A DNA stretch of 64,000 nt from a virus, in IMG/VR virus record IMGVR_UViG_3300025770_000008, positions 62,001-126,000 of that record; one strand, given 5' to 3'. Position numbers and translations under genes: made by a program. The notes below the pieces were generated by a model. It was given only the letters and a program-made list of their open reading frames with translations, made no database searches and was not told the DNA's origin. Shown here one piece after another: positions 1-64,000 of this stretch. The stretch's first letter is position 1. Each line of letters starts with the position of its first letter.

Positions 1-143
1 GAGAGTGGCGCCTTCTTGAGTTGGGTCAGGTTTCTGCGAGCGTGTGCAGGGCGCATGCGCCCTGGAATGGTGGGCTCACCCCCGCCTGCGGAATAGGGAG
101 CAGCGAGCTTCTCAAGGATGGCGGCTCTGCGGGTGTTGTTCAT
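1..143 (-). CDS. Leader-family small basic virion-type protein, cut by the window edge
   Basis: Leftward gene, open from its ATG at 143-141 to base 1, so its C-terminus lies outside the window. It begins MNNTRRAAILEKLAAPYS, which matches the N-terminal leader shared by eight other proteins here (RK/RR, then a hydrophobic pair, then LEK-L-A). The remainder visible is rich in Arg, Pro and Gly. Its start overlaps the stop of the upstream gene (ATGA), so it is translationally coupled to the small basic genes before it. Function is inferred only from the leader and the position at the end of the virion block: possibly a protein packaged inside the capsid. The codon-by-codon reading is clear; the role is a guess. 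Confidence 0.6.
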   Translation of the reverse strand, partial: MNNTRRAAILEKLAAPYSAGGGEPTIPGRMRPAHARRNLTQLKKAPL

Positions 144-367
144 GTCAGACCGATCTTTACTCGGTTGTAGTCGCCCTTACGGAACTTATCCCGGAGCGCT
201 TTTGTGAACTCTTCCTTGCTCTGCGCGGGCGGCTTCGCAACCGGGGGCTTCGTCGGGACCTTCTTCGGGACCTTCTTCGGGGTCTTTTTTACGGCGGCGC
301 GGACCAGCTTAGGCAGTATACCCGCGGCGAGCTTCTCCAAGATGGCGGCTTTGCGTGCGTTCGTCAT
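140..367 (-). CDS. Leader-family small Lys-rich protein
   Basis: A 75-residue protein with the leader MTNARKAAILEKLAAGIL at residues 1-18, then a Lys/Pro-rich middle with TPKKVPKK-type repeats (about residues 25-48) like the tail of a histone H1. The C-terminal third (about 49-75) is mixed and charged. It overlaps the next gene by 4 bases (ATGA) and follows another leader-family gene after a 9-base gap. I do not recognise a family. Strong positive charge plus the shared leader suggest a DNA-associated protein carried into the prohead, as T4 internal proteins are; this is inference. Confidence 0.6.
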   Translation of the reverse strand: MTNARKAAILEKLAAGILPKLVRAAVKKTPKKVPKKVPTKPPVAKPPAQSKEEFTKALRDKFRKGDYNRVKIGLT

Positions 368-376
368 TAAACGTCC

Positions 377-610
377 TCAGGGGTTCCACTTGTGCCCGCT
401 CGTTTCCACCCCCAACCGCTTTTCTGCCTCATGCTGCGCTTTAGTAGGGGAGCCAGCACGGAGCTTCTTCCGGAGGTCGCTGCCGTACCAACTACGCCCG
501 ACAGGGGTGCCGAGGATGCTGACTGGGTTGTCTGCCACCCAGACACGCTTTGACTTCTTCTTGTCCGCGGCGAGCTTCTCAAGAACGGCGGCTTTGCGTG
601 CGGGGGTCAT
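377..610 (-). CDS. Leader-family small basic protein
   Basis: A 77-residue protein starting MTPARKAAVLEKLAADKK, so it carries the same N-terminal leader as its two downstream neighbours. The rest is basic, without membrane segments, and ends in HKWNP. Its ATG overlaps the stop codon of the holin-like gene (610-608 against 609-607). The first 15 residues are nearly identical to those of the protein at 140-367 (RKAA, then LEKLAA), while the bodies differ. That pattern fits a common targeting or processing tag on unrelated cargo. No known family recognised. Confidence 0.6.
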   Translation of the reverse strand: MTPARKAAVLEKLAADKKKSKRVWVADNPVSILGTPVGRSWYGSDLRKKLRAGSPTKAQHEAEKRLGVETSGHKWNP

Positions 611-1020
611 GGTCCACCTGCGGGGGCCAGGATAGCTGGAGCATCCTCGGGCATGACCCCCTGAGCGCCACCGGAAGCGCCCATGCCGTCCATGTACGCC
701 AGCTCCTCGTTGAGCATGGCGTCGAACTCATCACCGGTGAGGTCCGGCCACTTCTTCTCAATCATGCCCCACAGGAGCTTGGCCTTGTCGATGCCAGCGC
801 CCTCGGGGTCGGCCTTGAGCTGCTTCGCAGCCATCTCCTCCAGACCGCGGGCACCATTGCGGATGCCCAGGCGAATCTGCTCTTCCTGGCGCTCGGAGAT
901 GTCCAGCTTGAAGCGCGCCTTCACCCACTGGTAGCCCAGTCGGGCGATGATGATGGCCGCGATCTCCAAGATAGGGAGAAGATACGAAGCTGCGGTCGAG
1001 CCAAGTGTTGCCCAATCCAT
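607..1020 (-). CDS. Holin-like protein with one N-terminal membrane segment
   Basis: A 137-residue protein. Residues about 7-30 form one hydrophobic helix (SYLLPILEIAAIIIARLGYQ), followed by an amphipathic, charged region (KLDISERQEEQIRLG) and an acidic Gly/Pro-rich tail. One N-terminal transmembrane helix, a soluble helical domain containing a Gly-Ala-rich segment, and a K-x-LLW-x-MIEKKWP stretch resemble the LL-H type of phage holin. It sits at the end of the virion block beyond the tail genes. No endolysin is visible in this window, which weakens the case. It could instead be a structural membrane-contact protein. Confidence 0.45.
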   Translation of the reverse strand: MDWATLGSTAASYLLPILEIAAIIIARLGYQWVKARFKLDISERQEEQIRLGIRNGARGLEEMAAKQLKADPEGAGIDKAKLLWGMIEKKWPDLTGDEFDAMLNEELAYMDGMGASGGAQGVMPEDAPAILAPAGGP

Positions 1021-1071
1021 TTCAGACCTCCAAGTCTTTCAACTGACGAAGGGGGAGCCCTTCAGGCGAGC

Positions 1072-1854
1072 TTAGACGAGACGGCCGCCGTGGTAGCCGC
1101 CGGTCGCATCAGGGGCCAAGAAGGTCTCAGCCAGCTGGAGCTGGGCCAACCGGATGGGCTGGATGCGCTCGTACTGGATGGCAACCGACTCCTGCATGAC
1201 CAGACCCTGGGCGTCGACCGCCATCGAGTGCTGGGGAATCATGCACTGCTCCAGGTACATCGACGCGACGTTGTTCTCCTGGTTGTCCTTCATGACCAGC
1301 AGGAGCCCGATGGGCTGGCTGAACAGGTCGGACGCCAAGTTCAAGAACATGTTGTCGTAGCCCGGGGGCACCTTCACCGAGTGCAGGCTCGGGCTCCGTC
1401 CGCCGGCAGCGCCGGTCAGGAACGGATTGACGCCAACACCACCAGACTCGAAGAGTGGGCGCACCTGATGGGCGTCCACGTTCGCGTCGGCGCGGGTGTC
1501 GTAGTACGCGGTCAGGCAGCGCAAGAGCGACGGCCCGTGGTACATGATGCGCCCGAACGAAATCTGGCCCACGCTGCGGCCGGTCATGAAGTACGACCGC
1601 TCCGAGCCCAGCTCGAAGATGCGCGTGATGGCCTGATTCTGGCTGAGAGCCCAGTTCTGGGTCATGCCGATGGGGAACACCAGCGTCTCAGCGAGGTTCG
1701 GGTCACTTCCCTCACCAGCGGGCAAGCCCACCTGGGAGAAGAAGGGGGGTCCTGCACAGATGAGGACGAACTTTCCGTTGAGGAAGTTCCCCTCAGGGAT
1801 GCCGCCCTGTACGTGTGTGGAGTACGGCTTCCACCCTGCGAGTCCCTCAGCCAT
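1072..1854 (-). CDS. Virion structural protein, probable tail tube
   Basis: A 260-residue protein, mostly beta and turn in character, with no membrane segment. Central motifs (about residues 78-112: RIFELGSERSYFMTGRSVG, then RIMYHGPSLLRCL) resemble tail-tube-type proteins of large myoviruses, where an 'ELGS...G...G.' stretch precedes a stretch like 'R.lY.GpsLL'. It lies downstream of the sheath gene with two smaller genes between. The start has no competing upstream in-frame candidate. I am sure it is a virion protein but only moderately sure it is the tube. A baseplate or plug protein is the alternative. Confidence 0.5.
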   Translation of the reverse strand: MAEGLAGWKPYSTHVQGGIPEGNFLNGKFVLICAGPPFFSQVGLPAGEGSDPNLAETLVFPIGMTQNWALSQNQAITRIFELGSERSYFMTGRSVGQISFGRIMYHGPSLLRCLTAYYDTRADANVDAHQVRPLFESGGVGVNPFLTGAAGGRSPSLHSVKVPPGYDNMFLNLASDLFSQPIGLLLVMKDNQENNVASMYLEQCMIPQHSMAVDAQGLVMQESVAIQYERIQPIRLAQLQLAETFLAPDATGGYHGGRLV

Positions 1855-1895
1855 TTCCTTAGGCTCCTTCTTCAGCTCTCTTTGAGTCTACGATT

Positions 1896-2663
1896 CTAAC
1901 TATTGTCAGCCAAGGCTTGGCTGAGCGTACCCAGAGCCTTCTTGCGTTCTGTCAGCTTCTTGAACCAGCCGGGGCCGGGCTGTGAGGGTGGAGCGCCATA
2001 GCGGGCTGTCTTGGCTGCAGCGGCGGTTGCCTTGGCCTTGGCCTTAGCTGCCATCACCGACGAACCGAGTTCCCGACCCTTGGACTTCGCACCAGCCAGC
2101 TCGCCCTGGAGCTTCTTCCACGGGGAGTAGCTCCGGTTGGCTGCAGCGCGCCGAACGAGACCCATGACCTCGGTGGCCTTGTAGTTCCCCTCGGCAATCC
2201 GCTGACCGGCCGTGCCTTTGCCCACGTGGCGCTTGAGGCGCTTCTCGTCCTTGTGCAGCTTGTAGCCCGCACTGACAGGCGAGCCTGCCTGAGCACGACG
2301 CTGCCCGAGAGTACCCTTGCCCACGTGGGGCTTCAGGGGCTTCTTGTCCGGTATGACGGACCACTGGTGGCCTCGCCGCGCCTTCGGGAAGCTCCGGACG
2401 TTCGCGTTTGCCTGCGCAGCACGAGCAGCCGAGCGGCGGGCCTTGCCACGAAGCCGGACCTGCCCCCGTCGCTGAATGGCGCGCTTGAGGCTACCGCGGG
2501 CGTGCCAAGACTTCGACCCCTTGACGGGGGCCTGCTTCTGGATGCGCGCCTGGAGCTTGGCGCTTTCAGCGTTTGCCGAATCCGCCCCACGCCGGTAATC
2601 GCCGTAGGTCTTGCTGTCTGCAGCCACCTTCTCAAGCAGCGACACCTTGCGTGAAGTCAGCAT
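1896..2663 (-). CDS. Leader-family Lys/Arg-rich protein with internal repeats
   Basis: A 255-residue, very basic protein. Residues 1-17 (MLTSRKVSLLEKVAADS) are a variant of the shared leader, with LEK-V-A in place of LEK-L-A. The middle contains a repeated unit of the form KPLKPHVGKGTLGQRRA and KRLKRHVGKGTAGQRIA, about 40 residues apart, an internal duplication. No hydrophobic membrane segment and almost no acidic patch are present. This looks like a DNA-binding internal head protein rather than an enzyme. It lies between the 155-residue virion protein and the probable tube. Confidence 0.65.
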   Translation of the reverse strand: MLTSRKVSLLEKVAADSKTYGDYRRGADSANAESAKLQARIQKQAPVKGSKSWHARGSLKRAIQRRGQVRLRGKARRSAARAAQANANVRSFPKARRGHQWSVIPDKKPLKPHVGKGTLGQRRAQAGSPVSAGYKLHKDEKRLKRHVGKGTAGQRIAEGNYKATEVMGLVRRAAANRSYSPWKKLQGELAGAKSKGRELGSSVMAAKAKAKATAAAAKTARYGAPPSQPGPGWFKKLTERKKALGTLSQALADNS

Positions 2664-2667
2664 CGGC

Positions 2668-3135
2668 TTAGGTGCGACGGCAGGTCAGCAAGACACGGCA
2701 AGCGGCATTGCCGCCAGCCTTGACATGCTCGATACGGAAGAGCCCACCAGCAGCGACGGGTGCCGTAGCGTCGTTGTACCCCGCCGACATGCGGAAGACC
2801 GCGCCGTCCGCACCACCGGTCATGTTGATGGCCGTGTGGATGTCCGCGTCGGCGGCGGTGACCACCGTGACCGTGTTGTCGTTGGCACCCGCCGCGTCGT
2901 CGGTCTTGATGACCATGACGTCAATCAGGGTCAGCGCGTCAGTGATGGCGATGTCGTAGTCTGCAGTCGCAACGTCCGCGATGTCCTGCTGGAGCACCAC
3001 GACGCCGTTCAGCTCGCTCGCGACGAAGCCCGCCTCGACGTCCTTGTAGACCTCACTCAGGGCGTCGCCCATGGTGCCGCTGCGGAACCGCTTGCCTGGA
3101 AGGCGCTTCGCAGCGCCGAAGGAATCAGAAGCCAT
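2668..3135 (-). CDS. Small beta-rich virion protein, unidentified
   Basis: A 155-residue protein with an N-terminal basic stretch (about residues 8-20) followed by a beta-strand-rich, Ala/Thr/Asp-rich body and a short basic C-terminus. It sits immediately downstream of the sheath gene. A copy of the 15-bp palindrome (3163-3177) lies 28 bases upstream of its ATG, in the 45-base gap after the sheath. Composition resembles small capsid-decoration or fibre proteins, but no diagnostic motif is visible. Tail accessory protein is equally possible. Confidence 0.55.
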   Translation of the reverse strand: MASDSFGAAKRLPGKRFRSGTMGDALSEVYKDVEAGFVASELNGVVVLQQDIADVATADYDIAITDALTLIDVMVIKTDDAAGANDNTVTVVTAADADIHTAINMTGGADGAVFRMSAGYNDATAPVAAGGLFRIEHVKAGGNAACRVLLTCRRT

Positions 3136-3162
3136 TTGCTGAGTCTCCTCAAGACCGCTAGG

Positions 3163-3177
3163 TATTAGCGGCTAATA
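3163..3177. repeat. 15-bp palindrome site 1 (exact)
   Basis: TATTAGCGGCTAATA on the + strand, which reads TATTAGCCGCTAATA on the - strand. Arms of 7 bp are perfect around one central base. It is intergenic, upstream of the 155-residue virion gene. It is one of nine exact matches in the window to TATTAGYCGCTAATA. Confidence 0.95.
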
Positions 3178-3180
3178 GTC

Positions 3181-6100
3181 CTAGGCCACAATCGTGAGAC
3201 GCAGCCGGTTGAAGGGGTACCACGTGATGGTATCCACGGTCACGAGAACGCCATCCGGGCGAGTCGTATCCTGAGCGATGCTGGACACCGAAGCAGCTGC
3301 GAGGGCCTTCTTCGGACCCGCGTAGTTCGCCGACACCGCCTGGAGGGAGATGTTCAGCGCATCCAGCAACGACTTGTCGATGACGTTGCGACCAATCATC
3401 CGCTTCGTCGCAGCCCGAATGGCCTTGGCGTAGATGTCGATGGCCTTGGTGATGGACAGCTCCTGCGACTTGATGGAGCTGAGGTCCGTCGACAGCTGGT
3501 GCCGACAGGCCAGAGGACCACCGGGGGCATCCTGGAGAATCCAGAACACGCCACCCGCAGCCGCGGTAGCCATCTCGTCTTCCGAGAAGAGGTCACTCGA
3601 CCCGATGGGCCGGGTGAAACCAACCATCGGCAGGTTCGTGTGCGGCTGCTGCGCGGGCAGCTGAGCCACCATCGCCGCCTGGGCCGCACACAGGTAGTAA
3701 CCGGGGACCACGATTTCCGTGCCCGCGCTGTCCGTCCCGACCTTCTCAGGCTGGGTGTAGAACAAGCGCCGGTTCTGGTAACCGGTAGCTCCGCCCGTGA
3801 TTTCCGCCATCGTCTCGCAAACAGCCAGCCGTCCGGCCGTCGTGCTGGTCTTGACGGCTGCCTGACGGACCAGGATGGAGCAGGTCTCCCCATCAACCTC
3901 AAAGTCGTCAAGGTCAGCTGCGGTCGTCCGGAAGTAGTTGTCGTCGTTACCACCTGAACCCGGACCGAAGCCCGGGATGTAGATGTTGGTGGTGTCGATT
4001 CGCACGACGGTCGCGCTGACCACCTTGGTCACCAGCCACTTGAACGCATCACCGGCGCGGTCGAGGTAGACCCCGTCGTCCGGCGTGTAGTCCGTGCCGG
4101 CAGCACCACTGAGGGCATTGCCGTCCGCGTTCAGCTTGCCGTCGATAGCGGTGGAGACGTTGAGCGTCTCGTCGGCGAACTCCAGCTCGAACTTGCCACC
4201 ACCGATGTCGGTGATGGTCATCGACCCCGAGATGACCAGCGTGCTGACCTTCTCAGTGGGCAGAGCCTCGTTCACGAACGCGATGCGCTCCTTGCCCTGA
4301 ACCGCCGCCGACATGTCGGTGACGTGCAGGTTGAAGAGCTTGGTGACCTCCGCGTCCTGCGTGAGCGGGGCGAGGGCGTAGACCTCCTTCTTTCGGAGGA
4401 AGTCCAGGGCCTGCGCGTAAGCGTCGACCGTACCGTTGGGGGCGTCTGCAGTGACCTCCCCCAGACCCATCGCAGAGATGTTCACGTTGGTCCGGTTGAG
4501 GAACGCCTTCGCGAGACCGAACGCCAGCGGGTTCTCCGGGGTGACCGGACCGATGAGGCTCTCGACCTCGTCAGCGCTGTTGAAGGTCAGCATCTCAGGC
4601 GAGACGGCCGCCGCACTCACGTCCTTGCGCAGAGCCTTGTAGCCCACGTAGACCGGTGCGACACCGCCCATCGGGATGCCAGCAGCGTCACGGTTGACCC
4701 CGCCCTTGACCACGAAGCGCTCCAGCAACGTGTCGACGACCATCTCCGGCGCGAGGTCCGGCCGGTCGACAGAGTCGGGCAGGTTCTCCGCCACGATGTT
4801 CCAGTTGGCGAGGTCCTTGTTGTTGTCGACCGAGAACTCCGAGAGGACCAGCTCACCACCCGTAAAGGTGCTTCCGCCGATGACGAAGTCGTTGAGGGCA
4901 ACGACGCGGCCGAGGATGGCCCCGTTGTTGAACATCATGTCGCCGGGCTTGACCTTGGCGGCACCACCAGTGAACAGGCGACCCTTGTAGGAAATCTGCT
5001 CAGAGTGGAACGCGTTGGCCCACACACGCCGGAAGGTGAGCGCCGTGTCGCTCGTCGTCGCATCGCCCGTACCGGTGAACCGGAGCAAGAGGGACAACTC
5101 ATCGTCGTCAGCAACAACGCGGTCGAGCACATTCTCACCACTGAAGGTGATTGTGACGGCGCCCGTGCTGTAGACAATGGCCGACTCGCCCGCGACCGAG
5201 CTGAGGACCGAGTCAGTCAGGTCCGACTCTGAGGTGACGGTGAAGGTGGACGGGAAGACGCCGTTCGAGAACGCGTGCCCCACCTCGATCATCCGCAGCG
5301 CGAAGTTGGCGCCCTTGTCCTGAATCTTGCACGACGCGTTCGTCACCGTGGTGGCGTCCTGGTCGAAAGAAGCAGCGGCCCCGCCCAGAGCGGTCTCGAA
5401 GGCAGCAGTGGTGCTGCCTGCCGCATCCGAGAGCAGACGAATGGTCGCCCCATTCACGTGCTTCCGGTCAAAGAAGCAGATACGCCCGTTCAGCTCGCTC
5501 ACGCCAATGAACGTATCGAGGTCTCCACCACCAGGGTCAGCTTCCGCCTGAATCTGCTCGTCGATTTCCTTCACGACCTCCGCGAGCGTCGGAGTACCAA
5601 CGAACGCGTCGATGGCGAGAGAGACAACGGTGCCCGCGCCGCCGTCGTAGGCGGAGTGCTTGACGTCCAAGACGCCGTCGTGGTCCGCCAGTGCCCCGAG
5701 GGTGACGTCACAGAGGATGAACGCCGGAGACGTCAGCCCCGTGTACGCGATGGTCTGCGCGCCCGGGACGAGAGCCCCGTCACGCGAAGCACCGGCACGC
5801 GAGTTGTAGTTCGCCTTGGCGAGGACGTGGCGACGACGTGCGTCCTGCCAGCCAGCACCACCAGCGGTACCGATGCCCGAAAGCGTGGCCGTCCGCGACT
5901 TGAAGCCGCCGAAGAGCGTCTCCAGGATGGCGTCGTTGTCCGCCTTGATTTCGAGGGACGAGTCCGGGCCGAGGCCGCCATCCGTGGTGCTGATGCGCAG
6001 CACGTTGATCGACTTGCCCACGGTTGCATCGCCGTTGTCATCGTCGGGTGAGAACACAGCCACACTGGTGCAGGAGATACCAGCGACCGCGTGGATGGCG

Positions 6101-7503
6101 TCAACCACCACACCGGACATGTCCACGTCAATCCAAGGACCTCCGTGGATGGACAGGCTCAGCTTGCCGCTGATGCCCAGCTCGGTCTCGGCCGTATCGG
6201 CAGCTTCCACCGGCATCGCGCCAGTGATGGACGCCACGATGGTCGTGTGGTCGGCCTTGAAGTTGGGGGCGTCTTCGCCTCCGCCGCAGTGCCACTCCGC
6301 CTGCAGGCCAGCCGTAGGAAGGAAGGGAACCGCCCCCATGCCGTCTGCGAAGTTCAGCGTGACGATGAGGTCCTTCGCCGTGTCCATCCCGCCGATGCCC
6401 GCGTCGAGCGCCGTCTGAAGGGCGTCGTACGTGACCGTGACGGCCTGCCGCTGGACGTCCAAGGTCTTGGTGCCGGATGTGTACACGAACTTCGCCGTGC
6501 CCGCGTCCAGCCCGACAACCGTCGTGAACTTCACGTTGACCGCATTGCCTAGGGCACCAATGAAGTTGCCCGGCACGCCGTTCGCTTGGTCCTTACGCCA
6601 GTTCTGAAGGCCGATAGCCTCGACGTTCAACCAGTTCAGCCCAGTGACGTCAGGCCACTGCTCGGTACCGGAGCCCTTCGCCAAGTGGGCGAGGGGAATC
6701 TTGATGCTCGCCTCACGACCGGTGTGAACCAGCGTGTTGGTCTTCGAGCCCGGGATGCTGCGGCCGGTCAAGTTGGTCCGCAGGTTGCCCAGCGCAGGCT
6801 GGTTGACCAGCGACGTGACCACGTTCGCGAACTCACTGGCGGAGCCGGTGAACGAGTTCCAGTTACCCGACGCGTCGTCGCGGAAGGGCTGGAGCGTGCC
6901 AGCGAAGTACCGGTAGGGCGTGACGTCGTCGGCATCGATGGCGACCTCGCCGATGGACGCCATCGGGGACGGAAGGTCGCCGAAGCCAACCTCGTAGTCC
7001 TGTCCGGTGTAGCCATCCGTACCGAGGGTCTCCGTGTCCGCAGTCAAGTTGAGCAGGGTGTACGCGTCAGCCGCGATGACCTCCAACTTGAGTCGAGCAC
7101 TCCTCCCCTTGGTGACCGTCGCAAGCACGAGCTTGTTGTCCTGGAACAGCGCCGTCGCTCCGGTGAGCTGGGCGTTGATGCTGTTCTGGACGATCTCTTG
7201 CGAGAGCGTAGCCCCACCAACGGTGACCGGGAGGTTGATGACCTGCCCCGGAGCCCCGTCGACCGCGATGCTCAGCTTCTTGCCGGAGCCGGCAATCGCC
7301 GCCCCAACTGCTGCCGAGCTGCGGATGACCGCTCCGGTAAGCACCTGCGCCTTCGCGTTCAGGGCGCCGTCAGCGTCCAGGGGTTCAACAATCTGGAAGC
7401 AAGGCCCAACGATGCAAGCAACGAGGTCGGGCTCCAGAACGGTGGGGGCAGCAGCACTGAGCTGCTGGTCAATCTCGACACTGGGGCGCCTAAGCTGTGC
7501 CAT
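3181..7503 (-). CDS. Giant tail sheath protein
   Basis: A 1440-residue protein. The N-terminus (residues 4-34, RRPSVEIDQQ... then LVACIVGPC) matches the usual sheath start. The C-terminal part, from about residue 955, has sheath hallmarks: a GYKALR segment, LTFNSADEVESLIGP, then EVYALAPLTQDAEVTKLFNLHV, and a final domain with helix and strand order typical of phage sheath C-termini. T4 gp18 is roughly half this length. The extra sequence before residue 955 holds three similar beta-alpha modules near residues 76-165, 449-545 and 626-720 (L-x-I-x-V/I-x-G, then a helix, then a beta hairpin). A 74-base gap precedes the gene. Confidence 0.85.
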   Translation of the reverse strand: MAQLRRPSVEIDQQLSAAAPTVLEPDLVACIVGPCFQIVEPLDADGALNAKAQVLTGAVIRSSAAVGAAIAGSGKKLSIAVDGAPGQVINLPVTVGGATLSQEIVQNSINAQLTGATALFQDNKLVLATVTKGRSARLKLEVIAADAYTLLNLTADTETLGTDGYTGQDYEVGFGDLPSPMASIGEVAIDADDVTPYRYFAGTLQPFRDDASGNWNSFTGSASEFANVVTSLVNQPALGNLRTNLTGRSIPGSKTNTLVHTGREASIKIPLAHLAKGSGTEQWPDVTGLNWLNVEAIGLQNWRKDQANGVPGNFIGALGNAVNVKFTTVVGLDAGTAKFVYTSGTKTLDVQRQAVTVTYDALQTALDAGIGGMDTAKDLIVTLNFADGMGAVPFLPTAGLQAEWHCGGGEDAPNFKADHTTIVASITGAMPVEAADTAETELGISGKLSLSIHGGPWIDVDMSGVVVDAIHAVAGISCTSVAVFSPDDDNGDATVGKSINVLRISTTDGGLGPDSSLEIKADNDAILETLFGGFKSRTATLSGIGTAGGAGWQDARRRHVLAKANYNSRAGASRDGALVPGAQTIAYTGLTSPAFILCDVTLGALADHDGVLDVKHSAYDGGAGTVVSLAIDAFVGTPTLAEVVKEIDEQIQAEADPGGGDLDTFIGVSELNGRICFFDRKHVNGATIRLLSDAAGSTTAAFETALGGAAASFDQDATTVTNASCKIQDKGANFALRMIEVGHAFSNGVFPSTFTVTSESDLTDSVLSSVAGESAIVYSTGAVTITFSGENVLDRVVADDDELSLLLRFTGTGDATTSDTALTFRRVWANAFHSEQISYKGRLFTGGAAKVKPGDMMFNNGAILGRVVALNDFVIGGSTFTGGELVLSEFSVDNNKDLANWNIVAENLPDSVDRPDLAPEMVVDTLLERFVVKGGVNRDAAGIPMGGVAPVYVGYKALRKDVSAAAVSPEMLTFNSADEVESLIGPVTPENPLAFGLAKAFLNRTNVNISAMGLGEVTADAPNGTVDAYAQALDFLRKKEVYALAPLTQDAEVTKLFNLHVTDMSAAVQGKERIAFVNEALPTEKVSTLVISGSMTITDIGGGKFELEFADETLNVSTAIDGKLNADGNALSGAAGTDYTPDDGVYLDRAGDAFKWLVTKVVSATVVRIDTTNIYIPGFGPGSGGNDDNYFRTTAADLDDFEVDGETCSILVRQAAVKTSTTAGRLAVCETMAEITGGATGYQNRRLFYTQPEKVGTDSAGTEIVVPGYYLCAAQAAMVAQLPAQQPHTNLPMVGFTRPIGSSDLFSEDEMATAAAGGVFWILQDAPGGPLACRHQLSTDLSSIKSQELSITKAIDIYAKAIRAATKRMIGRNVIDKSLLDALNISLQAVSANYAGPKKALAAASVSSIAQDTTRPDGVLVTVDTITWYPFNRLRLTIVA

Positions 7504-7577
7504 TGTGTTTCCGGCTCCTCATTGCAGTACCCAAATGGAGTGTGCCAGTCGGCGGCACGTGCTCAAAACAAGGCTGT

Positions 7578-8216
7578 TTAGTTGTCACTGAACTCAAGCA
7601 TATACCGGCTTACTTGACTATAGAATCCGCTCGCATCAGCAGAAATGACTTCCTGCAGTGAAACGGGCACCGATACCTGGACCGTCTTCCACTCCGGGGT
7701 AGGCGAACCGGGGATTACCCGCTTGGCCGGGGTCTCCGGATTGATGGTCAATCGCTGGGTGGCAATGTGGTGAAGCCGACCCACCTTGTGCAGCTCGCGC
7801 TGGAACAACAGCATGCGAGTGGCAACCCACCATCCCAGCAGCTGAGCCTCTAGCCCCTCTCGCGCCGTGCACGAGAACACGATGTGGAACGACACCAAGT
7901 CCGTCATGGTCAGGTTCTGCCCAATCCACCGCGGCTTCAACGTCTGGTCGATTGACGTCCCGCCGAAGTTGACCTGGGTCCGGGACACGATGATGCGGGG
8001 GCGCTTGTTGCTGGCCTCCCGCTCATCCGGCTCCTGTCCCGCGATGAAGACGTCGCTCTCCTCGTCCACCGGGTCCCAGTGGTAGCTGCCCGGCTGGCGC
8101 GCACGGAACAACCCCTGGCTGAAGAGGATGAACGCCCGCACAGCCACCTGGAGACGATCCTCCAGTGCTTCCGCGAACGAGGCTTCTGGCGGGGGCTTAT
8201 TGATGCTCATGGTCAC
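7578..8216 (-). CDS. Neck or tail-terminator-like protein
   Basis: A 212-residue soluble protein whose ATG lies 20 bases inside the end of the upstream gene; a second ATG two codons later is possible. Position directly before the sheath gene, size and lack of membrane or coiled-coil regions fit a tail-completion or terminator protein of a myovirus (the T4 gp3/gp15 position). No motif proves this. About residues 75-150 show alternating beta strands and a Trp-rich helix (LLGWWVATRMLLFQREL). Confidence 0.45.
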   Translation of the reverse strand: MTMSINKPPPEASFAEALEDRLQVAVRAFILFSQGLFRARQPGSYHWDPVDEESDVFIAGQEPDEREASNKRPRIIVSRTQVNFGGTSIDQTLKPRWIGQNLTMTDLVSFHIVFSCTAREGLEAQLLGWWVATRMLLFQRELHKVGRLHHIATQRLTINPETPAKRVIPGSPTPEWKTVQVSVPVSLQEVISADASGFYSQVSRYMLEFSDN

Positions 8217-9108
8217 GGGGGCCGAACAGCCTGATGATTGCCTTGCCTACGTCAGCGTCGGCGAGGTTGTGCGGGTTCGAGAAGTTCCGGTCAGGAGAGC
8301 CCAGTAGGTCCCCCGCCTCGGTCACAGTCAGCTTGAGCGGCACGTTGTACTGCGCATCGGTCTTCGGGATGCGGTGCAGGATGCCCTGCTGCCGGACCAA
8401 CGCTCGGGCTTTCCGGACCTTGTCGACTTGGTCGCTGACCGCCCACCGTACGTTCTCTGCCTCGACGACCAAGTCACCCTCAGACAGCTCAGGGTAGTTG
8501 CCCAGACGGAACTGCGTGTTCTCCACCTGGACCTCCCCGTCAGGAATCTTCAGTGTGACTTCTGTCGGAGTGTGGATCTGCATGTAGCACTCGACAGGGG
8601 CATGGTAGCCGCCGTAGGTGCCGGTGCCGAAGCAGGACGCGCAGTCACTTCGTACTCGCCGACGCTGGACAGGGTCATAGCAGGCAGTGCAGCGCGGACC
8701 CGAGACCCGCTTCGCGAAGACCCACACCTTCCGCCCGTTGAACTCCTTCAGCTTGAGGTTCTCTTGCCGCGCCATCTCCAGCGCCATGAGGTCCGCAGGA
8801 GCCTCAAGACGGACACCGCCTTCAGCCGGAAAAGCGACCTCGACCTGCGAGGAGCGATTTCGGATTATTAGTCGGTAATAACGCTGATGGTAGAAAGAGT
8901 GCTGCCCTTTGACCGTCGTGTCCCTGAAGTGGAACCCGTCGATGATGGGGGCGGAGACCGCTTGGTACGGACCATACTGATTGGACGACCACTGGACTAC
9001 GAACTCGTAATCCCGTGGGTCCTCAGATGTTCCGTTCGCCAGACTCCAGTAGATGTCGAGGTAGTCGAGACTGAAGCTGCGGACACGTAGGTGCGCCACA
9101 TGCAGCAT
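8197..9108 (-). CDS. Zinc-ribbon connector/neck protein
   Basis: A 303-residue protein. Residues about 12-60 look like a fibronectin-III-type beta sandwich (DIYWSL, YEFVVQWS). Cys140-x2-Cys143 and Cys156-x2-Cys159 form a zinc ribbon followed by a Gly/Tyr loop. The C-terminal half is beta-rich. It overlaps the neck-like gene downstream by 20 bases and lies between small head proteins and the sheath, so a head-tail connector or baseplate-proximal role is plausible. It carries an imperfect palindrome site at 8866-8880, where the encoded residues are YYRLI. Confidence 0.5.
   Translation of the reverse strand: MLHVAHLRVRSFSLDYLDIYWSLANGTSEDPRDYEFVVQWSSNQYGPYQAVSAPIIDGFHFRDTTVKGQHSFYHQRYYRLIIRNRSSQVEVAFPAEGGVRLEAPADLMALEMARQENLKLKEFNGRKVWVFAKRVSGPRCTACYDPVQRRRVRSDCASCFGTGTYGGYHAPVECYMQIHTPTEVTLKIPDGEVQVENTQFRLGNYPELSEGDLVVEAENVRWAVSDQVDKVRKARALVRQQGILHRIPKTDAQYNVPLKLTVTEAGDLLGSPDRNFSNPHNLADADVGKAIIRLFGPRDHEHQ
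8866..8880. repeat. 15-bp palindrome site 2 (one mismatch)
   Basis: TATTAGTCGGTAATA on the + strand, differing from the consensus at position 10 (G for C). It lies inside the zinc-ribbon gene. In the coding sense it reads TAT TAC CGA CTA ATA. The exact consensus in this frame would read TAT TAG, a stop, so the single mismatch is the one that keeps the gene open. Confidence 0.85.
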
Positions 9109-9114
9109 GCGTGC

Positions 9115-9885
9115 TTAGCTCCAGTTCTCCTGGTCCGAACTCTTCTTCTTGCCCTTCAGCAGCGCGCCCAGCGTGACCCCGCCAGCCAGGGCACCTCCGC
9201 CGACAGCAGCACCACGAAGGATGCGCTTCTTCCGCGCGGCGTCCATCTTGCCCGCTCGGCCCGCCTTGAACGCGGCGTACTGGCCCTTCACCGTATCCTC
9301 GACGCTCTTCCCACCCGGGAGCAGGCCAGAGCCGTCAAGACGGTTGAGCTTGCCCGTGAGGCCCTTGCCTCGCATGACCCGCCGGGCGTCTCCAAGGGCT
9401 TTGTGGCCCTTTGAAATCTTGGCGTTCTTGATGCCACCCAGCATGGCCTCGATGCCCTTACGGGTAGCGAAGTCCGTGTCGTGCCGCTCAGCCAGCCAGC
9501 GGAGCTTGGTCTCGCGGCTCGGACCCACGAACGGGATGCGGCTGTAGAGGTGCTTCCGCTCCGCGTCGCGAATCTTCATCCGGACGTCGCCGATGCCGCC
9601 CTTGATGTCGTGGAACTTCTCGCCGATGCGCTCGCCGAGCGAGGGCTTGCCGAGGATGTCCTTGATCTTCTTCCCCGAGGCGCCCGCGTCCTTCCCCGCC
9701 TGACGGGCCGCACCAGCGAGCCACTTGAGGCTGGCCTCCTTGACGATGGCGGTATACCGGTCCTCGTCGGGCACCTGAGACTCGCGGAGAGAAATGAAGA
9801 ATCGCGCTCCGTCGTGCCACTGCTTCTCAGACATCGTCGAGGCTTCCTTTTCGAGGTACTCGGTCAGCGGGTTGTGCTCAGTCAT
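9115..9885 (-). CDS. Basic internal-protein candidate with LEKEAS leader
   Basis: A 256-residue, very basic protein. The ATG at 9885 is chosen because a strong Shine-Dalgarno (GGAGGGG) lies just upstream; an upstream in-frame start would overlap the preceding gene. Residues 8-15 (TEYLEKEAS) are a variant of the leader seen on small basic proteins here, and a second K-x-A-S occurs near residue 50 (IVKEAS). The C-terminus has a Gly/Ala-rich hydrophobic stretch (about residues 225-240) followed by Lys-rich residues. Probable packaged or ejected protein; family unknown. Confidence 0.55.
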   Translation of the reverse strand: MTEHNPLTEYLEKEASTMSEKQWHDGARFFISLRESQVPDEDRYTAIVKEASLKWLAGAARQAGKDAGASGKKIKDILGKPSLGERIGEKFHDIKGGIGDVRMKIRDAERKHLYSRIPFVGPSRETKLRWLAERHDTDFATRKGIEAMLGGIKNAKISKGHKALGDARRVMRGKGLTGKLNRLDGSGLLPGGKSVEDTVKGQYAAFKAGRAGKMDAARKKRILRGAAVGGGALAGGVTLGALLKGKKKSSDQENWS

Positions 9886-9898
9886 CGGTACCCCTCCC

Positions 9899-10264
9899 CT
9901 AGTTCTGGTGACGCGCAATGTACGAGGGGTTCTCATACATCATCACGTGAATTTTGCCGCCCGCTGCGTTGTTGGCGAAGGCAATCTTCATTCCGTTGCG
10001 GGGGATAGTCTGTAGCTCGAACTGGAAGACGACGCCGGGGGCGCCATTTACAGTCGCCGCGATAGCGGTCAGCAACACCGGGAAGTCCGTCCCATTCAGC
10101 GAGACCTTGATGTCGACATCCTGGTCGTCCTGGACGCCGCCGTCGATGTGGACCATGAAGCGCCGGAAGAACTCCGCACCCGCGACCAACACGTCTACGG
10201 CCTCCGCCGCGGTGGTGAAGTCGAACCGAGCTGATGGCCGGTCCTGTGGTTTGAGCGCTGCCAT
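9899..10264 (-). CDS. Small virion protein related to the capsid decoration protein
   Basis: A 121-residue protein starting MAALKPQDRPS at 10264. Its C-terminus (GGKIHVMMYENPSYIARHQ) resembles the C-terminus of the 197-residue protein encoded next to the major capsid protein (SGVKIRVMLYDMPRFVGER), suggesting a shared fold. Both are beta-rich and lack Cys and membrane segments. It sits between two small head-completion candidates. Likely an accessory capsid or neck protein; the paralogy is by eye over about 18 residues and is suggestive only. Confidence 0.5.
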   Translation of the reverse strand: MAALKPQDRPSARFDFTTAAEAVDVLVAGAEFFRRFMVHIDGGVQDDQDVDIKVSLNGTDFPVLLTAIAATVNGAPGVVFQFELQTIPRNGMKIAFANNAAGGKIHVMMYENPSYIARHQN

Positions 10265-10266
10265 GT

Positions 10267-10812
10267 CTATTCCCCGTCCGAGAACCAGCCGTTGATGTAA
10301 GTGTACTCCGAAGGCAGGCCACTTCCGTTCAGGGAGCCCTGGAGGTTGAGGGCACGCTTGAGGCGCATCTTCTTCGCCTCGTACCCCTGCGAAAAGAGGT
10401 TGGCCCACCCCATCAGCTGGGGGGCCTTGTCGGAGGTACTGACCTGCATGCCCTGGCCGTCGCTGTACCGCATGTGGTTGCGCATCTGGAGCAGGCCCAC
10501 CGACTGCAGGACCTGGACGATGGACCCGTCAATGAGAAGCGCCATCGAGGGGAAGGACGCCAGCGTCGTGTCCTCGATAAGCGGCGGGGTGCAGTTCCAG
10601 TCGTCCACGCAGTACATGACAGCGAAGGCTATCTGCCGGTCGCTGTTCTCCTGCCCCGCGACCAACCTGTTCAGCTCCGGGTAGTCGCGGAGCTTCGCGC
10701 GGATGAGGGTAATCGCATCGAGCAGCTTCTTCGGCGGCCCCTGCGCAATCGCCGCACCCGGCCCTGTCGGGATGGTGGACGGGTCCTTTGGGTCTTGCTC
10801 AACGCCCGACAT
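10267..10812 (-). CDS. Head-completion-like virion protein
   Basis: A 181-residue protein. The first 27 residues are Pro/Gly/Asp-rich and look disordered; the rest is helical with a hydrophobic core (about residues 95-120, FPSMALLIDGSIVQVLQSV). Its ATG overlaps the stop of the upstream acidic-tail gene by one base. The location between capsid genes and tail genes matches head-to-tail joining proteins, but no specific motif supports a named family. Confidence 0.4.
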   Translation of the reverse strand: MSGVEQDPKDPSTIPTGPGAAIAQGPPKKLLDAITLIRAKLRDYPELNRLVAGQENSDRQIAFAVMYCVDDWNCTPPLIEDTTLASFPSMALLIDGSIVQVLQSVGLLQMRNHMRYSDGQGMQVSTSDKAPQLMGWANLFSQGYEAKKMRLKRALNLQGSLNGSGLPSEYTYINGWFSDGE

Positions 10813-11156
10813 TACTCAGCCGCCTTGGCCTTGGCTTTGGCCCCGCTCTTCCGACGTGGGCGCTTGCGCGTGACCGGCCTGGGTACCTCGGCCGCTTCTT
10901 CTGCTTCTTCCGGCTCGGGCTCGACAGGAGGGGCCGGGACCGTCTCGGCCTCCGGCACAACCTCGGGCTCAGGCGCCTTAGGCGGCTCCATGTCCTGAAT
11001 CTGGAGAGGGAGCCCCTTGGCAATCAGCCGCTCGACGACGTCACGCAGGGAGGTGCTCAGGTTCTGCTCACTCTGCCCAGCGAAGTACATGCTCTTGACG
11101 TGAAACGCCCGGGTACTCAGGTTCTTGACGCGGAAGGTGGGGCTCTTTCCTCGCAT
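10812..11156 (-). CDS. Small protein with Pro/Glu tail and basic C-terminus (paralogue 1)
   Basis: A 114-residue protein in three parts: a beta-rich N-terminal domain (about 1-55), a Pro/Glu/Ala-rich acidic linker (about 57-92), and a Lys/Arg-rich end (TRKRPRRKSGAKAKAKAAE). The next gene upstream encodes the same three-part layout with a longer linker. The N-terminal domain contains VKNLSTRAFHVKSMYFA, resembling small phage beta-sandwich domains. Function unknown; possibly a capsid surface or connector protein whose charged tail contacts DNA. Confidence 0.5.
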   Translation of the reverse strand: MRGKSPTFRVKNLSTRAFHVKSMYFAGQSEQNLSTSLRDVVERLIAKGLPLQIQDMEPPKAPEPEVVPEAETVPAPPVEPEPEEAEEAAEVPRPVTRKRPRRKSGAKAKAKAAE

Positions 11157-11162
11157 GGTGGC

Positions 11163-11699
11163 CTACTCTTCCTTCGTCTTCTTGGCTACCGCCCGCGCTC
11201 GTCGGCCCCGGGGGCGCTTACGGGCTGAAGGAGCTGCAGCGGGGGCGTCCCCATCAGGCTCTTCTTCCTGCTCGGGCTCTTCCTCTTCTTCCGGCTCCGG
11301 CTCTTCCTCTTCCTCTTCTTCGGGCTCGGGCTCTGGCTCGGGCTCCGGCTCCGGCTCTGGCTCGGGCTCCGGCTCTGGCTCTGGCTCGGGCTGCGGCTCT
11401 GGCTCGGGCTCAGGTTCCGGCGGAAGAGCAGGCGGGGTCATGCCCAGCTTCTCGTACATCTCGTCCGGAGTGCGGGGGAGAGGAAAGACCTCAATCAGCC
11501 CGGCGTCGCGGTACTGGATGAGGAGAGCAAGGTACTTCAGCACAACCGCGTCAGGGAGAATGATGCCGCGGCCCTCGCGCAGAACCCTGCCTCCGATGTT
11601 TACCTTGGCACGACGCAGCAGGAGATTCCCCGCACGGTTCGCTCCACGACGCTTGGGGTCGTTGCGATGCTCGTGAAGGTGTCGGATTCGGAAGGGCAT
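11163..11699 (-). CDS. Small protein with (Pro-Glu)n repeat and basic C-terminus (paralogue 2)
   Basis: A 178-residue protein. An N-terminal basic domain (about residues 1-85, including a helix VVLKYLALLIQYRDAG) is followed by an uninterrupted Pro-Glu repeat (about 92-125), a poly-Glu stretch, and a basic tail (SARKRPRGRRARAVAKK). (PE)n forms an extended, stiff spacer in other proteins. The architecture parallels the next gene downstream, so the two look like diverged duplicates. The hexanucleotide-like DNA repeat that encodes it is expected to vary in length between relatives. Role unknown. Confidence 0.55.
   Translation of the reverse strand: MPFRIRHLHEHRNDPKRRGANRAGNLLLRRAKVNIGGRVLREGRGIILPDAVVLKYLALLIQYRDAGLIEVFPLPRTPDEMYEKLGMTPPALPPEPEPEPEPQPEPEPEPEPEPEPEPEPEPEPEPEEEEEEEPEPEEEEEPEQEEEPDGDAPAAAPSARKRPRGRRARAVAKKTKEE
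11256..11420 (-). repeat. Degenerate GGCTCB tandem repeat encoding Pro-Glu/Glu runs
   Basis: On the + strand this stretch is built from GGCTCT, GGCTCG and GGCTCC units (11321-11420) and CTTCTTC-type runs (below 11321). On the coding strand these give Glu-Pro repeats and then poly-Glu. It is in frame with the gene at 11163-11699 and explains its low complexity. It is not a CRISPR or an attachment site. Confidence 0.8.
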
Positions 11700-11753
11700 T
11701 TGACTACCTCAGTTTGAAATGACTCACGGCCACGTCTAAGAGGGTAGCAGAAA

Positions 11754-11779
11754 GGTGGAGGGAACTAAGCCCCTCCACC
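11754..11779 (-). terminator. Hairpin downstream of the capsid gene
   Basis: A 9-bp perfect stem (GGTGGAGGG at 11754-11762, CCCTCCACC at 11771-11779) with an 8-base loop, 15 bases past the capsid gene stop. On the leftward transcript it is followed by TTTCT. The U-run is short, so it may be a weak terminator or an mRNA-stabilising hairpin that sets capsid transcript levels. Confidence 0.55.
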
Positions 11780-11793
11780 CCTCTAGCGGGCTG

Positions 11794-12990
11794 CTAGAAC
11801 TGCGAGACCGCGGGGAAGGTGATGTTCTCTTCCACGAGGTTGTTCAGCTTGCCCAGGTCCTTCTCAGCGAACGGAAGGAAGTCCGCCCGGGGAGTCGGGT
11901 TGTGCAGGACGTCGTCGACCAACTCAACAGCACCCGCGTACAGCTCCAACTTGCGAACTGCGGCGACGTTGCCGAGGTAGATGGCGATGTCCTCCCACGC
12001 CTCGAAGGAAACGCGGTTGCGCTCCTTGTCCGCGTAGAACTGCGTCTTGTTCAGGATGAGGAACCCGCCAAGGTAGTCGGGCGAACAGAACGCGTAGAGG
12101 TTGCCAGGGCGCAGGATGTCGGTCTTCAGCGTACGGATGTACGTGAGCCCCACGAGGGACTTGTACTTCCAACCACTGACGGCCGTCTCGCCGGGGATCT
12201 TGTCACCCGCGTCCGAGGTCGTCCACGCCGCAGCGTCCATCAGGTCGGTGTCCGTGATGAGAAGCTTCTCAGCACGCAGCCGACCGTTGCGGGCGCCACC
12301 ACGACCGGGGAAGAGCTTCCCCAGCTTGATGATGTCGTCCTTCTGCAGCGGGAAGATGAGGTCCTCGTCCAGACCATCCTCGGCGTTGGCCGCGGCGGAC
12401 TGTTGGATGACGTCGATTCCCTTGACCTTGCCCAGCTCCTTCACGGTGCCCTGGGCAACGTTGAAAGCCGAGAAAGCGTCATCGTCCGCGTAGACCGCGC
12501 CGAAGACCAGCCCGTTGGCGTCCTCCTGCAGCGACTGACACGCCGACTCCACGTGGTTCAAGAACGTGACGTCCTCAACCTCCTGGATGTCGTTGACGAT
12601 GTGCCGCTTGATGATCGCCGTGACGGGGATCGTGTAGGCGGCCAGCTCCTGGGTCGTCTGCTCGAACCGCGGGGAACCCACCTCGTGGAAGGGCACCTCG
12701 AACCGGCTCGCCGTGTAGTAGTTCACGTCGGGCTGACCACGGAACGACATGCTCATGGCACGACTTTCCGGCTCAGTCTCGACGATCTTGATCAGGGTGT
12801 CGTGGTTCACCGACACCTGCAGCTCACTGCGTCCGACCTGACGTGGCGGCAGGATCTTCCGAGCGAACGACTCCTCGCGGAGGCGGTCCCGAATCCAGTC
12901 CGAACCGTAGGCGGCGATCTTCTCTTTGCCTTCAGCCGTATCGAGCTTCTGCGCGAAGAGGGCGTTCAGGGCGTCATTTGCAACACTCAT
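11794..12990 (-). CDS. Major capsid protein (HK97-type candidate)
   Basis: A 398-residue protein, the best major capsid candidate: right length, preceded by protease and scaffold-like genes, followed by a hairpin, and adjacent to a decoration-like protein. It has the mixed alpha/beta composition of HK97-fold shells, and an upstream Shine-Dalgarno (GAGAGGAT). Residues 22-27 (KEKIAA) match the K-x-A motif found throughout the virion proteins here; cleavage at that point by the prohead protease would remove only about 25 residues, against 65 in T4 gp23. The catalogue of motifs is inference; identification rests on context and size. Confidence 0.8.
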   Translation of the reverse strand: MSVANDALNALFAQKLDTAEGKEKIAAYGSDWIRDRLREESFARKILPPRQVGRSELQVSVNHDTLIKIVETEPESRAMSMSFRGQPDVNYYTASRFEVPFHEVGSPRFEQTTQELAAYTIPVTAIIKRHIVNDIQEVEDVTFLNHVESACQSLQEDANGLVFGAVYADDDAFSAFNVAQGTVKELGKVKGIDVIQQSAAANAEDGLDEDLIFPLQKDDIIKLGKLFPGRGGARNGRLRAEKLLITDTDLMDAAAWTTSDAGDKIPGETAVSGWKYKSLVGLTYIRTLKTDILRPGNLYAFCSPDYLGGFLILNKTQFYADKERNRVSFEAWEDIAIYLGNVAAVRKLELYAGAVELVDDVLHNPTPRADFLPFAEKDLGKLNNLVEENITFPAVSQF

Positions 12991-12993
12991 CGA

Positions 12994-13587
12994 CTAAATC
13001 CTCTCGCCGACGAAGCGTGGCATGTCGTAGAGCATGACGCGAATCTTGACGCCCGAGGCGCCCTTGACGGCGGAACTGCGCGTGACCTGCCCGACAGCCC
13101 AGCCGGCGGAACCATGGGGCAGCGGAGTCAGCAGCAGACGGTTCAGCGAACCCTCCACGGCGACGTTGGCCTCAGCCACCGAGACGAGGTTGCCCTCGGC
13201 GAAGTTGCTGACGTGGTTGTTGTCCTCGCCATCGTCAGCGAGCAGGTAGAGATTGGTTTCAATCTCCAACGGCCCCATCCAGATGACGGGCACACGCTTG
13301 TCGCCACTCGCCGACCGGTCGCTACGCAGGGCCGAGGCCCACACCATACGGAGGCCAGAAGCCTCGATGGTCGTAGCGGTAACGCCAGCGACATTGGCGC
13401 CAACGAACACACCATCGGCCACCGCAAGGTTGGAACCGACTTCTCCGTTGACCATCACGAACTGACCATCCTCAGGGGGGAAGGCCATCGCACTGCAGTC
13501 AATATCACGCGTCAGGTTGGCGCGGATAATGGAAGAGACCGGCTTGACGTTGCGGCGACGCGTGGCAGAAATTGGCTTAACAGCCAT
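12994..13587 (-). CDS. Capsid decoration-type protein
   Basis: A 197-residue beta-rich protein encoded just before the major capsid gene, with only a 3-base gap. Its ATG has an AAGGAG Shine-Dalgarno 8 bases upstream. No Cys pair, membrane segment or catalytic motif is visible. The C-terminus (VKIRVMLYDMPRFVGER) resembles that of the 121-residue virion protein at 9899-10264. Decoration or cementing proteins are commonly placed here, so the call follows context. A minor capsid or vertex role is the alternative. Confidence 0.55.
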   Translation of the reverse strand: MAVKPISATRRRNVKPVSSIIRANLTRDIDCSAMAFPPEDGQFVMVNGEVGSNLAVADGVFVGANVAGVTATTIEASGLRMVWASALRSDRSASGDKRVPVIWMGPLEIETNLYLLADDGEDNNHVSNFAEGNLVSVAEANVAVEGSLNRLLLTPLPHGSAGWAVGQVTRSSAVKGASGVKIRVMLYDMPRFVGERI

Positions 13588-13615
13588 TTTTTATTTCTCC
13601 TTGTACGTCTGAACT

Positions 13616-13975
13616 CTAGTTCCCGCCACGAAGGTAGGACTCAAAGCGGTCTCCGCTCTGGCCCCCCTCGGACGCTGAACTAGCAACTTTGGAAAACGAC
13701 ATCTCTGGCGCCTGCATCGAGACCGCCTGTTGCAGCACGTTGAGGTCACGTCCTGAGATCAGAAGAGCCGCAATCTTTTCCTTGCGGGACATGCCCGCCT
13801 CTCCAAGACCACGCGACTCCATCAGGTCGACCACGTCTCCGGCAAGGTCAGCCGATGCCTGCTTCTCCTTCAGCCCGTCGTTCTCGGCACGAAGCGCGTC
13901 GCGCTCCGCCACCAAGGCACGAAGAACCCCCGGAACCGCGGCCATAACTTCCTGAGCTGCCTCTTTGGTCAACAT
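13616..13975 (-). CDS. Small helical scaffold/core-type protein
   Basis: A 119-residue helical protein with an early heptad-like stretch (about residues 15-42, VLRALVAERDALRAENDGLKEK), consistent with a coiled coil. K-x-A motifs occur at KEKQAS (about 38-43), RKEKIA (about 64-69) and FSKVAS (about 94-99). It sits between the acidic 204-residue protein and the decoration gene, its ATG one base from the stop of the former. Coiled coil, multiple putative processing motifs and the neighbours suggest a prohead core or scaffold component. No named family. Confidence 0.5.
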   Translation of the reverse strand: MLTKEAAQEVMAAVPGVLRALVAERDALRAENDGLKEKQASADLAGDVVDLMESRGLGEAGMSRKEKIAALLISGRDLNVLQQAVSMQAPEMSFSKVASSASEGGQSGDRFESYLRGGN

Positions 13976-13976
13976 C

Positions 13977-14591
13977 TCACGCTCCTCGCTGCTGCTCAGG
14001 GTGGACCCGAACTTTCAGCTTCTTGATGAGGCTCTGCCTCACCTTGTCCCCGATGTCGCTGGTTGCCTCATCACCGGTCTCGGCCCCTGCCTGTTGGTCA
14101 GGGCTCGCGTCGGAGGTACCCGCTCCGAGAGCATCCTGAAGCACGTCCGAAAGGGACAAGTGCTCCAGGTTCTCGTCTTCGCTCATTTCGGCCTGGGCCT
14201 CCGCGGCAGCTTCCTGGTCCTCTTCCGCCTCTCCAGCCTCTTCAGGCGGGGGCGGGGGCTCATCAGGGGCTGCGACCGCTTGCGCGGCTTCAACGGCGGC
14301 CAACTTGGCCAGAACCTTGGTTGTGATGTGCGACCGGCGGTCATCGGCCACCGACGCCTGCTTCTCCTTCATGCGAGCGATAACGCCCCCAACGACCAGC
14401 TGCGGGTCGAAGGTGGGAGCAGCCGGGGCATCAGCGGTGAAGGCGAAGCCCGTGCTCAGGACCTCTTCGCAAGCCGACGCCAGCTTCTCCACGTAATCCG
14501 TCTCAACGACAGAATCCGTAGGAACGCTTGCAGACTCGGGAGCGCCACCGAGGCGTTCAATCATGTCTCTGACCGACTGGTTCATCACCAC
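13977..14591 (-). CDS. Acidic scaffold/core-type protein
   Basis: A 204-residue protein, strongly acidic in the middle and C-terminal part (Glu/Ala/Asp runs about residues 100-145) and helical. Motifs VEKLAS (about residue 34-39) and KEKQAS (about 77-82) match the recurrent K-x-A-S element. Acidic, helical, capsid-adjacent proteins are typical scaffolds in T4-like and jumbo phages. The 15-bp palindrome copy at 14630-14644 and the terminator of the upstream gene both lie in its 130-base upstream gap, so it may have its own promoter. I see no strong sigma-70 box. Confidence 0.6.
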   Translation of the reverse strand: MVMNQSVRDMIERLGGAPESASVPTDSVVETDYVEKLASACEEVLSTGFAFTADAPAAPTFDPQLVVGGVIARMKEKQASVADDRRSHITTKVLAKLAAVEAAQAVAAPDEPPPPPEEAGEAEEDQEAAAEAQAEMSEDENLEHLSLSDVLQDALGAGTSDASPDQQAGAETGDEATSDIGDKVRQSLIKKLKVRVHPEQQRGA

Positions 14592-14629
14592 TCTCTTTCA
14601 GGTAGGCGCTACTTCGACAGTTCTTAGAG

Positions 14630-14644
14630 TATTACCGGCTAATA
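14630..14644. repeat. 15-bp palindrome site 3 (one mismatch)
   Basis: TATTACCGGCTAATA on the + strand, which is TATTAGCCGGTAATA on the - strand. It carries the same position-10 C-to-G variant as site 2. It is intergenic, 39 bases upstream of the acidic scaffold-type gene and just past the terminator of the preceding gene. Confidence 0.85.
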
Positions 14645-14665
14645 ATTTGTCGAAGCGGTAGTCAG

Positions 14666-14698
14666 AAAAAAGGACGGGAGAATTGCTTCCCCCGCCCT
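14666..14698 (-). terminator. Rho-independent terminator after the scaffold-type gene
   Basis: On the leftward transcript an AGGGCGGG / CCCGTCCT stem (one G-U pair) with a 12-base loop is followed directly by six U residues (14671-14666). This is the cleanest intrinsic terminator in the window and ends the 212-residue acidic protein's transcript. Confidence 0.8.
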
Positions 14699-14721
14699 TC
14701 TTCAAGCGGACCCGATGAGGA

Positions 14722-15360
14722 TTACTCCTCGTCGAACGCCGCAGCGATGGCGTCCACATCCCAGCCGGCCGCGTCAAGCAGCTCCGCGGTGCGGTTGCCA
14801 AGCAGGTCGGTCAGCTCCTCGTCGAACGAGAGCGAAGCGACCTTCTCGCGGCCCTCGGTCTGCTCCAGGGTGTCACCCTCCAGCGCGCCGAGCTGCTCCA
14901 AGATGTCGTTGGCGTTCATCGCGGCGAGTTGGTTGAACTCGTCCTCGGTGATGTCCTCGACACTCGCGACCTTGTCCATGCCGTCGTCACCCTGGCCCCA
15001 GATGCCCGCCAGCTCTTCAGCCATGGCGTGCGCCTGAACGCGACCGAGGTAGTCCGCCGCAGCGACCTTCTCCATGTCGACGCCAGCGGGGAGGTCGTTG
15101 CCGGGAGCCGAAGCCACCTTCTCCACGCCCTCTTCGCCACCAGGAGCGGCAGCGACCTGCTCGCCGACCTCTTCGCCCATGGTCTGACGAATCATCTCGA
15201 CGATCTGGTCGTCCGTGAACTGGCCGAGGTCGATGCCCTCAGCAGCCGCGGTCTTCTCCAGCTCTTCGAGCACGTTGAGGGCCTCAGGGCCCGCGATCTT
15301 CTCCAGCTCGCCGTGGTCGGTACCACCGGACAGGAGCTGGTCAACAAAACTGTTGCTCAT
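14722..15360 (-). CDS. Acidic scaffold protein with six K-x-A motifs
   Basis: A 212-residue, strongly acidic, helical protein ending in AAAFDEE. Six copies of the K-x-A motif occur along it: LEKIAG, LEKTAA, VEKVAS, MEKVAA, MDKVAS and REKVAS, spaced about 15-60 residues apart. T4's scaffold gp22 is likewise acidic and is cut at many sites by the prohead protease to clear the head. Here the protease gene is the next gene upstream. I infer that this is the main scaffold and that the repeated motif is the cut site. A terminator follows and a 74-base gap precedes it. Confidence 0.7.
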   Translation of the reverse strand: MSNSFVDQLLSGGTDHGELEKIAGPEALNVLEELEKTAAAEGIDLGQFTDDQIVEMIRQTMGEEVGEQVAAAPGGEEGVEKVASAPGNDLPAGVDMEKVAAADYLGRVQAHAMAEELAGIWGQGDDGMDKVASVEDITEDEFNQLAAMNANDILEQLGALEGDTLEQTEGREKVASLSFDEELTDLLGNRTAELLDAAGWDVDAIAAAFDEE

Positions 15361-15434
15361 TTTTGAATCCCTTTTTGAATGTCAGAGCGAGGGCATCATC
15401 GTCGACCCGGTTCTCCGAGTCTAGGTGCGCTCAA

Positions 15435-17093
15435 TCAGGTCAGCTTAGCTAGACCTGCATGCAAAAGCTGACCGAGCTTTCCAGTCCTGTGCAGTTGGTT
15501 CCCAAGTCGAACCAAACCGAGCAGAAGCGATGCCGCCAGCACGGGATGCCGCTCAACGAACTCATCAACAGCGGAAGCGCTCTTCGTAAGCCCACCGAAA
15601 CCTTGGTGGTGAGCCCCATAAAGGTAAGCAAGGCTGGTGTCGGTCAGTAGCTCGGGGGGGATCCCAGCGCTCTTTTCCAAACCCAGCAACGAACCTTCAA
15701 GCACTTCGCCGAAGACGGTTGATAGCAGGTCTCCGTCTCTACTTGTCACTGAGCTTACTAGAGAAGGTGCCTTCTCCAGAAGCTGAATTCTGTATCCGTT
15801 GTAACCCTCGGCCACCTTCGTGAGAAGAGGGGTGTTACTTTCGACCGGCCGGACAACGCGAACGATGCAGCGAGGGCGGCCTACACCGGGGTCTTCACCC
15901 AGCGCACTACGACGTCCGAGGATGCGACTCAGGGCGCGCGTTATTAGCGGCTGATAATCGCGGGGGCTCCCCCAACGCATCCCCATATCCGCACCGGACT
16001 CAGGGGCGAAGCACTGACCGCCGTCCCACATCTCGCGCGCCAAACGGGGCTGGCGCATCTTGATGAGCACGATGGTCTGGAACTCCGAGGGCTTCAACAC
16101 CATCCCAGCAGCGCCGGTACTGGTGAGGGTCCGCTCGATTGGCTGCCTCGCCAGCTCCTGCATCTGCCCCATGTCCATGTCGGGCTCACGGGAAGCAAGG
16201 TGCGGACTGAGGCCATGGGCCAGCGAAGGGATGCGCTTGGTGATGGTGGCCTTCTTCTGGACCTCCGCCATCTTCTGCAAGAGGATGCGGCGGTCGAAGT
16301 CTCGGCCCGTTCCGGCTACAGCCGCAGCGTCAGCCGACAGGCCGTGCTGCAACGCCTCCTGGGCGTAGGCCACCTTGAGCATGGCGTAGCTGGTCTTGTC
16401 TGCACCGATGATGACGAAGCTCAGGTCGAAGAACTTCGGCTTCGGGTTGTACACGAACACCTTGCGGCCATCAGGGAGGACCTGATTGCGCATCATCTTC
16501 ATGTCGTTGCAGTAGTCAGCGCGCGTGAACGACTTGTTGCCGCAGATGCTGCAGACGTCGTACTTGACCCGCGCACCCATGCTTACGGCTGGGTGGCCGC
16601 CCGCATCCAGCTCCGACAAGAGGTCCTGGTACCCCAGCTCCTCAGCACGGCGTCGGTCAATCTCAATGATGAGTTCGACGCGGTGCATAACCTCGTTGTA
16701 GACGACCTTTACGATCTGCCCGTAGGTGATGCCGGGGTCTTTGTTCTTGTGGTGCCTGAAGACGTTCGCGCGGAGAAACGTCTGGTGCCCGTACAGGCTC
16801 GGGTGGTTGACGTCGACCGGGAGCCCCTTGAACTCCTGCGGGTCGAGTTCCGACTCCTCGAAGTAATCCGCGTTGACGTTGGAGCCGTAGTACTCACCCG
16901 CACCGAGGGCGTTGACCAGGACGCACAGCTTGCCGGGGCGCGGCTTGTAACTGTCGACGTACTTCTGCATCTCCGGGTGGAGACGGCTGAAGGATGCAAC
17001 CTTCACCTTCCCGTCGTCGACGTCAGGGAACAACGCCTGGACGAGGGGCTCCCCCGTAGAGGAGACGCCAGAGAAAGTGATGAGCTTGTCCAC
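15435..17093 (-). CDS. Prohead maturation protease with zinc-binding insert
   Basis: A 552-residue protein. Residues about 55-235 match the prohead protease domain of large phages: GSNVNADYF near 71-78, VDVNHPSLYG near 94, His137 in MHRVEL, and candidate nucleophile Ser171 in AVSMGARV. A zinc-type insert follows (Cys181-x2-Cys184, Cys195). It would cut scaffold and capsid proteins during head maturation. The C-terminal 300 residues are of unknown function and contain further K-x-A motifs (LTKVAEG, LEKSAG, LTKSAS), suggesting self-processing. It overlaps the upstream leader-family gene by one base. A palindrome copy lies at 15942-15956. Confidence 0.8.
   Translation of the reverse strand: MDKLITFSGVSSTGEPLVQALFPDVDDGKVKVASFSRLHPEMQKYVDSYKPRPGKLCVLVNALGAGEYYGSNVNADYFEESELDPQEFKGLPVDVNHPSLYGHQTFLRANVFRHHKNKDPGITYGQIVKVVYNEVMHRVELIIEIDRRRAEELGYQDLLSELDAGGHPAVSMGARVKYDVCSICGNKSFTRADYCNDMKMMRNQVLPDGRKVFVYNPKPKFFDLSFVIIGADKTSYAMLKVAYAQEALQHGLSADAAAVAGTGRDFDRRILLQKMAEVQKKATITKRIPSLAHGLSPHLASREPDMDMGQMQELARQPIERTLTSTGAAGMVLKPSEFQTIVLIKMRQPRLAREMWDGGQCFAPESGADMGMRWGSPRDYQPLITRALSRILGRRSALGEDPGVGRPRCIVRVVRPVESNTPLLTKVAEGYNGYRIQLLEKAPSLVSSVTSRDGDLLSTVFGEVLEGSLLGLEKSAGIPPELLTDTSLAYLYGAHHQGFGGLTKSASAVDEFVERHPVLAASLLLGLVRLGNQLHRTGKLGQLLHAGLAKLT
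15942..15956. repeat. 15-bp palindrome site 4 (one mismatch)
   Basis: TATTAGCGGCTGATA on the + strand; TATCAGCCGCTAATA on the coding strand of the protease gene, reading TAT CAG CCG CTA ATA (YQPLI). The exact consensus in this frame would read TAT TAG, a stop. The single mismatch (T to C) removes it. Confidence 0.8.
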
Positions 17094-17434
17094 TACAGGC
17101 TCGCTACAGGTTGGGGCTGCTTCTTGTAAGTTACTACATGCCGCTTCGGCACCTTACTGACCAGCGGCTTCGCGTCAGGGGTGACGTGCCAGTTCTTGCC
17201 CTTGGTCAGCTTACGGGACACCCCTGCAGCACGCTCAGCGCGGTACTGCCCCAACGTTGGGGGAGGCAGACTCTTGCTACCCCGGGTATTCCGCGCGGCA
17301 GGAACAAGCGCCCGAACAATAGAAGCAGTGGTGCTCTGGTGGTCGTGCACCCACTTACGCTTCTTGTCCCACCCGTTAGGGGTGAGCCAGCCCGCGAGCT
17401 TCTCCAGGACCTGCTGTTTGCGTGCGCGGGTCAT
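17093..17434 (-). CDS. Leader-family small basic protein
   Basis: A 113-residue basic protein starting MTRARKQQVLEKLAGWL, so it carries the shared leader at residues 4-14. The rest is Lys/Arg/Trp-rich, without hydrophobic segments. Its stop overlaps the ATG of the protease gene by one base. It is the most downstream of five leader-family genes in a row (17093-19625). Probable internal or head-packaged protein by leader and context; no family recognised. Confidence 0.6.
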   Translation of the reverse strand: MTRARKQQVLEKLAGWLTPNGWDKKRKWVHDHQSTTASIVRALVPAARNTRGSKSLPPPTLGQYRAERAAGVSRKLTKGKNWHVTPDAKPLVSKVPKRHVVTYKKQPQPVASL

Positions 17435-17436
17435 CC

Positions 17437-17886
17437 CTACTTCTTCTGCAGGCTCTTGATGATCTGCTTCTCTTCACGAGAAGACCAACCCTTGTCATTG
17501 AGGTTGGCCTTCCCCTTCAACGCACGAGCCCGCACCTTGTTCCGCAAGAACGACATCCCGCTGTCAATGCCGGCGCCTGCCCCAACACCGAGAAGCGTAC
17601 CAAGAAGGAGCGTGGCTTTCGCTGACCGCGGCATGGGGTAGCCCATACGGGCAGCTGCCTGAATACGGCGCTTAGCCCCCAAGAGCCCCACTACACCACC
17701 ACCAACAGCGGCAACGGAACCCGAAGCGAGGGGAGACGTCATGAACCGAGAAATCGGATAGGTCTTCTTCTTCTTTGGCTTGCTCTGCAACTGCTCAAGC
17801 GCGGCCACATTCTCGGGGCTCACGTCACCGATGACCCGCAGCTTGGCGAGCTTCTCCAGGACATGGGCTTTTCGGGCGCTGCGCAT
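17437..17886 (-). CDS. Leader-family protein of the YPISRF array (copy A)
   Basis: A 149-residue protein with the leader MRSARKAHVLEKLAKLR, then KKTYPISRFM near residue 42, two Gly/Ala-rich hydrophobic stretches (about 55-70, GGGVVGLLG; about 92-108, LLLGTLLGVGAGAG), and a C-terminal RARALKGKA segment followed by SREEKQIIKSL. The YPISRF...RA-x2-G-x-A...EE-x2-I pattern recurs in the next two genes, so it is a paralogue array. Gly-zipper-like hydrophobic stretches suggest membrane insertion after ejection. Inference only. Confidence 0.6.
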   Translation of the reverse strand: MRSARKAHVLEKLAKLRVIGDVSPENVAALEQLQSKPKKKKTYPISRFMTSPLASGSVAAVGGGVVGLLGAKRRIQAAARMGYPMPRSAKATLLLGTLLGVGAGAGIDSGMSFLRNKVRARALKGKANLNDKGWSSREEKQIIKSLQKK

Positions 17887-17888
17887 GC

Positions 17889-18539
17889 TCAGTCCTTCTT
17901 CTTGCGACGGCCGGGTGCAGCCGCAACGCCGAGGGCGGCAGCCAAGGTTCCCGCCGCAGCCGTAGCCGCGGCCGTGCGCTTTCTACCCCCGCGGGACGTG
18001 GCCCGCAGGGCGTCCACAATTCGTTCCTCGTGGCCTGACAGTGCCCTCAGCTCTGAAGGCGGCACGCGGGACGTGCCTAGAAGAGCCCGAGCACCAATCT
18101 TGTTCTGCAGGAACTTGAGCGGGGGTATCCCCGCCAAGGGGTTATGGATGAACCTTTGGATCGGGTAGGTGCTCGCGCCCGCTTTCTTCTCCTTGAGCGC
18201 ACTACCGGCCGCGACGCCACCAAGACCGGCGGCGGCGACACCCGCGGTCTGCTTCGCGGCCCCTCGCGCGCGGTTCTTAGGGCTGTCCGCCCTCAAGGCC
18301 CGAATGATCTTCTTCTCTTCCGCCGTGGTCATGTCCGTGAGCTTGTTCTTGAGCCCCGTGCCCATCCGCGCCTTCCCTTGAAGGCGCTGGGCGTAGGTCA
18401 TGTTCTTGATATACTCCATCCCGGGATTTCCACCCATAACCCACTCGGCCCAGGGGTTCTTCAGGAACCTGGAAATCGGGTAGGTCTTTGGCCCTGCCCC
18501 AAGCTTCTCCAGCACCTCTATCTTACGGGTGGCAAGCAT
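17889..18539 (-). CDS. Leader-family protein with two YPISRF modules (copies B1 and B2)
   Basis: A 216-residue protein. After the leader (MLATRKIEVLEKLGAGP), module 1 begins KTYPISRFLKNPW near residue 18 and ends TTAEEKKIIRALRA near 78. A Gly/Ala-rich stretch follows. Module 2 begins STYPIQRFIHNP near 120 and contains KIGARALLG, then GHEERIVDALRA near 170. The same module occurs once in each flanking gene, so this gene is an internal duplication. The C-terminus is basic (RRKKKD). Predicted ejected or internal head protein; no known family. Confidence 0.6.
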   Translation of the reverse strand: MLATRKIEVLEKLGAGPKTYPISRFLKNPWAEWVMGGNPGMEYIKNMTYAQRLQGKARMGTGLKNKLTDMTTAEEKKIIRALRADSPKNRARGAAKQTAGVAAAGLGGVAAGSALKEKKAGASTYPIQRFIHNPLAGIPPLKFLQNKIGARALLGTSRVPPSELRALSGHEERIVDALRATSRGGRKRTAAATAAAGTLAAALGVAAAPGRRKKKD

Positions 18540-18542
18540 CGG

Positions 18543-19004
18543 CTACTTCTCCGCTTTGGACAGGCGCCCCAGGCCGATGCCGGCAGCACCGGTAGCAACA
18601 AGGGCTGTGCCCTTAGCGGCCTTCATGCCCTTACCGCTGAGATGCATCTTGCCGCCCATGAAGGGGAGGCTCCCCTTGGAGGCCCCCTGGAAGCGCAAGG
18701 ACAGTTGGGCCTCTTCCTTGGTGAGCCCCGACATTGCCCCCGTCGACTCCAGCTTTCGTGCTCGACCCAAGAGGGCACGGCCCTGCGCCTTACGAGCGAT
18801 GGAAGCCGCGCCCAGGCCGTACAGTCCGCCGATGCCCGCTCCTATAGCTGCGCCGGGAGGGCCGCCTACGGCTCCGCCGAGAGTACCGCCATAAGCCGCA
18901 CCGACACCAGCGACGGTTTTGCGGCTCGTCAGGAAGCGAGAAACTGGGAACGTCTTCGCCCCCGCCAGCTTCTCAAGAACGGCGGCTTTGCGTGCGATGT
19001 TCAT
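18543..19004 (-). CDS. Leader-family protein of the YPISRF array (copy C)
   Basis: A 153-residue protein with the leader MNIARKAAVLEKLAGAK, a KTFPVSRFLTSRK motif near residues 17-30, and a long Gly/Ala-rich hydrophobic region (about 33-65, glycine-zipper-like: GGAVGGPPGAAIGAGIGG). A QGRALLGRARK segment and TKEEAQLS follow. It is the same module as in copies A and B with a longer hydrophobic insert. A Gly/Ala segment near the C-terminus (about 130-145) is a second possible membrane element. Possible pore-forming ejection protein; this is inference. Confidence 0.6.
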   Translation of the reverse strand: MNIARKAAVLEKLAGAKTFPVSRFLTSRKTVAGVGAAYGGTLGGAVGGPPGAAIGAGIGGLYGLGAASIARKAQGRALLGRARKLESTGAMSGLTKEEAQLSLRFQGASKGSLPFMGGKMHLSGKGMKAAKGTALVATGAAGIGLGRLSKAEK

Positions 19005-19625
19005 TTAGATGTCCATTCCGGGGGCAGCGGCAACGGCACCGAAGGCGCGAGCCAGGATGGACTCCTTGCGCGCCCCGCCCAGGTTGCGGGTAACTTCACT
19101 GAGGGTCTTCACGTCAGGGGCCTGAATGCCCTCGGTCTTGAACTGCAGCTGCTTCTTCATGAAGGAGCCGGCGACCAACGGGTCTTTCGCCATGGTCGGC
19201 GCGAAGTTGTAGAGGGTATTGAAGATGCCCTGCACGTCCTTCTTTGGCTCCTTCTTGAACTGCGGGTTGGCATCCATCATGTCCTGGAAGCCCTTCTTCT
19301 TGGTGACCGAGCCGTGGACCTTGCCAATGGCCATGTCCGCCAAGCCGACGCCACCGCCGATGCCCGCCGCGACCGCACCGAATGCGAGCGCCTTCTTGAG
19401 CGCACCGCCGCGACCGAAGATCATTTTGCTTACTGTGGGCTTCGGCTTGAGCCGCTCCTTCAGCTGCTCGGAGATGACGTCCTTGAGGACACCCTTGGTC
19501 GTGTCGCCAACGAGGCTGCGCCCATACCCGGCAAGCGCCTTACCAGGGCTGTCCCCGAACACCGTTTCGCCGAGGCTGGCGCCGAGCTTTTCGAGGAGTG
19601 CTGTTCGTCGCTCGTCAGTAATCAC
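19005..19625 (-). CDS. Leader-family internal or structural protein
   Basis: A 206-residue protein starting MITDERRTALLEKLGASL, a divergent leader with RR in place of RK. A short Gly/Ala-rich hydrophobic stretch (about 78-95) is followed by a mixed helical region (FNTLYNFAPTMAKDPLVAG) and a C-terminal Ala-rich end. It overlaps the upstream gene by 4 bases. Genes of this shape sit in the packaged-protein cluster next to the protease. Function unknown; ejection or internal head protein is the best guess. Confidence 0.55.
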   Translation of the reverse strand: MITDERRTALLEKLGASLGETVFGDSPGKALAGYGRSLVGDTTKGVLKDVISEQLKERLKPKPTVSKMIFGRGGALKKALAFGAVAAGIGGGVGLADMAIGKVHGSVTKKKGFQDMMDANPQFKKEPKKDVQGIFNTLYNFAPTMAKDPLVAGSFMKKQLQFKTEGIQAPDVKTLSEVTRNLGGARKESILARAFGAVAAAPGMDI

Positions 19626-20224
19626 TGCCAGACCTCACGCGCCAAGGGGTTCTCTACCGAATGCTGCTGCCGCAGGCGAGCTGCGAGAGATGCGTTGATT
19701 TGCTGTCGGGGCATCATAGCGCCGCCCATTGCACTAGCCGCCTGCCGGTTCTCCGGTTTCTTGGCGAGCCAGTACGCCGCCAACGCGCCACCGCCAGCAA
19801 GCAACGGGTGCTTCATCGCCATGCCAACCGCGCCGCCAGGACGGAACTTCCGTGCGTAGCGATACGTCTTGCCGTCGATACGGGCCTTGTACGCCTTGCC
19901 CTTGGTGCGCCCCTCTTTGATGTCGTCGTAGTCCGCCATGGAGATTTCGCGCATACCGCGACCCGGGCCACCCTCGACAGCGTGCATTCGCTTGCCACGG
20001 AAAGGACCCCGCCTCGACTTCTTGCCGAGCGCCATAGATGCCAGCGACCGCTGGGCTGCCCGTACCGGGGCACCAGCTGCCCGTGAGACCCCTCGGCTTA
20101 CTGCGCCCTTGGCGTAGCGGTAGGGTGCGGTCAGGCGGCTGCGGGCAACGCGGTCCTGGGCACGAGCGCCCATGTTGTGTAGGGCCTCGCCAATCTGCAC
20201 TTCTGTGGGCTTCGGCTTGGGCAT
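19622..20224 (-). CDS. Small very basic virion-type protein
   Basis: A 200-residue, Arg/Lys-rich protein without the shared leader; it starts MPKPKPTEVQIGEALHNMG. The middle has a small folded-looking patch (YDDIKEGRTKGKAYKARIDG, about 98-117). A hydrophobic Gly/Ala stretch occurs at about 143-152 (LLAGGGALAAYWL). It lies between two virion-type genes in a run of tight overlaps. The charge suggests DNA contact. No family recognised. Confidence 0.5.
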   Translation of the reverse strand: MPKPKPTEVQIGEALHNMGARAQDRVARSRLTAPYRYAKGAVSRGVSRAAGAPVRAAQRSLASMALGKKSRRGPFRGKRMHAVEGGPGRGMREISMADYDDIKEGRTKGKAYKARIDGKTYRYARKFRPGGAVGMAMKHPLLAGGGALAAYWLAKKPENRQAASAMGGAMMPRQQINASLAARLRQQHSVENPLAREVWQ

Positions 20225-20226
20225 CT

Positions 20227-21225
20227 TTACGCGACCGGACCCTGTGGCGGCATGGGGCCACCAGGGGCGGGACCAGGACCAGGACCAGGAGCCGGGACCG
20301 GACCCTGCGGACCAGCCGACTGCGGGATGACGTCACTACCGGGAACGCCCGGCTCCATCGGGGGCGGCATCCCTCGGAGGTGCTGTAGCAGCGAGTCCAT
20401 GGACATCTGCGCCTGCTGGACCAGCTGACTGGTGGTCATGAGCTGCTGTGAGGTCATCTCCAGGGACTGGATAACCCCCGGGAGTGGACCGGCTTGTACG
20501 GGACCCATGCCCGCGTTGGCGAACTTCAGCATGTGGCCGAACTCGACCAGCTCGGGGTACTCGGCCGCCACGACCTTCTGCACACCCGCGGACATCCCCA
20601 GCATCTCCAGGGCAGCGCCGGTCTCATGGGGCTGATGTCCCTCAGCCGCCGCGGTCTTCAGCAGGCCGCCCAGCGTCCAGAGGTGCTCTTCCATGTTGAT
20701 GAGCGCCATCTTGAAGTCCGCTTCGGCTTCCTTCTTGAGCGCCATCTGCTTGGGGATATGAGAAGGCAGCGGGGCTTCCTGCGTATAGAAGACCTGCGCC
20801 TCCTTCACCAGTTCGCCGTATCGCTCGGGCTCGTCCGCGTGCTGGTCGAAGAGGTCCTCCAAGCGAAGGCCCTCCCCACCGGGGATGTAGACCTCACGCG
20901 CGGACAGCGCGACCGAGATGGGCGAGGCCACCTTGGTCTTCTCCCCGCCAGCAATCTCGTTGAAGTCAGCCAGGGGGAAGGACACGTTGCCCTTGTGCCC
21001 CGCACGCTTCAGCTCGACGAACGCCGTGTTGTTGGCCGTTTCCACCACGCGCTTGGTCTGCTCGCCGGTGAGCCCCGCCTCTTTCACCATCCCAGCGATG
21101 GTGCTGTTGAGGGACACGCCATCCTGCACAAACCGCGCTGCGGCCTGCTTCCCCATGGACCGCAGACGCTCCGCGGAGAGGAGGGTGTCCGAGCTGGCGG
21201 AGAGGTAGGCTTCAAAGTCGTGCAT
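20227..21225 (-). CDS. Virion-type protein with K-x-A motifs and Pro-rich tail
   Basis: A 332-residue protein, mostly helical, with a Pro/Gly-rich C-terminus (about 290-332). K-x-A motifs occur as VKEAG (about 47), TKVASP (about 98), VKEAQ (about 140), KKEAE and LKTAAAEG (about 194). A Met/Gln-rich helical region precedes the tail (about 250-285). It follows the terminase gene. The motif pattern links it to the scaffold/processing group, so it may be a prohead core component; no fold recognised. Confidence 0.5.
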   Translation of the reverse strand: MHDFEAYLSASSDTLLSAERLRSMGKQAAARFVQDGVSLNSTIAGMVKEAGLTGEQTKRVVETANNTAFVELKRAGHKGNVSFPLADFNEIAGGEKTKVASPISVALSAREVYIPGGEGLRLEDLFDQHADEPERYGELVKEAQVFYTQEAPLPSHIPKQMALKKEAEADFKMALINMEEHLWTLGGLLKTAAAEGHQPHETGAALEMLGMSAGVQKVVAAEYPELVEFGHMLKFANAGMGPVQAGPLPGVIQSLEMTSQQLMTTSQLVQQAQMSMDSLLQHLRGMPPPMEPGVPGSDVIPQSAGPQGPVPAPGPGPGPAPGGPMPPQGPVA

Positions 21226-21236
21226 TGAGAGGCTCC

Positions 21237-24107
21237 TTAGGACGCAGGCCCTACCGGAGCGATAATATCAGGCCGGGGGTAGTGAATCATAGACGCCAAG
21301 AGGCAGTAAAGCATCGCGTGGATGGTGTCATCGGACGCCCCAGGGGACCGGGTAACCGTTGTCTTCCGTCCGTGCTCGGCCGTCTCTGCGAAGACTGCCA
21401 GCAGGTCAGACATGAACGGCGTCTCGATATCGTCCCACTGAGGAAGCCGAATCATGTCGTGCCTCGTCAGCGCATTGACAAGCGCCATCAGGGCTTCCGT
21501 GCGATTCACCATGAAGCGCGCGAGGTGCTTGTCGAAGTAGATTTGCTTGGTCCCGACGTACTGGTACCGGGCCAACCGCTTCAGACCGAACGTACGGATG
21601 AGTTCGCCGTTGTAGACGTGCCCACCGCCGTAGTCCGTCCCCAGGATACTCACCCCGAAAAGGTTCGCCAACCGGATGATGTCCGCCATCATGACGTCGT
21701 CCTCGGCTGCTGCCCCCTCGTACCGCTTGAAGTAGATGAAGGTGAACTTGCCCCCGAGGTAGGCACCCACGGTCAGGACCGTGAAGCTCTTCTTCTCCTC
21801 CGCCTCGCTACCACCACCCCAGTCGATGCCGAAATAAATCTTCGCGTTGCTCTTGAACTTGAGTGCGTGCTCCAGCGTCATCGGGCTGCTGGTGCAGTTC
21901 GGGAGTAGCTTGCTCTTCGTAAGCAGCTTGTCCGCGTGGTCGTACGCCTGCCCGAGAACCTCGTTGATGAACTTGGCCCGGGTGTACAGGCGCCGGTTGT
22001 CGTTGATGTCGTGCCAGTCCACCCACGGCGTGATTATCTGCGGGATGCGATACCCCTCGAACGGACGCTTGATGGGCGGGTCCTTGAGCCACTTCGGCGA
22101 CCGCATCGAAGCCCACTGTGCCCGGTCGTGGTTCGGGTAGATTTGCTTCCCGCACTTGTCGCAGATGAGGTGCTCCAGGCCGATGTGCTTCTCGCCTGGG
22201 ATGTTCCAGTGGTTGCAGGCATCACACGGGATAACCCACTCGTTCATAGTCGAGTGGTTCTCCCAGTACCAAGCAATCGTGTTGTCCAGCGACTTCGGCG
22301 TACCAGCGTATCGAAGGATGCGGTACGGGGAGTGAGAGAGGGACTGCTCGATGACCGGAATGATGTCCGGGATGATGTCCTGCAGCTCGTCGATGCACTG
22401 GCCCACGATGACGGGCTTGCTGCCCAAAGAACCCTTCACGATGGGGCGGTGGCTGGGGACGGTGAAGCAGTACACCTGCTCGTCCGTAACAACCTCGGCC
22501 ATAACACGGCGCTTCCGCTGAAAATCCGCCCGCCAGAAGATGTAGTAATCCCGCTTGTGCGCGTGAACCTCGTACATCGGCACAGGGTCACGAACCTCTG
22601 CACCCAAGTCAGTGTCCTGGTGCACGGGAACGGACTGTCGTTCGTGCACCGCCGCTGGCCTGCCTAAGCGTAGCCACGCCTCCTGCGCGTCTTCTGCCAA
22701 CTGAACAGACCGAGTTCTCAGCACCCCCTCGTCCCACTCATCTTCGGCGTGATAGCACGCGTCCCCTAGGTACAGCCCGTAGAGCAATCCCTCCAGCGCT
22801 TCAGGCTGCGCAAAGAACTCGCGCGGAATGTACTTGTCGTACGAGCCCCCGAGCTGAGCGTAGTAATCCCCCAGCCGCCTAGACCGAATAACCATGCGCT
22901 TTACATGAGGCGCCCGCGGGTCTGAGTACAGTTTGAAATCGAGCCCAAGGCCACGCACCACCTCTAGCATTTCGTCTAGATAGCGGCCCTCTGCCTGCGT
23001 AATGACCGGGTAGGCATACTTCGGCTCGCCGTTATGTCGGCCCCACTGGATATGCCCTTCCGCCAAGTACCAGCCGGTCAGCTCAGCGAAACCATGAAGC
23101 TCCAGCTCCAACGGTTCCGCGTTTTCCCCATAGCCCCCCTCTACAGGCGGGATGACCATGTGGCTGGCCTCGCCATCTGCCCAAGCCGCCCCACAGGTCA
23201 GCTTGAACCCCATGGTCTCCAGGCGGGCCAACTCGGCAGCCTCTACGAACTCGTACTTGTCCTCCACTCTCTGCGTAGCTTTGACCTTCCGGTTAGCCCA
23301 CATCTGGTGATTGCCAGTAACCCTAAGCTCGAACGCCCGGTGCCCAAATTGCACCATCTCCCCTGTATGCCGCCGCCCGAAAATATTTGCCGGGTGCTGC
23401 CAAGAAACGACTCCGTCATCTCCGACATCCGCGACCAGATGGTCTGTGGTGAGTGCCTCGACCGCCACCCAACCAGACTTCGTGAGCACCCGAGTCCCCT
23501 CGGCAAAGCACAGCAGGTCGGCGAAGACACCGCGAACTCGGTCGGCATGGAGGTACGCGTACCGGAGGGTGATGTTTGCGTGAGTGATGAACTCCTTGAA
23601 CATCACGTTGTCCGCGAAGGTCGGGTTACTACCCTTGAACAACTTCAGCCGCTTGCTCAGTTTGATGGGCGCGGCGATACGGTCCCGCGAGAACGTGGTC
23701 GTCTGCGTCTCAGTCGGAGACACATAGAGCGACTTGAAGTGGTTACGCATGCAGCTGTACGTAAGAATTTGGTTGCCCAGACTGGTGGTCTTCTCCGTCT
23801 GCCGCCCGCACATGAGGAGCGTCTTGCGCGCCTTGGTGTCGTAGACGGCGGGCAGATACGGGCGCTTATCAAACGAGAACTTCTCCAGCCCTATCTCGTC
23901 CGGGTCAACACCCACAAGCTGGCTCTCGTCCTTGACGACGTGGTCTACGTCGATGGGGTCGACGTCGTCTACGTCAGAGACGTGGACGGGCATACGCATG
24001 AAGTGGTGCGTGAACTCCGAGGGAAGGAGCCCGATAATCTCGGTGCGGGCGGCAGCAATTTCTTCCCGGAGCACTCTGTCGGCCGGGGTAGGGTGAACTT
24101 GAAACAT
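21237..24107 (-). CDS. Terminase large subunit precursor with intein
   Basis: A 956-residue precursor, 585 after splicing. The ATPase domain has a P-loop at 101-107 (GRQTEKT, with Glu where the usual Gly sits) and a Walker B region split by the intein: ADLL | CIDELQDI. A Zn-type Cys cluster (CDACNHW, CDKCGK) and the nuclease motif GIDWGGG follow. It would cut and translocate DNA into proheads. The ATG at 24107 (MFQVHP) is chosen because an upstream in-frame start would run through the divergent gene at 24106. The two start codons overlap. Confidence 0.92.
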   Translation of the reverse strand: MFQVHPTPADRVLREEIAAARTEIIGLLPSEFTHHFMRMPVHVSDVDDVDPIDVDHVVKDESQLVGVDPDEIGLEKFSFDKRPYLPAVYDTKARKTLLMCGRQTEKTTSLGNQILTYSCMRNHFKSLYVSPTETQTTTFSRDRIAAPIKLSKRLKLFKGSNPTFADNVMFKEFITHANITLRYAYLHADRVRGVFADLLCFAEGTRVLTKSGWVAVEALTTDHLVADVGDDGVVSWQHPANIFGRRHTGEMVQFGHRAFELRVTGNHQMWANRKVKATQRVEDKYEFVEAAELARLETMGFKLTCGAAWADGEASHMVIPPVEGGYGENAEPLELELHGFAELTGWYLAEGHIQWGRHNGEPKYAYPVITQAEGRYLDEMLEVVRGLGLDFKLYSDPRAPHVKRMVIRSRRLGDYYAQLGGSYDKYIPREFFAQPEALEGLLYGLYLGDACYHAEDEWDEGVLRTRSVQLAEDAQEAWLRLGRPAAVHERQSVPVHQDTDLGAEVRDPVPMYEVHAHKRDYYIFWRADFQRKRRVMAEVVTDEQVYCFTVPSHRPIVKGSLGSKPVIVGQCIDELQDIIPDIIPVIEQSLSHSPYRILRYAGTPKSLDNTIAWYWENHSTMNEWVIPCDACNHWNIPGEKHIGLEHLICDKCGKQIYPNHDRAQWASMRSPKWLKDPPIKRPFEGYRIPQIITPWVDWHDINDNRRLYTRAKFINEVLGQAYDHADKLLTKSKLLPNCTSSPMTLEHALKFKSNAKIYFGIDWGGGSEAEEKKSFTVLTVGAYLGGKFTFIYFKRYEGAAAEDDVMMADIIRLANLFGVSILGTDYGGGHVYNGELIRTFGLKRLARYQYVGTKQIYFDKHLARFMVNRTEALMALVNALTRHDMIRLPQWDDIETPFMSDLLAVFAETAEHGRKTTVTRSPGASDDTIHAMLYCLLASMIHYPRPDIIAPVGPAS
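22398..23510 (-). mobile_element. Intein (LAGLIDADG type) in the terminase Walker B motif
   Basis: A 371-residue intein from Cys200 (CFAEGTRVLTKSGW) to Gln570 (VIVGQ), followed by extein Cys. Two LAGLIDADG-like motifs (LTGWYLAEGH and LLYGLYLGDAC) indicate a homing endonuclease. Removing it rejoins ADLL-CIDELQDI, the Walker B motif. The last intein residue is Gln where most inteins have Asn, so C-terminal cyclisation would use Gln; splicing may be slower. Endonuclease activity is not testable from sequence. Confidence 0.88.
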
Positions 24108-24465
24108 GTCCTCGACAATACCAGATGACCTTGCCCACGTGGATCGCGCCCTCAGTGGGCTGGTCCACAAGATTGAGACTACCGAAGGTGGCTTCGTCCT
24201 ACAGGTCGACCCCCTTTTATTAGTCGCTAATAATGCGGGCTTCAAGGCCGCGCTTCGCGAAGTCCTACCGAACTACACGGTCTATGCGAAGAAGAACGGG
24301 GTAGTGCGCCTCATCAAGAGGAAGCAAAATACGCGGCGGAATCGCGCAGGCTCACGACTGAAGCTGGAGCAGGTTGGTGAGGCGTTTGAGACCCAGGCGG
24401 TAGAGGTGCAGGAGCAGGGGGACGACGGCGCCGCTGACGCTGTGGACTTTTTTGCGCCTGATTGA
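24106..24465 (+). CDS. Small divergent gene opposite the terminase start
   Basis: A 119-residue protein, the only rightward gene in the left part of the virion block besides the one at 42045. Residues about 50-68 (FKAALREVLPNYTVYAKKNG) and the Lys/Arg segment after look like a well-formed small fold; the C-terminus is acidic. Its ATG overlaps the terminase ATG (CATG palindrome). A perfect palindrome copy lies in it (24218-24232), coding LLVANN. Unknown function; a small regulatory or DNA-binding protein is possible. Confidence 0.6.
   Translation: MSSTIPDDLAHVDRALSGLVHKIETTEGGFVLQVDPLLLVANNAGFKAALREVLPNYTVYAKKNGVVRLIKRKQNTRRNRAGSRLKLEQVGEAFETQAVEVQEQGDDGAADAVDFFAPD
24218..24232. repeat. 15-bp palindrome site 5 (exact)
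   Basis: TATTAGTCGCTAATA on the + strand, inside the divergent gene, in frame as TTA GTC GCT AAT (LVAN). The two Leu codons TTA TTA are unusual in this GC-rich genome. Confidence 0.95.
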
Positions 24466-24652
24466 CCGCGTCCTCGGTCCCCTCCATCTCGAAGAAGTCA
24501 TCACACAAGAACGACTCGTGCACGAACCACTGAGGGAAGCCTGAGCAGGCCCCATCGCCTCGATGCGACCGGCCTGCTCTGAAGATGAACTGAGGGCAGT
24601 CCGCGCAACGGCGGGCTTCATTGGAGACGCGTAGGTTAGGCGGCCTGAGCAT
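24314..24652 (-). CDS. Small Cys-rich (zinc-binding) protein, 3' end uncertain
   Basis: A 112-residue reading frame following the 664-residue basic protein with a 17-base overlap. Residues 16-50 hold Cys16-x2-Cys19, then Cys37 and Cys50, a C-x2-C-x17-C-x12-C layout typical of small zinc-binding proteins. The C-terminal half (after about residue 60) is Pro/Arg/Gln-rich, low-complexity, and antisense to the gene at 24106-24465. The N-terminal part looks real; either the gene truly overlaps its opposite neighbour or its 3' part is shadow. Confidence 0.45.
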   Translation of the reverse strand: MLRPPNLRVSNEARRCADCPQFIFRAGRSHRGDGACSGFPQWFVHESFLCDDFFEMEGTEDAVNQAQKSPQRQRRRRPPAPAPLPPGSQTPHQPAPASVVSLRDSAAYFASS

Positions 24653-26630
24653 AGGCGACCAGCATATCCTTCGTAGAGGGCTTCTTGAAGTTCAACTTCC
24701 CTCGACGCAGTGCACGCTCATACGACTTCGCCTTACGCATCTTCCCCGCGCTTTCTGCATACCGCTTCAGCGCCGCACCACCACCGCCAAGCGCAGCTAT
24801 CGCTGCGGCAGGAGCCAAGGCCGCACCACCGGTCGCCAGACCCAGCGTGCCTGCCGCGCTGAGGGCCAGCAGCTTCTTCCCACGGCTCCGGTCCTTGACC
24901 GAGTCTTCCGTCAGGCTCCGGGCCTGTCCCTTGTACCGGCCGATGTGAAGGAGGCGGTCCCTCTTCTCGGAACGGTTCGCCATCCGCAGGACTTCCCGCG
25001 CCCTGGCAGACTCATTCATCCGCTTTACGACCTTGCTCACGACATGGGCGGCTTCCTTGGAAAGGTCGGAGCCCGTCTTGTTCATCGCGGCGCCAGCCAG
25101 CAGCCCAGCAACGCCAGCACCACCGCCAGCCATTGCGAGGTTCTTGTAGTTCCTCGCCTGACGACGAGCCTTCAGAATCTGCCGAGCAATGAGAGCACCG
25201 CCACCGAGAGCGCCAACGCCAGCCGCACCGAGGGCCGCGGGCGCACGCCAGTCACCGCCCATGTGGGTTTCCTTGCTCGTCGAGCGCGTACCGCTGGGCA
25301 TCTTCTTCTTCCGCGGCACGGCGCTCACACGGCCGTGCACGTCAACCTGCATCTTCGCTCGCCGCCGACCCGCAGCACTGCTGTGGTGCCGCCGCACAAC
25401 GCGAGCAGTGGGCCGCGTAGGAGTGGGCGCATCGTCCGTCCAGTTGCTACCACGACGCGCCGAGGGGCTGGCCGAGGTGCTGGCCCGGGAGCTGGTCCGA
25501 GTGGGTGCCGAGGCTGCCGCTTGAGCACGGGCTCTGTCGAGGGCCTGACGTCCCAACGCGGGCATGTTCATCGTCTGCTTGGTCGGGTCAGTCGGGATGC
25601 GAACGGCCTTCATGTTCATCGTGCGCTGGGTTGGGTCACCCCCACGCTTGGGGGCCGCCACCTGCTCCGGTGCCTTCTTCGGCGCTCTTGCGGGCGGCGG
25701 GACCCGCACCGCGCCACGACCAGCCTCTGCCTCCCGGGCTCCAGTCGACTTGAAGCGGGCGCTTCGCGCGGCCATCTCGTTGCGCTCGTTCTTCAGCGCG
25801 CCAGCAGGCGTGTTGGCACGACCCTTCGGGAGCTTGTACGGGGTCTGCTGAGCACGCTGGACAGCCTCGTCGATACCCTTCTTCCCTCGAACAGCCGGGA
25901 AGTCGTGCACCGTGTCCCGCTTGCTGTTGTGCGCGACCCGACTCGACTTCATCTCAGCACGGGTGGCCATGATGTCGTCAGCGGCCTTCCCACCCTTGGC
26001 CTTCTTGGCGGCCTTGGCACCGCGGCCTGTCATGCGGGACGCCCAGGAGAGGGCTTTGAAGGCCGCGTTGGCCTCCTTCTTCTTGCCCCGACGTCTCCTC
26101 GCGTATGCATATGCGCTCAAACCAGTAACTCCTGTCAGACCCGCCCCAGCGACGACGGCGCGGCGCTTCAGCTTCTTTGTGTGCTTCGCGTTGTATGCCT
26201 TGGCGGCCAGCAACTCTTTCTTCGCGGCCTGCATCTTCTTGCCGCGCTTCAGCGCTGCCCCGACGCCCATGAGCACGGGAGCTGCGGCGAACGGGGCGAG
26301 GTGCGGCGCACCGGCGGCAAGCAATGCGCCATTCAGTGCACTTGTTCCGCCAACCCCCACGTTCGCGTGGCGAACTGCTGAACGGCGGTATGCCTTGATT
26401 GCCTCTTCGCGTCGGGGGATGTTCTTGAACCCAGCCAGCTCCTTGAGCTGCGCCTTCAGGTACTTCTTGGCTCCGCCTGTCTTGGTCTTCATACGACGCT
26501 TCTTCTTCCGCAGCTTGGCCACACGGCGCTGCTTGAAGTGAGTTTGAGCCAACCCCTTGATACCTGCAGCCTTAAACGCCCTGTAAAGGCTGTAGGCGCG
26601 GTAAACTCCTTGGCCATCACGGATGTTCAT
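24636..26630 (-). CDS. Very basic, hydrophobic-patch internal or ejection protein
   Basis: A 664-residue protein, rich in Lys, Arg and Ala, starting MNIRDGQGVYRAYSLYRAFK. Alternating basic stretches and Gly/Ala-rich hydrophobic helices occur (about 103-125, 160-180, 475-495, 510-528, 605-635). A repeated segment, RTMNMKAVRIPTDPTKQTMNM near 350-375, occurs twice in tandem. It has no leader but ends YAQAA just before the small Cys-rich gene. Charge, repeats and hydrophobic helices fit a protein packed in the head and injected, perhaps forming a channel; no family recognised. Confidence 0.5.
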   Translation of the reverse strand: MNIRDGQGVYRAYSLYRAFKAAGIKGLAQTHFKQRRVAKLRKKKRRMKTKTGGAKKYLKAQLKELAGFKNIPRREEAIKAYRRSAVRHANVGVGGTSALNGALLAAGAPHLAPFAAAPVLMGVGAALKRGKKMQAAKKELLAAKAYNAKHTKKLKRRAVVAGAGLTGVTGLSAYAYARRRRGKKKEANAAFKALSWASRMTGRGAKAAKKAKGGKAADDIMATRAEMKSSRVAHNSKRDTVHDFPAVRGKKGIDEAVQRAQQTPYKLPKGRANTPAGALKNERNEMAARSARFKSTGAREAEAGRGAVRVPPPARAPKKAPEQVAAPKRGGDPTQRTMNMKAVRIPTDPTKQTMNMPALGRQALDRARAQAAASAPTRTSSRASTSASPSARRGSNWTDDAPTPTRPTARVVRRHHSSAAGRRRAKMQVDVHGRVSAVPRKKKMPSGTRSTSKETHMGGDWRAPAALGAAGVGALGGGALIARQILKARRQARNYKNLAMAGGGAGVAGLLAGAAMNKTGSDLSKEAAHVVSKVVKRMNESARAREVLRMANRSEKRDRLLHIGRYKGQARSLTEDSVKDRSRGKKLLALSAAGTLGLATGGAALAPAAAIAALGGGGAALKRYAESAGKMRKAKSYERALRRGKLNFKKPSTKDMLVAYAQAA

Positions 26631-26645
26631 GCGTCTGATTCTACC

Positions 26646-29600
26646 TCAAGCCGGCGGGGAAGGGATGGGCTGGACAGAGGGGAAGTTCCCCGAGGCGGCC
26701 TCACCCGGTATCACAGACGGCTTCGGGGGACGCTTAGTCCCGCCCCCTACAGACTCCGGCTTCTTCCAGAACTGGTACCACTTCTTCTTCTTTCGCGGCT
26801 TGCTTAGGCCCATCGCGCGCTGGCTCGGCCCTTGGGGCAGTGCAGGCAACTTCTCGGCTCGCGGCGAAGGGGAGTACTCAGGCGCGGACTTGTAGAACTC
26901 GTACCATGCCCGCTTCTTCGCCGGGGCGGCCTTGCCCCCCTTCGGGTAGACGTAGCGCATCTTGCCGTTCGCGGCACGGTACTTCTTGATGTACTTGTGC
27001 GGCTCACGCATGACCCTCTTGAACGTCTTGGTCTTCCGCAGCTTGTTGTCCGCCACGCTGCTGACCCACTCGTCAGTGGTCTGCGGGGCCTGACGCCCAA
27101 TCAGCTTGCCGAAGAACCCAGGCTTCTTGTTGTCCGGCACGACCGACTGGTAACGCCGCACGTCCACTACCCGGTTCTCGGGCTTACGGAAGTCCTGCCC
27201 ACCGAGACGGCGAGCACGGGCCTCCGCCTGCGCAGTAACCTCCGGGTTGAAGTGAGCGTCGAGCGAGTAGAACGCCGTGCTGTTCTTGAGGTCGAGGCCC
27301 TCGGCACCAGCACCACTCAGAATGATGACCCGCTTCTTCCCCGCCTTGTAGTCCTTGACCCCCTGTTGCCGCACAGGACCCGTGACCTTCACGTTGCCGA
27401 CGTCCCGGCCCTTGCCAACGAACAGAGCGTGGTCGATGCCCCGGGCCTTTAGCCCAGCCGACATCACGTCTACTCCGCCCTTTACCAAGTTCGAGTACAG
27501 AACAACCTTGTGCGTGGAGTCCGCCTGGAGGTGGCTCTCCGCATCCTCGATGAGCTTCTTGACCTTCGGCGTAATCTCCGCCGACTTCTTGGGGCTGACG
27601 TTGGACTTAGCCGTGTGAACCGAGTTGGCAATCTGCCGCGCCTGGATGAGCTTGCCGAAGAGCTGCTGCGCCTCGCGGACGGTGACCTCCTTGTCCCGCG
27701 TCATCAGGTACTTCTTGAGCGGGCCGAGCTTGTCGAGCGCCAGCTCGTACAGATCATACTGGTCCTCACTCATGGGTACCTGGACCGTCTGGAGTTCCTG
27801 CCTGGGCATGGTCTTGCCCTTCAGGTCTTCCGACGTAATCAGGTCCATCCGCGGATAGGTGAGCCGCAGCATCTCCGGGATGTTGTCGAGGTCGGTGACT
27901 TTCTTCGTGCCGCCCTGGAAACCCTTCGAGTGGCCGATGGTCTTCGTGAAGGCCGCCTTGAACTGGGCAGGGCTGACGAGGCGCTTCCCCTCCGTGATAG
28001 TCAGCAGGGTCGCCAGCTCTTGCGGGTTGTTGTTGATGGGCGACGCAGTCAGCCCCATCACGTTGACCGCGAACGCCCGAGCCTTCATGAGCGCCTGGAA
28101 GGTCAGTGCCTTCTCATTCCGCGCCTTGTGGAACTCATCCAGGATGAGTGTGTCCGACCCCGTCGCCTGCATGTACCTCTCAGGGTCCCGGCGGAAGGTC
28201 GCGTAACTGACTATGGTGTAGTCCTTGGTGGCGTCCACCTCGTTCGGACGGACGACGAGCGAGCTGTACTTCTTCTCCGACGCAGAGCCAACAATCTGCA
28301 CGGACGACGTCGTGAAGTTCTGGATGCCGTTCTCGGCGAAGTTCATGCGAAGACCCGAAGGAACGACGACCAGGGCCTTCTTTGCCTTCTTGTCGTGGCG
28401 GAGCTTCTCGAACCCGTAGATGGCACTGGCAGTTTTTCCTGTCCCGGTCCCATGCGCCAAAATCATCTTGCCGTGGTTGTCGTACATCTTCCGTACGGCC
28501 GAGGCTTGATGGGGGTACGGCTTGAACCACGACTTCATCGCAGGGATGCCGGTGCCGTGCTGTGTGCCCAGGTTCTCGGCCGCAGCCGCGGCTACCTTCG
28601 CCATACCCTTTACGGCCACCCTTCGTCGATGTGCCTTCACACGAGTGCCGTCTTTTCTGCGGTACCCCTGAACCCATCCACCGGACCGGCCTGCAACCCC
28701 TGTCAGCTTTCGCTTGAGCTGCCCCACCATCCTAGGGGTCAGCACGTAGTGGTACTTGTTGGGCGCCACGCCCTTCGCAGTGCCCACCATGTTGGCTGTG
28801 TTGTCCTTGGGGTGCCGTACAGCGCCTGCAACATTGCTGCCCAAGGCAATGGTCGTAGTGCCCTTCGGCGCGAACCGAAGCCGGTCAACCCCCCGGCTGT
28901 ACCCCACCCACACGTCGGCCTTTTTGGGGGAGGTGTACGGTAGCCCCGGGTCCGTTGTCACCTCGAAGCCTTCCCCCTCCAACAGCCCGACGACCTTCTT
29001 GTAGAACGTCGCCGTGCGCGCCTCATGCCCAGTGCGCCAGCGAGGGTTCCCCTGGATAAACACCGCGGTACGCTTTGGGCCAAGCTTTTCGGCCGCAGCG
29101 GAGGCGACTTTGCTGAGGACGCCAGCCGCGGCGCGCTTCTGCTTGCCCTTATCGAGCGCCTTGAGCGCGCGGTCAGTCACAGCAGCCAAGCCCAGGCCGC
29201 CCAAGGCCCCTCCGACAACGCCGCCCGCGCCACGGGGCAGCGCTGCCTTGAACAGCTTCCGGTTGACCCCCTTGGGGGCGTGCCGTAGCACTTGCTCCGC
29301 GTAGCGAGATGCCCCACCGAGGGCGGCACCAACTGTGGCGGGCACGAGGTACTTGTCCCTGCTCCGCTTCTTCTTTCTTCCAGCGGCGACGCCCAGGGCA
29401 AGGGCTATTGCTTTCGGAGACTTGACCAGTGCCCTCGACGCACCGAAGCCTAGCCCCTCCTTCGCCGCAGCCTTACGAGAAAGGCCGTGCAGTCTTGCCT
29501 CTCGAAAACCTTCCACACCCCCTGTCGCGATTCCGGTGAACGTGCTCGCCGCCAGAATGTCTCGGAGCCCCTTGTTCCTCCGATGCTTCTCCTTCGACGA

Positions 29601-29849
29601 CGCCCGGTGCACCCCCCGTACGAAGAGCGGGGCGGACGCAATGGCCGCCGTCCCACCAAGAGCCCGGCCTATGCCGCGGCCCTTGAAGCCGTGCGTGAGT
29701 AGCTTGCTGAACTTCTTCGAGCGGTCTCTGAGCTTGCCCTCGACTGCAGACTCAACTGCGGCCTTGGGGATGTCCGCCAGCGTCTTGACCGCGAACATGG
29801 GGGCCACCGCCAGCAACTGCTTGCTGTAGCTGTCGTTGCTGGTGGGCAT
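26646..29849 (-). CDS. Virion-block SF2/SNF2-like helicase
   Basis: A 1067-residue protein. The N-terminal 270 residues are basic with Gly/Ala-rich hydrophobic stretches and a K-x-A motif (LSKVASAAAEKLG). The helicase core runs from about 440: a P-loop GTGTGKT near 465, motif II DEFH near 570, motif III TASP near 592, and QAEARARRLGG near 878 (motif VI). The tail has two similar elements, KKRAWYEFYKS and KKKKWYQFWKK. It sits among virion genes rather than replication genes, so it may be carried in the particle, like P1 DarB-type helicases. The enzyme call is good; the packaging is inference. Confidence 0.75.
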   Translation of the reverse strand: MPTSNDSYSKQLLAVAPMFAVKTLADIPKAAVESAVEGKLRDRSKKFSKLLTHGFKGRGIGRALGGTAAIASAPLFVRGVHRASSKEKHRRNKGLRDILAASTFTGIATGGVEGFREARLHGLSRKAAAKEGLGFGASRALVKSPKAIALALGVAAGRKKKRSRDKYLVPATVGAALGGASRYAEQVLRHAPKGVNRKLFKAALPRGAGGVVGGALGGLGLAAVTDRALKALDKGKQKRAAAGVLSKVASAAAEKLGPKRTAVFIQGNPRWRTGHEARTATFYKKVVGLLEGEGFEVTTDPGLPYTSPKKADVWVGYSRGVDRLRFAPKGTTTIALGSNVAGAVRHPKDNTANMVGTAKGVAPNKYHYVLTPRMVGQLKRKLTGVAGRSGGWVQGYRRKDGTRVKAHRRRVAVKGMAKVAAAAAENLGTQHGTGIPAMKSWFKPYPHQASAVRKMYDNHGKMILAHGTGTGKTASAIYGFEKLRHDKKAKKALVVVPSGLRMNFAENGIQNFTTSSVQIVGSASEKKYSSLVVRPNEVDATKDYTIVSYATFRRDPERYMQATGSDTLILDEFHKARNEKALTFQALMKARAFAVNVMGLTASPINNNPQELATLLTITEGKRLVSPAQFKAAFTKTIGHSKGFQGGTKKVTDLDNIPEMLRLTYPRMDLITSEDLKGKTMPRQELQTVQVPMSEDQYDLYELALDKLGPLKKYLMTRDKEVTVREAQQLFGKLIQARQIANSVHTAKSNVSPKKSAEITPKVKKLIEDAESHLQADSTHKVVLYSNLVKGGVDVMSAGLKARGIDHALFVGKGRDVGNVKVTGPVRQQGVKDYKAGKKRVIILSGAGAEGLDLKNSTAFYSLDAHFNPEVTAQAEARARRLGGQDFRKPENRVVDVRRYQSVVPDNKKPGFFGKLIGRQAPQTTDEWVSSVADNKLRKTKTFKRVMREPHKYIKKYRAANGKMRYVYPKGGKAAPAKKRAWYEFYKSAPEYSPSPRAEKLPALPQGPSQRAMGLSKPRKKKKWYQFWKKPESVGGGTKRPPKPSVIPGEAASGNFPSVQPIPSPPA

Positions 29850-29862
29850 CGAGCGGGGGCTC

Positions 29863-30252
29863 CTAGAGCTTAGCGGCTAGCTTGCTCAGGATACGCTCTA
29901 CGGCGGGGGGAGTGGGAGGGAGTGCAGGCTCGAACGCCATGTAGATACTCTCACGGGCGAGCGTGTCGGTCGGGGACTTGCACACCCCACTGGCGAGGTC
30001 GACCACCGGGCGGGGCAGGTTCCTGGCGAACTCAGCGACAACAGCGGCGGCGCCAACGGGGAGATTGACTCCGTCGTCGGTAGGCCAGAAGTGAAACTCC
30101 AGGCGCGTCTTGCCGACACAGTACTCGGCGTCCAGGCCGTTGAGCTTGGTCTCAGCCTGCACGAACTGCGGCACAGCCTCGAACGTGGCCTGCTGGAACA
30201 CTGCGACGCCCTGCACGAACGCCTCTGCCATCTCTTTATGCTCTTCGCTCAT
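29863..30252 (-). CDS. Small virion-block protein of unknown function
   Basis: A 129-residue protein starting MSEEHKEMAEAFVQG. Its C-terminus is PPAVERILSKLAAKL, a helix resembling the LEKLA leader but placed at the end of the protein. The middle is mixed alpha/beta with a WPTDDGVNLP turn. It overlaps the next upstream gene by one base and precedes the helicase gene. No family recognised. The terminal LSKLAAKL may link it to the processing motif group. Confidence 0.45.
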   Translation of the reverse strand: MSEEHKEMAEAFVQGVAVFQQATFEAVPQFVQAETKLNGLDAEYCVGKTRLEFHFWPTDDGVNLPVGAAAVVAEFARNLPRPVVDLASGVCKSPTDTLARESIYMAFEPALPPTPPAVERILSKLAAKL

Positions 30253-31115
30253 CAGGTGTCTCCTCGCAACTCTTCGATGGAAGATACCTTAACTTCCTGC
30301 GTCCGAATACGGATACTTCGCAGCTCCTCCAGTAGCTGCTGAGTCTGGTTCCCCGTGCCCGCCAGACGGTCGTCTGAACTCATCAGGATTTCCGTCCAGA
30401 GCTTGGCCGTCTGCGCGGTGTGCAGGCAGTTGCTCATCAAGCTGGTCTCGGTGAACCTCATGGCTGCCTCATGGAACATCGAGCCAAGGACTTGGTCCCG
30501 TCCCAGCTCAACGCGGTGGCCCAGCTGCCAGAGTGCGTACTCGGGGCTCCGCATACGCATCGTGTCGAGCAGCTTCTTCGACTGCAGCGACATGATGGGG
30601 ACGGTCATGTCCTTCGCCCGGACACCGTTGGCGGCCTGATCCTTACGCTCCTGGTGGAACTCCCCCTTGAAGTACGCCACCCACTGCCGCTGGGTCAGAG
30701 AGTTGGCGTCCCAGAAGTAGTGCTCGTAAGCCGCGATGGCCGCAGCGTCGATGGCGACACCCAACACGTCACGGGCATATTCCGACACCACGTTGTGCGG
30801 AGTATTAGCGACTAATAGAAACTCCACGACACGGCGCAGCTGAAGCTGGCTCAGAATGCCGCGCGCTGCGGTGACGTGCTCCGTCTCGACGTGCATCGAC
30901 CACAAGCCCGCATCGCGAATCCAGCGGATGGCCTCAGTCGACTCGGGCTTGAAGGGCTTTGGGCGTCCGCGAGCAAGCTCCAAGCGGACGAAGGTGAGGG
31001 TCTCGTTGGTCGGTGGAATGAAACCGTACGAGTCAGCGACGAGAATCGCTTCCTGAATGGTCATGCCCTGGAACTGTACAAGGCATTTCAGCCACCGCTC
31101 GTATGGAACCCGCAT
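30252..31115 (-). CDS. Helical protein, HTH-like; candidate terminase small subunit
   Basis: A 287-residue helical protein. The N-terminus (about 5-40) has an HTH-like pattern: MTIQEAILVADSYGFIPPT. A second possible HTH lies at about 95-135 (LLVANTPHNVVSEYARDV, then AAYEHYFWD). No enzyme motif. A terminase small subunit is otherwise missing from this window, and such proteins are helical DNA binders, so this is one candidate. A perfect palindrome copy (30803-30817) lies in the second region, coding LLVANT. Confidence in the role is low; the gene itself looks real. Confidence 0.4.
   Translation of the reverse strand: MRVPYERWLKCLVQFQGMTIQEAILVADSYGFIPPTNETLTFVRLELARGRPKPFKPESTEAIRWIRDAGLWSMHVETEHVTAARGILSQLQLRRVVEFLLVANTPHNVVSEYARDVLGVAIDAAAIAAYEHYFWDANSLTQRQWVAYFKGEFHQERKDQAANGVRAKDMTVPIMSLQSKKLLDTMRMRSPEYALWQLGHRVELGRDQVLGSMFHEAAMRFTETSLMSNCLHTAQTAKLWTEILMSSDDRLAGTGNQTQQLLEELRSIRIRTQEVKVSSIEELRGDT
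30803..30817. repeat. 15-bp palindrome site 6 (exact)
   Basis: TATTAGCGACTAATA on the + strand, equal to TATTAGTCGCTAATA on the coding strand of the 287-residue gene, where it codes LLVANT. Same frame as sites 5, 9, 11 and 12. Confidence 0.95.
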
Positions 31116-31121
31116 TCAGAC

Positions 31122-33068
31122 TCACCGCATCGTCGACCTGGACTGCATCGCTTTCAGCCCGTCAATCGTCCGGTCGAGGCCGCGAAGGGCAGAACTGACT
31201 GCCGCTTCAGGAACGTCCTTGAGTCCCAGCCTGACCGCAATAAGCAACTCTGCCAGCTTTGTCACACAAGTTTCAAGGTCCGGGAGAGCTTCGAGAAAAC
31301 TCTGCGTGTTCTCCGGAGTCAAGAAACTGAGCGACAAGACAGAGTCTACGGTGTCCTGGTCCGCCTCCTGCGCCAGCGCCGCGGCCTCCTTCAGGAGGTA
31401 CACGCCTCGGTGCTCAAGTGCCTCGGGCTGAGCTGTCTCCGCGCCCGTGAGCTGGGTAGGCAGGTAGAACTGCACGGGGTCGGCGTGGCTCGCAGCACAC
31501 TTCTCCAACGCTCCTGCGAGAGAGTCGCCCTCCCGCACAAGTGCCCAGACCGTACCCTGGAGGTTGGACCGGCCCTCGACAGCACCACGAAGGATGTAAT
31601 CCGAGCCGTCGACCTCGATTGAAGCCAGTTTGTCCATCCGACCGGCACTCTGGTGTGCGTCGGTCACCCGCTCGTCGCTTACGAAGGCGTCGTGCGCGGG
31701 CCGCTTGTTGCAGAAGTACGTGTCCTCGGGAAGGAACAGGGCGCCATCACGCAGGATAGGCGAGGCCACCTTGGTGAACACCGCCTCGACCGCACCGTGG
31801 AACGGGTGCTCCACCGTGTACCGCGGACGACCTTCGACCGTGTAGGAGCTGACCGAGACCGGCTCACTGATGGCCGCCAGCTTCTGGAAGAAGAACACGC
31901 CCGCGCCCTTGGCTTCTTGGGCGGGGATGAAGTTCATGTCCTCCAGCGTAACCGGGCCCTCTAGGACACCCGCGACCTTCTCCTGCATCGAGGCCGTGTC
32001 ACCACCCACGACGAGGACGTTGCTGGACGGGTTGCCGTCCAGGCGCAACACGTTGCGGAAGACCTGCACGGTCTCCAGCTCCGGGATGCCCTCACGCATC
32101 GCGCTGTACGTCCCATTGACGAAGGCGAGCTTGGTCTTGCCCACATGCCCCACAACCGGGAGGGGCTCCGAGGCTCCGCCGACAACCGTGAACCCCTGAG
32201 ACATCACCTGCTGGCGCAGGGCAGGCGAGAGCCGCGAACCCTCAGCGTTGGTCAAATCGCGCGAGACCGAGGCGGTCTTAGCGCGGTAACCGCCATCGGT
32301 CTTCTCCAGCAGGACAGGACCGTCGTCGAGAGCCACTTCCATGGCCATCTCGGCGGGCTGCATGTTCTCGATGATGCGACCAACCGCCAGCGACAGCGCG
32401 GGGGACCGCGTCAGCTCCGACCGGAACCCCTCGGTCCCTGCCATCTTGAGGAGCACGTCCGTGCCCGCCGCCGAGCTGATGGTCACCCGGTCCAGCAGGC
32501 TGCTCGGGCTGGACTGCTTGACCTGCCCCAGTCGCGACCCGCCACCCATGGCCCCCTCGGGCTTGCCGCCCGTGAAGCCCTGAGTTGTCTGCATCTGGTT
32601 GGTCTTCAGCGCAGACGCTGGGGCAACCGCGAACGGAGAGGCGTCGAACATCTGCGCAGCCAGCCGCTGCTCCGACAAGGGCCAGAACTGCCCGTTGGGG
32701 TCGATGAACACATCGAACCCGTGAGCCTTGTTCTCTTGGACGATGACCGGAATCCGCACCGCCTTCGAGGGGTCCTCGGGCTCAGGCTGCTCCGACTGTG
32801 GGTGGATGGACGACGCCTGTGCCGCGGTATTCGGGGCGGGGATGTCCGTTGCCGCCTTGACCATGAACATGCCGTACAGATAGCCCAGGTTTTGCTCCTG
32901 GTTCTCAATCTGCAGCTGGATGCTGTAGGTCCCCAGGTACGGGTGCTGCTTGTAGAGCTGCGCTTGCAACTCGGATTCGAGGGTAGCCGGGTTGTCGCTC
33001 AGCTTGAACTGAGCAGCGACCTTCTCGAAAACAACCCTGGTGTCACGCTCAATCTGAAAGAGTTCCAT
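31122..33068 (-). CDS. Large virion-type protein with many K-x-A motifs
   Basis: A 648-residue protein starting MELFQIERDTRVVFEKVAAQ, which recalls the leader (charged, hydrophobic pair, then F/L-EK-V-A). Further K-x-A motifs occur throughout: LKMAG, LEKTDGG (a weak match), QEKVAG, QKLAAI, TKVASP, DKLASIE, LEKCAAS, LKEAAAL and TKLAEL. It is mixed alpha/beta, with no catalytic motif I can name. Overlap-free fit between a basal spike-like gene and the HTH-like gene suggests a virion or baseplate-linked role. The density of motif copies makes it a good test of the processing hypothesis. Confidence 0.5.
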   Translation of the reverse strand: MELFQIERDTRVVFEKVAAQFKLSDNPATLESELQAQLYKQHPYLGTYSIQLQIENQEQNLGYLYGMFMVKAATDIPAPNTAAQASSIHPQSEQPEPEDPSKAVRIPVIVQENKAHGFDVFIDPNGQFWPLSEQRLAAQMFDASPFAVAPASALKTNQMQTTQGFTGGKPEGAMGGGSRLGQVKQSSPSSLLDRVTISSAAGTDVLLKMAGTEGFRSELTRSPALSLAVGRIIENMQPAEMAMEVALDDGPVLLEKTDGGYRAKTASVSRDLTNAEGSRLSPALRQQVMSQGFTVVGGASEPLPVVGHVGKTKLAFVNGTYSAMREGIPELETVQVFRNVLRLDGNPSSNVLVVGGDTASMQEKVAGVLEGPVTLEDMNFIPAQEAKGAGVFFFQKLAAISEPVSVSSYTVEGRPRYTVEHPFHGAVEAVFTKVASPILRDGALFLPEDTYFCNKRPAHDAFVSDERVTDAHQSAGRMDKLASIEVDGSDYILRGAVEGRSNLQGTVWALVREGDSLAGALEKCAASHADPVQFYLPTQLTGAETAQPEALEHRGVYLLKEAAALAQEADQDTVDSVLSLSFLTPENTQSFLEALPDLETCVTKLAELLIAVRLGLKDVPEAAVSSALRGLDRTIDGLKAMQSRSTMR

Positions 33069-33072
33069 CCGG

Positions 33073-34371
33073 CTACCTAGTCGTCTTTAGAAGTGTCGAG
33101 GTTGCTCTGGTAATCCCGCCGAGCGTAGGGGACTTCTTAGCCCTCACGATTCCGGCGTTCGTTGAGGGGACCGCCCCCTCAATGTAGTGCTCGTGGTCAC
33201 GAATCGCACGAAGCAGGTCGTGGCTGTTAATCACGACGTCGTGTCCGCCAGGGCCACCGAAATCCACACGACCACCCCCCGGCGGGGTAATGGTCAGGGC
33301 TCCGCCCTCGAACTGCATTCGTACAGCCCCTAGATTCATTGTGGCTTCAGCTGCCCTCATGTGTATCAGTTCGGTGCTTTCCAAGAGCAGTTCCCTGACC
33401 ACCGCCTTCAGCCTGTTGGACTCCGCTATAGCCTCGATGAAGCTAGCTCCGAAGACAACTTTACCCTTTTGCCCTAGCTTGAGGTACAGCGACTCGGTTT
33501 CTACCTGGATATGGCCCTTCGACATCATGAAGCAGTCACCCTCTCGGGAGACCTGTACGGCGTACGTAACCGCGGGCACCTCGTCGCGCGACATCACGGT
33601 GCAGCTGAGCACCCCAATATTAGTCGCTAATAGTTCGTAGTCGTCCTGCTTGTTCCTGGCAAATGTGTGGTGCTTGCCAGCCTTCTCCGGGTCCAGCACA
33701 TCGAACGTCAGCTGCCCGAAACGAACCTCCACCGCCGCTGCGGTGTCCTCGATGGACTCTTTGAAGTCGTACTCAATCAGCACAGCAACGGTGTCGTCGT
33801 CTTCCTCCAGGATAGTCGCGTGCCCCCACTCGATGCGCCCCTGCGGCGACCGGGCCTGATAGCGCTCGAAGTAGTCCCGGATGACATTGCCAACGGGGAT
33901 GTACAGCCGCTGGGCGATACCCGTTGCCGCAATCTGGACGATGCCCCCGCGACGAAGGACAACACGGTTGCCATCCTTGGTCGCCATCGCGATGTCGCCG
34001 GGCTCCATGTCCAAGCGGAAGCCCGAGAAGTCCGGCCCCTTCGAGGACTCGATGAGCGTAGGGGTGCCGTTCTTATCGAAGACCTCCCCCTCGACGGACT
34101 GTGGGTTGGTAACGAACCCCATCAGCATGGACGTGCCGTCTGCTGACGTGAACACGTAGGCGTAGGCACCCACCTCGGGCATCACGTACACACCACCGCC
34201 GTGGTCGGGGTGGCAGTACAGCGAGGCAAAGGGCATCTCCGCATGAGGCTTGTGCGTGAACACCCCCATGAGGCTCACCGTGAACTCGGTGGTGTTCACA
34301 TCGGTAACTTCGCACAGCTCCAGCCGCCCTGGGCGCGACGCCTGCTCAGGGGATTTAGAGAGCCCACTCAT
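33073..34371 (-). CDS. Baseplate or spike-like protein (gp5/VgrG-type fold candidate)
   Basis: A 432-residue, beta-rich protein. Residues about 60-90 (GGGVYVMPEVGAYAYVF) resemble the OB-type domain of baseplate hub/spike proteins, and the region about 115-165 (FRLDMEPGDIAMATKDGN) resembles the following beta domain. The C-terminus has an extended Gly-rich stretch (GGGRVDFGGPGGHD). Its ATG overlaps the RNA polymerase stop by one base (TAATG). Hub/spike proteins lie in baseplate clusters in myoviruses; the family is inferred, not proven. A palindrome copy lies at 33618-33632. Confidence 0.5.
   Translation of the reverse strand: MSGLSKSPEQASRPGRLELCEVTDVNTTEFTVSLMGVFTHKPHAEMPFASLYCHPDHGGGVYVMPEVGAYAYVFTSADGTSMLMGFVTNPQSVEGEVFDKNGTPTLIESSKGPDFSGFRLDMEPGDIAMATKDGNRVVLRRGGIVQIAATGIAQRLYIPVGNVIRDYFERYQARSPQGRIEWGHATILEEDDDTVAVLIEYDFKESIEDTAAAVEVRFGQLTFDVLDPEKAGKHHTFARNKQDDYELLATNIGVLSCTVMSRDEVPAVTYAVQVSREGDCFMMSKGHIQVETESLYLKLGQKGKVVFGASFIEAIAESNRLKAVVRELLLESTELIHMRAAEATMNLGAVRMQFEGGALTITPPGGGRVDFGGPGGHDVVINSHDLLRAIRDHEHYIEGAVPSTNAGIVRAKKSPTLGGITRATSTLLKTTR
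33618..33632. repeat. 15-bp palindrome site 7 (exact)
   Basis: TATTAGTCGCTAATA on the + strand. The coding strand of the baseplate-like gene reads TATTAGCGACTAATA, giving LLATN. Same position in codons as sites 5, 6 and 9, but the asymmetric spacer is in the other orientation. Confidence 0.95.
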
Positions 34372-37300
34372 TAGTACGGGCTCTTGGAGCCTGAGTCGGG
34401 CTTACCGAACTCAGCTGTGTACGCAATGCCGGGAGCCGGGTGGACCCCATGGATGTCCGACTTCCAACCCTCGTTCGCCGCGCGGGTGAAGGTCTCCTTG
34501 AGCTTCCGGTACTGCAGTCGAGCAATCCAGTCCGTGGTCTGGTCCAGGGCCAGGGTCTCGACGCCGCGGAGAACGGGGACGACCTTGACGGTCTCCTTCC
34601 CCTTGTTGGCTCGGTTGAGGGCGTTCACCTTCGTCAAACTCACGTAGTCATTACGGATGATGCCCTCCTCGTCGCCCACTTCACCGGGGTCTTCTACAAC
34701 ACCCAAGTTCGTAAGCGCGCGGACGACGACCTCGACGTTTCGCTTCTTGACCCCCGCCTCCGCATACACCCCGTGGACCTCGTCGGTCAGGTAACGCTGC
34801 ACCCGGTCCAGGTTGGTCAGCGTCAATAGCTCTCGGGGGTCAACCGGCCCCGAGCTGAGGGCATCACCCTTCTTGACCGTAGCGCCCACCTTGAACTGGA
34901 GTGTCCGACCGTGCGGTATGTAGTGCTCCTCGCCGCCGACAGTGATGTCGTAACCGCCCACCGCGCTCTTCGCTATCTTGCCCACGCGCCCGGGGACCTG
35001 AGCCAACGTGGCCTTCCCCGGCAGGGTCTGAGGAATCTTCAAGAGCTGCTTCACGCGTTCGATGCCACCCACCACAGAGCTACCGCCCGCACCGGAAGCG
35101 CCGCCTGTGTGGAACACCCGCATACTCAGCTGCGTACCGACCTCACCGATAGCCTGACCAGCGATGACCCCGATGTTTGTCCCGAGCGCAACGGGGCCAC
35201 CCCCGTCCATAGCGCCGTAGCACTTCGCGCACATCCCCTGGTGGGACTCACACTTCGTCGGCGACCGGACAACCAGACCGTCCACACGCGCGGCCTTGAG
35301 ACTTGTAACCATCTGCGGCGTGATGAGACTTCCTGCCCGGAACGACTGCCCCTTCGCCTTGACTCCCTTGACGAGAACGCGGTCTACAAGGTCGCTGTCC
35401 CCAATCTTCATGTGGATGCCCGTGGTCGTTCCGCAGTCCTCGACGGTGATGACCTGTGGGATGGCCGTGTTCACAATCTGCTTGGAGAGCGCTCCCGGCT
35501 CACTCACGGACTGCACCTTCTCGATAAGCCCCTTCCGCGCACCGGACGACGCCGTCCAGTAGCCCGCGGTGGAGAGCCCTTCTGCGTAGGACTTAGTCAC
35601 AGGAACAGGGATGATACGTCCGTCCGCGTTCTCCATCAGGAGGGGCGCGATGATGAGCTGCTGGAGCTGGGACCAGCCCGGCTTCACGCCCGCCTTGTAC
35701 ATGGTGTACAGCCGGTTCCCAGTAGCCTGCAGGTACTTCTCCGCGTCGTTTTTGATGTCAGCCGTCGCCTTTTGGTACAGCGCGACAACCTTGCCGTCCT
35801 GCTCTTTCCGTGTGCCGCCCGCCCCGCGGACCACCTTCTCGCGTGCCTGCGCGACCTTCAGGTGCTTATCCCGAATCGTGCTCAGGGTATTGAAGTCGTC
35901 AGAATCAAAACTGAACCCGCTGCTGTAGGCGAACCCGAAGCCGAGGTCCTTCAGCTTGTCTACAGAGTTAGCGAACTGCGCAGGATGGTCGGTGGCTAGG
36001 TCCCGCAGCACACCTTGGAGGCTCTTATTATTCAGGGTGAAGTCCGCATCCTCCAGCAGTTCCGCGGTTCGCAGACTCGCAGGAAGGGCACCCGCAATCT
36101 TCAATCGCCCGGCGGTGGTCTTCTTCCCGTCCACTGTGACCACATCGGTCATGGCGATGTCGCCCTTGTTGGCCGCGTCGATGGCGTCCTTGTTGCTCGC
36201 GAACTTCTCCCGGGAGCGCTTCCCGAACTGCGTGAGCATGAACAGCCCCAGCTGCCCCTCCAGCGAGGGTTGGTACATGACCTTCCCGGTCGAGGGGTTG
36301 AAGAGGTTCTTGCTGGGCATCATCTTGTACGCCTCGTCGACCGCGCCCTGCGAGATAGGCACGAACACCCCCATCGCGTCCCCGTCGAAGTCAGCGTTGA
36401 AGCCCCCCACCACCAACGGGTGGATATGGATGGCCTTCTCGTCGTCGATGATGCGCGCCTTGAACGCCATGATGCCGAACTTGTGCAGCACCGGGTCTCG
36501 CTTGAAGAGGACCGGGCGCTTGGAGGCCACGACCGCGAGCGCCTTGTTCGCCAGCGACGTGTCCTTCTCGATTTCTTCCCGCGCCTGGAGAGGTGTGTAG
36601 CCCATGGCCACCATCTCCTTGACGACGAAGGGCCGGAAGATTTTCATCGCCCCCTTCTTCGGGAGGCCCATCTCGTCCAGGTGCAGGCTCATATCCGGGA
36701 CGATGACCGACCGCATGGTCAGGTCCTGCTTGCGGTCGAGGATGGCCTTGTGGAAGTAGCTCTCCTTGGGCGAGGTGCGCCCTGAGAGGATGTTGAGGAT
36801 GCCAGGGGGCCTGGGCTGCCCATCAGTCGTCAAACCCTGGTCAGAGGCCGTGGCGGTACCCATGAGTGCTTCGACGGCGCTGTACAGTTCAGTGCGGAGC
36901 TTGAACAGCTCCGCGTCCGGCAGAACCCCTTTGGCTGCCTTCAGCTGGTCACTCAGCAACGAGACATCCCGGTAGAGCAGGTTGAGTCCGTCCACGTTGA
37001 GGTCACCCGCCTCCATCACAGAAATGGGGCGGAACTGCGGCGGAACGACCGGAAGGTTCTCCAGGACGTACGCCTCTCTAGCTGACAGCCCCGTCTTGTT
37101 GAGCATCAGGAGGTACTTGATTCTCTTGTTGACCTTGTCGAGGCTGCTGCGGCGAGCGGTCTTGATTTCTTCCTTGGCCGCGGTCAGCTCCTTGTCGACT
37201 TCGATGCCGGACAGTGCCGCTGCAAGGGCAGCGGGCCCGGTAGCCCCGCCCTCCTCTGTGACCTTGCCATCCTTGTCCAGCGAGACCTTCCCCGCGAGGA

Positions 37301-40300
37301 TGCCGTCGTACTGCTTACCAGTGAGCCCGAGCAGCGACCGAATACCCTTCTCAAAGAGGGGGTTGGGCATGGACTCAGCCAGGACCAAGTGGCTCCAGTT
37401 CTTCCCGCCAACGCCGCCTGTGATTTCCTCATCGAAGAGGCCGCCCTTCTCCGGGCGCAGGTCCTTACCACGGACCACCTTGCCGCCGTCCTCCAACGCA
37501 CCGGACGACATCTCAGTAATCTGCTTGTCGGTCATGGGGAGCACGACAAGCTCGTTGCCGTGCTTCTCGACGTTGACTCCGAGCCCGTTGAGGTACCCGA
37601 GAAACTTCTCGTACGCAAACGACGGGCGGGGCGCGGGAAGCATCTGCCCTGTCTGAATGGCCGTCCAGATTTCGTCCTGGGACCGGTCTGAGTTCCCAAC
37701 CAGGAAGCCGCGAACGAAGTACCTGTGCGTATCCTCCACCTCCAAATTGAACAAGTACTTCCCCCGCCATTCCGGCAGGTCTCCCAAGCACCCAGCAGGC
37801 TCAACTGCGTCAACCGGGGTCTCCACCAATCCCGGGGCACCAGGAGCAGAAAACTCAACCAGCTTCTGCCCAATAGGGGCCACCACATCGCAGGTCTTGT
37901 AAGACAAACTAGGGTGAAGGTACGGACCCAGCTTGCTCAAGAAGTGCTCTGCGGCCACTCCGTGCTTCTTGAGGTGGTCGACGTTGTCGTTGAAGTGCAC
38001 CTCCGTCAGCCGCTCGATAGCCGCGATGGCAGACTTCCGCTCATCCGAGTTCATCGAGTAGACCGCAAGACCCGCCTGCACACCGCCGCCATTACTCAGC
38101 GAACGATACCCACAGCCATCGTCCTGGAACCAAATTGCCAATGACCTCAACGTCAGCAGGTCCCACACCTCCTGTGGGAAGCGCCTCTCCCCAGAGGCAT
38201 AAAACTGACGATGCAATTTCAGGAACTCAGGCGTAGCGAAGCTGGACCACTCCACCATCTGCTGCCCACAGCTGAAGCCTTGGTACCCCGCGGTGTATTC
38301 CCGCAGCTCTCGGTGCGTGAACGAACTCAGTGCATCCGCCTTGAACTGGAGATACTCCCGCTGCTTCACCGAATGGCGTTCCTGGAAGTAAGGAAACCGC
38401 GAAGTCTCCTTCTGCGCCATGTAACCATCCCCCAGGAGTGAGCCCAGCAGAAGGTCATGCTGGCCCTCCGAAAGCTCGTTTCCCCAGGTGAGTATGGCAT
38501 CCACCCCAGGGCGGAGGTCTTTCGCCCACACCTTCTCCAGCTGCCCCTCGCGCCGAACGTAGAACTGGTGCTCCTCGGTACAGAGAACCGTCCCTTTCAC
38601 GAAGGCAAACTCGCCGCTCCGCCTGCGGTGCGCCGTAACACGCACAAGCCGGTCCTGCTCCCCGTTACGCCTCCAGTAATTCTTGATGGGCCGGTAGCAC
38701 AGCCCTTCTTCGTCCGACCACGTCAGCACCTTGACCGGGAGGCGATTGGTGACAATCTTTCCAATCTCGATTTCGCCTTGGTCGGTCAGCACCTTCTCGT
38801 GATACGGGAAGCACTTCCACGACAGAGCGTCGCGGATGTTGTTGACCGCGCCGTGGGCAATCATCGCGTAGAGGCCCAGCTCGCCGTACCGCTGAGCGCC
38901 GTCGTTACCACCGTAGGTACCTCGCGGCACCATGTTGGCGTTGTAAGCATGCCCGTAGCCGTGCGCGCGGGCAGACAGCTTCTTGTCGACTTGGTGTTCC
39001 TGCTTGAGGATGTACTGGTGCCCCGTCATGACTGGGCCCAGGCTCTTCCCCGTCTCCGGGTCGAACAGCTCCGTCGTCTCCGACAGGCCCTTCTTCTCCA
39101 GGATTTGGTCAATGAGCCCCTTGTAACCGGTCTCGTACTCGTAGGGTTCAATCCAGATGCGCTTCGAGCCCTTCCCGGACTTGATTGTCCGGTAGTGCCC
39201 CTTGACCTGGACGATCTTGGTGGACACGTCGCCCACGCTGATGCGGTGCCCCTCGTCGCCATCGAAGTTCGAGACCGCGTAGGGCTTCCCGTCCTCGACC
39301 GCTGCGAGCGTGATGGCGTTCTCCAGGACCTGCCCAGGATTGATGCGCCCAGGAACACCCGAGGGGTTCAGCACAATCTCCAGCGGGGCACCATCGCCAT
39401 CCCGGGGCATCTCCTCGTCCGGGAGGATGGCAACCACGACGCCTTTGTTCCCATGGCGTGAGGTCAGCTTGTCGCCGATGTCGGCCTCTTCTGCCGTCTT
39501 GACGTAAGCGACGACCTCTTTGCCGTTACGCACGACCTCCGTGACCACACCCGTGTACGGCTTGTTCCACGTGAGCGAGCGGTCCCTGTAGGGCTTGGCC
39601 AAGCTCTTGTGGATGCCCTTGAGCATGATTTGCTCTGCCGAAGGGTCCGCCTCCTTGAGCACTGTGGCAATCACGTCACCAGGGCGGACGATTTCGCCAC
39701 GCTTGATGACCCCATCCTCGTCGAGCTTGGCGGCGTTCGCGTCAGAGACAACCCCGGGGAAGTTCGCACGGAACTTCTTCAGCCCCATCATCATCCCGGT
39801 GTCCAGGTACACACGCGGCTTGTGCAGGTGCTCACTGGTGAGCTTCTTGGCGGCCGTCTCACTAATGGTGATGCCGTCCTCGTAGTTGAGCCCCTTGTAC
39901 GCCAGATAGCCCACGCGCAGATTGGTGCCCATCGAGAGGACGCCGCCCTTGGTGAAGCTAGTGTCAGCGATGACGTCGTCCTTCTTGACCTCGTCGCCCT
40001 TCTGCACCAGGGGCTTGCTGGTAACGAACGCCTTGGAGTCGTTGAGGGGGTAGTTATCGTAGAGCTGGACAACGTGCTTCTTGCCGTCGTCCCCTGCCAC
40101 CACAATGCGCTCGGCTTCGACCGACTTCACCGTCCCGGACACCGGGCTGGCGTGTGACTGCATTTGGCCGAGAATCTTCTCCCAGGTGTCCCATGCCGGC
40201 TGGTCCGAGCCAGAAGCCACCTGAAGAAGGGGCTCCTCGGGGTTCTTCAGCGGAACCGTCTGCTCCATGTGACGCGCAGCCATTCCCGCACGGTTCGCTT

Positions 40301-41807
40301 GGTCAGAGGGCAAGAACGGTATGAGGTTCGCAGTGAATGAGAACATCGCCTTGGGAGATCGCAGAACATAGTCCACCTCGTTGGCTTTCACATTGGTGGG
40401 GTCACCCTCACCCCCGCGGATGACCGTGATGAGGTCTTTCCGAGGCTTGAAGGTCTTTCCGTCTCCCGTGTCGTACTGGTCGGGAAAGGCCAGCGTCTTC
40501 CCGTGCAGCTCCGTGGGGGAGACATCCGCCCACTTGCTGTTCTTCACGTCCCACACCTTGATGACCGGCTCGTTGCCTCGCTTGGAGACACCCAGCGTCA
40601 GGTGCGTGGTGATACCACTTCGGGTCCCCTCCGGGCTGTGAAACGGGTCAGTGAAGCCCATCTGGCTAGAGTCCAGCATCTTGGCAGAATGACTGACCGC
40701 GTTCTCCGTGCTGATACCGCCGGTGCCCATCAGGGTGGCTTTGAGGTGCCCGCCAATCATGTCGACCGGGTTCAGCTGTGAGGGGCGCTGAGACAGGGAG
40801 GTCGAGGTGAAGAACGACTTGACCGGGACGTTGAAAACGTCAGGGGTCACAATCTTGCGGATGTCGTCACGGCGGTCCAGGTTGTTGCGGATCTTCCGCT
40901 CCACCCGACGACGCGAGTTCTTGATGCGCTCCGGGAGGTGGTCGGCCACCGTCCACAGCTCCTTGAACCGGAGGGAGTCACGGTTGTCCACCTCGGCCGT
41001 CCCACGAGAAACGCCGAGCAGCTTATTAGCCGCTAATAGCAGCGCCTCGCCGGTGACGGTCGTGAAGCCCTTGCCCAAGGTGACGCTGGTGGTGTCCGGG
41101 CGAAGCTCGGTCGCCGCGAACGACTCACGTACAACATCCTCGACCTCCTCGGGAGTGGTCGCTTCGGACCGGGGGTTCAGGGTCTTGGCGAGCTTCGCCA
41201 TCTGCCCTTTGCGCTGAAGGCGTGCGGCGGTCTGGTAGACCTCCGGCCCCCAGGCCGTCTCCATCTCCTCGGCGCTGATACCCAGTGTCTGAAGAAGGGG
41301 CACGAGGGGCGTGTTGGTCGTCCCGTGGGTGGCCAGGAACTGGCGCTTCTTGGGGTCGAAGCTCACACGGAACCCGCGGCCCTTGCTCAGGTTGAACTGG
41401 GTCTCCAGTCCGCCGTTAGCCTTCATACGTGTGTACGCGCCGGCCTTGAGGCGCCACTGGTTGTCTGCTTGGTACTCCGTCCCGTCCACGATGAACGAGT
41501 ACCGGCGGGTGTAGTGCGGCAGATTCAGCAGCCGCACGCCCTTGGTTTTCGACACCACTTTGCCGGAGGCTTTGTCCACCAGCTCCATGTCCGCGAGGAT
41601 GGGGACCGCCCATGTCCGATTGCGGACCCTGGCCCGCTTTTGAGCGTGTATGTCGTCGATGTGGACGTTGGGCCCAGCATAGACGTTTGTAGCGCGCAAG
41701 ATGCGCGTCCGCCCCTCAATCGGGAGGGTGTCTTTGAGAACCTGGATTGTGCCGTCTTTGAGGGCTTGCATCGCCCTCTCTGGGTCCAGGGTATGGATAT
41801 CCGCCAT
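34371..41807 (-). CDS. Single-chain beta-beta' RNA polymerase precursor with intein
   Basis: A 2478-residue precursor, about 2104 after splicing. The N-terminal half is beta-like: LNYEDGITISE near 638, SRHGNKGVV near 781 and the KLSARAHGYGH to AQRYGELGL region near 955. The C-terminal half is beta'-like: RPEKGGLFDEEI near 1449, catalytic GFNADFDGD near 1805, and GTNIGVIAGQAIGE then VGTQLSMR near 2210. A CAKCYG pair is kept; the usual N-terminal beta' zinc ribbon seems lost. The ATG at 41807 (MADIHTLDPE) is preferred over one 13 codons upstream because of an AGAGG site. No alpha, omega or sigma gene is seen. Confidence 0.93.
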   Translation of the reverse strand: MADIHTLDPERAMQALKDGTIQVLKDTLPIEGRTRILRATNVYAGPNVHIDDIHAQKRARVRNRTWAVPILADMELVDKASGKVVSKTKGVRLLNLPHYTRRYSFIVDGTEYQADNQWRLKAGAYTRMKANGGLETQFNLSKGRGFRVSFDPKKRQFLATHGTTNTPLVPLLQTLGISAEEMETAWGPEVYQTAARLQRKGQMAKLAKTLNPRSEATTPEEVEDVVRESFAATELRPDTTSVTLGKGFTTVTGEALLLAANKLLGVSRGTAEVDNRDSLRFKELWTVADHLPERIKNSRRRVERKIRNNLDRRDDIRKIVTPDVFNVPVKSFFTSTSLSQRPSQLNPVDMIGGHLKATLMGTGGISTENAVSHSAKMLDSSQMGFTDPFHSPEGTRSGITTHLTLGVSKRGNEPVIKVWDVKNSKWADVSPTELHGKTLAFPDQYDTGDGKTFKPRKDLITVIRGGEGDPTNVKANEVDYVLRSPKAMFSFTANLIPFLPSDQANRAGMAARHMEQTVPLKNPEEPLLQVASGSDQPAWDTWEKILGQMQSHASPVSGTVKSVEAERIVVAGDDGKKHVVQLYDNYPLNDSKAFVTSKPLVQKGDEVKKDDVIADTSFTKGGVLSMGTNLRVGYLAYKGLNYEDGITISETAAKKLTSEHLHKPRVYLDTGMMMGLKKFRANFPGVVSDANAAKLDEDGVIKRGEIVRPGDVIATVLKEADPSAEQIMLKGIHKSLAKPYRDRSLTWNKPYTGVVTEVVRNGKEVVAYVKTAEEADIGDKLTSRHGNKGVVVAILPDEEMPRDGDGAPLEIVLNPSGVPGRINPGQVLENAITLAAVEDGKPYAVSNFDGDEGHRISVGDVSTKIVQVKGHYRTIKSGKGSKRIWIEPYEYETGYKGLIDQILEKKGLSETTELFDPETGKSLGPVMTGHQYILKQEHQVDKKLSARAHGYGHAYNANMVPRGTYGGNDGAQRYGELGLYAMIAHGAVNNIRDALSWKCFPYHEKVLTDQGEIEIGKIVTNRLPVKVLTWSDEEGLCYRPIKNYWRRNGEQDRLVRVTAHRRRSGEFAFVKGTVLCTEEHQFYVRREGQLEKVWAKDLRPGVDAILTWGNELSEGQHDLLLGSLLGDGYMAQKETSRFPYFQERHSVKQREYLQFKADALSSFTHRELREYTAGYQGFSCGQQMVEWSSFATPEFLKLHRQFYASGERRFPQEVWDLLTLRSLAIWFQDDGCGYRSLSNGGGVQAGLAVYSMNSDERKSAIAAIERLTEVHFNDNVDHLKKHGVAAEHFLSKLGPYLHPSLSYKTCDVVAPIGQKLVEFSAPGAPGLVETPVDAVEPAGCLGDLPEWRGKYLFNLEVEDTHRYFVRGFLVGNSDRSQDEIWTAIQTGQMLPAPRPSFAYEKFLGYLNGLGVNVEKHGNELVVLPMTDKQITEMSSGALEDGGKVVRGKDLRPEKGGLFDEEITGGVGGKNWSHLVLAESMPNPLFEKGIRSLLGLTGKQYDGILAGKVSLDKDGKVTEEGGATGPAALAAALSGIEVDKELTAAKEEIKTARRSSLDKVNKRIKYLLMLNKTGLSAREAYVLENLPVVPPQFRPISVMEAGDLNVDGLNLLYRDVSLLSDQLKAAKGVLPDAELFKLRTELYSAVEALMGTATASDQGLTTDGQPRPPGILNILSGRTSPKESYFHKAILDRKQDLTMRSVIVPDMSLHLDEMGLPKKGAMKIFRPFVVKEMVAMGYTPLQAREEIEKDTSLANKALAVVASKRPVLFKRDPVLHKFGIMAFKARIIDDEKAIHIHPLVVGGFNADFDGDAMGVFVPISQGAVDEAYKMMPSKNLFNPSTGKVMYQPSLEGQLGLFMLTQFGKRSREKFASNKDAIDAANKGDIAMTDVVTVDGKKTTAGRLKIAGALPASLRTAELLEDADFTLNNKSLQGVLRDLATDHPAQFANSVDKLKDLGFGFAYSSGFSFDSDDFNTLSTIRDKHLKVAQAREKVVRGAGGTRKEQDGKVVALYQKATADIKNDAEKYLQATGNRLYTMYKAGVKPGWSQLQQLIIAPLLMENADGRIIPVPVTKSYAEGLSTAGYWTASSGARKGLIEKVQSVSEPGALSKQIVNTAIPQVITVEDCGTTTGIHMKIGDSDLVDRVLVKGVKAKGQSFRAGSLITPQMVTSLKAARVDGLVVRSPTKCESHQGMCAKCYGAMDGGGPVALGTNIGVIAGQAIGEVGTQLSMRVFHTGGASGAGGSSVVGGIERVKQLLKIPQTLPGKATLAQVPGRVGKIAKSAVGGYDITVGGEEHYIPHGRTLQFKVGATVKKGDALSSGPVDPRELLTLTNLDRVQRYLTDEVHGVYAEAGVKKRNVEVVVRALTNLGVVEDPGEVGDEEGIIRNDYVSLTKVNALNRANKGKETVKVVPVLRGVETLALDQTTDWIARLQYRKLKETFTRAANEGWKSDIHGVHPAPGIAYTAEFGKPDSGSKSPY
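37692..38813 (-). mobile_element. Intein (LAGLIDADG type) in RNA polymerase beta KSDD motif
   Basis: A 374-residue intein, Cys999 (CFPYHEKVLTD) to Asn1372 (GFLVGN), followed by extein Ser. Removal rejoins DALSWK | SDRSQDE, the KSDD-type motif near the end of the beta part. LAGLIDADG motifs LLLGSLLGDGY and LAIWFQDDGC suggest a homing endonuclease. The terminal HRYFVRGFLVGN block is canonical. Whether it splices efficiently decides whether the phage polymerase is active, so it could also be a regulatory switch. Confidence 0.92.
41024..41038. repeat. 15-bp palindrome site 8 (exact)
   Basis: TATTAGCCGCTAATA on the + strand, inside the RNA polymerase gene; the coding strand reads TATTAGCGGCTAATA and codes LLAAN. 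Arms of 7 bp are fully symmetric around one base. Confidence 0.95.
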
Positions 41808-41887
41808 CGGGGAAAAGCCTCTGTTTTGGGGCGTACCTTCGCCCATACTAGCAGCGCACGGCCTGCGCTAAACAGGTTCTCCTTCTT

Positions 41888-41895
41888 GGTATAAG
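41888..41895 (+). promoter_or_regulatory. GGTATAAG box, candidate rightward promoter element
   Basis: The octamer GGTATAAG occurs here and again at 45893-45900, both in gaps that face a rightward gene. TATAAG resembles a -10 box with an extended TGG-type element. No clear -35 hexamer precedes either. Two copies could be chance, but both gaps lie at strand switches. Confidence 0.35.
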
Positions 41896-41907
41896 AATTA
41901 CGAACAA

Positions 41908-41923
41908 GGAAGAATACTCTTCC
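41908..41923. promoter_or_regulatory. GGAAGA-ATAC-TCTTCC inverted repeat
   Basis: Arms of 6 bp around a 4-base loop in the 237-base gap between the polymerase start and the rightward Cys-rich gene. It could be an operator or a short transcript hairpin. The surrounding gap (41808-42044) is AT-richer than the genes but holds no other clear element. Confidence 0.35.
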
Positions 41924-42044
41924 GACGTTCGCAGTCACTGTGTGAGAGGAGCCCAGTTTTTTATGAAAGCAATCACAAACACGTCCACAACGAAGGACCT
42001 GGAACGCGGGACCGAAGACGCGCTCACCCCCGTTCAGAAGTAGG

Positions 42045-42302
42045 GTGAACCCAAAATTCATCCCGCTGAGGCCGGGGGTAAGCTGTCCGCTTGCCCCGAT
42101 GCCTTGCTACACCCCCCGGGAGTGTGCTGACTGCCGCTTCTTCGAGAAGCGACGCGCCTGGACGGCCGAGTGGCTGTGCGGTACGTGTCTGGTCGTCGAG
42201 GAGGACACCGCTGAGGTGTACTTCTCAAGCGGGAACTGTGAGGAGTGCGGGGGGTTCAGCCCCGTGCTCTGCGCAGTGGTGCTTGCCTCCGCGCGTGACT
42301 AG
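42045..42302 (+). CDS. Rightward small Cys-rich protein
   Basis: An 85-residue frame starting with GTG; an ATG at 42099 (MPCYTPREC) is a plausible shorter start, since the earlier residues are bland. Cys pairs occur as ECADC, CGTC and CEEC, a pattern of small zinc ribbons. It lies in a strand-switch gap between the portal and the polymerase, with its 3' end touching the portal's end (42299). No family recognised. It may be a small regulator expressed early, separately from the virion block. Confidence 0.5.
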   Translation: MNPKFIPLRPGVSCPLAPMPCYTPRECADCRFFEKRRAWTAEWLCGTCLVVEEDTAEVYFSSGNCEECGGFSPVLCAVVLASARD

Positions 42303-44194
42303 GGTCCGCGCGAGGGTAACTGCTCAGGGTTGGGGCGTAGCCGTACGCCCTGACTTTTTAGGTCCCTGAAAACCAGCTCGTACAGATTCGGGTTGTTGGC
42401 CCGCAGCTGCTCCAGCCGGTGATACTGGTCGACCTCTGACATAGCGCTCAACTGCTGGGCGACGGTCCGCGCCGCTACGGCGAGGTTCTGGCCTCCCGCG
42501 CTCTCCACCGGCTGCTGCTCTTGCCCCGGCTGAGCCTGCTGCTCTTGCCCAGGCTGCTGCGGCTGGCCCTGTTGAGCCTGCTGCCCCGCAGCACCCTGCT
42601 GCTCCTGCCCTTGCTGCTGTTGCTGCTCCGGCGTCGCCATGCCGTTCTGGTTCAGAATCTCCTGCTGCTGCACCTGCGCCTGTGCGCCGTACTTGGCCTG
42701 GATAATCTGCGCCTCGCCTTGCGCCGCCGCTTGGTCGACAATCTGCTGGCGCGATACACGCGCCTGGACCGACCGCTCGGTCTTGAGCAGCGTCTGCTCC
42801 CGGTCGTAGTCGAAGTCCCGAGACTGTAGCAACGACCGCTGCGAGATGAGCCCACCCTGCGACAGCTGCAGGTCGTACGACGCGCGCTGGATGTCGTCCG
42901 CCATCTTGAACGGGCGGAACCTCATCCCAATAGGCGTTTTGTCACACCCACCGGCAATGGCATCCCGGATGAAGTGAACCAACCGCAGCATGTCTTGACG
43001 GTTGCCAAGGAACTCGTTCTCAAGCGCCTTGAGGTTCACGCTCGCGCCGCTGTACTGGGCCTCCCCGTAGAAGAACGAGGTGGGCACACCCATGCCCGCT
43101 ACGATTTGGTCGAAGTAGACCCGCAGCTCCTGGTGGAGCAGCATGGCCCGGCCCTGCCCACCGATGAGCTGGTAGCCGAGCGGGAACCCGAGGACCGGGA
43201 TGTGGTTGGGGTCCTGGCGCCACTTGGTGACCTGAAGCTCGACCTCCTTCTGCCAGCTCTTCAGGTTGACCTGGGAGTAGAAGTTGTTGCCGTCTCCGGT
43301 GACCTGCGGGTAGAGCACACGCATGGGGACGATGTGCTCCATGCACACCGCTTCCTGGCTCTTCCGCAGGACCTGCGTGAAGAAGATGTCCTTCAGGACC
43401 GGCAGGACAAGCGGGGCGCCCCAGCCCTGGTCCCCCGGGTTCGTGCTGATGGACGCCCTCCGCGAGTGGAAGATTTTGTCCGACTCGATGAGGATGGCCT
43501 TCTTTTTACGTATCGCGTCGATGAACGTCTGGGGGACGTTCTGCACCACGTCAGGAATGCCAAGAGTAATCTGGTTCCGCAGATACTGGGGCATCCGGTA
43601 GAAGTACCGGGAACGCCCAGTTATCTCGTTGTACTCGATCTCGATTACCCGCGGGTTCCACCGGACCAGCCGCACCGCTTCGAGGTTCTTCTGGTACTCG
43701 TCGTGTACCTTCGCCTCGTGCTGGGTATCGCACTCCTGGCAGTGCAGCATGAACTTCGTGTCGCGCCACTGGTACTTAGCTTTGGACGCCTCGACCGCGT
43801 GCTGGCACTGACGACACGTCAGCTTCTTCACGAACGGGAATGAGACCGTACAGAACGAGTTGCCGAACGTGTACCTGTCCAGGTTCTGCTCGACCAGGAA
43901 CTGGCGGATGCGCAGCTTGGTCTCGAACAGGTCCCGCCACTCTTCGACCAGCCCCTCGTTCCCCTCGTCGAACATGATGTCCGTGATGGGGTACGCCGCG
44001 AGGCGACTCGTCACCGTCGAGATGATGGGGTTGGTACGCTGGTAGTAGGCACACCACTCGAACGTCTCCCGGATAGTCGACGGGAGGTAGTTCTCAGCGA
44101 TGTCGAAGAACGGTGACGGGTAGAACGCCTCAGGCCGCCCCACTGACGAGGCGCGGGCCTGCCTACCGGCCGAAGGGGCTGTAATGACGGACAT
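42299..44194 (-). CDS. Portal protein with zinc ribbon and Gln-rich tail
   Basis: A 631-residue protein. The N-terminal part (about 30-70, TIRETFEWCAYYQRTNPII) and the extended alpha/beta centre fit the portal clip/crown layout of large phages. A zinc-ribbon insert has Cys127-x2-Cys130 and Cys152-x2-Cys155. A long helical region (about 440-500) is followed by a Gln-rich, disordered tail (about 515-570). It is the portal by position beside head genes and by length. The ring would be the head vertex through which DNA passes. Zinc insert and Gln tail are unusual relative to T4 gp20. Confidence 0.75.
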   Translation of the reverse strand: MSVITAPSAGRQARASSVGRPEAFYPSPFFDIAENYLPSTIRETFEWCAYYQRTNPIISTVTSRLAAYPITDIMFDEGNEGLVEEWRDLFETKLRIRQFLVEQNLDRYTFGNSFCTVSFPFVKKLTCRQCQHAVEASKAKYQWRDTKFMLHCQECDTQHEAKVHDEYQKNLEAVRLVRWNPRVIEIEYNEITGRSRYFYRMPQYLRNQITLGIPDVVQNVPQTFIDAIRKKKAILIESDKIFHSRRASISTNPGDQGWGAPLVLPVLKDIFFTQVLRKSQEAVCMEHIVPMRVLYPQVTGDGNNFYSQVNLKSWQKEVELQVTKWRQDPNHIPVLGFPLGYQLIGGQGRAMLLHQELRVYFDQIVAGMGVPTSFFYGEAQYSGASVNLKALENEFLGNRQDMLRLVHFIRDAIAGGCDKTPIGMRFRPFKMADDIQRASYDLQLSQGGLISQRSLLQSRDFDYDREQTLLKTERSVQARVSRQQIVDQAAAQGEAQIIQAKYGAQAQVQQQEILNQNGMATPEQQQQQGQEQQGAAGQQAQQGQPQQPGQEQQAQPGQEQQPVESAGGQNLAVAARTVAQQLSAMSEVDQYHRLEQLRANNPNLYELVFRDLKSQGVRLRPNPEQLPSRGP

Positions 44195-44196
44195 GC

Positions 44197-44871
44197 TTAA
44201 CTCAACAACCTGCTGGACTGCTCGATGAACAGGGCATTCTGCTTCCGCACAAAGGCTACTATAGCCTGGGACTTAGCGGCTTGCAGGCCGATGGCCGAGC
44301 GAGCGTCTACGCCCGGCGAGTTATTAGCGACTAATAGCCGCACCGCATCCTGCATGGACGAGGTACTGCCCTCGCCCAGCTTCTGCACGTAGTCGTTACA
44401 CGGCTCAAGCGGCCCGGGGCCGTAGACATACCCCGCCGAGAACATCCCGGCGGCGACGTACTTGTAGACCTCTTTCGACACCTTGACGTCTTGGCGCAGC
44501 GAGGAGAGCACGTCGAGGGCGAAGGCACACTGCAGCGGGTTGGCCTGCTGCACCATGTCAAAGCGTGGGGGTAGGCCGCGAAGACCCAGGGCTACATTCT
44601 CGAAGATGTCCCACGCCTCGTACGGCGCAGAAGCCACCATGCTCGACCGGATAGCCTGAATCTTGTTGCGGGAAGCCGCAGAAGGTGTGCGCCCGAAGGA
44701 CAGGTAAATCTCCGCCCAGACGGTCTCAGGCTCCCAGCCGAGGTACTCCGTCTTGAAGGTCTTGAGGAGGATTAGTCCAAGAACGAGCGGATGTGTCTCG
44801 CTGTTCGTGAACGCTTCCGGTATCGCCTCCGGTCCTGTGGGCCCGAGAGCGGAGATTTCTTCAGGGCGCAT
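44197..44871 (-). CDS. Unidentified virion-block protein
   Basis: A 224-residue, mostly helical protein, starting MRPEEISALGPTGPE. It contains a palindrome copy (44322-44336) coding RLLVANN. It overlaps the upstream gene by 11 bases and ends two bases before the portal gene's start. No membrane segment or Cys pattern is visible. By position a head or connector-linked role is possible, but I recognise no family. Confidence 0.45.
   Translation of the reverse strand: MRPEEISALGPTGPEAIPEAFTNSETHPLVLGLILLKTFKTEYLGWEPETVWAEIYLSFGRTPSAASRNKIQAIRSSMVASAPYEAWDIFENVALGLRGLPPRFDMVQQANPLQCAFALDVLSSLRQDVKVSKEVYKYVAAGMFSAGYVYGPGPLEPCNDYVQKLGEGSTSSMQDAVRLLVANNSPGVDARSAIGLQAAKSQAIVAFVRKQNALFIEQSSRLLS
44322..44336. 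repeat. 15-bp palindrome site 9 (exact)
   Basis: TATTAGCGACTAATA on the + strand, TATTAGTCGCTAATA on the coding strand, reading LLVANN. Same frame and residues as sites 5, 6 and 12, in unrelated proteins. Confidence 0.95.
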
Positions 44872-45862
44872 CCATCATCCCGGCAATCACCGCCTTGTGC
44901 GGGTCCGGGAGGCTTCCCAGGACACTCACAGGGTCGGCTGCGAACTGCTGGGCGAACTCTGCACCAAACTCACCCTCAAGTCGAGAGCCCGCTCCCTGTG
45001 CGAAAGAAACGATGTCGTCGCCGCTGTAGTCCCGCCCACCGATGGACACGTTGACCGACGCGGTCTTGGTGTGCCCCTCGTAGGGGGCGCCGTAGATGGA
45101 GTACACCGGGTCCGGGATGCTGCGGCCGTAGTACTGCGTGAGCTGGAGAGTGCTATCGAACAGCTCCAGGGAAGCGACCGCCTCCTCAGCAGTGAACTCG
45201 CCCGAGGCCGTCTTCTCCTTCAGCGTGTCGAGCACCTTCGAGGGCTCAGGGGACCAACCCGTCGCGAGCTTGCGCGCGTCGATAGCCATACTGAGGTTCT
45301 GGCCGACCTCCGTGCCAGCGTAGTCCTTCAGCTCCGGAACGGTGTCGAGGTCGACGCCGGCTTCCTTCACCATGAAGGCCAGCCGCTGCTTGCCTCGGGG
45401 GCTGCAGCCAGCGAACTCGTCACGGAGGTGCTCGATGGACGGGTCCGTCTCCAGCTCGAACAGCGCGGCCAGCGCGTGGTCGTCCGCGGCGGCACTGGTG
45501 AGGATGTCGATAGGCGAAGCGATCTTCTCCATCTCGTTGTACGCCGGAAGACCGAACGCATCGAGGGCAGTCTCCAGCTTCGCCGAGGCTTCCTTCCGCA
45601 GCTCCTCCGGGAGATGCATCCCGCAAGACACGAAGTAGAGGAGTGAAGCCGCAGTATTCCCCGCGTCCATCAGCGGGAACTTGGCGGCCAAACCAGACGC
45701 GGTCTTGACGAAGACAGCGTAATCGCTAGGATGCTTGACAGTCACATCCGACAGATTGACAGCGGTCTCGAAGACGGCAGGGGTTTTACCCCCCAGCCGG
45801 TCCCGAAGCAGCTGTCCGCCGTCGTCGTACTGGTCAACAATCCGGAGGTCGAGCGTATCCAT
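44861..45862 (-). CDS. First gene of the leftward block; K-x-A-rich virion-type protein
   Basis: A 333-residue protein. The ATG at 45862 is chosen because GAGGG lies 5 bases upstream; an in-frame GTG four codons earlier is weaker. K-x-A motifs recur: VKTASG, RKEASA, MEKIASP, VKEAG, KEKTASG and TKTASV. Helical, acidic overall, with no membrane segment. It is the promoter-proximal gene of the virion block, next to the divergent switch. Its motif density resembles the scaffold and protease-region proteins, so it may be a prohead core protein. No family recognised. Confidence 0.5.
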   Translation of the reverse strand: MDTLDLRIVDQYDDGGQLLRDRLGGKTPAVFETAVNLSDVTVKHPSDYAVFVKTASGLAAKFPLMDAGNTAASLLYFVSCGMHLPEELRKEASAKLETALDAFGLPAYNEMEKIASPIDILTSAAADDHALAALFELETDPSIEHLRDEFAGCSPRGKQRLAFMVKEAGVDLDTVPELKDYAGTEVGQNLSMAIDARKLATGWSPEPSKVLDTLKEKTASGEFTAEEAVASLELFDSTLQLTQYYGRSIPDPVYSIYGAPYEGHTKTASVNVSIGGRDYSGDDIVSFAQGAGSRLEGEFGAEFAQQFAADPVSVLGSLPDPHKAVIAGMMDAP

Positions 45863-45955
45863 GTGCACCCTCACAAGCGGCGTCCGCTTTTCGGTATAAG
45901 CTGCTCAGAGCAACAAGAGAAGCTTACACGACGTGCGAATGGGAGAAAAGCAGAG
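45863..45955. promoter_or_regulatory. Divergent switch region between the two blocks
   Basis: A 93-base gap between the leftward (45862) and rightward (45956) starts. It holds a TATAAG box (45895-45900) within GGTATAAG, and a perfect 11-bp palindrome, TGCTC-A-GAGCA (45902-45912), a possible operator for the HTH gene that follows. GGGAG lies about 12 bases before that gene's GTG. Both blocks could be controlled from here. Confidence 0.5.
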
Positions 45956-46381
45956 GTGACCTTCGATGCTCTGCTAAAAGCCGCGATAACCGACGCGGGG
46001 TACTCCTCCCTCAGGACGTTCTCAATAGACGCAGGCATCGCCCGAGAGTCCGTACGTGCGTACACCGCAGGTGACCGGATACCGAGTAACGCCAAACTAG
46101 AACAGATGGGGGATGTCCTCGGTATCCGCGAGGCACCAACTTACACCCAGCTGGAGCTTGCTCTGGCTACCGCCCGGCTCCAAAAGAAGAGCGGAGCAAA
46201 CCAAAAGTACGGAGTTCAAGCCACCGCGGCGCTGAAGACCGCTGACCCCGCTGATGACCTACCAACCCACCGTATCGAGGCCCTGGTAACAATGTTCTTC
46301 GACCACGGACACCGAGAGCGTACTCCCGAAATCGAGTACTTCATCCGTGAACAAATCACCCGACTTCTGACTGATGTCTGA
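45956..46381 (+). CDS. HTH DNA-binding regulator
   Basis: A 141-residue protein started at GTG 45956, the first in-frame start past the divergent gap; earlier in-frame codons overlap the opposite gene. An XRE-like helix-turn-helix lies at about 20-58 (RTFSIDAGIARESVRAYTAG, then LEQMGDVLGI). The C-terminal half is helical and acidic. It is the first rightward gene and sits beside an 11-bp palindrome (45902-45912), so it may control the divergent promoters, either its own or both blocks. It could also be the factor that binds the 15-bp palindromes; that is a guess. Confidence 0.7.
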   Translation: MTFDALLKAAITDAGYSSLRTFSIDAGIARESVRAYTAGDRIPSNAKLEQMGDVLGIREAPTYTQLELALATARLQKKSGANQKYGVQATAALKTADPADDLPTHRIEALVTMFFDHGHRERTPEIEYFIREQITRLLTDV

Positions 46382-46958
46382 GGACATCCGTCGCACCTCC
46401 GGCGCTAAGTTCGTCTTCCTTAGCTTCTCTGAGGTCGACCAAGTTGGACAAGCACTAAGGGAACTACTTGCCACCTGGGGTCCAGGTTGGCGAATAACCC
46501 GCCCGAGCACCAGCTCACATCCGTTTCTACGCATCGAGTTCCTACCCAGTAACTGGGTTTGGGACCGAGCTGACAGAGAGTTCTCCACCGGCCCCAAGTG
46601 GGCCAAAATGGAGGCGTACTACCTAATGCTTCTCCTACAGGAGCACGGTACACAGATCCTCGCAGGGCGAGGGTGTGGTCTCGGTCAGTACTTTGAAGAC
46701 GGGTCTACAGAACGCCAGGACACCACTCTCTACACAGCGAACGTAGAGCGTGCCCACAGTGTCCACTACGTCTTCTCCTGCCCCCCGGGGTTGGAGCCTC
46801 AAGACGCGATTCGCATTCATGGAGGCGTGCCCCTAGCGGGCGCGGTCACATGGGGAAAGTCAGCCGTAAATACGCTGGCGCCCCTCACCCCTCCTGGAGC
46901 AGAATTAGAAAATGCGCATTCTGAGACCCCAGCAGGTTCCGACGACGCCCTGCCCTGA
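46374..46958 (+). CDS. Unidentified early protein
   Basis: A 194-residue protein whose ATG overlaps the regulator's stop by 8 bases (translational coupling). It has a Trp-rich central part (TWGPGWRI, NWVWDRADREF) and an Asp/Glu-rich end. No enzyme motif or membrane segment seen. AT content is higher than the flanking replication genes. Function unknown; early host-takeover proteins of phages often sit here. Confidence 0.45.
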   Translation: MSEDIRRTSGAKFVFLSFSEVDQVGQALRELLATWGPGWRITRPSTSSHPFLRIEFLPSNWVWDRADREFSTGPKWAKMEAYYLMLLLQEHGTQILAGRGCGLGQYFEDGSTERQDTTLYTANVERAHSVHYVFSCPPGLEPQDAIRIHGGVPLAGAVTWGKSAVNTLAPLTPPGAELENAHSETPAGSDDALP

Positions 46959-48750
46959 GCAGGACGACGGAGCCGGCTTCAAAGATCGTGCGGTAGCCTC
47001 AGCAAGTCTGTGGCTGCCGCCCTGCGTGGATGATGTGGACTGGGCTCGTATCGAGGAGCGCAGCGTCGTCACACCTAAGCTTACATATGACCCGCGTCCG
47101 CTCATGACGACCCGAGCGGGGGCCACAATCAAAGGACCTGACGGGAAACCCATGCGCTTCGGGGAACTCCCGGAGCAAGTACCAATCTCCTTAGTGCGCG
47201 AGCTGGACGGCCACTTGGTGGTCCCCCGATACCTGTGCTCCGAAGAAACCGACAAGGTGGACTTCGAGTCCCCACAACTTGAGGACGTCTGGAGTCAGAT
47301 TGACTTCGGCAGCAGGATTGAGCCCAGGAACGTCGCCCAGAAAGCGGCATGGGAGGCCCTCTCCGAAGCCGGTAACGGCACCCTCAAGCTATCGTGCGGC
47401 AAAGGGAAGACCGTGATGAGCCTGAAGAAGCTCGCGCAGCGGGGCTTCCCTGGCATCGTTCTGGTAAACAACCGCGGGCTGGCGCACCAGTGGAAGCTCA
47501 GCGCTATGAAGTTCTTGGACCTGGAGGACAAGGACATCGGGATGGTCACCTCCGGGCTATCCCACCGCGACGCCTACCACATCCCGGACAACCCGAAACT
47601 TCTCGCAAAAGCGCTCGTGGACTGTGACTCGGAAATGGTCCAACTGATCCAGCAGCTGGAAAAGGTTGCAGGCCCGGGGTTTAACCCCCTCTCCGGGAAG
47701 CACGTCCAGGCGCTGGTAAACCGCATCTGCACCCCCATAGAGCGGCTCGACTATGAGGCCGGGCGGGCCAAGTGTCTGCACGCCTGGGCAGACGAGGGTA
47801 AAGCGCCCTTCACCCTGCTGCGGGACTACCGGGAGGTGCTCTTCAAGCACCGGCTCCTTCGGGACCGCATCGACGGGGAGACATCTGTCTGGAACCGCCC
47901 GTTGGTCATCAGCACCATCCAGTCCCTGGTGAGCGGGCTCGACGATTTCCCGCAGTGGATACGACAGCGGTTCGGGTCCGTCTTCTTTGATGAGGGGCAC
48001 CACCTCCCTGCTGCCACGTTCATTCGGGCTATCGATGTGTTCCATGGTGCCCGGTTCAGCCTCACAGCTACACCAGAGCGCGACGACGGGCTTGAGGCCC
48101 TCATGTACGCACACACGGGTGGGGTCATCTACGAGGACATGGAGCCTGAATATCCAGCGGCTCTTTACTTCAAGGACCTGCCCACCCGGCTGGCGACGGA
48201 AGACAAGGCTGTCCGCAAGGCTGTGTTCGACCGGCAGAGACGCATCAACCTCGGCATGCTCTACCAGTACCTCGCTATGGACCGCATCCGGAATCGACAA
48301 ATCATCCGGCAGATGGTCATCCCCGCGCTGAACAAGGGCCGGGATGTATTGGTCCTGGCCCATGCGCAGGCCCACCCGGAGCAGTTGGCGAAGGCGCTGC
48401 TACAGGTGAGTCCCACCTTGGCGAAAGCCTCAGGGGTCGGAGTCATCACTGGAGAGACCTCCGGGATTGACCGTGTTCGGATCCTCGCAAGCTGCCGGGC
48501 ATGCTTCGCCACAATGGGGGTTGCCCTGGAGGGGCTGGACGCGCCGAAGAAGGACACGGTCGTGATGGCGAGCGCCTTCACCTCCTGGCGAATGCTGGTC
48601 CAGAGCAAGGGGCGCATCGAGCGGCTCTTTGAGGGCAAGCCCCAGCCGCTCTACCTCATCGTCTCTGACACAAAGATAGACATCCTGAAAGGGATGTCCT
48701 GGGCACTGAAAAGGAAGCTACAGCGCAATGGCCTTGATTACAGCGGTTGA
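46912..48750 (+). CDS. SF2 DNA helicase, UvsW/XPB-like
   Basis: A 612-residue protein. Helicase motifs: SCGKGKT near 162-168 (Walker A), LVNNRGLAHQWK (motif Ia), DEGHH near 360 (Walker B), and LTATPERDDG (motif III). The C-terminal half carries VLAHAQAHPEQ and SKGRIERL (motif VI type). UvsW-like helicases remodel recombination intermediates and start late replication in T4. The 5' end overlaps the previous gene by 47 bases. K-x-A also occurs once (LEKVAG). The helicase call is firm; exact subfamily is less so. Confidence 0.85.
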   Translation: MRILRPQQVPTTPCPEQDDGAGFKDRAVASASLWLPPCVDDVDWARIEERSVVTPKLTYDPRPLMTTRAGATIKGPDGKPMRFGELPEQVPISLVRELDGHLVVPRYLCSEETDKVDFESPQLEDVWSQIDFGSRIEPRNVAQKAAWEALSEAGNGTLKLSCGKGKTVMSLKKLAQRGFPGIVLVNNRGLAHQWKLSAMKFLDLEDKDIGMVTSGLSHRDAYHIPDNPKLLAKALVDCDSEMVQLIQQLEKVAGPGFNPLSGKHVQALVNRICTPIERLDYEAGRAKCLHAWADEGKAPFTLLRDYREVLFKHRLLRDRIDGETSVWNRPLVISTIQSLVSGLDDFPQWIRQRFGSVFFDEGHHLPAATFIRAIDVFHGARFSLTATPERDDGLEALMYAHTGGVIYEDMEPEYPAALYFKDLPTRLATEDKAVRKAVFDRQRRINLGMLYQYLAMDRIRNRQIIRQMVIPALNKGRDVLVLAHAQAHPEQLAKALLQVSPTLAKASGVGVITGETSGIDRVRILASCRACFATMGVALEGLDAPKKDTVVMASAFTSWRMLVQSKGRIERLFEGKPQPLYLIVSDTKIDILKGMSWALKRKLQRNGLDYSG

Positions 48751-49426
48751 CCCCCCGCTCTCTGACAAGCTGTGGGCGGTACAGAGGTGCTGGGCTAGTT
48801 GCGACAAGTGCGGGCTCTCGAAGTTCCGCTCTATGCCCGCCTACACCAAGGCGGAGCATGGGCCGCGCAAGCCAGAGCTTCTGTTCGTCACAGACCGCTT
48901 TGACCCCGCCGTTCTACAGACTCGTGAGTTCCCCACTGGAAACTACGAGGGGGTCTTACGCACCCTGCTGTCGAGCTTCGGCCACATCCCTGCGGACTAC
49001 TGGTTCACGCCCGCAACCCTGTGCCCTACAACCGTTCCTGACCCCGACGACTGGCGGCCTCTTGAGTTGATGCCTGTCCCCAACCGGGCGCAAGTGTCGG
49101 CTTGTCGGCCGCGCCTACACGAGGAGATTCGGCTGCTCTGCCCGGAGATCATTGTGTGTCTTGGGAAGATGGCTGTTGAGGCTGTTTTCCCGAAGAACCC
49201 TCCCAAGTTTGTTCCCAACCTGGGGGAGATTGTAGAGCCACAAGTTTCTGGTGGTCTGTCCCCCATGGTAGTACCCTGCATGGTGACCTACAGCCTCAGT
49301 CATCTGTATCGAAATTGGGACATGTCAGAGGGCGGTTTGTGGAACACCGCCTTCAATCACATACAGCAAGCATCCGTCATCGCTAGGCACCTCCGCGAAC
49401 AGCGGGGTGAAAATATTAGCGACTAA
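48728..49426 (+). CDS. Uracil-DNA glycosylase family 4-like (Fe-S) protein
   Basis: A 232-residue protein. The ATG follows AAGGAAG. Cys residues in CWASCDKCGL (21-29) and in the ACRPRLHEEIRLLCPEI segment resemble the Fe-S ligands of family 4 UDGs, with the P-x-IIVCLGKMA stretch that follows. The usual active-site DAPG loop is not obvious; FDPAVLQTREFP is in its place. So it may be an altered or inactive UDG-fold protein, removing uracil or sensing modified DNA. It overlaps the helicase gene by 23 bases, and its last codons overlap a palindrome copy. Confidence 0.6.
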   Translation: MALITAVDPPLSDKLWAVQRCWASCDKCGLSKFRSMPAYTKAEHGPRKPELLFVTDRFDPAVLQTREFPTGNYEGVLRTLLSSFGHIPADYWFTPATLCPTTVPDPDDWRPLELMPVPNRAQVSACRPRLHEEIRLLCPEIIVCLGKMAVEAVFPKNPPKFVPNLGEIVEPQVSGGLSPMVVPCMVTYSLSHLYRNWDMSEGGLWNTAFNHIQQASVIARHLREQRGENISD

Positions 49427-49428
49427 TA
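49414..49428. repeat. 15-bp palindrome site 10 (exact)
   Basis: TATTAGCGACTAATA, overlapping the UDG-like gene's stop (ATT AGC GAC TAA). Thirteen bases later the next gene starts at 49442 behind a GGAG site. It uses a third reading frame, so the protein context cannot explain it. Confidence 0.95.
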
Positions 49429-49441
49429 ATGGAGTCCGAAA

Positions 49442-49966
49442 ATGCGTTCGACCCTTCGCCGCCGTCGTCTCACTCAGCCTGAGGTTGCGACCGTCACCCC
49501 CGTCGTCGAGACAGGCGCCATCACCGCCGCCGAGACCGCCGCCCAGGCCAAGATTGATGCGCGAGACCGCATCATCGCCGTGATGAAGGAGTTCATGGCT
49601 GAGAACCGGCCTGTCTTCACGCAGTTCATGGAGCTGACCGCCCGCGCCGAGACGGCAGAGGCGGAAGCCAAGGAGGCCATCCTCGCCATCGAGACCAGCG
49701 AGACCTGGAACTACAGCGAGACGACTCGCGGGGCCAAGCCCAGCACCCCGGTCTTCGACATCGCCCTCTTGCCCAACGAGGTCCTCCTCACCCCCGGCAT
49801 CATCAGGAGCATCGACAACGTCAAGCTGGAACAGATGGCCACGGGTACCCTGGCGCACTACGCCCAGGAGCTGGCCAACGCCAAGAAGCCGAACCCCAAG
49901 AACCCCTCGGTCAGCTTCGCGAACAAGACGCCCGCGTCCAAGAGCCTGAAGAAGCTCCTCGACTAG
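49442..49966 (+). CDS. Unidentified helical early protein
   Basis: A 174-residue protein starting with MRSTLRRRRLTQPEV behind GGAGT. A helical core (about 32-85, with Ala/Glu runs like AETAEAEAKEAILAIE) suggests a coiled coil. The C-terminal end is Lys/Asn-rich (PNPKNPSVSFANKTP). It follows palindrome site 10 directly and precedes the small unknown genes before the helicase. No family recognised; a replication accessory or helicase partner is one possibility. Confidence 0.45.
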   Translation: MRSTLRRRRLTQPEVATVTPVVETGAITAAETAAQAKIDARDRIIAVMKEFMAENRPVFTQFMELTARAETAEAEAKEAILAIETSETWNYSETTRGAKPSTPVFDIALLPNEVLLTPGIIRSIDNVKLEQMATGTLAHYAQELANAKKPNPKNPSVSFANKTPASKSLKKLLD

Positions 49967-50422
49967 GTGCTCCGCATAGAGGCTGTCTTCAAGGTGGGGC
50001 CGGTTCACATAGGTGACTCGGTCTTCCACCCACCCGACCTACTGCACCACATGACCGAGGAGCTGCCCGTGAGGAAGATGAGGAAGCGAGCTGCGCCCGA
50101 CCCCCCAACGCGGCCAGAGAAGCACGCAAACACCCCCTGCTGGCATCCAGTGGGGGCCACCATGCGTGCTCGGGGGAGGGCCTCCGGCGCGACGCACTAC
50201 GGTCCGGGGGCGTGGGACAAAATCCCGTACACCCTCGAAGTAACCGGAGAGGTCGAACTCTACACGCCGGCTGCGTACACCCTCGAAGAGGTCCGTGAGA
50301 CGCAGGACATCGCTGCCCAGCTCGCGAAGGGAGCAGTCCTCCGACACCTGCAGCCGTTTCACGAGGACCTCGTCGAGCAAATCAGAACAACCCTTTTCCC
50401 GGAGCTATTCAATGGCCGATGA
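49967..50422 (+). CDS. Unidentified early protein
   Basis: A 151-residue frame from a GTG start directly after the preceding stop. The N-terminal part (VFKVGPVHIGDSVFHPPDLL) looks like a real fold and argues for this start over the ATG at 50051. The centre is Pro/Arg-rich; the C-terminus is a helical stretch ending LFPELFNGR. No motif I can name. The stop overlaps the next ATG. Confidence 0.45.
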   Translation: MLRIEAVFKVGPVHIGDSVFHPPDLLHHMTEELPVRKMRKRAAPDPPTRPEKHANTPCWHPVGATMRARGRASGATHYGPGAWDKIPYTLEVTGEVELYTPAAYTLEEVRETQDIAAQLAKGAVLRHLQPFHEDLVEQIRTTLFPELFNGR

Positions 50423-50696
50423 GCCTCTTGTCGAGATGCCGCAAGTGATCGCCAACGGGTGTCACCTGCTCAGCGTCAGCCTCGACTTCCAAAGTGGGGG
50501 CATGGTGCTGGCGGAGCCCAACATCACAGCCTTCGTTGCCCTGACACAAACCAAAGAAGGCGAGCAGCCGCGGGAGCTGGGTCGGATGGAACTTCGCGAT
50601 GTCGGGGAGTTCGTTGAGGATGAAGCCCAGGCGCTGGTCTCCAAGCTCATCCCCACCATCATGGGCATCCTCGCCAAGGGAAATCCGGAGACCTGA
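50412..50696 (+). CDS. Small beta-rich early protein
   Basis: A 94-residue protein. The ATG at 50412 (MADEPLVEMPQVI) follows GGAG at 7 bases, and an earlier in-frame start is out of phase with the spacing. Beta strands alternate with helix (GCHLLSVSLDFQSGGMVLAE, then an acidic FVEDEAQALVSKLIP helix). It lies directly before the replicative helicase gene, whose GTG starts two bases after its stop. Perhaps a helicase loader or cofactor; no family recognised. Confidence 0.45.
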   Translation: MADEPLVEMPQVIANGCHLLSVSLDFQSGGMVLAEPNITAFVALTQTKEGEQPRELGRMELRDVGEFVEDEAQALVSKLIPTIMGILAKGNPET

Positions 50697-50697
50697 C

Positions 50698-52116
50698 GTG
50701 GCGGCAAACTGGGAACTTCAACTGGTGTCAGCCATCTTGTCCGCCGAGGACAGGAAGGAAGCGATGGCGTACGCGCTGGAGAATGGCATCAGGCTGGAGC
50801 TATTCGGCACCATGGCCCCGAGCACTGTGTGGGCCTGGATGCACAGCGTGTATACGAACCGGCGACGGTTTGGGGCTGTGCCTTCCCGCCAGAAGGCTTT
50901 GGAGCAGTTCAAAAACCTTGAGCTGCCTACGCCCATAGAGGAGCTAGAGACCCTTGTAGACTACGTCAAGTCCTCCCACATCCACCGTAAGACCACCTTG
51001 CTGGTGGCTGACTGGGAGGCCGAGGCCAAAGCCAACCCCATCCAGGCGCTCACGGAACTCAAGAGCAAGCTCGACACACTCACCGAAACCGAGATTAGGT
51101 CGGACGACGTCGTCTGGCGTGAGCGCGCGTTCACTGACCTACTGGAGAACCTTGGAGCGAAAGATGAGAACGCCGGCCTAACGGGGCTTCCTTTCCCGTG
51201 GGCGGTCATGAACGAGAACACCGGGGGACTTCAGCCAGGAGACCTTGTGCTCTTGTGGGCGCTGCCCAAGTCGAAAAAGACCTGGATAGGTCTCGTGATG
51301 GCGAACTACCTGATGGAGTGCGGGTACCGGGTCCTCGTCTACTCCAAGGAGATGGTGTGGGACAAGATTCGGGACCGGATTGCCTGCATCAAAGCGATGA
51401 TTGGATACGCAGGCTTCACGAAGAACACCCTGCGTGCCGATGAGCGCTTCAGGCTGCTTGCGGCTATTGAGCAGACGGTCAGCGCTGAGTACCCCGGTGA
51501 ACTCATCTTCACGAGCTGCGACAGGCCGGATGGGTCCGCTGGTGGCCCCGCAGAACTCCGGGCCAAGATCCAGACGTACAAGCCGCACTTCGTCTTCCTG
51601 GACTCCAGCTACATGCTGGAGCTACCGGGGGTCAAAGACGCGTACGACTGGCGGGCCATCGCGGGAATTACCCGCGCTCTGAAGCAAATCAGCAAGTCCA
51701 CGGGCATTCCCATGCTCGCCATCATGCAGGAGAACGAGCGCCTCGCGCTGAAGTACGGGAACAAGGGCCGCGGCACGGCCTCCATCTCGATGTTCTCCAA
51801 CATGATTCAGGACGCTGACGTTGGCATCCGGGTAGTCAACCATCCGACTCGCGATGAGACATCGCTGGTGATGGCCGCCTGCCGAGAGACCAACTGGCCG
51901 GGCTGTACCATCCACACCAAGCTCTGCCAGAACTTCGACTACGCGCACGACCATCTCTACGGTATCGAGGAGGTCAGCGATGCCGAGGAAGAGGGGATGC
52001 CCGACCCGCCAGAGGACCTGCCGGATATTCGACCTGGGGCCTCCTTCGCAGACCAGTACCTGAACCCCGACGCGGACTTCGACCTGAATCCCACCGAGCC
52101 TGAACCCGAGGCGTAG
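50698..52116 (+). CDS. Replicative DnaB-like helicase
   Basis: A 472-residue protein from a GTG start. A helical N-terminal region precedes a RecA-like core: P-loop at 188-195 reads ALPKSKKT, with Lys where Gly-Lys is usual, Walker B-type FVFLDSSYML, and a downstream SISMFSNMIQDADVGI stretch. The C-terminus is acidic and Pro-rich (about 430-472). It would unwind DNA at the fork with the primase just downstream. The altered P-loop is the notable feature; a similar relaxed loop is seen in some phage helicases, and here the RecA-like protein also departs from the consensus. Confidence 0.8.
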   Translation: MAANWELQLVSAILSAEDRKEAMAYALENGIRLELFGTMAPSTVWAWMHSVYTNRRRFGAVPSRQKALEQFKNLELPTPIEELETLVDYVKSSHIHRKTTLLVADWEAEAKANPIQALTELKSKLDTLTETEIRSDDVVWRERAFTDLLENLGAKDENAGLTGLPFPWAVMNENTGGLQPGDLVLLWALPKSKKTWIGLVMANYLMECGYRVLVYSKEMVWDKIRDRIACIKAMIGYAGFTKNTLRADERFRLLAAIEQTVSAEYPGELIFTSCDRPDGSAGGPAELRAKIQTYKPHFVFLDSSYMLELPGVKDAYDWRAIAGITRALKQISKSTGIPMLAIMQENERLALKYGNKGRGTASISMFSNMIQDADVGIRVVNHPTRDETSLVMAACRETNWPGCTIHTKLCQNFDYAHDHLYGIEEVSDAEEEGMPDPPEDLPDIRPGASFADQYLNPDADFDLNPTEPEPEA

Positions 52117-52118
52117 CC

Positions 52119-53138
52119 ATGCTGCTGTTCGACACCGTTGAGCTGCTGCGGCCATACATGCGCTTTGGGCACTACGGCGAAGGTGCCCACGACCTTCCTG
52201 CCTACTGCCCGTTCCACGAGCGGAGTAGCCGCCCAACGCTCTACATCTACGTGGGGCCGCCCACTGATACCAAGTTCCCTGGGGCGGCGTTCTGCTTCAA
52301 GTGCAACGAAGGCTGGTCCCTCCCGGGCCTCCTCAGTGCAGTTGAGGCGCCGAGCAGCATCGTCAAGCAGGTCCGTGACCACCTGGGGCAGCTCCCGAAA
52401 CCCAAGCGCGACCCTGGAAACCTAGTCGACCTGGAGATGGACACCCTGCCCGAAGCGCTGCTTGGGGCGTACGAGTTCATCCCCAAGGCCCTGCTCGACG
52501 ACGGCTTCACCCGAGAGACCATCCAGCTCCACGACCTCGGGTTCGACCGGATGAAGAAGCGCATCACGTTTCCCATCCGAAACCACCATGGCCAGTTCGT
52601 TGCCCTGTCGGGCCGGGCGGTCCGTGAGTGGGACCCCATGCGCTACAAGGTCTACACAGGGAAAGACTTTGGCATCGGGCAGAAATACGACCCCCCGAAA
52701 GGGAAGGTGTTATGGGGGCTCGACAAGTTCTGGATGACCCGCCTCACGGCGGGAAAAGACCTGCCTCCCCTCATCCTATGTGAGGGGTTCAAAGCCAAGA
52801 TGTGGGTCGAGCAAGCTGGGTTCCCGCACTCCGTCGCGTTGATGGGGACGTGGGTCACAAAAGAGCAGCTTTTCCTCTTGCAATGTATATCAAGCAGGAT
52901 AATACTACTGCTTGACAATGACATCCCTGGCATCACCGCAGTCAACAAGCAAGCCGAGCGGCTCGTCCGCCAGGGGCTTGAACTGGAGTTTGGGAACTAC
53001 GGCACCCGGGACGAAATCAGCCCGGACGACCTGAGCATCGAACGAGTGAACCAAGCCATCGATACGAGTCTCACTCTGCGCCAATGGAGAAACTTCCATG
53101 ACGTCGAGCGGCCTCCGCTGAAGAAATACAATGAGTAA
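52119..53138 (+). CDS. DNA primase (TOPRIM, zinc-binding)
   Basis: A 339-residue protein. The zinc-binding N-terminus has Cys30, His33, Cys59 and Cys62. TOPRIM motifs: ILCEGFKAKMW near 220 (metal-binding Glu) and LLLDNDIPG near 262-271 (DxD). This layout is that of a stand-alone T7/DnaG-type primase without its own helicase. It would make RNA primers at forks with the helicase upstream. The TOPRIM second motif sits in an AT-rich patch with an inverted repeat (52890-52915). Confidence 0.85.
   Translation: MLLFDTVELLRPYMRFGHYGEGAHDLPAYCPFHERSSRPTLYIYVGPPTDTKFPGAAFCFKCNEGWSLPGLLSAVEAPSSIVKQVRDHLGQLPKPKRDPGNLVDLEMDTLPEALLGAYEFIPKALLDDGFTRETIQLHDLGFDRMKKRITFPIRNHHGQFVALSGRAVREWDPMRYKVYTGKDFGIGQKYDPPKGKVLWGLDKFWMTRLTAGKDLPPLILCEGFKAKMWVEQAGFPHSVALMGTWVTKEQLFLLQCISSRIILLLDNDIPGITAVNKQAERLVRQGLELEFGNYGTRDEISPDDLSIERVNQAIDTSLTLRQWRNFHDVERPPLKKYNE
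52890..52915. repeat. TCAAGCAG-N10-CTGCTTGA inverted repeat within the primase
   Basis: Perfect 8-bp arms with a 10-base spacer, in the codons for SSRIILLLDND. The stretch uses ATA twice and CTA, rare in this GC-rich genome. It could be a transcript hairpin, a binding site, or recoding at a conserved active-site segment. Confidence 0.5.
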
Positions 53139-53154
53139 GGAAGGAGTCCCGTCC

Positions 53155-54372
53155 ATGAGTACGTGGGCCGATTGGAGCGCGTCCAACAAGGATGCACAGC
53201 AGGCCGCTAAGGCCACCGTGAACAAGCGTCAAGGAACCCCGCCCATCTGGCGACTGCGTCAGGACTTGCGTTGGCGTCCGCAGGCTGACCCCGGGGCTGG
53301 TCAGCGGCACCCAAATGTAGCCGCCATCGAGTACGACCCCATCCGCATGCGCTTCGTCATGCAGGAGGATGGCCCCTGGACCCACCTGATGGGGAAGTGG
53401 GTGTGGGACGGCAAGCGTAACCGCTTCGTCATCTCCAACTCGTGGAACAACCAGAAGCCCGTCCCCTGTCTGCTCTGGTACGCCTGCGTCAGCGAGGGCG
53501 ACGAGGAGGAGAAGCAGCGCTTCTTCGCGGACGACATGTACGCCCTGGAGGTCGAGCTTCTCGAAGACTTCCACGTCGAGCAGGTCCCCATGAAGAAGCA
53601 GGGCCGGTTCTACGAGAACTGGCACCGCTGCGAGGGCGTAGACGAAGACGGCAAGAGCCTCTGCAAGCGCTGCGACGATGAAGGCGAGACGGTCTTCGGC
53701 CGGAAGGTCTTCGTCCTCTTCTTCGACCGCTCGAAGAAGCAGTTCGAGGAGATGATCGAGACCAAGGGCGACGCCTGCGCTGGGTGCCAGGAAGGCACCA
53801 TCAACGTCTACGGCTACGTCTGCTCCAACGAGGCGTGTGACCACGTCTTCGGGCACAAGAAGAACGGCCCGGAGTACACGGAGCACGAGGCGAAGGCGTG
53901 GGAGGAGAATGAGGTCAAGTGCCCCAAGTGCAAGGAAGAGGATTGGCCGACTCCGCTGTTCCGCTGCCTCCACCGGAAGGGGTACGGGAAGAACCGCAAG
54001 TGGGTGGCTGGCTGCGACGAGCCCATCTACGAGAACCCGTGGGCCTACACCTACCTCATCAAGACCACCAAGGCAGGGCGGTCGGACTCCTACGCCATCG
54101 AGGGGTTTGAGTTCATCGAGGACGGCGACCTGCCCGAGCTGACTGGCATCCCCGCGGCACTGCGGGAGCTGGACATGGAAGAGCTTCTGGGGCGCATCGA
54201 CCTCAAGAGCCAGAAGTTCGCGCTCAACCTGGATTCCACCCCGTTCGACCTCGACGACGCACAGCAGGTGCTCGACCGCTTCTTCGCGGCCGATGCTGAC
54301 GTCGAAGACGCGGACTCCATCCCCATCGAAGACGGCGACATGCCCGACATCGACGACCCGACCCCCTACTGA
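53155..54372 (+). CDS. Candidate ssDNA-binding protein with zinc ribbons
   Basis: A 405-residue protein. The ATG at 53155 follows GGAAGGAG at 8 bases; an in-frame ATG eight codons upstream overlaps the primase. At least three Cys clusters (HRCEG...CKRCDD; CAGCQ...CSNEACDH; CPKCKEEDW...FRCLH) make a zinc-rich middle, and the end is strongly acidic (DDPTPY tail). Acidic C-termini recruit replication proteins in T4 gp32 and E. coli SSB. Position between primase and polymerase supports SSB. OB-fold not confirmed. Confidence 0.5.
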   Translation: MSTWADWSASNKDAQQAAKATVNKRQGTPPIWRLRQDLRWRPQADPGAGQRHPNVAAIEYDPIRMRFVMQEDGPWTHLMGKWVWDGKRNRFVISNSWNNQKPVPCLLWYACVSEGDEEEKQRFFADDMYALEVELLEDFHVEQVPMKKQGRFYENWHRCEGVDEDGKSLCKRCDDEGETVFGRKVFVLFFDRSKKQFEEMIETKGDACAGCQEGTINVYGYVCSNEACDHVFGHKKNGPEYTEHEAKAWEENEVKCPKCKEEDWPTPLFRCLHRKGYGKNRKWVAGCDEPIYENPWAYTYLIKTTKAGRSDSYAIEGFEFIEDGDLPELTGIPAALRELDMEELLGRIDLKSQKFALNLDSTPFDLDDAQQVLDRFFAADADVEDADSIPIEDGDMPDIDDPTPY

Positions 54373-54384
54373 CCGGAGTACCCC

Positions 54385-57183
54385 TTGGGTAAGTTCGCCG
54401 TCCTTCCTCCTACCATGCTCATCAAGACGCGGCAGGAGGCCGAAGTCGCCCTCGCCCAGCTGCGCATTGGGAAGGGCGGCAAGCGCTCTCGCGTAGTCGC
54501 GATTGACACTGAGACCACCGGCTTGAGCCGGCAACGCGACTACGCGCTCATCATGAGCCTTTCTACCGGGCCGAACCGCTACGCGATATGGCCCGAGGCG
54601 TTCTCCTACTTCACGGAGTACCTAGAAGACCCTGAGCTACAGCTGCTCATGTGGAACGCCAACTTCGACACCTGGATGCTGCGGAACGCCGGCATCGACA
54701 TCTACCGCAACTGCGACCGCACGACCTACCGCGTCTTCGACGCCATGATTATGCACGCGCTGGATTACGACGACCGGCCGCACACACTGAAGTACGCAGC
54801 CAAGGAGATGCTCGGCATCGTTATGGTGGACTTCAAGGCCACCTTCGGCGCGCAGATGCGCACCCGGAAGCTGCACGAGATATTCCTGGACCCCGCCAAT
54901 GAGCCTGTCGTGGCGAACTACGCGGGGCTCGACGCCTACTCAACCTTCGCCCTGGCAGTCGCGCTCCAGAAGAAACTATTAGCGACTAATACTGGTGTCG
55001 AGGAGTACCCCACCCTGTGGGACTACTTCCGGCACACCGAGGTCCCCTTCACCCGGGTCCTCTTCGAGTGCGAGAGCAACGGCATCGGGCTGGACAAGCA
55101 CCGGCTCATCGCAATCGCGCCTGAACTCGACCGCAAGATGATTGCCCTCATGCGGTGGTTCGTGAAGAAGACCAAGAAGGTGGGCATCAACCTCAACTCA
55201 AACCCGCAGATGATTGAGCTGTTCTTTGGGGACCTGGGGTACAACCCCCCCTCGTACACCGAGAAAGGTGCCCCACAGCTCCCGCAGAAGTGGTTGTCGC
55301 GCATCGCTTCTGATGGTTGTGTCTACGCGGACAAGTTGCTCGCCTACCGCGACCTGAAGAAGAAGCAAGCCACCTACGTGCGTGGGCTGCTCAAGTTGGA
55401 GCACCGCGGGCGCATCCACACCACGTACAAGCAAGCTGGTGCTCGTACCGGCCGCCTATCGAGCGCGGATCCGAATTTACAAAATCAACCTGGGTACATC
55501 CGCTTCGCCTACATCGCGGGCGAAGAAAAAGTACTAATTGCTAGGGATTACTGCTTCGCAACCGGCACCCTGGTTGACACCCCGCTCGGCCCTCGGCCGA
55601 TTGAATCTTTGCAGGTGGGGGACCCTGTCTTCTCCTACGACCCTGACAGGCGGGTTCCTGTAGTAGGTACCGTAGATGAGCACCACGCTGTCGGCGTTGA
55701 GCCCGTCGTTGAGATTGAGCTGGACAACGGAGAGCGGATTGTCTGCACGGGCGAGCACAAGTTCATGGTTTGTCCTGAGAAGTACGTGGCAGACCCCATT
55801 GGCGTAGAGGCGCAGGACCTAATCCCTGGAATGCGCCTGCTTCCTCTGCGGAGGGCGTACGGGGGGACGAACCGAAATTACGAGCATCTCTACGCCCATC
55901 AAGCGGTCGTTTATTCCAAGACGCACACAGAGGTAGCGGCCTGGGCGATGGGCGCCCGCCCTGAGGGCTACCACACGCACCACAAGGACGGAGACAGCCT
56001 AAACAACCACCCCGATAACCTGGAGTACCTGGACGCCCGCCTGCACCTCTCCGAGCACGCGAAGGAGTCTTGTACGCGTCAATGGCGGGACCCTGAGACG
56101 CGTGCAGCCATGCAGTCGGGTATCCGTCAGAGCATCGCCGACCGTGGGGGCTACAACGGGAAAAACAATCCCCGTCATGGCGACCGTAGGGGGCGGGTGT
56201 ACACCGCCTGCCTGTTCTGTGACCAACCGATAGAGACATTCGCTTCTACGAAGAAGAAGTACTGCTCCCGTACCTGTTACTTCGACCACAAAAGACAGGG
56301 AGGAAACCACAAGGTCGTAGCTGTCCGGCAGCTGCAAGTAAACCAGCAGGTGTGGAGCATCGGAGTAGCGCCGCACAGAAACTACGCGCTGGCTGCAGGG
56401 GTCTTCGTAAAGAACAGCCAACTGGAGATGCGCATCGTCGCGCACTTCAGCCAGGAGCCCAATCTCATCCAGGCTATCCGTAGTGGGCAGGATGTCCACT
56501 GCTCCTGCGCCGCGCTCATGTTCAAGCTGCCTTACGACGAAATCATGGCAGCTCGGGCACGGGACGACGAGATCGACGAACTGAAAAAGGCCGGGCACCC
56601 GTACGAGCCGCTGAGTCCCCGAGAGATAGAGTGCCTCACGGCCCGGAAGGCGGCCAAGGCCATCAACTTCGGCCTGATTTACGGCATGGGTCCGCAGAAG
56701 CTCAGCCGAGAGCTGCGGGTCAAGGTGGAGGTCGCCAAGGACTACATCCGCACGTACTTCCAGCAGATGCCCGGGGTGCAGGACCACCTTCGTCGGGTCA
56801 TTGGTTTAGCCGAAGAGTCCGGGGTAGTCACCACCATTCTCGGTCGGCGGCGGCAAATCCCGGGCATCTGGTCCCACCTACGCGGGGATATCGCCCAGGC
56901 GGAACGCCGCGCCAAGAACACTCCCATCCAGGGGACCGCGGCGGACGTCACCAAGATGGCCATGATTAAGACCTACGAGGATGACTGGCTCTACGAGATG
57001 GGCTACCGCATGCTCCTACAGGTCCACGATGAAATCGTCGGGGAGGCCCCAATCTCCGCGGCTCGTAATCCCCGTTTTGTTGGACGCCTCCAGCACCATA
57101 TGGAACACTCGTTGCCATATGACCTGCTGGTCCCCCTAGACACCACCGGAAAAGACGCGGCCGACTGGGCTGGGTGCAAGTAA
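54385..57183 (+). CDS. Family A DNA polymerase with 3'-5' exonuclease and intein
   Basis: A 932-residue precursor, about 644 after splicing, starting at TTG 54385 (GGAG 6 bases before) or at ATG 54415. Exonuclease motifs: AIDTETTG (Asp41, Glu43), NANFDTWML, and YAGLDAYSTF. Polymerase motif A is split: IARDY | SQLEMRI (DYSQxE). Motif B is RKAAKAINFGLIYG near 754, motif C HDEIVG near 880. No 5' nuclease domain. It would copy the phage genome. A palindrome copy lies at 54977-54991. Confidence 0.93.
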   Translation: MGKFAVLPPTMLIKTRQEAEVALAQLRIGKGGKRSRVVAIDTETTGLSRQRDYALIMSLSTGPNRYAIWPEAFSYFTEYLEDPELQLLMWNANFDTWMLRNAGIDIYRNCDRTTYRVFDAMIMHALDYDDRPHTLKYAAKEMLGIVMVDFKATFGAQMRTRKLHEIFLDPANEPVVANYAGLDAYSTFALAVALQKKLLATNTGVEEYPTLWDYFRHTEVPFTRVLFECESNGIGLDKHRLIAIAPELDRKMIALMRWFVKKTKKVGINLNSNPQMIELFFGDLGYNPPSYTEKGAPQLPQKWLSRIASDGCVYADKLLAYRDLKKKQATYVRGLLKLEHRGRIHTTYKQAGARTGRLSSADPNLQNQPGYIRFAYIAGEEKVLIARDYCFATGTLVDTPLGPRPIESLQVGDPVFSYDPDRRVPVVGTVDEHHAVGVEPVVEIELDNGERIVCTGEHKFMVCPEKYVADPIGVEAQDLIPGMRLLPLRRAYGGTNRNYEHLYAHQAVVYSKTHTEVAAWAMGARPEGYHTHHKDGDSLNNHPDNLEYLDARLHLSEHAKESCTRQWRDPETRAAMQSGIRQSIADRGGYNGKNNPRHGDRRGRVYTACLFCDQPIETFASTKKKYCSRTCYFDHKRQGGNHKVVAVRQLQVNQQVWSIGVAPHRNYALAAGVFVKNSQLEMRIVAHFSQEPNLIQAIRSGQDVHCSCAALMFKLPYDEIMAARARDDEIDELKKAGHPYEPLSPREIECLTARKAAKAINFGLIYGMGPQKLSRELRVKVEVAKDYIRTYFQQMPGVQDHLRRVIGLAEESGVVTTILGRRRQIPGIWSHLRGDIAQAERRAKNTPIQGTAADVTKMAMIKTYEDDWLYEMGYRMLLQVHDEIVGEAPISAARNPRFVGRLQHHMEHSLPYDLLVPLDTTGKDAADWAGCK
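54977..54991. repeat. 15-bp palindrome site 11 (exact)
   Basis: TATTAGCGACTAATA on the + strand, inside the polymerase exonuclease-to-palm region. The codons read LLATN. It is the same residue string as site 7, in an unrelated protein. Confidence 0.95.
55552..56415 (+). mobile_element. Intein (HNH type) in DNA polymerase motif A
   Basis: A 288-residue intein from Cys390 (CFATGTLVDTPLG) to Asn677 (AAGVFVKN), followed by extein Ser. Removal rejoins ARDY | SQLEMRI, the catalytic Asp motif. It carries an HNH-type endonuclease (HHKDGDSLNNHPDNLEYLD), unlike the LAGLIDADG endonucleases of the other two. A zinc-type Cys cluster (CLFCD, CSRTC) follows it. Bases just upstream (GTACTAATTGCTAGG) are AT-rich in codon choice, perhaps a remnant of homing. 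Confidence 0.93.
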
Positions 57184-57193
57184 GGAGCCGCCC

Positions 57194-57499
57194 ATGATGG
57201 GACGAGTTTGTGACATCTGCCATGGGGCTAGGAGCGTCCCGACAAATCCCGTCTGCCCTGCGTGCAATGGCACGGGGACCTCCGAGGCTAGGGGACAGAT
57301 ATCCCCGCTCCACACGATAGGACCGGGGGTTGGACGGATAGGCACAGTCTGCCCGACTTGCGGGTACGTCTCTGAGGTTGGCAGCGCCCACGTCTGTCTT
57401 CCGCTTGTCCTCGACATGATGAGGGCTGACCCCGCCTTCATGCGCGAACTCGCGATGATGGTCGACCAAGTCCGCAACGAGGAGCACATCGATGAGTGA
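57194..57499 (+). CDS. Small zinc-finger protein
   Basis: A 101-residue protein with four Cys pairs: Cys6-x2-Cys9, Cys21-x2-Cys24, Cys53-x2-Cys56 and a lone Cys68. Its ATG follows GGAG at 6-7 bases. The C-terminus is helical and acidic. DnaJ-type or NrdD-type ribbons look like this, but no family is certain. It is downstream of DNA polymerase and overlaps the next small gene by 8 bases. Perhaps a DNA- or protein-binding cofactor. Confidence 0.5.
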   Translation: MMGRVCDICHGARSVPTNPVCPACNGTGTSEARGQISPLHTIGPGVGRIGTVCPTCGYVSEVGSAHVCLPLVLDMMRADPAFMRELAMMVDQVRNEEHIDE

Positions 57500-57734
57500 C
57501 TTGCCCGACCCGCCATACTCGATGGGCTGTCGAGTGGTGCCTACCACCTGCAGCCTTTGCGAGCGGGAGGTTACCCCTGGAAAAGAGGAGCTTCACCGGA
57601 GCCTCTGTGAGCTGACCGCGTCCCTGCTAACCGGCATGCTCAACCGCCCCAGCTACGCCCGGCAGATTTTCCCTGTAACGGAACTCCCGCCGGAAGAGCT
57701 TGTGGACCTGGAGGGGGTACATGAGGACGTCTGA
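57492..57734 (+). CDS. Small Cys/His protein
   Basis: An 80-residue protein whose ATG overlaps the previous gene. Cys20-x2-Cys23, His36 and Cys39 make a C-x2-C-x12-H-x3-C pattern like a small zinc finger. The C-terminus is acidic (EELVDLEGVHED). It overlaps the next gene by 14 bases. No named family; likely one of the small zinc-type proteins of the replication block. Confidence 0.5.
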   Translation: MSDLPDPPYSMGCRVVPTTCSLCEREVTPGKEELHRSLCELTASLLTGMLNRPSYARQIFPVTELPPEELVDLEGVHEDV

Positions 57735-58305
57735 CTACCCGAAGGAGCCCTTTACCGCGCCGCCGGCACTCACCCTGCTCGACTACAAGGGGCGGAAGGT
57801 GGGTGTGCTCGCGGAGCTTGCGCTAAACCAGCGCTACCCCGACCCCATCTGGGGCCTGGGTACGGGGGGATTCATGCAACACCCCGCCCACACGAAGCCC
57901 GACACAGAGCTGCGTATCCAGCGGCTCATGATCTCTGAGAGATGGGTTCGTGGGCTCAAAGCCGACATCAAGTGGTTCCGCGAAATCGGAGAGAAGGCAG
58001 AAGCGGCGGAGATGGAGTCGGACGGCTGGGCTGGTGGGGCGCCCTTCAGCATCGGCCCAACGGATGCAGCGCACCCCACTGAGCTGGAGGGCTTGCTGCT
58101 CCTTCCGACGAGCTTCAACTACACGGTGACCACCAACGGCGACATGCGCATCATCGAAGACGTCAAATTCCTCGGGCTCAGACTCCCCGAGGCAATCCGC
58201 ATGTCCACAGGCAACCCCCGTATGGCTCACGCCGTGAAGAGATTTACTGACGCCCTACTTCCGCGTAGGCCGTCCCTGGACGAGACGATGCACGAGGATA
58301 TCTAG
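57721..58305 (+). CDS. Unidentified replication-block protein
   Basis: A 194-residue protein. The ATG at 57721 (MRTSDYPKEP) follows GGAGGGGG closely; an earlier in-frame start lacks this. Mixed alpha/beta with a Trp-rich helix (RWVRGLKADIKWFREIG, about 72-88). A beta-rich region with Tyr and Phe (LPTSFNYTVTTNGDMRIIED) precedes the C-terminus. No catalytic motif recognised. A replication or nucleotide-metabolism accessory is possible. Confidence 0.5.
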   Translation: MRTSDYPKEPFTAPPALTLLDYKGRKVGVLAELALNQRYPDPIWGLGTGGFMQHPAHTKPDTELRIQRLMISERWVRGLKADIKWFREIGEKAEAAEMESDGWAGGAPFSIGPTDAAHPTELEGLLLLPTSFNYTVTTNGDMRIIEDVKFLGLRLPEAIRMSTGNPRMAHAVKRFTDALLPRRPSLDETMHEDI

Positions 58306-58306
58306 T

Positions 58307-58567
58307 GTGACCGAGAACAACCTGCGGATTCTGGAGATTGGCGGACGGCACATTCCTGTCACCACCACACGGGGCCGCGCACCCGGGAAGGAGCATTCGA
58401 TGACTATGGAAAAGTACGGGGTCGACACCGAGAAGGCGGAAGAGCTGGTCCGGCGGAAGCTGGCGAAGGACACGTCTGAGGGCCTGGAGAAGGTCGCGAG
58501 CGGTGAGGCCGACAAGCTCATCGACGATGACAAGAAGAAGGACGACGAGGATGGAGACGGCAGCTGA
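58307..58567 (+). CDS. Small acidic protein with an LEKVAS motif
   Basis: An 86-residue protein starting with GTG and ending in an acidic Lys/Asp tail. It contains LEKVASGEADKL (about 59-70), matching the recurrent virion processing motif, although it is encoded in the rightward block. Tight spacing to both neighbours. Possibly a structural or scaffold-like protein translated separately, or coincidence. Function unknown. Confidence 0.45.
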   Translation: MTENNLRILEIGGRHIPVTTTRGRAPGKEHSMTMEKYGVDTEKAEELVRRKLAKDTSEGLEKVASGEADKLIDDDKKKDDEDGDGS

Positions 58568-58946
58568 GCGGAAAACCCGTGGGTGCACCCCTTGCACCGT
58601 CTGCGAGACGATGGACTGCATCTGGTTGGGTGGTTGGGGTGCGCCGAACGACCGTCCTGACCTGAGCGGTATCCGCCTCGACAAGATGGAGTACAGCGAG
58701 AAGTTCAACGGGTCGATTGTGACGGTCACCCCGACCACGGAAGACGGGGCGCGGTCCAAGCAGGGGCATTACCTCATCGGGCGGTTACTCCAGGAGGAGG
58801 GAGTCGAAGCAGTCATAGAGGTCCAGGCGGACGGTCGGCAGGTCCTCATTGGGCATGACGCCATCAAGCGTAGGGCGGACATGGTGTTGAAGCGGCGTGA
58901 GCGACGGAAGCGGCGACGGGTCCGCACCAAAATCATAAGGGGTTAA
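58551..58946 (+). CDS. Small Cys-rich basic protein
   Basis: A 131-residue protein; the ATG at 58551 (METAAERKTRGC) overlaps the previous gene by 17 bases and follows GAGG. Cys pattern C-x2-C-x2-C...C (CTPCTVCETMDC). The C-terminus is strongly basic (KRRERRKRRRVRTKIIRG). Likely a DNA-binding zinc protein, but no family recognised. It ends just before the RecA-like gene. Confidence 0.5.
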   Translation: METAAERKTRGCTPCTVCETMDCIWLGGWGAPNDRPDLSGIRLDKMEYSEKFNGSIVTVTPTTEDGARSKQGHYLIGRLLQEEGVEAVIEVQADGRQVLIGHDAIKRRADMVLKRRERRKRRRVRTKIIRG

Positions 58947-58948
58947 GT

Positions 58949-60142
58949 GTGGCGAAGGGTAGAAGCAAGTTCGACAAGCTCCGAGCGAAGATCGAGAAAG
59001 ACATGAAGGGGGCCGTCCGCATCCAGGATGTAGAGGACGTCACTGCTCCTTTCCACCTTCGTCGGCCCAGCGGTGTCCTCAACCTGGACATCGGGACAGA
59101 CGGCGGGATGCCTGGGGGTTCCATCGTCCAGCTCCATGGCAGGGACGGAGTCAGCAAGACCGGGCTCAGCTTCCATTATTGCGCCGAGAACCAGCGCGTC
59201 TACGGTGCGGAGTCCGCCATCTTCGTTGCGTCGTTCGGGTACAAGCCGGACCTGAACTACATGCGCATGTGCGGGATGCGGCTGGCTCTCAGTGACCAGG
59301 AGGTCCTTGAGGCCGGGTACACCCTGGAGGACGTGCCTGCTGCGGTCCGTGGGGAGACTATCGGGGAGGTGTTCTTCCTCGACCTGGGCTTGGTCAACAT
59401 CGCCGCGGAAGCTCCTGCAGAGACAATCTTCGCCGCAGCGGCGTCGTTGGTGGAGTCGGGGATGTTCCAGCTGGGTGTCGTTGACGAGTTCGGCTCCGGT
59501 GAAACGAAGGACGTCGTCGTGAAGGGCCTGGAGGAGACCGTGAAGGTCGCCGCTTGGGCCAGCCTCGTCACCCGCTTCTGCCAGCGGATGTACACCATTC
59601 TCCGGATACCGCTGGAAGACGGTAGTCCGAACGCCACCACGCTCTTTGTCCTCAACCCCGCTCGCGCTGCAGGCGTTGGCGGTAGCGGTGGCAGGGTGAA
59701 GCCCGGGTATGTGCCCCCGGACAACATGACCTCCGGCTTCGCACTGAAGCACGCCAAGGCTGTCGACATCCTCCTCAAGAGCGGTGCCCAGGTAAAGCAG
59801 GGCAAGAACCGCGTCGGCAAGCAGGTGCACTGGCGCATCATCAAGGGGAAGCACGGGCTCCATGAGGGGCTCAGTGGTACCTACGTGTGGCTGGACGGCG
59901 AGGGCATCGACATGGTGACCGAGCTGGCCAATGCCGCCAAGACGTTCGACACCATCCATCGGGCCGGACGGTGGTGGCGCATCTTGGATTACGAGGACAA
60001 GATCGAGGGCGGCTTGGAGGGCGTGATTGACCTACTACGAGAAGAGCCCGAGCTGTATCAGGAGCTGTACGAGAAGACCATCGCAGAGGCCCAGGACTCG
60101 CTCATCCTGGACGACGACGACTCAATCCACGAAGACAAGTAG
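58949..60142 (+). CDS. RecA/UvsX-like recombinase
   Basis: A 397-residue protein from a GTG start behind AAGGGG. It has the RecA-like opening GGMPGGSIVQLHGRDGVSKT, in which the P-loop (64-71) has Ser before Lys where Gly-Lys is usual, Walker B-type GMFQLGVVDEFG (about 172-183), and the later beta core ending IIKGKHG and WLDGEG. It would promote strand exchange in repair and replication restart, with the helicase and nucleases beside it. The P-loop variant is unusual and needs a residue-level comparison with UvsX. Confidence 0.8.
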   Translation: MAKGRSKFDKLRAKIEKDMKGAVRIQDVEDVTAPFHLRRPSGVLNLDIGTDGGMPGGSIVQLHGRDGVSKTGLSFHYCAENQRVYGAESAIFVASFGYKPDLNYMRMCGMRLALSDQEVLEAGYTLEDVPAAVRGETIGEVFFLDLGLVNIAAEAPAETIFAAAASLVESGMFQLGVVDEFGSGETKDVVVKGLEETVKVAAWASLVTRFCQRMYTILRIPLEDGSPNATTLFVLNPARAAGVGGSGGRVKPGYVPPDNMTSGFALKHAKAVDILLKSGAQVKQGKNRVGKQVHWRIIKGKHGLHEGLSGTYVWLDGEGIDMVTELANAAKTFDTIHRAGRWWRILDYEDKIEGGLEGVIDLLREEPELYQELYEKTIAEAQDSLILDDDDSIHEDK

Positions 60143-60160
60143 CCGACAGAGGGGGGCGCG

Positions 60161-60934
60161 GTGAAGGTGCTCATTCGTACCACCAAGGGTACAACGAAGC
60201 AGGTAACGGGCAGGCCCTTGGTACGCGGATTGGCGTTCCATCCTTCCCTCTCAAACACGCCGACCAACGGCAACCTGCACAACATCACACACTTGGAGAG
60301 CGGGCTATCCGTGCTCCACCAAGTTCCGCATGACGCGATACCCCGGATAGCTGAGATGCTCGCGGTGGTGAGCTGGGATACCAGCTCTTCCATCATCTTC
60401 GACTCGGCCGAGCACACCAACACCCTGGAAGACTGCCTGGAGTTCCTCGTGGCATACAAACATCGATTCAGCCAACGCTGTGAGGCGGATGTAGCCAAGG
60501 ACCTGGGTGGCAAGGTCCAGCCTGCGAGCGGGTCGCTCCCCGGCTATAAGCGGGACATCCTCACCGCGGACATCCTGGCCGAGCACAAGACCTCCGAGCC
60601 GGGGTCGCAGTCGGCCGACTACCGGGATGTCGACCTGAGGGACCTTGAGTTCCATAGACGTCAGGCGCTCAGCATCGGCAAGGTGCCCGCCTACATCTTC
60701 GCCTTCGAGGGTCAGGACAGCATCGTGTTCCTCCCCGCGGATGAACTCGACGACGATTTGGCGGGCATGAACTTCCACGAGGTCGACGTTTCCTCGCAGG
60801 TGGTTTGGCGGCTGCACAGGGCGACCGGCCTGAAGCTGAACGAGACCACTTGGCTCAAGCTGATTCTCGCCAAGCGGGTCTGGCTGGGTGTGCCCTACCT
60901 GGACTTTCTGGAACTGGCGAAAGGCAACTTCTGA
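60161..60934 (+). CDS. PD-(D/E)XK-type nuclease candidate
   Basis: A 257-residue protein from a GTG start behind GAGGGGGG. About residues 130-190: GYKRDILTADILAEHKTSE, then DLRDLEFHRRQALSIGKVPAYIF, with an E-x-K-like EHK. The core Glu/Lys pair and following Gln/Ala-rich helix match PD-(D/E)XK nucleases of the resolvase type. The family is inferred. It lies between the recombinase and the macro-nuclease fusion, with overlap (TGATG) to the latter. Recombination or end-processing role is likely. Confidence 0.55.
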   Translation: MKVLIRTTKGTTKQVTGRPLVRGLAFHPSLSNTPTNGNLHNITHLESGLSVLHQVPHDAIPRIAEMLAVVSWDTSSSIIFDSAEHTNTLEDCLEFLVAYKHRFSQRCEADVAKDLGGKVQPASGSLPGYKRDILTADILAEHKTSEPGSQSADYRDVDLRDLEFHRRQALSIGKVPAYIFAFEGQDSIVFLPADELDDDLAGMNFHEVDVSSQVVWRLHRATGLKLNETTWLKLILAKRVWLGVPYLDFLELAKGNF

Positions 60935-62121
60935 TGGTTCAGATGTGCACCGGGGACATCTTCGCAAGCACCGCGGACGCCCTGGTAAACCCAGTAAACT
61001 GTGAGGGGGTCATGGGTGCCGGGCTGGCACTGCAGTTCAAGAAGCGCTTTCCCGAGAACTTCACAGCGTACGCCAAGGTGTGCCAGGACGGCGACCTCCA
61101 CCCCGGTAAGCTCTTCACCTTCGAGGACCCCGCGTCGAACAGGCTCATTGTAAACGCCGCGACCAAGGCCGAGTGGCGTAACCCGTCGAACCTAGACTGG
61201 GTAGTCAGCCTAGGGGAAGAGTTGCGCCAGCTAACGGAGGAGCGAGACATCAAGCGGCTCGCTGTCCCGGCGCTTGGCACCGGTTTGGGCACGCTCCCGT
61301 GGCTCGCGGTCCGGGACATTTTGGCGGAGAGCCTTATGACCTCCTCCGTCGAAATTGAGCTGTACGAGCCGAGGGGCTACGAGCCGCCCACACTGCCCCA
61401 GGAGGGGTACTACGCCTCGGCCTGCCTCAGCCACACGGGGAAGCCCGCCGCCAACGCGGACTACTCTCTCGTCTCCTACATCCGGTTCTCCCGGGGAGAC
61501 GACGCCAAGACCTACGACCGCAAGATTGGGTGCTACCACCCTTCCGCTGTGAGCCTTGAGGGATGCAACCGCGCCCTGGCTTACGAGCGGCTTGCGGTTA
61601 CCCCGAGGCCCGTCCCCAGGACGCACGGCTTCGGAGTCAACGTCTTCGACCTCGGGGACGCAATCCACGACGCCATCCAAGGCCGCCTCTCCAAGGTGAC
61701 CGGAGTTCATGGACAGCGTTTCCATCCTGAGGTCGAAATCAGCTACCCCCCGCTGGGGCTCTACGGACACTGCGATGGCGTGTTCGGGCAGCTGGTGGTG
61801 GAAATCAAGAGTGTGAGCAAGAACATCTTCAAGGGGCTCAAGGCCCCGATGGCTAGCCACATTCGCCAACTGCACTGCTACATGCTGGCTCTGGATATTC
61901 CATACGGAGTCATCCTGTACGTGTGCCGAGACAACGGAGAATTCCGAGAGTTTCCCGTCCACTTCAGGGCGGACGTGCTGGCGCGCATCGCCACCACGAT
62001 TCACAACATCGAAGCCCACTTGCGACGCGGAGTGATTCCTGACCAGGAACCGAACTCGTTCATCTGTTCACGCTGCAAATTTCTCTACACGTGTAAGCCG
62101 GACCTAGCCAAAGATGAGTGA
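60934..62121 (+). CDS. DarG-type macro domain fused to Fe-S PD-(D/E)XK nuclease
   Basis: A 395-residue protein; the ATG at 60934 follows the previous stop. Residues 5-135 are a macro domain close to DarG: GDIFASTADALVNPVNCEGVM at the start, Lys78 in ATKAEWRNPS, and PALGTGLGTL. DarG removes ADP-ribose from DNA thymidine. Residues about 196-390 fit a Cas4/RecB-type nuclease: Cys211, His245, Asp281, Glu290-x-Lys292, Gln312, and Cys378, Cys381, Cys387 for a 4Fe-4S cluster. So it may strip DNA ADP-ribose and then trim DNA ends. Both halves look intact; the fusion seems rare. Confidence 0.75.
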   Translation: MVQMCTGDIFASTADALVNPVNCEGVMGAGLALQFKKRFPENFTAYAKVCQDGDLHPGKLFTFEDPASNRLIVNAATKAEWRNPSNLDWVVSLGEELRQLTEERDIKRLAVPALGTGLGTLPWLAVRDILAESLMTSSVEIELYEPRGYEPPTLPQEGYYASACLSHTGKPAANADYSLVSYIRFSRGDDAKTYDRKIGCYHPSAVSLEGCNRALAYERLAVTPRPVPRTHGFGVNVFDLGDAIHDAIQGRLSKVTGVHGQRFHPEVEISYPPLGLYGHCDGVFGQLVVEIKSVSKNIFKGLKAPMASHIRQLHCYMLALDIPYGVILYVCRDNGEFREFPVHFRADVLARIATTIHNIEAHLRRGVIPDQEPNSFICSRCKFLYTCKPDLAKDE

Positions 62122-62725
62122 ACCCGTAGACCCGTTCAGCGAAGCCGCTCGGTGGATCAGCGAACAAATCGCGCAGTACCCCAGCCCTGCTCTCCCCGAC
62201 GCCATCAACGACCTGAGCCTCGTCGAGGTCAAGGCGTACTACGACGTGCTCATGCGGCACCATGACCAACTCTCAACAAAGCTTGCGGCCACGTTGGGAA
62301 TTGCTGGTGTCTCTGAAGAGCGTCTGAAGGTGTCAGAAGCTGGGGCGCTACTCCGCACCAACAAGGACAAGACCCTCACAAACGCCGCCCTACGCGATGC
62401 AGCGGTTCGGTCGGATGGACACGTGGTCCATGCCCGACTGGACATGCTTCGCTCGGACGGCCTCAAGCGAGCCCTGGAGGCACTCAGAAAAGATACAAGC
62501 AAGCGCATGCAGCGCCTCGACCGAGAACTCTACGAGCGGAACGGCCCCAGCGGTCGTTCCTGGAATTCCTCAGGCACACAGACCGGGCGTACTAGGTCCG
62601 ACCGGCCGAACTACTCGAACCCGCCGCGCTCCGACTCTACCCCAGCGACGGGGAAGGCGCCGCGGAGCATGATGCAAAAGGCGCGGGTCCAGGTGGCCCG
62701 AGAAGAGGTGGAGGACGACGAGTGA
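62114..62725 (+). CDS. Unidentified helical protein before the resolvase
   Basis: A 203-residue protein, ATG overlapping the previous gene. A helical N-terminal part (about 30-140; LSLVEVKAYYDVLMRHHDQL) is followed by a Ser/Arg/Pro-rich, likely disordered C-terminus (about 145-203). No enzyme motif. The position between nuclease and resolvase suggests a recombination cofactor. It overlaps the RuvC-like gene by 4 bases. Function unknown. Confidence 0.45.
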   Translation: MSEPVDPFSEAARWISEQIAQYPSPALPDAINDLSLVEVKAYYDVLMRHHDQLSTKLAATLGIAGVSEERLKVSEAGALLRTNKDKTLTNAALRDAAVRSDGHVVHARLDMLRSDGLKRALEALRKDTSKRMQRLDRELYERNGPSGRSWNSSGTQTGRTRSDRPNYSNPPRSDSTPATGKAPRSMMQKARVQVAREEVEDDE

Positions 62726-63429
62726 TTATCACGGTAGGCATCGACCCCGGGAAGAGCGGCGCAATCGCGGTCGTGGCAGACGGCGCGCAAGTATTAGTCG
62801 CTAATAATGTCCCCACGGCCGGGAAGAATTACCTACCGGCCCAGATGGCTGCGCTACTGCTCCCCTTCGCCGCGTTGTGGCGGGAGCGGGACGCGCCTCT
62901 CCGACTGCTCCATACCTACACCGACCTCCTGGACGCCGTCAAAAACCCGGACATGCCGGAGGAGGAATTCGAGCAGGTCTACACGTGGAGCGAGGTCGCC
63001 CTGGCGGCCTACATGCAGCAAGACGACCGCGCCGTTCTGGCCATGGTCGAGAAGCAGCGTGGGAGGAAGGGTGAAGGCCCTGAGCGCCTCGTCCAAATCG
63101 GCAAAGGCTGGGGCCTGTGGGAGGGCATCTGCGCCACACTGTGCATCCCGTACGAGGAGGTCTCTGGCCCCAAGTGGGAGCGGGCTATGGGGTGCTCAAC
63201 CGCAGCGTCGGTCTCGCTCACGCAGAAAGCCGGCGAGGAGGACAAAGCCTTCGATAAGCGTGAGAAGGCTGCCAAGGCCAAGGCCCAGCGAGACAAGAAA
63301 CACTCCCACGTCGCCCAGGCGCAGGCGTTGTTTCCTGACTGCCTCATAAAGGCATCCGACGACGGGCTCGCCGACGCCCTCCTACTAGCTGTGTACGCCT
63401 TCAGGACCTATCAGGGTAGGGAGCAGTAA
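62722..63429 (+). CDS. RuvC-like Holliday junction resolvase
   Basis: A 235-residue protein from a GTG start. RuvC signatures: Asp8 in GIDPGKSGA, Glu110 in AMVEKQ, and Asp213-Asp218 in SDDGLADALLLAV near the end. The region between (about 165-205) is Lys/Ala-rich. It would cut branched recombination or packaging intermediates, with the recombinase and nucleases upstream. It contains palindrome site 12 (62792-62806), coding LVANN. A clean call. Confidence 0.85.
   Translation: MIITVGIDPGKSGAIAVVADGAQVLVANNVPTAGKNYLPAQMAALLLPFAALWRERDAPLRLLHTYTDLLDAVKNPDMPEEEFEQVYTWSEVALAAYMQQDDRAVLAMVEKQRGRKGEGPERLVQIGKGWGLWEGICATLCIPYEEVSGPKWERAMGCSTAASVSLTQKAGEEDKAFDKREKAAKAKAQRDKKHSHVAQAQALFPDCLIKASDDGLADALLLAVYAFRTYQGREQ
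62792..62806. repeat. 15-bp palindrome site 12 (exact)
   Basis: TATTAGTCGCTAATA on the + strand, inside the resolvase near its start. Reads VLVANN. The rightmost copy seen; the series may continue beyond the window. Confidence 0.95.
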
Positions 63430-63433
63430 GCCC

Positions 63434-63802
63434 GTGCCTCAACCCCCGCCAAAGCTGCCTGACGCGCTGCTCTCCCTACCGCAGCACCGTCGCCGAGCAG
63501 AGCTGGCAGACATCATTTGGAGACAGATGGGAGTACGCGTCCACCCCTCAGTAGATGGGGATGCGGCGCTGAATCTACTGTGGTACAACATCGCTACCGA
63601 CGAAGTTAAGCCCAACCTAACCAACCCGCTCCGCGACGAGTTGATGGCCTTCATCAAGGAATACCAAGACCAGCTGTCACTACCCTGTGACGGCAACTGT
63701 TACGGCCACACGGACGCCCGGGTGCTTCTCTGCTACCTGGAGTTCCAGAAAGACAACGAGGTGGCCGACCTGGACTTGGACATCCTCGGGGGGACCATGT
63801 AA
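63434..63802 (+). CDS. Unidentified small early protein
   Basis: A 122-residue protein from a GTG start four bases after the resolvase stop. Pro-rich start, then a helix (about 20-35) and a mixed body ending ILGGTM. Two Cys (CDGNCYG) may bind metal. The next gene starts within its stop region (TAATG). No family recognised. Confidence 0.4.
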   Translation: MPQPPPKLPDALLSLPQHRRRAELADIIWRQMGVRVHPSVDGDAALNLLWYNIATDEVKPNLTNPLRDELMAFIKEYQDQLSLPCDGNCYGHTDARVLLCYLEFQKDNEVADLDLDILGGTM

Positions 63803-64000
63803 TGGCCGCGAAACCGAAGAAAGCCCGAATCACACAGAAGGCCCTCGGGGTCCTTCACCCAGCCGAAATGCGCTTCGCCGTCATTCATGCCGGCATCGCA
63901 GAGCAGCTGGACGCATTCCGTCTGGACCCCTCCCACTGGCAGAAGCTGCTGGCGGGAGACCCGGACGTTCAGAAGCAGTTCCTTGAGACCGACTTGGACG
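63802..64000 (+). CDS. Partial gene cut by the window edge
   Basis: Open from ATG 63802 through base 64000, about 66 codons read. It begins MAAKPKKARITQKALGVLH, with a basic first third, then a helical stretch (HAGIAEQLDAF and HWQKLLAGDPDVQKQF). It overlaps the previous stop (TAATG), in the style of this operon. Function cannot be judged from the visible part. Confidence 0.5.
   Translation, partial: MAAKPKKARITQKALGVLHPAEMRFAVIHAGIAEQLDAFRLDPSHWQKLLAGDPDVQKQFLETDLD

What the first reader, a model, noticed from the sequence alone, without database searches (positions are those of the whole stretch)
60934..62121. DarG-type macro domain fused to an Fe-S Cas4/RecB-like nuclease
DarT toxins ADP-ribosylate thymidine in DNA and block phages; DarG macro domains reverse this. 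Here the macro domain (Lys78 in TK-x2-W-R) is joined to a nuclease with the full four-Cys Fe-S pattern and D-ExK core. A single enzyme could remove or resect modified DNA. Its neighbours are a recombinase, a nuclease and a resolvase, so it may work within repair as well as counter-defence.
Basis: partly seen in the sequence, partly recalled or inferred. Interest (0 to 1): 0.8.

Follow-up and report, generated by a model that had tools for sequence, protein, structure and literature searches.

The report
ADP-ribose eraser fused to phage exonuclease
One lineage of uncultivated phage has joined an enzyme domain that can strip ADP-ribose (a chemical tag some bacteria put on DNA to stop phages) to the front of the nuclease of its DNA-recombination gene set, which suggests a repair nuclease with a built-in tag remover, although its activity on DNA is untested.

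Summary
Window 60934-62121 (+) encodes one 395-residue protein. Residues 1-150 are a macro domain whose nearest solved relatives are DarG macrodomains, with the catalytic lysine kept (K78 = T. aquaticus K80). Residues about 154-395 are a complete Cas4-fold PD-(D/E)XK nuclease with C211/C378/C381/C387 and H245/D281/E290/K292.

The nuclease is the third gene of a UvsX - endonuclease - nuclease cassette found in the same order in 23 other viral contigs. In none of them is a macro domain present, and 19 relatives' records hold no macro domain at all. Only this virus, seen in three contigs identical over 9 kb, has the macro domain at the nuclease start. Of 161 nearest macro relatives, none except its own copies carries a nuclease; no record among 50,697 phages or 72,556 plasmids holds the fusion.

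"DarG-type" is only partly right. The DarG C-terminal DarT-binding half is absent, there is no DarT in the record, the NCBIfam DarG cut-off is not met, and the domain resembles orphan phage macro domains (Ala29), whose substrates are unknown. Its tree position is unresolved.

Best reading: a recombination exonuclease that removes ADP-ribose from the DNA it processes. This is inferred, not shown.

The parts
60934..62121 (+). Macro-Cas4-type nuclease fusion gene, 395 aa
   Evidence: same frame in two identical IMG/VR contigs
60934..61383 (+). Macro domain, residues 1-150; N22, T77, K78, W81, G115, G117, G119 kept; A29 and L118 differ from T. aquaticus DarG K29 and N120
61384..61515 (+). Residues 151-194: linker, then (from about 154) the former N-terminus of the stand-alone nuclease, with C164 aligned to its conserved RC; low confidence in the models
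61400..61407 (+). AGGAGGGG, a Shine-Dalgarno-like string at the domain junction with no start codon behind it; possible relic of the nuclease's old ribosome-binding site
   Evidence: 3 copies on the + strand of 64 kb; suggestive only
61516..62118 (+). Cas4-fold PD-(D/E)XK nuclease core, residues 195-395
61564..61566 (+). C211, first Fe-S cysteine
   Evidence: invariant in alignment A6; codon positions
62065..62094 (+). C378-x2-C381-x5-C387, the other three Fe-S cysteines
   Evidence: invariant in alignment A6
58949..60142 (+). UvsX/RecA-like recombinase, first gene of the conserved cassette
60161..60934 (+). 257-aa PD-(D/E)XK-like protein (PHROG Holliday junction resolvase, E 3e-8), second gene of the cassette
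62114..62725 (+). 203-aa protein of unknown function; relatives have a protein of similar length in this place
62722..63429 (+). Holliday junction resolvase family (phrog_1770, E 7.6e-16); RusA-like resolvase in this place in relatives

Best explanation
A Cas4-type recombination exonuclease of a phage has gained an N-terminal macro domain and so became a nuclease with a built-in eraser. Shown by computation: both domains are complete with intact active-site residues; the nuclease belongs to a conserved UvsX - endonuclease - nuclease cassette; the macro domain is present in this lineage only, joined at the old gene start. Inferred: the nuclease resects DNA ends to give single-stranded DNA for UvsX; single-stranded DNA is what host DarT toxins tag with ADP-ribose; the macro domain, held at the same place, hydrolyses the ADP-ribose-base bond through K78, so that resection, strand exchange and recombination-dependent replication are not blocked. 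It would then counter DarTG-type defence, or another source of DNA ADP-ribosylation, by repairing the product rather than by inhibiting the toxin.
For: Nearest solved relatives by sequence and by fold are DarG macrodomains (5m31 E 5.7e-29; 5m3e with ADP-ribose, Foldseek E 2.8e-16, TM 0.92 by target, rmsd 1.4 A). K78, N22, T77, W81 and the glycine loop are kept; in T. aquaticus DarG K80A is inactive and the isolated macrodomain is enough to rescue DarT toxicity (PMC5179494). The nuclease has the Cas4 fold with four Cys and the catalytic core. Cassette order is conserved in 23 other contigs, and no Macro match was found in 19 relatives' records, so the domain was added to a DNA-processing enzyme in this lineage. 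The GC3 of the macro part (0.82) equals that of its neighbours. DarT lesions are met by homologous recombination in E. coli (PMC7003065). Parallel: L111 pairs a DarT-HD protein with a macro domain joined to a weak DprA-like domain, also with Ala at position 29.
Against: No activity has been shown. The macro domain resembles orphan phage macro domains: Ala29 instead of the K/R found in 110 of 113 DarT-linked relatives, and L118 for N120. Its tree position is unresolved. A survey of viral ADP-ribose systems predicts small ADP-ribose derivatives as the main substrates of phage macro domains (PMC9503650). The host, and whether it carries DarTG, are unknown. The fusion is known from one lineage only.
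Confidence: 0.45

Rival explanations
1. The macro domain works on something other than ADP-ribosylated DNA: small ADP-ribose derivatives from host defence or RNA repair, or ADP-ribosylated proteins such as the phage's own recombination proteins. The fusion only places it at the recombination machinery or ties its expression to it.
For: The domain resembles orphan phage macro domains with no DarT partner: 0 of 36 short viral relatives lie beside DarT. Ala29 is common among them. The viral survey argues for small substrates for most phage macro domains (PMC9503650).
Against: Covalent fusion to a DNA nuclease points to a DNA-bound substrate more than to a diffusible one. DarG is the closest solved family by sequence and fold. 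Three DarT-linked relatives, L149, L111 and L190, also have Ala29, so Ala29 does not exclude a DarT link.
Confidence: 0.27
2. The macro domain is a reader rather than an eraser: it binds ADP-ribosylated DNA and brings the nuclease there, so that tagged DNA (host or damaged) is cut or resected instead of cleaned.
For: Fused reader-nuclease designs are a common logic (general knowledge, not tested here).
Against: The catalytic lysine and N22, the two positions whose mutation hurt T. aquaticus DarG most, are kept; a pure reader would not need them. Cutting its own tagged genome would harm a phage.
Confidence: 0.13
3. The fusion has no joint function: the two genes became one reading frame by chance, and the nuclease and macro domain act apart.
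For: Only one lineage has it. Codon use of the two parts is similar, so age cannot be judged. A Shine-Dalgarno-like string at the junction fits simple loss of a start codon.
Against: Both active sites and all four cysteines are intact, and this is the only macro domain in the whole record.
Confidence: 0.12
4. Assembly chimera or wrong start codon.
For: The sequence comes from metagenome assembly.
Against: Three contigs agree without a difference over 9,067 bp. The nuclease's own N-terminus aligns through the junction from residue 154. The ATG of the macro domain takes the place of the nuclease start, overlapping the upstream stop as in most relatives.
Confidence: 0.03

Closest known systems
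DarG (DNA ADP-ribosyl glycohydrolase antitoxin of DarTG), macrodomain structures 5m31/5m3e/5m3i
   Same: Macro domain 40% identical; fold TM 0.92; catalytic lysine, N22, T77, W81 and glycine loop kept
   Different: No DarG C-terminal DarT-binding half, no DarT neighbour or DarT in the record, Ala29 instead of K/R, L118 instead of N120, and a nuclease in place of the C-terminal half
Phage Cas4-type exonucleases (PHROG 1706/1990; fold of SSO0001 Cas4, lambda exonuclease, RecE, MGME1)
   Same: Four Cys, H-D-ExK-Q core, place in a recombination cassette
   Different: Relatives in the cassette lack the macro domain; this one bears it
Orphan phage macro domains (PHROG 335 'phosphatase', 30914; for example L015, L052, L073)
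   Same: Closest in motif (NPVN, GVMGAGLA, ALGxGLG); no DarT partner
   Different: Those are about 145-170-residue single-domain proteins
Phage anti-DarT factors AdfA and AdfB, and polymerase escape mutants
   Same: Would answer the same defence
   Different: AdfB acts on DarT, likely by direct interaction, AdfA is hypothesised to inhibit it, and polymerase mutants likely bypass the lesion (PMC11481870); this would remove the lesion enzymatically
UvrD-Cas4-like and Cas1-Cas4 fusions
   Same: Cas4-family nuclease fused to another DNA-processing domain (PMC5704561)
   Different: No macro-Cas4 fusion is mentioned in the main text of that survey

Membership tests
DarG antitoxin | N-terminal macro domain of DarG type with catalytic lysine | tested here: met
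   PADLOC DarG 2.2e-53; K78 = T. aquaticus K80; Foldseek top hit 5m3e
DarG antitoxin | C-terminal DarT-binding domain | tested here: not met
   Profile of 60 DarG C-termini finds nothing in the protein at E 1000 with all filters off; the C-terminus is a nuclease
DarG antitoxin | Encoded beside DarT | tested here: not met
   No PF14487 match in the 142,974-bp record
DarG antitoxin | NCBIfam NF048014 curated cut-off (250 bits) | tested here: not met
   168.1 bits
DarG antitoxin | Removes ADP-ribose from DNA | not testable with these tools
   Needs an assay
DarG antitoxin | Phylogenetic place inside DarT-linked macro domains | tested here: inconclusive
   Falls outside in quick trees with weak support; AU p 0.574 for being inside
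Phage Cas4-type (RecB-like) nuclease | PD-(D/E)XK core with H, D, ExK, Q | tested here: met
   H245, D281, E290, K292, Q312 invariant in the family
Phage Cas4-type (RecB-like) nuclease | Four-cysteine Fe-S site, one upstream and three downstream | tested here: met
   C211, C378, C381, C387; cluster itself not shown; low pLDDT at the C-terminal cysteines in the full-length model
Phage Cas4-type (RecB-like) nuclease | Cas4 fold | tested here: met
   SSO0001 Foldseek E 1.7e-8, VIA Z 14.2, rmsd 3.2 over 174 residues; profile E 6.5e-6
CRISPR-associated Cas4 (CAS-Cas4) | NCBIfam TIGR00372 cut-off (65 bits) | tested here: not met
   34.9 bits
CRISPR-associated Cas4 (CAS-Cas4) | Beside cas1/cas2 | tested here: not met
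   Neighbours are recombination genes; no cas1/cas2 among the neighbours scanned

The most novel reading that the evidence does not exclude
A phage recombination exonuclease with an ADP-ribosyl-DNA eraser in the same chain: an enzymatic, lesion-repairing answer to DarT-type defence built into the phage's own recombination machinery, and direct contextual evidence that a phage macro domain acts on DNA.
Probability: 0.4. Interest if true: 0.82.

Novelty: new variant of a known kind. Interest (0 to 1): 0.6.

Why it matters
Macro domains are common in large phages (40% of medium-sized and 56% of jumbo phages in one survey), yet outside toxin-antitoxin pairs there is no direct evidence that any phage macro domain acts on a macromolecule (PMC9503650). 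A macro domain held in one chain with a DNA exonuclease is a strong contextual hint that some act on DNA, and it makes the question testable with one protein and two oligonucleotides. If true, it adds lesion removal to the known phage answers to DarTG (toxin inhibitors and polymerase bypass).

Tried and rejected
Full-length alignment with many macro domains plus nucleases: MAFFT misaligned the nucleases, so a smaller set was used for the full-length model and the nuclease was modelled apart. Scan of genome contigs with the whole protein found nothing. Searching for more ADP-ribose genes in the virus: no DarT, no NADAR, one macro domain; Pfam scan of 61 predicted ORFs in the first 64 kb of the record gave no NAD or ADP-ribose family. 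Position 29 as a diagnostic for DarT partnership: K/R in 110 of 113 DarT-linked macro domains, but three exceptions with Ala (L149, L111, L190), so it is a tendency, not a test. Phylogenetic placement of the macro domain: unresolved. Selection on the fused gene could not be measured, because all copies are identical. Full-text searches for a macro-nuclease fusion found none; only open-licence papers are held, and supplements could not be read.

Full report
What is there. The gene at 60934-62121 (+) is a single open frame of 395 codons starting at an ATG that overlaps the TGA of the gene before it. Residues 1-150 are a macro domain: Pfam PF01661 E 3.9e-14, PADLOC DarG E 2.2e-53, solved relatives T. 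aquaticus DarG 5m31 E 5.7e-29 and M. tuberculosis DarG 5m3i E 7.2e-28. The second half is a Cas4-type nuclease: PHROG 1706 E 2e-29 and PHROG 1990 E 3e-12, PADLOC Cas4 E 2.5e-10. These nuclease residues are invariant in a 12-member family alignment, along with H245 and Q312. C164 and C200 are not part of the four-cysteine set.

The fusion is real. Two IMG/VR contigs (3300025623_000443, 3300025727_000009) hold the same gene and agree with the window without a difference over the 9,067 bp compared. The nuclease's stand-alone relatives begin with about 40 residues before the HPS motif, and this stretch aligns with the fusion from about residue 154, through the junction. So a whole macro domain sits in front of a whole nuclease. 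At the junction (61400) lies AGGAGGGG with no start codon behind it. The string occurs three times on the + strand of the window, so it may be a relic of the nuclease's own ribosome-binding site. This is suggestive only.

Where it lies. The gene follows a UvsX/RecA-like recombinase (58949-60142) and a 257-residue protein of a Holliday-junction-resolvase PHROG (60161-60934), and precedes a 203-residue protein of unknown function and a resolvase-family protein (62722-63429). Profiles of the three genes, run on loci fetched with each of them, find the order UvsX - endonuclease - nuclease in 23 other viral contigs, some of them copies of one virus. In none is a macro domain present in the cassette. 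A whole-record search for PF01661 in 19 relatives' records (10, 9, several over 130 kb) finds none; only the two copies of this virus ring. The simplest history is gain of a macro domain by an existing recombination nuclease in this lineage. The GC3 of the macro part (0.82) is that of its neighbours.

How rare. No record among 50,697 phages covers 80% of the protein, nor any of 72,556 plasmids. Of 161 nearest macro relatives (81 viral, 80 genomic contigs), a nuclease profile finds only this gene's own copies. Papers held give no macro-nuclease fusion, with the limit that only open-licence texts are searched.

Structure. A full-length AlphaFold2 model (mean pLDDT 72.9) has the macro fold; Foldseek puts the DarG macrodomains first (5m3e with bound ADP-ribose, E 2.8e-16, TM 0.92 by target length, rmsd 1.4 A), then TARG1. 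A model of the nuclease half (core pLDDT about 80-94) matches Cas4 SSO0001 (Foldseek E 1.7e-8; VIA Z 14.2, rmsd 3.2 A over 174 residues), LHK-Exo, lambda exonuclease, MGME1 and RecE; a sequence profile also finds SSO0001, E 6.5e-6. The region 151-195 and the stretch around the C-terminal cysteines have low confidence in the full-length model, so the arrangement of the two domains is not known.

Is it DarG? In T. aquaticus DarG, K80A is inactive, N22A is next worst, and K29E and G119E also hurt; the macrodomain alone rescues cells from DarT (PMC5179494). Here K80, N22, T79, W83, G117, G119 and G121 are kept as K78, N22, T77, W81, G115, G117 and G119; K29 is Ala and N120 is Leu. Position 29 is K or R in 110 of 113 DarT-linked relatives and Ala in 18 of 37 orphan viral ones; three DarT-linked exceptions with Ala exist, so this is a tendency. 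Nearly all long (about 350-residue) relatives lie beside DarT, and none of 36 short viral ones does (Pfam confirms DarT in 35 of 53 upstream genes). In quick trees the window's domain falls among the short viral ones, weakly, and an AU test does not reject a place with the DarT-linked ones (p 0.574). The DarG C-terminal half is absent, the NCBIfam DarG cut-off is missed (168 against 250 bits), and no DarT or NADAR is found in the record. So it is a DarG-like macro domain, not a DarG.

What it most likely does. DarT modifies single-stranded DNA and stalls replication, and E. coli survives this through RecA/RecFOR/Ruv recombination followed by excision repair (PMC7003065). A phage exonuclease that makes single-stranded DNA for its recombinase exposes exactly the form of DNA that DarT tags, so an eraser in the same chain would protect resection and strand exchange. 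This is inference. The chief rival comes from a survey of viral NAD/ADP-ribose systems, which holds that most phage macro domains act on small ADP-ribose derivatives while allowing that a few may remove ADP-ribose from DNA (PMC9503650). Covalent union with a DNA nuclease is, in my judgement, better evidence for a DNA substrate than gene neighbourhood alone. A parallel in passing: locus L111 pairs a DarT-HD protein with a macro domain joined to a weak DprA-like match, again a macro domain tied to a DNA-recombination type of protein, and with Ala at position 29.

Known phage answers to DarTG are AdfB, which likely acts on DarT by direct interaction, AdfA, a hypothesised direct inhibitor, and polymerase mutations that likely bypass the lesion (PMC11481870). 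An enzymatic eraser built into the recombination nuclease would be a new variant. It stays unproven until an assay on ADP-ribosylated oligonucleotides is done.

Noticed in passing
L111:1-1335 and the macro ORF that follows; also L190 and L112: A DarT domain fused to an HD domain (Pfam DarT 4.6e-42, HD 3.2e-7), followed by a macro domain joined to a weak DprA-like match (PF02481 3.1e-5, under its cut-off). This looks like a variant DarTG pair without the usual DarG C-terminus; L190 and L112 group with it in the macro tree.
   Followed up: partly
window 34371-41846 (-): A single 2,491-aa ORF with Rpb2-type and Rpb1-type RNA polymerase domains in one chain, and a LAGLIDADG endonuclease domain (probable intein) between them.
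   Followed up: partly
window 54385-57183 (+): Family A DNA polymerase ORF interrupted by a Hint/intein with an HNH endonuclease.
   Followed up: no
L030:4266-5681: A relative of the nuclease with a different N-terminal extension of about 240 residues, with its own cysteine run (CKRCPFNEKGC) and no Pfam match; the separate endonuclease gene was not found in that locus. Possibly a tandem nuclease.
   Followed up: partly
neighbours of short viral macro genes, L015-L115: Genes beside orphan phage macro domains include DNA polymerase, helicases, an exonuclease, endonuclease VII and DNA methyltransferases, a mild hint that orphan phage macro domains go with DNA metabolism. No background rate was measured.
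   Followed up: partly
window 62722-63429 against L012:7151-7579: The resolvase after the cassette differs: a PHROG 1770 Holliday-junction-resolvase protein in the window, a RusA-like one in relatives, which looks like a swap of resolvase type at one place.
   Followed up: no
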